Source: Saccoglossus kowalevskii (Eukaryota > Hemichordata > Enteropneusta > Harrimaniidae). From it: a DNA stretch of 21,815 nt. The first letter of the stretch is position 1; each line of letters starts with the position of its first letter. The translations under genes were made by a program, and so were the position numbers. Positions 1 to 21,815 of the stretch are shown piece after piece. Location: assembly GCF_000003605.2 (NCBI RefSeq), contig NW_003156238.1, positions 369,785 to 391,599 on the forward strand, written 5' to 3'. A model generated the notes under the pieces. It ran no database searches. It was not told the origin of the DNA and was given only the letters and a program-made list of their open reading frames with translations.

Positions 1-1478
1 TTAACTTGTGTGTGAAAATAGGTAAACAGTGACACATGAAAGGGAAAGCCGGAAGAAATAGGATCGTCTGGGAAATCGCATATGAAGTTTAAGTTGAAGG
101 TTGTCTTCTACAATTAAAATTAAAATTATTTAACGTAGTAATGATTTCATCTCATACTTCGGTATCTTAGGTCAATCTATCAAAAGTGTACAATACAACA
201 GAATGTATTAAACTATATTTTTGATTAAATACTTTCATAATGGGAAAGGATAGTAAGCATGATTTGAAGGACATCAAATGAGACGCGGCAAGATGTGGAT
301 TATAAATAAGAAAGCGGGACTGGGTTCAACAGTGGTAAATTACTATGGGATGCAATTGTGTGAGTTCGGGAGAAGCTGTAAAAAGAGGGACGGTTGGGAA
401 ATTCCAGAAGAGTAGGAAGCGCCAGGAGTGGACATAAGTGAGGGGGCACCAACTAGCGGATTTACTAATCCTGAATTCGCATGGTAACACGTGTAGTGTG
501 TGAGATTTGTTTGAATCATATAGTGAAAAGATATTCCCTATTTTTTGAATATGATATAGTCTTTTGTGATATTTTTACAATATTTTTATAATTGTTCTGT
601 TTTAGACACCCATCAGAAGGTAGAAAAATGCTTAAAAAAGTTTTTTCGGCATCTTTCGTCACAAGCAAGCATTTGCGCTAGATCAAGTCCTTATTTAGTA
701 AGGTTTTACGTCAGGGGCGATGACAAAATTAAAAATCATTTTTCGACCATTTTGGGGTCAAAATTCAAAACTGGTCCAATTCTTGAGATGCATATCAATT
801 CACTCATCTTGATTTATAATTTGACCTGTTTTTGATCTAGCGTTACGTAACAATGACCGAAAACATGGAAAGGTCAACATACTTTCTGTTGTGATCGTAA
901 ACTATGAGAGATTGTAAGCAAGAGACGAAAAACAACAAGCAAGAGGGACAGAGAAGGAAAAAAAATGAAGAAGTGCTGGAGTACCGAGGGGTAGTAAGTG
1001 AGTGAGTACGGGCAAGAAAGGGGTAGGCCAGGAACGTCTTAAGTGCGAGAAGAGATATCAAAGTGAAAGTAATAATTGAACAGTTCAAAAAAGGCCGTGG
1101 GAGAGATGGAATGCCGGGAGTGATAGAGAATCCAACAGGGGAAAAAGCTTGAAGCGTGGGCAGCATTGAAGGGGGATGATGGTCAGGGTGGTAACAAACT
1201 AAATGATTTCAATTTCTCGGGTAAAATTTTTCAAAAGTATTCAAAAATAAATCATACATATGCTTACAAAATACCATTTCCTTAGAATTCCAGCTGTTAT
1301 TATTGATTCGTAAAATAGGTAAATATAACAAAGATTTAAACATTATGTGATTAAAGTAAATATAAATATATGTTTAAGCAAGATGAAAAAGAAAGATGGG
1401 CCATAAGTGAGGAGAGCTGTTGGTGGTAGTAGGAAGAAGAAGGAGGCACACCTGAACAGAATCCCAGAATTCAGAAAT
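1..1478. repeat. Tandem array copy 1, left part (rearranged)
   Basis: This is the left part of a decayed tandem repeat. Bases 1-75 match 4911-4975 and 6955-7030. Bases 241-540 match 4970-5290 (shared landmarks: a GATGCAATTGTGTGAG block, and ATTTACTAAT followed by a GCAACAC/GTAACAC block). Bases 890-1465 match 5770-6355, including the CAGTTCAA(A/G)AAGGCCG block near 1079 and 6000. Bases 88-240 correspond to 5425-5570, so that segment sits out of order relative to copy 2 and this copy is rearranged. Bases about 590-885 have no counterpart in copy 2. I see no coding gene; the minus-strand frames at 843-1166 and 1343-1648 are low-complexity by-products of the purine-rich strand. Confidence 0.7.
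590..850. other. Segment not shared with other array copies
   Basis: At this point copy 1 stops matching copy 2 and resumes only near 885. The segment has short internal palindromes (CCTTATTTAGTAAGG near 690) and a plus-strand frame of 89 codons at 566-835. That frame starts inside the array-matching sequence and has no recognisable domain. It may be a small secondary insertion or a region deleted from the other copies. I see no protein-coding evidence. Confidence 0.35.
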
Positions 1479-1805
1479 AATCTTCTAGCCAAAAGGGTGG
1501 ACCTGGAAATGCCGAGTACAGTAAGGTTTTCTGATGGAAATGTAATGTATAGGTCCCAAGAACTCAGAAACTGATGGATGCTAATTTGCATATGTGTAGC
1601 ATTTTGCATAATTGACCTAATTAGCATATTAATTAGATCAAATAACAAAATCTACCATATCGTCCATAGTAAATCACATAGAGACCTAATTGTTGTGTCT
1701 ACACCTGTGTTTGTGACCCCAATGAACGAACTCATCTAACATGGTTAGACACCTACCACACTTCCAATCACTTGAAATCAAACAACCATAACCCAGTAAT
1801 CCTTA
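1479..1805 (+). repeat. Left terminal inverted repeat
   Basis: The reverse complement of the right end aligns along this stretch. Shared blocks include CCTGGAAATG followed by GAGTAC, ATGCTAATTTGC near 1578, GACCTAATTAGCAT near 1613, a TAGTAAATCACATAGA block near 1670, and weaker similarity inward to about 1805. The arms carry many substitutions and small indels, so the element is old. The arm length of about 320 bp is an eye alignment. Confidence 0.7.
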
Positions 1806-2109
1806 AACATTAAGACTTGGGATTGAGATCTAGAGCAATGTTTTGGGTCCCATAAATTTAATTTAGTATGTCCCCAAAATTCATGCCCACCTAAATTACA
1901 ATGTGGTCATAGAAAATTCATCAAGTGCTTCAAATAAATTAAAAAAAACTGCACTTCGATCTTTCCTTATGCATGCATCCAGGCGAATAAAAGAAAAGTG
2001 TCTTCAAAGAATATTTACCGACTCTCATTATTCTAATCAGATGAGTTCTTTTTAAAACATTTTTGTAATACTACATATTACATGAAACAATTTATCACAG
2101 TATTGTTCA

Positions 2110-2277
2110 ACATATAGCTCGTACTGTACTAATAATTAAATGATTTCTCTCTAAACTATTTATCTTTACAGATATCGCATATTTTACTTCAGAAATTGCA
2201 TCAAAGTATTTAACGTATAGCTCTTATTGTACTAATTATATAAGTTTTCTCTAAAATATTTATTTGTGTCTTGCAGA
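2110..2277 (+). repeat. Two copies of a ~103-bp direct repeat inside the element
   Basis: The segments at 2110-2175 and 2214-2277 share TATAGCTC, TGTACTAAT and a TTTCTCTCTAAA-type block, offset by about 103 bases. Each ends in something like a splice acceptor (TTTACAG then AT near 2171, and CTTGCAG then AT near 2276), upstream of the coding remnant. This may be a duplicated intron 3' end; that reading is inference. Confidence 0.5.
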
Positions 2278-2359
2278 TTATAATTACAAGAAGTTTCGTG
2301 AAAGCATTATATAGTAAACGACTGACATTATAGTAATACATTCTTTATTGCATAATGTC

Positions 2360-3256
2360 AAAGCAGTGCCTGTTTGCACCGTGTTTTGGAAGGAACTGGC
2401 ACACACAAGCCTAAAACACTATGGTCTTTGGTCCACTTATTGACTGCCCTCCATCCCATCCTGACACTGTCTTGACTACCATGGCATACCTTGATCAGAG
2501 GCTTAAGAGCCTTGGCATGGTTCAGGTTCATCTGACATTAGATATGCAACTCTACATAATCGCCTGCCTCATCAAGTGGAATGATTCTTTACGATGGAAG
2601 AGTATAGTTTTAAGACCAGGAATGATGCAAACGTTACTGTCTTTCATTGGCACCATCGGACACAATATAAAAGGTACATGTGCTGAGGAGGTTGTCGGTG
2701 CTGCATATTACCAATATATTCAATGGGAAGGCATGGCCAAAGGCGATGCTAGCCTTTCGTATGGTTGTTGCTGCACTTCTACATGATTTCCTGCAGGAAG
2801 GAGAGAAAAGTCATGAAGATATTGTTACCTACCTGAACAAGACGCAAAACAATCCCACGGGCAAACTCTGGGTTGATTGCTTCATCACTTCAACAATGCT
2901 TGCACACCAGTTTCTTAGGGCTGAGTGAGAGGGTGCATTCTTAGTGATTACACAGTTGTGTTTGTTCTGCTTGTATATTGGTGTTGGAAATCATGTATAT
3001 CATGTTGTGTTCAAATGGAAAAGTGGGAAGGGTCAGTGCTTGACAGTGCTTGGAGAGAAATGCAAAGGTATTTTGGCAATACATGCGCTATTGGGTGTGA
3101 CACAGTGTCTTATTGTAGTGGGAGAGGGAAAGTGTCTGCCATGAAAGTGCTCAACAATGCTGAAATAGCTGGGCCAGATTCAGTTCTGGGCGAGGAAGAT
3201 GCAACTCATAATGACTTGATAGCACATGGTACTGCGTACCAGTTACTGCATATGTG
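2360..3256 (+). pseudogene. Remnant of an uncharacterised multicopy metazoan family (GCDT motif)
   Basis: The coding potential is spread over several frames in one continuous order. (1) About 2360-2420 reads AVPVCTVFWKELAH. (2) 2421 to about 2705 holds IDCPPSHPDTVLTT, a LxLDMQLYIIACLIKWND-like core and RPGMMQTLLSFIGTIG. (3) About 2705-2928 holds NGKAWPKAM, a Leu/Ala-rich helix and PTGKLWVDCFI, ending at a TGA. (4) About 3040-3100 reads CKGILAIHAL. (5) About 3095-3256 reads GCDTVSYCSGRGK. From memory, this order (PPxHPDTVLTT, LWVDCFI, then an HALxGCDTxSYxxGKGK block) matches large uncharacterised proteins present in many copies in cnidarian, mollusc and amphioxus genomes; their function is unknown to me. 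At least three frameshifts, the stop at 2926-2928 and missing sequence between about 2930 and 3000 mean it cannot make the full protein. It lies inside TIRs, which suggests it was the element's cargo or its own gene. A transposase role is not shown. Confidence 0.65.
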
Positions 3257-3259
3257 ACG

Positions 3260-3900
3260 GAGGGAATGAGTGTTTCAACTTGCTGACGCAACGAGAAGGC
3301 GATAATGAGCAGGAGGAAAAAGACAGAAGATTTAGAGGAAAGAGAGATTGACTACGAAGATAAAGATTATTAAGGGTTGGGGTGTGTACCTCAGTTTTGC
3401 TCAGACAAAATGCATTATGCCGTATTTCAGGTGCATCCTGAAATTTGAGTACTAACTACTGGACTATTTAGTGCCATAGAGTAGTAATTGTTTGTGGTTT
3501 TGCATCTGTCCATATAATCATTGTCATTCTGTAATATATGAACTGAAGATATATCGAAATCAAGTAATTTATTGTATATTGTAGTTTAGTGCTTTTAACA
3601 CTCTCTCCTGTAATAATAATTATTACTAAAAAGTGTTAAATAAATGTCAAATGTTATTACAATATGCATTATTTTATTTGAAAGCCCGTGGATCTTTCGA
3701 TCACATCATACATTAAAACCATGTCCACATCCTAAGGAGATATATATTTGCCTTTATTTATTTAGCTACATTGTGGTTAGCATGTTTTAATATAGTGATA
3801 TTGATTTAAAAACATGCTAAATAAAATTTGTGGATAGCAAAACATTTAGGTACGGACACCAACAAGTGTTTATCGGCTATAACGATATGTCAATTTTATG
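3260..3900. other. Non-coding 3' half of the element
   Basis: The first ~110 bases are purine-rich (GAGGAAAAAGACAGAAG-like) and may be a decayed coding tail. The rest is AT-rich, with AATAAA-type signals (TTAAATAAATG near 3640). I see no open frame with recognisable protein content before the right TIR. Confidence 0.4.
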
Positions 3901-3904
3901 ACTT

Positions 3905-4230
3905 TCCTCATTATACATAGTGGTCATTTTTATTTGAAATGGGCAGAAGGATCGTATGGGCCTAAAACCATACTGGATGGGTTCTTTGGGTCAAATACAT
4001 GGGACTAGACACTCAAATCTATGTGATATACTAAAGAAGATATGGTATTTGTGATTTAACCTAATTTATATGCCAATTAGGTCAATTACAAAAAATGCTA
4101 CATATAAGCAAATTAGCATCCGGCTGTTTATGAGTCCTTAGGACCGGTATATTGAATTTCCACCACAACACCTTACAGTACTCACCATTTCCAGGTTCAC
4201 TGAAAAACACATAGGGTTGGCTAGTAGACT
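3905..4230 (-). repeat. Right terminal inverted repeat
   Basis: This is the reverse-complement partner of 1479-1805. The clearest blocks are GCCAATTAGGTCAATTA near 4071, AGCAAATTAGCAT near 4108, CAGTACTCACCATTTCCAGG near 4176 and GGCTAGTAGACT at 4219-4230. The array sequence resumes immediately beyond it. Confidence 0.7.
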
Positions 4231-4910
4231 AAAGGGATGGTAGGCAAAAGAGGGTAAACTGGAAGAGAAGCATACGCACAAGGGAGACAGCTGTAGTGGT
4301 GAGTTGAGGCTTGCGCGGTTCTTAATTGAGAGAGGGGGAGAGGAATGATCCATAAACGCAAGGGGGGTTCAGAGGAAGTGAATTGCCGTGAGAGGTCGAA
4401 AGGGACTGCAAGCGATAGCGGATTATAGGATAGATGTGTAGCAAGAGAAAGAGAAAGAGAGATATGTTAATGAGAGAAGGTTAAACATGCCCGGAAATGA
4501 AACAGTAGGTTTAAAAGAGGCCTCAAGTGAAAGAGAGAGAGGCATAATGATGCAATTCGAATCTCGATTTTACAGAGCAGCGTATGCGTTGTGTGTGTGT
4601 GTGTTGTTGTAATGCTATGGTGATAGAAAGGCTGGGGTTAGTACGTGATGTCATAATTCTTCGTTGTGTGTATAATCCCCGATATTTTCACATCGTTTTT
4701 TCTTCTTCTGTGATGTGTAACGTCAAATGTACATTACTACATTATATTGCGGTAGTTAAGTTAGAACAGATAAATAATGTTGATATTGTATATGATTAAG
4801 GTACTTTACTCAATTAAATGACCTGATTTTTACATGCAAATGATTCACCCACCTTTGGTAACAAATTTAATAATTGTTCTCAAAAGTACTGATTATGATT
4901 GTTTTTCGAA
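4231..4910. repeat. Tandem array copy 1, right part
   Basis: This sequence matches 6360-6950 of copy 2. Shared blocks include GGTGAGTTGAG followed by a TTCTTAATTGAGAGAGGGGGA block (near 4318 and 6448), GTAATGCTATGGTGATAGAAA (near 4608 and 6601), TTTTTTCTTCTTCTGTG (near 4697 and 6694) and TAGTTAAGTTAGAACAGA (near 4753 and 6760). It holds a (TG)n run at 4590-4604 and a GAGAAA-rich tract near 4446-4462. No coding gene was seen; the 71-codon frame at 4584-4799 reads through the repeat. Confidence 0.7.
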
Positions 4911-6954
4911 AATAGGTAAATATAACAGTGACATATGAAAGGGGAAGCCAGAAAGGATGGAATCCGGGAAAGTATGGTAGCATGAATGGAAGGGTAGTAA
5001 ATGAGTGGGAAAACCAGGAGGGGTGATGAAAATAGGGTAGCCAGGGGTGATTTACAAGTGATAAAGCGGGATGCAATTGTGTGAGGTTGGGGAGACGTAG
5101 GAATGAGGGACGGCTGGGAAATGCATGAAACGATACAGGGAGATTAAGTGAGGGGGAAACAACAGACACATTTACTAATCATAACTTCGCATAGCAACAC
5201 ACGCGGTGTGTGGGATTTGTTTGAATGATATTGTGAAGTAAAATCGAGGGTTGGTACAGTATGTTCAAATCTCTATTTTTAATATGGTATCGTGTATTGT
5301 ATGTGTATGTGATATTTGTACATTATTTTTCTATTTATTTATTTATTTATTTATTTTGTTTTGTATTTTATTAAATATATATTATCATCTTCTATGTTTA
5401 TATTTGAGCTACCGCAGCGTATCAAGTTGAAGTTGAAGATGGTATCCTTCTTTTCTAAATTTATTTTAACGTAGAAATGATTTCACCTCATACTTCTGTG
5501 TCTTAGTATACACATATCAACTCGAGAATAATGAAACGCGCACGAAATACTATTTCTTGTGACTGACAGCTGTTATCATTGCTTCGTGTAAAATCGATAA
5601 CTATGACATGAGCAATGTGAGCGTCAGGCAGGGTACATCATGAATACTTATTTTCAGCAAAAGAGGAGATCGGGAGAACTAAATGGCAAAACAGAGGTTG
5701 GGAAGGACTATAAAAGGTAAATGGGTAAAAATAAAAATGGACATGAACAATTTATGCTTCTGGGCAAGGGGTAAACTATGAATATATAGGAGTTAGGAAG
5801 GAAAGAGGACGGTAAGCAAAAGAAGGAGAACAAAAAACAAGAGGAATAGGCCAGGAAAAACAATGAATAAGAGCTGGAGGCCCGATAGTTAGTAAGTAAG
5901 GGATGGAGGCAGGCATGGTCTGTGAGCAAGGGCATAAGAGGACGAGGTCAGGAAGTCCATAAGTGCGAGAGGAGACATGAAGGTTGAAGAAATTGGTCAG
6001 TTCAAGAAGGGCCGTAGGTGAGAGGGGATTCAAGGAGTGGCAGTGAACTAGAGATAATCCAACAGGGACAGTAAGCGTGAATTGGAGGGCAGCATTGAAA
6101 GTGGCTGCCGGTCAGAATGGTAAATGACTAAATTATATCACTTTCTTAGGTAAAAATTTTCATAATTTTTCAAAATAAATTCGATATTCATATATATGCT
6201 TACAAAATATCAACTGTCTAGAATGACTATGTAAATATAACAAGGACTTTAGAATTCTGTGCTTTAATGCAAGATGATAAAGGGGTATATGATTGGCCAT
6301 AAGCGAGGACAGACTGTTGATGGCAGTAGTCAAGGAAGGTCACATTAGAACAGAATGCCGGTAGAAATGGTAAGGAAAAGAGGGAAACTTGGAGATAAGC
6401 ACCAGGAAGGGGGAGTAGGATACATTGGTGAGTTGAGTCTTGCATGATTCTTAATTGAGAGAGGGGGACTAGAAGGAACCACAAACGTATAGGGTCCAGG
6501 GTCGTGAATTACTGTAAGTGGTCTGGTGGGACTGCAATAGAAACAGGATGATAGGAGGGAGGCCAAATGATGCAATTGCGTATGCGTTGTGTGTGTTTTT
6601 TGTAATGCTATGGTGATAGAAAAGCTAGGGTTAATACATTATGTCACAATTCTTGGGTTTCTAATGTGTATAATCCTCATATTTTCACGTATTTTTTTCT
6701 TCTTCTGTGTTGCGTAACGTAAAATTCCTACATTCCTGCATTCCTACATTTTGTGGCGATAGTTAAGTTAGAACAGAAAAATTAATGTTAATATTGATTT
6801 TGATTTCATATTCAAATTTATACCATTACAGATTTCAGTTTCTAGGGTAAATATTTTCATATTTATTTTTAAAGGTACTGAAACATAAAATCGATATTCA
6901 TACAAACGCCTACCAAATACTATTTGTCGAGATGGCAGCTGTTTTTGCGAAAAT
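4911..6954. repeat. Tandem array copy 2 (about 2.04 kb, most complete)
   Basis: This is the fullest copy of the unit, running from the landmark GGTAAATATAACAGTGAC (4914) to the equivalent point at 6955. Related landmarks also occur inside it near 5594 (CGATAACTATGACATG) and 6230 (GTAAATATAACAAGG), spaced about 640-730 bases. This suggests three subunits per unit, each with an AT-rich block followed by a purine-rich block. Minus-strand frames (4867-5169, 5708-6033, 6227-6575) translate the pyrimidine-rich complement and have no domain character. Confidence 0.7.
5332..5357. repeat. (TTTA)n microsatellite
   Basis: A run of about six TATT/TTTA units lies inside array copy 2 and is absent from the equivalent positions of copies 1 and 3. 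Confidence 0.85.
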
Positions 6955-7600
6955 CGGTAATTATAATAGTGACAAATGCCAGAAGGCATTAAACCAAAAG
7001 ATGGAATCCGGGAAAGGGGCGATTGGGAAATGCAGAAAGGATATAGGAATATTAGGAGAAGCCACATGTTAGAGAGACAGACCAGAATAGGCCACAAGTG
7101 AGAGGGGTACCAACTGACGCATTTACTAATTCTGAGTTGGCATAGCAACACAGTCAGTGCATGCGATTTGTTTGAATGATATGGGTTGGAACAGGATGTC
7201 CAAATCCCTATTTTTAATATCATGTTGTGTAATGTTTTAAAATATTTGTTTATTTTATATTTAATTATATGTTATCATATTCTATGTTGATATACACGCT
7301 ATCGAAGCATATAAAGTTGAAGACGGTCTCCTATTTTTCTAAATTTATTCATACTTCGGTATCTTAGGTCAGCTTTTACAAGTATACAAATATCACCTCG
7401 ATAATTATAGAGCGCTCACTAAATATTTTTTGTTGTGAGTGACAGCTATCATCGTTGCTTCGTGTGAAATCGATAATTGTGACATGAGCAATGTGTGCTT
7501 TAGGTAGTGTCAATTATAAATACATATTTTAAGCCAAGGAGGAGGTCGAGAGAAACTAGAGAAAAAGGATACTAGAAAGGGTTATAAGCGAAAAAGCGAA
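6955..7600. repeat. Tandem array copy 3, truncated
   Basis: This stretch follows the same order as 4911 onward, but shortened. GATGGAATCCGGGAAAG at 7001 corresponds to 4957, and ATTTACTAAT then GCATAGCAACAC near 7121-7151 corresponds to about 5170-5200. CATACTTCGGTATCTTAGGTCA near 7350 matches 160 and 5490, and GTGACATGAGCAATGTG near 7479 matches 5605. Similarity fades after about 7600, which I take as the end of the array. Confidence 0.65.
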
Positions 7601-7850
7601 CCAACTAACAAATAAAGAAAATGAGTTCGGTAAAAATGTAAAGTTAACGAAGAATGCAGAAGTCAGCCGTACCATTATTACGAAACACTTTGAATATCAA
7701 TTCACACGGTAAAGTCTATATATTGATAATGCTATTTAAAAACTAAACATTTAATAATGCAAAAATAAACTCTGTGCATTTTCCACGACAGTATGTCAGA
7801 CACAGGTTAATACATTATTACTCAACTGATGCATTACTAATCATGCTGAC
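7601..7850. other. AT-rich intergenic DNA
   Basis: I see no gene, splice-site pair or clear repeat here between the end of the array and the minisatellite. Confidence 0.4.
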
Positions 7851-7931
7851 AAATGTGCATCCGGACTCTGTATTTTGAAATGTGCATCCGGGCTCTGTAT
7901 TTTGAAATGTGCATACGGACTGTGTATTTTT
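7851..7931. repeat. 27-bp minisatellite, 3 contiguous copies
   Basis: Three head-to-tail copies begin at 7851, 7878 and 7905, each starting AAATGTGCATCCGGACTC or a one- to three-base variant. There are no spacers, so it is not a CRISPR array. Confidence 0.9.
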
Positions 7932-8260
7932 GGTTTGAGTGGCATGTATGAACAAACCGTTACATGTACTGTATTTACTCTATTGTATATGCATATCACT
8001 ACATGTACGATATTTATACACTATTCACTGTATTCTCTATATCTTAAGTGTGTATTCATTTGCAGTACATGTTCTATATTGTCTACAATGTTAAGTACAT
8101 CAAATTAAAGTACATGTTGTGTATTTTCTCCATTGTACGGCACGCTCAAAGTACATCAAAGTATTCTATTTGATGTATATTTACTAGCATTACATGCACT
8201 AATACCTATGTACAGCATTCCGTCCATTGTATTTACAAACTAAACATTGTATTATACCGT
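7932..8260. repeat. Degenerate TACATGT/TGTATTT-rich simple repeat
   Basis: Short words (TACATGT, TGTATTT, AGTACATCAAA, CATTGTA) recur irregularly: TACATGT near 7963, 8001, 8066 and 8111, and AAGTACATCAAA near 8094 and 8149. It looks like a decayed continuation of the minisatellite. The 77-codon plus-strand frame at 7875-8108 simply translates the repeat. Confidence 0.45.
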
Positions 8261-8292
8261 GTTCCCCCTTGCACACTTAATAGAAATCACTG

Positions 8293-8337
8293 TTCACACA
8301 ATCTGATTCCAGGGCATTTGCCCCCGGCCCGTGTGAA
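8293..8337. other. Nested imperfect hairpin
   Basis: Outer arms TTCACAC (8293) and GTGTGAA (8331) enclose an inner GGGC-ATTT-GCCC hairpin at 8312-8323. The short, C/G-rich core stands out from the AT-rich surroundings. No function is assigned. Confidence 0.4.
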
Positions 8338-8720
8338 TGATGTACTAAGTCGATTTGTTTACTGACATTAAATGAAGACAATTTTGTTGTAGTTACATAA
8401 ATATTTGTAGTAAAATTTTAAGTAGTGTATTTGTAGATTTTCACTAATAAGTATATAGTATGAATAAGACCACAGACACGAGTGGCTACAATTTTATTGA
8501 CCTGTTAATAATTCCACAAACTACTGTTTGCACAGTATAGATTGTTATCACGCGCCGAAAGACTTCACCAGTTATGTTGCCTGTTTTTCTGAAATAGTCC
8601 ACCTAACTTGTTTATAATTAGCACTTGTTTTCACACAGAAAACGAGGCTTTGGTCAGCCAGATAAGATGCATCACGTCATGTAGTATGCAAATATCCGTC
8701 GGAACTAATTATTATTTAAA

Positions 8721-8887
8721 TATAAAGCACATATGGATTTCCTTTTATTGGCTGCTGAAAAAAATCGTCACAGTTTTCGTATATTTCTAATAGAGCGTTT
8801 TATTGCATATCGTCACTTCGCTGTTATCTGCCGAAGCTATCAAGATCTGCAAGCAATCATCGAAATTTTGGTGTTCAGTACAATAAG
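8721..8887 (+). promoter_or_regulatory. Possible TATA-type promoter and 5' UTR exon
   Basis: The first coding exon (10901) is preceded by a plausible splice acceptor, so a non-coding 5' exon is expected upstream. A TATAAAG word at 8721 and a donor-like AATAAG/GTAATT at 8887/8888 make 8750-8887 one candidate. TATA-like words and donor-like sites are frequent in AT-rich DNA, and nothing else supports this choice. Confidence 0.2.
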
Positions 8888-8889
8888 GT

Positions 8890-10890
8890 AATTGTAAATT
8901 AAATGTTTGTCTATATGTCTATACGTGTGAAAAGGAATGTAGATATATGTTAGTTAGTTTGCGAGTATTCCCGCATATGTTTCTGGGTGATCGCTGTGTT
9001 ACTCATGCTGCGAGCAAATGTGTATAACGATATTGTGTGTATCCGAGTTTGAATCGAGTAAATGCACATATGGTGGGGGATCGTGTGTTATATATTCCTT
9101 GCCAGAATGATATTCTTAATGAATTGCATATTTTAATAACATTATCATAGGGTATGAATTAGTTTCCGAATAATATTTTCTCCTTTGTTACGGAGTGGGC
9201 TTCTGTGTTTTCTTTTAGTAATTATCGAATTTTAAATTACTAATTGTGACACTTTCCTGAATGACCATGTGATACTGTACACGCAACGACATAGTTACAA
9301 ATTACTTTGTTTTATAAATATTTCCCCTAAAACTATTGTGATTTATGTTAAAAGGAATAGATAAACGATTACGAATATTATTCTGAATCAATATACTAGT
9401 GGCACTCAAACTTGTTTTAATAACTTGTAATACTGTATTAACACATAATAAATAACCTGTGTATATTACAGTAATTAACGTTAGGATACAAACTATTGTT
9501 AAATTTAAGCTTAAAACCAAATTTAATTCTTCAAAACTGATACAAATATATCTTTTACATAACAAGTGATAGGTGGCGTACTGTCAGGGCTAGAAATAAT
9601 TGTCTTCTTCATCGTTGCTTTATCATTCATGCAAAAACACGCAGTCTGAGCGTATACTATTCATCAACAAATATTGAAAGTTTGAGTCACTATTGTGTAA
9701 ATGCTTTTTAGCGATTTGTCCACAACTCGCAATAATTCCAAGGGTGGTGTTTCATTAATGACCATAAGATAACAATGTATATATATAATTGAAAACGTTG
9801 AAATATAGAGAATGAGCACAAGAACAAAATTCAAAATATTTAATTAGAATTAATAAGCTTTGTTTTTATCTAAGTACAATTTGTCGTTGTATTACTTTAT
9901 ACACCGCTCGTATTAAGCCATGTATCTGCAGTGCATTTCACTACAGTGGTTTTTTTGACGTCAAATTTATTTTGCTGTGGTAAAATATTATGATTGTGTT
10001 ACTTTCACAAGGCATAAGCATTGCACTCTCCCTGCAACACAGCGGATACTAGAACGGGGTGCAATGCGACTACACGTCACCATCGAAACCTGAATAAAAA
10101 TGCGAGTTTCTATGTAGTGGTTCCAGTATTAGTAGGGTCGTCGTCGCATTTAATTTATAACAACAACAATTGTGAATATTTCGGCGGTTTTTGGCTGTCC
10201 CTGTTTGCATAATAATAAATAAAAATGTTTTTAAAGAATTGGCGTTCGTGTATGGTTGTGAACAAATAGAAAACAAATTGTAACATATAATTGTTCTTCC
10301 TAAAATATGGCTGTGCGAAGTTGGACATAACAATTTTCATTATAATCCTGTATAAAATTCCAGATTTTCTCGCTAGTCTTAGCCGTGCAATTTTATATGT
10401 GACCAACTATTAATAATGACATTGATTTGACAAGGCGTTCGTACTCTAGCACAACAGCAGTGTTGTTATTGTTGACAATCTAAGCCATCACCATCGGGGC
10501 TGTGTAATGTTATTTATGGAATATATTAAATTATATTTCCCGTTTTCGCACGAATAGTCTATCATTGAGATTTAATAGAGAAGCATTGAATACCAACAAT
10601 TAGTGAGACTAAAAAAAAAACTGAAATTTTTTATATTTTTATATTTATAACATATTTGAAGAAATTTTTTTTCGAGCACGACATAACACAAATATAGGTG
10701 CTATCAGTTTAGCGTCGCCAGTGTTCATAATAACAAATGCTCGATTAAATGAAGAATATAAACAATAGAAAAAAAACTAAACGAGTTTTACTTGCCCCTG
10801 ACATAGTTGTGCTGTTTATATCAATCAAACAATGGTTGTCAATGTTTATTACAACATAAATGATTGTAAATAATTATTTGTTGAATTCTA
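8890..10890. other. AT-rich non-coding stretch (5' intron or intergenic)
   Basis: No domain-like open frame is visible. The frames at 9302-9565, 10021-10212 and 10070-10406 are short and low-complexity. A TTTATATCAA word at about 10815 offers an alternative core promoter close to the start codon, in which case no upstream exon would be needed. Confidence 0.35.
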
Positions 10891-10900
10891 GTTCAAGAAA

Positions 10901-10978
10901 ATGTGGACCCACATTCTCTTCTACAGTGCTGCGTGCATCGTAGTCAACCATGGCCATACTTTGCAGTATGACGACAAG
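10901..10978 (+). CDS. Exon 1: signal peptide
   Basis: The start ATG sits in a favourable context (AGAAAATGT). The 26 codons encode a short N-terminus, a hydrophobic core (ILFYSAACIVV) and a likely cleavage region near Asn-His-Gly/His-Thr. The exon ends in phase 0 at AAG/GTTAGT. The CTAG acceptor at 10888-10891 implies a 9-nt 5' UTR in this exon, if splicing occurs upstream. The donor is followed directly by a TTAGT pentanucleotide run. Confidence 0.75.
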
Positions 10979-13900
10979 GTTAGTTTAGTTTAGTTTAGGC
11001 ATTTGATGTGATATATTCTTACTTATACGTTTACATATATTCACGAACGATAAACTGTAGTTCAAATGTTAATTCATTTAATGTGGAATGCAAGGCTGTG
11101 ATCCATTCATGATTGCTTATAATCAAATCACAAAATGAACAACTATTTCCGTCGAATTGCCTATCGACTGGTCCGTTGTCTACCTATTGTGCTACGTGCG
11201 TCTATTTATATAATATTGCGATAGGTAGCTGACAATTGTACTATCTCGTGGTTATTTTTCACAGTTAAGTCACAGTCTGGATTTACGTCACAGTAAGTAT
11301 ATTAAGTTCATACGAATTAAAATTCTTCATACGTTTATATAGACGTTAAGGTCCAGATTATAACAGCACCGGGCACAATATTTCACCGAAACAGTTGGAA
11401 AAAACAGTAACAAAATCTCACAATTGTTGTTTATACATTGATCAAAAATGTAATTATACATTTAACAGTTATTGAAGATGACAACTGCAGTGTCTATGTA
11501 GCCGGTGTTTTGAAATGGGGCGAATGCAAAGATGACAGATATATTGATTTCGATGCAGAAGGTTTCGAGGAAGGTTGTTTTTATCCAGACAAACCATGCC
11601 TTAGTCATAAGCACTGTGAAGGTCACATGCAGTGTTACTTAAAATTTGATGCTTATCCCCGTTTAGGTGAGTTTTTCTCTCTATAATCATCAAACAAGTA
11701 TTTATGTGACTAAACAAAAACTTGAAACAGCAACATTACGGCTCAACGCATTTTTATACTAACCATTGAACAAAACGTAATTTGATACATCTGCTACTGT
11801 AAGCTATGAAGTTACAGAATACAATTATTAACAGTAGCATCAATGAATATGCAAAATAATATATACTTGTTATGCAGATTTAAAACATTACTGGATTGCG
11901 AATGGTCTTTCTACCTCATCACGAGATCAACACAACAAATAACACTTCAGACCCCTAATTTTTCAGCACGACTCTATAATGTAACATCTTATGATTAATG
12001 ACATCCGTCATTACAGCAGTATCAAAATTGTACATAACTGATTATGTACGAAACGATCAATCAATATATCAATAATAATAATTAAAATAATAATGTCATA
12101 ATAAAATTCAATAATTTATGTTCGAATACATTCCACGCTTTAGCACTGTGCTCGAACTTACGTGTCACGGACAATAATTTTGCATTACGATTTAATCAAA
12201 TGTGAATTCTTGATTTCAATTTGACATACAAATATTATTAATAACATAAAACAACTCAACCAAAATGTCAATATTGTTTGTACTTTTAATTTAAAATAAT
12301 TTTATGTACCACAGCAACTATTATAATCACCTGCCTGTCATAATACATTATGATAATTTGGCATTATATAGGCCCTTTCTCACAAAAGAATCTGCAGACC
12401 AAAATTTATGATTTTTCATTTGTGAATCAATAGTCAATAGTTCTGTTCTCTCCTTTGTTTCTATGACACATTCATCCAGTGAAGGACTTTATCTGTTATT
12501 GGGTTTCATCCCGCTGCAACATATTCATATTAACATTTGTCTTTTATGTATTTACATTTGTTTTTATGTTCATTCATTATATCTGAATTTATAGATAAAC
12601 CATGTCTAGATATAGGAGGACATTGTGTAAAACCAGGATCAAGAATTGATGGAATATTTTATAAGGGTTACTGTCCATGTGATTATGACTGTTATGTTAG
12701 AATCCGTAAGTGCGAGTTAGACTCGAAAATATTTGAAATAATTCACAACAAATATTGTAGATAAATGTAAACGCCAACTAAGAACACAATATCGTTACTG
12801 AAGCTTGTCATATATGCACTGACTGCAAAAACCCTGTCATGCAAAATGTACTACATGACCATTGATTGTGGATATTGTGAATGCTTTTCATATACAAGGA
12901 CAAATGGGGCTATACAATTATTATTCTTTTCAATGAACACATATAGTGTATGATCGTCATAGGTACTGGGTAACCATTTCTAGTGTGTGCTGACATTGTC
13001 ACATACACGCGAAAATTATGTTACGTAACCGATTCTTGGACATCCTAGCAATTTACTCATCTCTGTGAATTGTGGGCCTGTATCTGTAGGCACACTCTAT
13101 TGAAAGGTATTTTCAATACTTACTACAATGTTACTATATTTTGAATGCACATAAACGTTGACTAACACCAAAGTAATTAACAATAAAATAGGTTGTTGGA
13201 GAAATTCGGATTTATAAATTAAATGCATGACATCACCTCAAGCTTATCTGTTTTAATTTTTGTTTTAATGTTGTTGATTTTTCTTTAGAGGATTCTGGTT
13301 GTACCGGCACAGACCATTGTCAAACGCCCAATCTACCTTGTGGAGGAACGTTGAATCATAATCTATGTGGTGTTTCCCTCGCTTGCTGTGTCAGTAATGA
13401 GGGTAAGAATAATTCTATATATATGATAGTAGTAGCAAAAAACAATTAAGCTGCATACGACTTGGGTGAGAATCGGGGTGTTATACTTAGCAGAGCAGCC
13501 GCTTCGCTGTGATCTATTGAAAGTAAGCTTCCACGATCCCTTTAATGATAAACCATGTCTGGATTAAGTAGCACATATTTTATGTGCGTCTATGCTTATT
13601 ATGACAGATGACACTAAATGTGCTGATATAAATGGAGTATGTCAAGAAAACACACAAAATTGTGATGGCTGGTATGTTACTGACAAATGTGCAGGACATG
13701 CAACAAGACAGTGCTGTGTGCCCCCCGCAGGTAAACATATTTTTTAATAAGTAATCGAAAATTTAGTGTGTTTCAAGTACTCAGATTGTATATTACCGAT
13801 TTCCTTTCAAGGTGGTACAAAATAAAACACTCATAATATATAATTAACTAGTTTTAAATTAAGCTCATATGAAAAATTACAATTGATAAACTTTCGAATT

Positions 13901-16900
13901 GAAAACATAGACCACAATAAAGATGGGTCACTTAATTTAACAACATTAATAGTACGCAACCCTTCTGTTACAGAATTGTCCCCTATGTCTATTTGAGGTT
14001 ATATTATTATTATTATTATTATTAAATCTTTATCGCAGGATATAAAGTGAAAAATACGCACATCCCATATTAAAAAAACAATAACAAACAATAAACATAA
14101 ACAAACAAAGAAAAAAAACGAATATATAAAAAGGCTTGACTAATAAATAAATAATTCATTGTTTCAGTGTGTTTCAAGTACTCAAAAATAAAAATAATAT
14201 TGCTGTACGAGTGATTCATTTAATTCAACAAAATTGACCAGTAGTTTAAGTGATTTTTTTATCATACAGAATTTTTCCATATGTATATTAGAGTTTATAA
14301 ACGGCATGTGTGATGGTCCTTTGTAGCGGATATGATGTCTTCATGTACGAAAAACACCTCAACTCATGCGCACGCGCTGCTTTGTGTAAATTTCTAATTC
14401 TTCCAAAGTTTTTTGCTCTTAGATAATACTACTGTACTATAGGGGGTCATCGAAAAGCCATATGTTTTGAAAAACACCAAACCCTTTGATAATTCTGAAA
14501 ATATAATACCATGATATTCACTGATTTGATTTTTATAATGATTTGCGCGTGGATTTATGTGAACTGGCATTCTAATTTATTTTGAGAGATTAGAATGTGG
14601 TGCGCTTTCAAGATCTCGTATTGGAGTTCCAGGGCTAAAACGTATTTCATAGAACAATCTCATAGATGAGCGAGGCGCATTACTAAATCGATAAAATATG
14701 TAGTATATATAACCACGAAATATCGGTAGTATCGATCATACACTACTTTTGTACATGAACGATGTAAAAAAGCAAAAATAACAATGTTTATAGTTGTCTA
14801 TTCACGAAACAGATCCGGTGAATAACAGATAATGAGTTTTCTCGCAAAATGCGCAATATATATCATTTTGGCAATGCTAATTCGTATTAGTACTTGTACC
14901 AGATTTACCTGTTTTGATTGACATTCCTAGATATTTAACACAGTTTATTCAGTTTTGGGTGGCATTACAGGTCTTCTACTGTTGAATATAGTTTTTTGCT
15001 TTAGCCAATACAATGGACTAGATTCAGACTAACCACGTTATAATTCAAGTTATAGCCTGAGAGTACTAACAGTGTTCTTCCCAATTTATTTGATTAAAAC
15101 AAAATAGTTTTATGTCGTTACCAGATGATACCAAATGCACTGATGCCCCTTATTGGGGTAAATGTGATGATATTACAAAGACACCTTGTGAAAATGGTGA
15201 TTATAGGCATGGTAATCCTAAATTATGTTCCGGACCTGTTCATAGACAGTGCTGCATAGATGGGTAAGTCTAACTGTCTATTAATTCATTATTAAAATGG
15301 TTGTACTCTAGTCGTTTATTATTCGATACGAATATAACCTTAATTATCAAAACTTGTTTTTTTATAACATGAATACTGGCATATGAGATATGTGATTGTT
15401 CTACAAAACATACGGAAAAAAGAAACAAACTATATATTAACATTTTATCATTTATATATGCGTATTCGCATCACTAAAATAAGCTGTGATTCTAATATAT
15501 ATAATTCTGTCTGTTATTTATAAAACTACGGTAGAAGATGCTACTTGTCTATATATAATCATCGTAAATTAATATTCTATTCCATTCTATTATTAGATGT
15601 GTGGATTACCTTGAAGGTGCGTAAAACAATCGATTGGTTAACATTTATATACATGTCTAAGCGTATTAATACTAGTCCATTTTCAAATTTTTTGAAGAAT
15701 TTTAAATGTAAACTTTATGTTACAGTTGATGACAAGGAAGTTCTCACTCAGTGTCATGTGTATGGCGGATGCTGTAGACCTTTCTGTGAACCACCAGAAG
15801 TAGAAACGGAAGAATATTCTTGTGAAATAACAAATAGGGATGGGAACATCATTGGAACACATTGTAAATGTTGTATAAGTGAGTTGATTTTGTATTTAAA
15901 AAATACTAAATACATGAACACATATATTACCGGATATCCGCACTTTTGTTTTAAATTTCATTCCTATATAACATATTCCCCCGTCTCTTTATTTCATACA
16001 TTGACTAACTTGTATATATTTTTTTGTTTTTGTAGTTCCAGGTGGTGAACCAGTGATTGGTAAGTGTGAATATTATATATTATTTTATATTTGTCTTTTA
16101 AAACAATATTCAATTTCTGAATGCACAAAATAAATCTAAAAAACTGTGCCATCATGGGAAATATGACAAAACTCCACACCCTTCCCGTGGCTTTCGTTGC
16201 GTATAGAAGTTATTTTCACGAGTGATACGGTGCATTCTGCGGCCGTACTTTCTTGAGCTAAGCGAGTGAAAGTACAGCAGAATACACCGCATCTTTAGTG
16301 TAGAATTTAGAATGCGTCTGTGTGAAAATAAAATAATCAGACGTCTAATCTGAATCACTGTTCGAATAAATAACTCGTGGACGTTTAGTTGGGGACATGA
16401 CAAAATCAGAACTTGAACTGGATTATGATACAAAGTTTATGTTGAAGTTAAAAGTTCCTCCACAGAGTTGTACTGCATTGGCAAACATGCCGTGCAACTA
16501 CGGTACTCCACTGACGGGATGACTTTCGTCGACAGCGGTCGTCACTAAGCTGCACGCTACAACTTCGTTTGTAATGTTGCTTTGTGGTTGTTGATTCAAT
16601 GAGTCTTAGTTGCTGGTCAAAATGTCGTTCATTTGGCTTTAATAATCTTTATTTGAAACTGAGTAACGCCGCAACGTCACCAGCAGAAATCTTCTGGTAT
16701 CTCGATGTTGACGTAATCACTGAGAGCCGAGAGCCCTTCAAGGCAGCTTCAAGGTTCATAAAACTCAGTACCAGGTGTTCGACATACATTATGTTCTCCC
16801 AGTCGTAGTATTCCATGCTGTGTACACCTAGTATGCCAAAAATGTTGCTGAACGATTTGAATCGCATAAAAATAGCAGACGAAACGGTGTTTACAAAATA

Positions 16901-18304
16901 AAAATAGTTCGGTATCCAATAGAAATACCATGTTAATTTGCATATCGACCGTGAAAATACAGAAAACATTATTGCATGGTGATATGCAAATTAGTTTAGT
17001 CAAAATGAATGACTGCCTATAAGTACCATTACTGATGTTCAAATTTCATTTCACTTGGCAAGTATATTCATGTACCCCAAAGGAAAAATTTCGTACTTCT
17101 AAATATTGTTTATTTCTGCTATGTTTCGAAAATCGGTACTCCAGAAGGAACTGTTTTGTTTTTCTCATTTGCATATGGGATGTGAAAATACCGATTTTGA
17201 TTTCAGGGACGAATCAAAATAAACTGCAGTACATTTGTAATAATTATGTCAAATATTTTGTCGTTAATAATAGTATTATAAGGCAGGAATGTATTTATAA
17301 TATCTAATCAACTTATTTCTACCACTGTAGGAGTGAGAGGGGATCCGCATTTTATCACACTTGACAGCCAAAAGTACAATTTTAATGGCCACTGTTCCTA
17401 CGTATTGTTGAGAGAATGCACAAATCCTTTGGGAACTCCACGTTTTACTGTGACTACTAAACACAGTTTGATGGAAAGCTTAAGAAGGAATTTAAAACCA
17501 TATGTCGACAGCACATCGGTCATCGTAGGGGCATTCCGAGCTGATCTTTTGCACGGCAATTTAGTTTCAGTAAGTAATTAAAAACAAATAATCATAAAAT
17601 AACCATTATAGATAGATAAATTATACAGATAAATATGCCAAGACTGCAATTTTAAATTTACATATGATTTTTCTTAATAGTTCACTCCATGTATACAGTT
17701 TTATGCTCTGCCTAATATGTACTCCATGCAAATATGATGATGTATGCATCATGATACAACAATAGTAAACTATTTACTACATTTTTCAGATCAATAATGA
17801 ACCTGCAGTGCATATTCATGAGTTAAGAGGATGGAACAAAACAGATAAAGGCATCACTGTGACACCAGACAAGGGCATGGTTAAAGTAGACGTAGAGGGT
17901 GAATTTACTGTATGGTTTAATGGTAATGGACGTGTCAATGTCGCCATTGATCGACAGTATCACGGGAAAGTGTGTGGTTTACTTGGCAACGCCAATGACA
18001 ATTCCGATGACGATTTCCAGAAATTGACAACTAATGGTTTGGAATTGGTCACGGACATAGATGAATTTGCAAATAGTTGGGTTGTGCCGAATAGGTGAGT
18101 GATTAAATTGTAATAGATGTTTTTTGGTTGGAGAATGAATGAATAGTCATATATCAACTGTTAATATTACGTTCAGCGTATATGTGAAAAATGAACAAAA
18201 TTATGGTTGACAGTAATATTTCACTTGATGTGTGTGGGACGTTTACCGTGTCATTTGCCATTTACACATCTAATAGTGTTTTTCTTCTCCGCAGTTGTCC
18301 GTGA
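10901..18304 (+). CDS. Secreted Cys-rich module / vWD-domain protein (13 exons, complete)
   Basis: Hand-assembled model: 10901-10978, 11265-11292, 11469-11666, 12595-12705, 13289-13402, 13608-13730, 15125-15263, 15540-15568, 15726-15878, 16036-16059, 17331-17569, 17790-18094, 18295-18304. The coding total is 1551 nt, giving 516 residues and a TGA. Residues 1-22 look like a signal peptide. Residues about 36-138 are two irregular Cys-rich exons, about 139-263 three six-Cys modules, and about 274-324 an eight-Cys segment. Residues about 336-516 are a vWD domain, opening GDPHF and containing the GKVCGLLGNANDNSDDDF core. From family knowledge, vWD domains occur in mucins, VWF, BMPER, vitellogenins and matrix proteins, and support adhesion, assembly or ligand binding outside the cell. 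I do not recognise this exact architecture and give no symbol. Role (matrix, mucus or humoral immune protein) is inferred. All introns are GT-AG and all phases agree. The weakest link is microexon 8. Confidence 0.75.
11265..11292 (+). CDS. Exon 2: 28-nt microexon
   Basis: Exon 1 ends in phase 0, but exon 3 needs one extra base before it. This 28-nt segment supplies exactly that shift. It is flanked by TTTTTCACAG on the left and GTAAGTAT on the right, both near consensus, and encodes nine residues (LSHSLDLRH) without a stop. It carries no cysteine and probably forms a linker after the signal peptide. Confidence 0.65.
11469..11666 (+). CDS. Exon 3: acidic six-Cys segment
   Basis: The segment runs from IEDDNC to YPRL, with the pattern C-x12-C-x16-C-x6-C-x5-C-x5-C and many Asp/Glu residues. 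The acceptor is TTTAACAG and the donor is GTGAGT; entry and exit are both phase 1. The word DKPCL near its end recurs at the start of exon 4. I do not recognise the fold. The apparent TTG start at 11438 is intronic. Confidence 0.8.
12595..12705 (+). CDS. Exon 4: short Cys-rich module
   Basis: Entry after TTTATAG and exit at GTAAGT are both phase 1. The pattern is C-x6-C-x15-C-x1-C-x3-C, starting DKPCL and ending CPCDYDC. If the donor were not used, the frame would run on for about 20 residues (two more Cys) to a TAA at 12762-12764. A shorter secreted isoform is therefore possible, though unproven. Confidence 0.75.
13289..13402 (+). CDS. Exon 5: six-Cys module 1
   Basis: This exon is one module with the pattern C-x5-C-x6-C-x8-C-x5-CC. 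Entry is phase 1 after TTCTTTAG and exit is phase 1 at GTAAGA. The vicinal C-terminal Cys pair and the spacing are shared with exons 6 and 7. The exon is too short to stand out as an open frame, but the splice sites and cysteine pattern support it. Confidence 0.75.
13608..13730 (+). CDS. Exon 6: six-Cys module 2
   Basis: The pattern is C-x6-C-x6-C-x8-C-x7-CC, from DDTKC to QCCV, with flanks ATTATGACAG and GTAAAC and phase 1-1. From memory, G-x-C...C-x-G...C-x-G...QCC modules of this kind occur next to lysozyme or peptidase domains in invertebrates and fungi. This exon shares DDTKC and the AGACAGTGCTG word with exon 7, pointing to exon duplication. Confidence 0.8.
13731..15124. other. Intron 6 (1.4 kb) with repeat debris
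   Basis: The intron holds a perfect 19-bp direct repeat (13765-13783 and 14166-14184) and a (TTA)n run. A possible retroelement 3' tail reads leftward from about 14150. No further exon with the module pattern was found between exons 6 and 7. Confidence 0.5.
14002..14150 (-). mobile_element. Possible 3' end of a non-LTR retroelement, (TTA)n tail
   Basis: Read on the minus strand, the segment ends in CTGCGATAAAGATTTAATAAT followed by several AAT units. An AATAAAG-like word next to a short tandem tail is typical of LINE or LINE-dependent SINE 3' ends. Only the tail is recognisable and the upstream limit is a guess. Confidence 0.35.
15125..15263 (+). CDS. Exon 7: six-Cys module 3
   Basis: The pattern is C-x8-C-x7-C-x12-C-x7-CC, from DDTKC to QCCIDG, with longer loops than modules 1 and 2. 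It enters in phase 1 after GTTACCAG but leaves in phase 2 at a strong donor (GG/GTAAGT). This breaks the phase 1 series and is the reason an extra microexon is needed before exon 9. Confidence 0.8.
15540..15568 (+). CDS. Exon 8: predicted 29-nt (or 26-nt) microexon
   Basis: Exon 7 leaves in phase 2 and exon 9 enters in phase 1, so a segment of length 3n+2 is required. The stretch after CTACGGTAG, ending at CATC/GTAAAT, is 29 nt and open (RCYLSIYNH). Using the AG three bases later gives 26 nt, also in frame. The acceptor has a weak polypyrimidine tract and the donor is only moderate. An alternative is an extended exon 9 starting after ATACTAG near 15674, which also fits the phase. Confidence 0.4.
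15726..15878 (+). CDS. Exon 9: eight-Cys segment
   Basis: The pattern is C-x5-CC-x3-C-x11-C-x13-C-x1-CC, starting DDKEV and ending CKCCI. Entry is phase 1 after ATGTTACAG and exit is phase 1 at GTGAGT. The two vicinal Cys pairs recall vWC-like or TIL-like disulfide-rich modules that often precede vWD domains, but the spacing fits neither clearly. Sequence upstream of 15726 in the same open frame (from 15545) is intron. Confidence 0.75.
16036..16059 (+). CDS. Exon 10: 24-nt microexon linker
   Basis: A strong acceptor (TTTTTGTTTTTGTAG) and donor (GTAAGTG) enclose 24 nt encoding PGGEPVI plus split codons, phase 1 in and phase 1 out. It is a Gly/Pro linker between the Cys-rich half and the vWD domain. 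Skipping it would keep the frame. Confidence 0.65.
16210..16331. repeat. Nested foldback palindrome (MITE-like)
   Basis: The inner arms at 16224-16252 and 16268-16293 are reverse complements apart from two substitutions and a 3-4 base bulge, with a ~15-base loop. The outer arms TTATTTTCAC (16210) and GTGAAAATAA (16322) extend the palindrome. The structure fits a small foldback element. Confidence 0.65.
16649..16900 (-). pseudogene. Possible decayed coding remnant, family unknown
   Basis: The minus strand has an open stretch of varied, protein-like composition (EYYDWENIM, then NLEAALKGSRLSVI, then AGDVAALLSF). It ends in TAA, with an AATAAAG-like word overlapping the stop. This looks like the 3' end of a gene copied or inserted into the intron. 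I do not recognise the family, and chance is not excluded. Confidence 0.25.
17331..17569 (+). CDS. Exon 11: vWD domain, N-terminal half
   Basis: It opens with VRGDPHFITLDSQKYNF, the diagnostic vWD start, followed by GHCSYVLLREC and a long segment ending GNLVS. Entry is phase 1 after CCACTGTAG and exit is phase 0 at TCA/GTAAGT. Only two cysteines are present here. Confidence 0.9.
17790..18094 (+). CDS. Exon 12: vWD domain, C-terminal half
   Basis: It carries VEGEFTVWFNGNGRVNVAID, then YHGKVCGLLGNANDNSDDDF and DEFANSW, which are typical of the second half of vWD. The Asn/Asp-rich loop after GLLG fits the calcium-binding loop known in this family. The usual second Cys of the CGxCG motif is Leu here. 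Phase 0 entry after TTTTTCAG, phase 2 exit at GTGAGT. Confidence 0.9.
18295..18304 (+). CDS. Exon 13: last two codons and stop
   Basis: After TTCTTCTCCGCAG, one base completes the Ser codon and is followed by Cys, Pro and TGA. A closing Ser-Cys right after FANSW-like sequence is what a complete vWD domain shows, which supports this tiny terminal exon. Confidence 0.75.
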
Positions 18305-18690
18305 AACCGAAATCAGCAGAAAAAAAAAGATGAAGGCATGCAACTCTAACAACTGAGACAGCTTTTTAAAATTCATTGCTCTGGTGTTGGGAAAATATTC
18401 CTTAAATTAAATTCACGTAACTTCTACGATTTCCATACATACATCTCTAAATTCAGTAAAAATATTGACAATTATACATAAATACGATGAACGAAGCACA
18501 AATGCACAAATATGTGACGTGTTACTTTCGATCGTATATTAATTTCTTCTGTCTTCTTTGTATGGTGCTTTAAATATAATTCCTGTCCTCATAATCTTAT
18601 TTTACTTTATTGGAAATGCATACTTCTGTTTTTCTTTTACTCATTTTGATCTATTATACAGGCGAATAAACAGCTTTTGGGAATAATTGT
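18305..18690 (+). other. 3' UTR
   Basis: The sequence downstream of the TGA has no further coding character. ATTAAA at 18406-18411 and AATAAA at 18665-18670 are the candidate polyadenylation signals. Confidence 0.5.
18665..18670 (+). terminator. Polyadenylation signal AATAAA
   Basis: A canonical hexamer about 360 bases after the stop codon, followed by a T-rich stretch (GGGAATAATTGTTTTAG). Confidence 0.5.
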
Positions 18691-21100
18691 TTTAGCAATG
18701 ATTACATGATAGTGTTACGCACATGTCATCCTTGTGTGTCGTGCCTTATTGAGATACGTGGTTTTTCAAATATTGTACATTTTTGTGTTATACATCTCGT
18801 CTTTTGGGTCAGAAATAGGTATAACTATGGAATTATTAATAAGGGTACCTCACAGTAAGAATACGATCGCGACATTCTGTATTGTATTCGTGTATACTTT
18901 GATATATCCTTGTAATACTAAAAAACAGAATTTCGTGATATATGTGTTATATATGTTATACATCTGTCATCGTAACGCTATAAGTTACAGAGTGCCGTAA
19001 TTTCGCGGTATTGCACGCGGTATTTTCATCCTACCATATTAGGAAATGCATCCTCCAATAATAAAAAAACATGGCTAAGGTTTGACCGGACCCACACAAA
19101 GAAGTTCGCTAAATTTGTCCTAAACGTTTTGGATTTCGGCATTCCCATGATTCTCTTGTATTAGGAATCTGAAATCTCACTTCATTTTGGAACCATATAG
19201 CAACAATGTGAATAATACCCTGGCTTAACATACCAGTTGATCAGACATATTAACATTTAGAACATCAAATGTTATATTTTCTGATTGTGATAATGGATTT
19301 AATACGTCATATTACTACAAATTTAAATATTTTGCTTGGGTGAAAGTAGATTTTTAAAACTATACCAAAAGCAATATACGCGAAAAAAAAATAAAAAAAA
19401 ATAATCCACATAATACAACAAATTATATCTTGAAATACAATACTCCACCCAAAAAACAATCATATGAAACATATCTGCAGAATATGCATATGTTCGGGTG
19501 AAGCCGAGAAAACTAGCAAAAAAGAAAGGTGCTATTATAAATCACAAATTCAGGACAGAAAATTGCTGGACAGCCATTAAAAAGGGTTGACTTATTAATA
19601 GAACTGCCTTGTGCGGCGTGTTTTGATGCCAGTTCCATGTCTAGTGGCTCGGCTGAAACAGTTCTGTGACGTGTTGTTTTAGAGCGTTTGCGTTTTATTT
19701 TGCCTGATAGGGTCCATATCATAGATATCTAGGATACTTTCTTTCATCCTGAGTATGTATACTAATAATGCGTTAACTCGATATGTGATATTTCTACCAT
19801 AACAATATTGCTATTTTTTGTTTGACACTGTCTTTGTTCAAGTTTTACAGAGACATTAGTTGTGGAAGGCTTTGAGTTTCTTTCTTCAAGTCTTATAAAT
19901 GTCATACTAACAACCGCAAACAATGCTTCCGATGTCGACACAATTTCAAAAAGATCAAAAAGTCAGAAAATCTTGACATTTCAGGAGGTCGTTGACTACA
20001 TCTGGTTCAATGATTATTACACCGAAAATGTGTTTTGTTTTGTGTTTCTTAAACATTGGTTTCCTAACATAGCAATAGACCGAATTATTAACATCGTATA
20101 TGTATTGATTTTATTAGTTAGACTTATAGATTTATTGTTAAATTTATTTATTTTAATTGACCCTGCAATTTCGAATTAAATTAGTTAAATTAAATATTTA
20201 AATCTCTCAATCATGATCTAATAACCACCCACCAATGTGACAATTATACAAAATCAGGAACATTACAGCTATAATATCATGTCACTTCTGATGAACAAGA
20301 AAAACGGACAGTCCACACTGTATAGTACAAATAGCATATCAATTTTCAAAAAGTTATTATATTTAACAGTCGGCCACTATGACAAAGATGCCAAAACATG
20401 CAAAATTATTCAATTTTTCAACAGCTGCAGGAATCAGAGGTCAATTCGTATATTCAAGGCCAGGGACAATAAAGCTACATAATTGCACACAATGGCTCAA
20501 ATCGGTACCAAAATAACATAGTAACGAACCTGCCAAAAGTGTGAGCCACAGTTAATGCTTTGAAAAAACTACTCATAGGACTATTTTGATGCTGCACAAT
20601 GCATCAGACTGCTTTAAAAAGTCTCCATTTGTACACATACATGCGGCGAGAAAAATCAGTACCTATGAATAGCGTCGGAATAGCGTCCCCTGTGTTAAAT
20701 ACAATTAGAATTAAAGAAAACCAACCTCAACTATAGAGGGCCTCATTAGGCACTCCGTGGTGGATTATGAAAAATAAAAACAATCTGCAGTCTAAGTTAC
20801 AGAAACACACGCTTTCGATACAGCAAATATATTTTTTAAAAGTAAGTATTTAAAAACAAGAGAGAAAATATTGCATAGCAGTGAACTACCATCTGAGGAA
20901 AAATAATTCATTATCAGTAATGAATATACTAGACAGGTACGTAGAGTATTTATTTTATTCTATATTATTTAATTTTTTCTCTTTTGACCACAAAGCCATA
21001 TTGAATTTCCCCAGTCGTGGAAAAAGAATAGATAAGGATGACAATTTACATCGAATAACACTCTTATGTTCGGGAATGGCATCATCATTATCATACATTG
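18691..21100. other. Intergenic AT-rich DNA, no gene seen
   Basis: Short frames occur (18734-19000, 19513-19722 minus, 19862-20179, 20237-20482) but none shows domain features or flanking splice sites that join. There is a small direct repeat of CGCGGTATT at 19004 and 19016, and an A-rich tract near 19384-19402. Confidence 0.4.
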
Positions 21101-21530
21101 AAACGTAAACCAAATTCAAATGGTCGACCCCTACCCTGGGAGAGTGTGCCACAGTCTCAATGGGAAGGCCAATTCCACTGGCCGTGATTCATTCACTAAC
21201 GAATGCGACTTTGGGGAACCTTGGTTAAGGTCCGCAGGTGCTTGTATTCGACCGGGCCTGGTTGACGCCAGGATAGCGCATTAAAATTGCCATTTTATAG
21301 GGAGATGGCTACACAGCCTTGTCATGTAGTCCCAAACAGGAAATGACTTCAGGACATGTGTCAGCACTAGCATTTGCAATTTGCACTTACAAAAAAAAGT
21401 CAGGAGAGACAACAGTGACTTTCAATGTCCGGAACTGTCGCCTGGCACAAAAACATTAAAACAAAAACGGGCTTTAGTTCTATAAATGTTCAAAGTAATA
21501 AAATGGAGAAACCATTGTAACGTAAGCCAA
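21101..21530. other. Composition change, unassigned
   Basis: From about 21110 the sequence becomes visibly richer in G+C than the preceding 2.4 kb. I find no exon that I can support and no tRNA-type fold. It may be the edge of another gene's regulatory region or a different repeat. Confidence 0.3.
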
Positions 21531-21538
21531 CTTATCCT

Positions 21539-21815
21539 CGGGGGCGGAGCTACGTCACGGACGTTCTACGTTGCTAAGACGCGCACCACTGTACCACGCA
21601 TTTCTATGGGCTTTGTGCGCGCTGCTGTGGAATGCTGGTGGAGCCGGTGAAAACTCATGAACAACCAAATTCATATATGTTACACACGTAGGGCTAATCT
21701 TGTTACACTGTTCAGGGGACTCTCAACAACCATCGCAAAGTACCGTTTTCTGTGAGTTTTTGGTCTTTGTTTTCACCGCGAGGGTTGCCAGGCGGTAGAA
21801 AATGCCCGGATGTCC
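21539..21815 (+). promoter_or_regulatory. Candidate promoter of a gene beyond the window edge
   Basis: A GC-box-like GGGGGCGGAGC (21540-21550) is followed immediately by a CRE-like TACGTCAC (21551-21558), a second ACGTT word, a GTTGCTAAGAC word and several CpGs (GCGCGC near 21618). At 21802 an ATG in good context (GAAAATGC) begins Met-Pro-Gly-Cys, cut off by the window edge. Some THAP-type zinc-finger proteins begin this way, but four residues cannot identify a family. Confidence 0.3.

Follow-up and report, generated by a model that had tools for sequence, protein, structure and literature searches.

A decayed GCDT-bearing coding remnant between long terminal inverted repeats, inserted into a tandem repeat of Saccoglossus kowalevskii

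We analysed a stretch of 21,815 nucleotides from Saccoglossus kowalevskii (called the window). Positions 1-7554 of the window are occupied by a degenerate tandem repeat with a unit of ~1.95 kb, and one of its units is broken by an element of 2754 bp bounded at ~1478 and ~4231. The element carries terminal inverted repeats (TIRs) at its ends and a decayed coding remnant in three pieces between them; the coordinates of these features and of the matching uninterrupted site are collected in Table 1. Beyond the array, a 27-bp minisatellite is present in three copies at 7851-7930, and exon-like frames on the + strand at 17282-17581 (E 3.8e-9) and 17769-18098 (E 2.5e-10) match PF00094, the von Willebrand factor type D domain, which marks the window as very probably animal. 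The arms of a second inverted pair (14059-14088 / 17155-17184), separated by 3.07 kb, agree at 80% over 30 bp and without mismatch in the outer 12 bp; this pair could be either another TIR element or a chance occurrence.

Table 1. Features of the element and of its insertion site, in window positions
Feature	Position	Strand	Remarks
Left flank, ~1.95-kb tandem repeat unit broken by the element	914..1465	+	matches 5812-6359 in two pieces
Left TIR	1478..1746	+	weak similarity on to ~1805; palindrome 1590-1660 within
Piece 1, N-terminal part of transposase-like protein	2433..2708	+	frame 2415-2786; baits N_biv, N_arth
Piece 2, shifted frame, in-frame TGA near end	2713..2934	+	baits N_biv, N_arth, A1_1
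Piece 3, GCDT motif	2937..3239	+	frame 2925-3257; baits A2_1, A2_2
Right TIR	3966..4231	-	weak similarity inward to ~3905
Right flank, continues the left-flank repeat unit	4237..4972	+	matches 6367-7016 in three pieces
Empty (uninterrupted) insertion site, next repeat unit	6360..6366	.	flank matches

The original prediction held that the coding remnant is enclosed by inverted repeats of ~320 bp. Comparison of 1479-1805 with the reverse complement of 3905-4230 confirmed that the inverted repeats are real. Local alignment paired 1497-1746 with 3966-4200 in reverse complement; of the 235 ungapped columns 191 match and 44 do not, and there are gaps in addition. The identity between the left and right TIR is thus 81%, and the alignment score of 205 compares with a maximum of 31 among 200 dinucleotide shuffles. 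The outermost 15 bp (1478-1492 / 4217-4231) are identical at 13 positions, an agreement equalled by one of 2000 plain shuffles. A chance inverted repeat was ruled out by these two shuffle comparisons. Similarity between the TIRs is weak inward of ~1746 and ~3966, and the predicted length therefore stands in part, ~270 bp being firm and ~320 bp the upper figure. The left TIR was also found by blastn to be palindromic with itself. Apart from this palindrome, blastn detected no further copy of either TIR inside the window, the other matches having E >=0.24. Two TIR patterns gave 0 matches in a collection of viral contigs that need not contain animal DNA. The DNA fold of the left TIR was unremarkable (z -1.62, equalled by 7 of 100 shuffles), and nothing reached the gathering score in Rfam.

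The position of the element within the tandem repeat was examined by matching its flanks to the next unit. Spacing of the units is 1951 bp (5145 to 7096) and, after subtracting the element, ~1956 bp (435 to 5145). The array is partly out of order, in that 78-170 matches 5417-5506 but 347-527 matches 5068-5237. On the left, 914-1276 and 1378-1465 match 5812-6212 and 6269-6359, at 69 and 73%; on the right, 4237-4430, 4580-4797 and 4900-4972 match 6367-6556, 6578-6805 and 6940-7016, at 73-78%. The flank matches stop at 6359 and resume at 6367, so that only 7 bp separate the two flanks in the empty unit. Thus, the next unit is unbroken at this place, and the prediction that the element interrupts another repeat cleanly at a single point was borne out. 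With flank identities of 69-78%, compared to 81% between the TIRs, the duplication of the repeat units and the insertion are both old. No target-site duplication (TSD) was legible by eye at the junctions. The best candidates found in this way were AAAT at 1475-1478 with AAAG at 4231-4234 (3/4) and AGAAA at 1473-1477 with AGGGA at 4233-4237 (3/5), and in the empty unit AGAAA stands at 6363-6367. An illegible TSD, together with the single copy seen in the window, would be in keeping with the decay of a host gene or retrocopy lying between chance or unrelated inverted repeats. However, the TIRs sit where the flanking tandem repeat stops and restarts, and we regard this explanation as highly improbable. 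That the locus is a mobile-element insertion is well supported.

The coding remnant is carried by the stop-to-stop frames 2415-2786 and 2925-3257 (+) and by a stretch in the third frame between them. These two frames gave zero matches in Pfam at E up to 10. Other window pieces and read-throughs remained below the cut-off for every Pfam and NCBIfam family (a weak row was HTH_62, 0.15), no solved structure in the PDB was matched by the window pieces (best E 0.18, saxiphilin), and no helicase match was found in the pieces scanned from a gene of which much is missing. An AlphaFold model of a 169-residue read-through had a mean pLDDT of 42.3. Proteins bearing the GCDT motif belong to what we take to be an abundant invertebrate family. 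Seven stretches representing such proteins were composed for this comparison, and five of them were run as baits against the window, with 100 shuffles of each bait as controls (shuffle maxima 23.5-26.6 bits). Since the baits were composed with the window sequence already seen, their matches represent a strengthened lead and not an independent database match.

All five baits matched the element in collinear order at 35.0-43.5 bits, each above its own shuffles. Piece 1 was matched by residues 1-79 of N_biv (40.8 bits, shuffle maximum 25.0) and 1-94 of N_arth (43.5 bits, shuffle maximum 25.4). Further along, N_biv 101-141 matched 2713-2823 in a different frame, and N_arth 177-205 matched 2845-2934. 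The match of A1_1 runs from 2860 to 3069 (35.0 bits); its strong part stops at ~2934, and it overlaps the A2 match in a different frame. Piece 3 was matched over its full extent by A2_1 (37.0 bits, shuffle maximum 26.6) and A2_2 (38.9 bits, shuffle maximum 23.5). Truncation of these two baits before GCDT lowered their scores at this location to 25.4 and 23.5 bits, which do not exceed the respective shuffle maxima of 25.8 and 25.4. Nine rows with E <=0.05, including two from the GCDT-less baits, all fall within 2433-3239. No relatives were confirmed in viral contigs and genome contigs, nor with A1 row 1 in phages or with A2 row 1 in plasmids; these collections are not animal genomes, and the result carries little weight.

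Gene fragments within TIRs can be captures, and the element may in principle be a non-autonomous TIR transposon driven by a foreign transposase, with the GCDT gene either captured by it or having invaded it. Against this, the remnant is central, lies on a single strand and is collinear with a transposase-like family, there is no sign of a second insertion, and one extra event would be required. We therefore consider capture or invasion very unlikely, and the carried gene is, most likely, a decayed transposase belonging to the element itself. With its TIRs, the interruption of the repeat at one point and the enclosed, collinear gene remnant, the locus upholds, for this one copy, the original prediction of a mobile element carrying the GCDT family.

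We then considered the identity of the protein. Among the baits, N_biv falls clearly within Pfam DUF6589 (PF20231; 5.8e-13, 48.7 bits versus a cut-off of 27). Three A1 rows matched DUF6589 weakly (best 8.5e-5), with row 1 at 20.1 bits and thus under the cut-off, and N_arth gave no DUF6589 match. The likeness of the window to DUF6589 is through N_biv, a bait that matches the window and belongs to the domain; in contrast, the window's own pieces did not reach the 27-bit cut-off, and the GCDT part lies outside the domain. In Pfam the domain is still annotated with 'unknown function', and no papers mentioning DUF6589 were found in a limited literature collection.

The GCDT stretch of the family presumably resembles FEN/XPG nucleases in the order of its motifs. 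A two-row profile of composed sequences compared by hhalign with two FEN-1 sequences, all of these profiles being very shallow, gave a probability of 0.2%, which was under that of the A1 control (1.1%). FEN and XPG were absent from the 13 PDB rows of the A2 profile, among which those with E just <0.001 were a designed TIM barrel and AvrBs3, repeat proteins in which no single stretch passes. The A1 profile returned two interferon-gamma rows from the PDB, and the sole row for A2 row 1 against the families was RNA polymerase Rpb5 (0.098). We think that the GCDT-bearing part is a PIN/FEN-like nuclease region.

AcademX elements, a lineage of the Academ superfamily, encode a nuclease of the XPG/FEN-like type. 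The defining paper for this lineage is reportedly Kojima 2020 (Mob DNA 11:15). That the DUF6589 protein is the Academ transposase is our assumption. PMC10045372 ties the two Academ lineages to a helicase and a nuclease, and gives TSDs of 3-4 bp for AcademX and 9-10 bp for AcademH. Bivalves are rich in Academ, with 100 curated elements of mean length 5565 bp according to PMC10294476. The element described here is like Academ/AcademX in being a TIR element of an invertebrate-like genome with a transposase-like protein and a putative nuclease region. It differs in being half the mean length, with a broken frame and an illegible TSD, and the FEN/XPG comparison lent no support. The family had been described as uncharacterised, which is still true of DUF6589 in Pfam but not of its likely home, a named superfamily that encodes a nuclease.

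The element may instead belong to another or a not-yet-named DNA transposon superfamily whose transposase is the DUF6589/GCDT protein. The assumed nature of the link to Academ, the 'unknown function' entry, the failure to find DUF6589 in the limited literature collection and the outcome of the FEN/XPG comparison are consistent with this possibility, but a named superfamily with nuclease-encoding members exists and is abundant in invertebrates such as bivalves (PMC10045372 and PMC10294476), and we hold a different superfamily to be unlikely. Kolobok, one such candidate, resembles the element as a DDE-type TIR superfamily common among invertebrates and, according to PMC9587614, has a TTAA target duplication and 5'-RR ... 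YY-3' termini. Such termini fit ends at 1479/4230 (AA/AG) and not at 1478/4231 (TA), the exact end not being fixed. Both element junctions are without the TTAA duplication, TTAA being absent by eye from 1465-1495 and 4215-4245, and Kolobok was rejected. A further idea, that the abundant DUF6589/GCDT proteins of invertebrates are a separate kind of transposase, outside the superfamilies named so far, with a built-in nuclease region and that the TIR unit is a fossil of the mobile form, appears unlikely to us.

Taken as a whole, the element is probably a dead, internally deleted cut-and-paste transposon of the DDE type whose own transposase was the GCDT protein, with Academ/AcademX as its most likely assignment. 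Membership in Academ is probable and the AcademX lineage likely, a placement that draws on PMC10045372 and on the assumed link between DUF6589 and the Academ transposase. An old copy of the transposon, with TIRs of ~270-320 bp, would have inserted into one unit of the tandem repeat. The transposase would comprise an N-terminal DUF6589-related part and the GCDT-bearing PIN/FEN-like nuclease region; it may have bound the TIRs, excised the element and joined it to a new site, with the nuclease region assisting in the processing of the ends. The middle of the element may have been lost by internal deletion, as suggested by the presumed layout of the protein and by the length of 2754 bp, about half of the Academ mean in PMC10294476. 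Several results speak against this explanation: the window pieces have no match to a family or solved structure, the baits were composed after the window had been read, the A2 baits truncated before GCDT stay within their shuffles, N_arth does not match DUF6589, the FEN-1 comparison fell below its control, and a clear TSD and a second copy in the window are lacking.

The likely explanation of the observation is thus an ordinary one, and nothing new is learned about mechanism. The locus provides a concrete case of a GCDT gene within a TIR unit that is visibly inserted in a repeat. If this is general, many multicopy 'uncharacterised' invertebrate genes would be transposase remnants, to be masked, and Pfam DUF6589 could receive a name.
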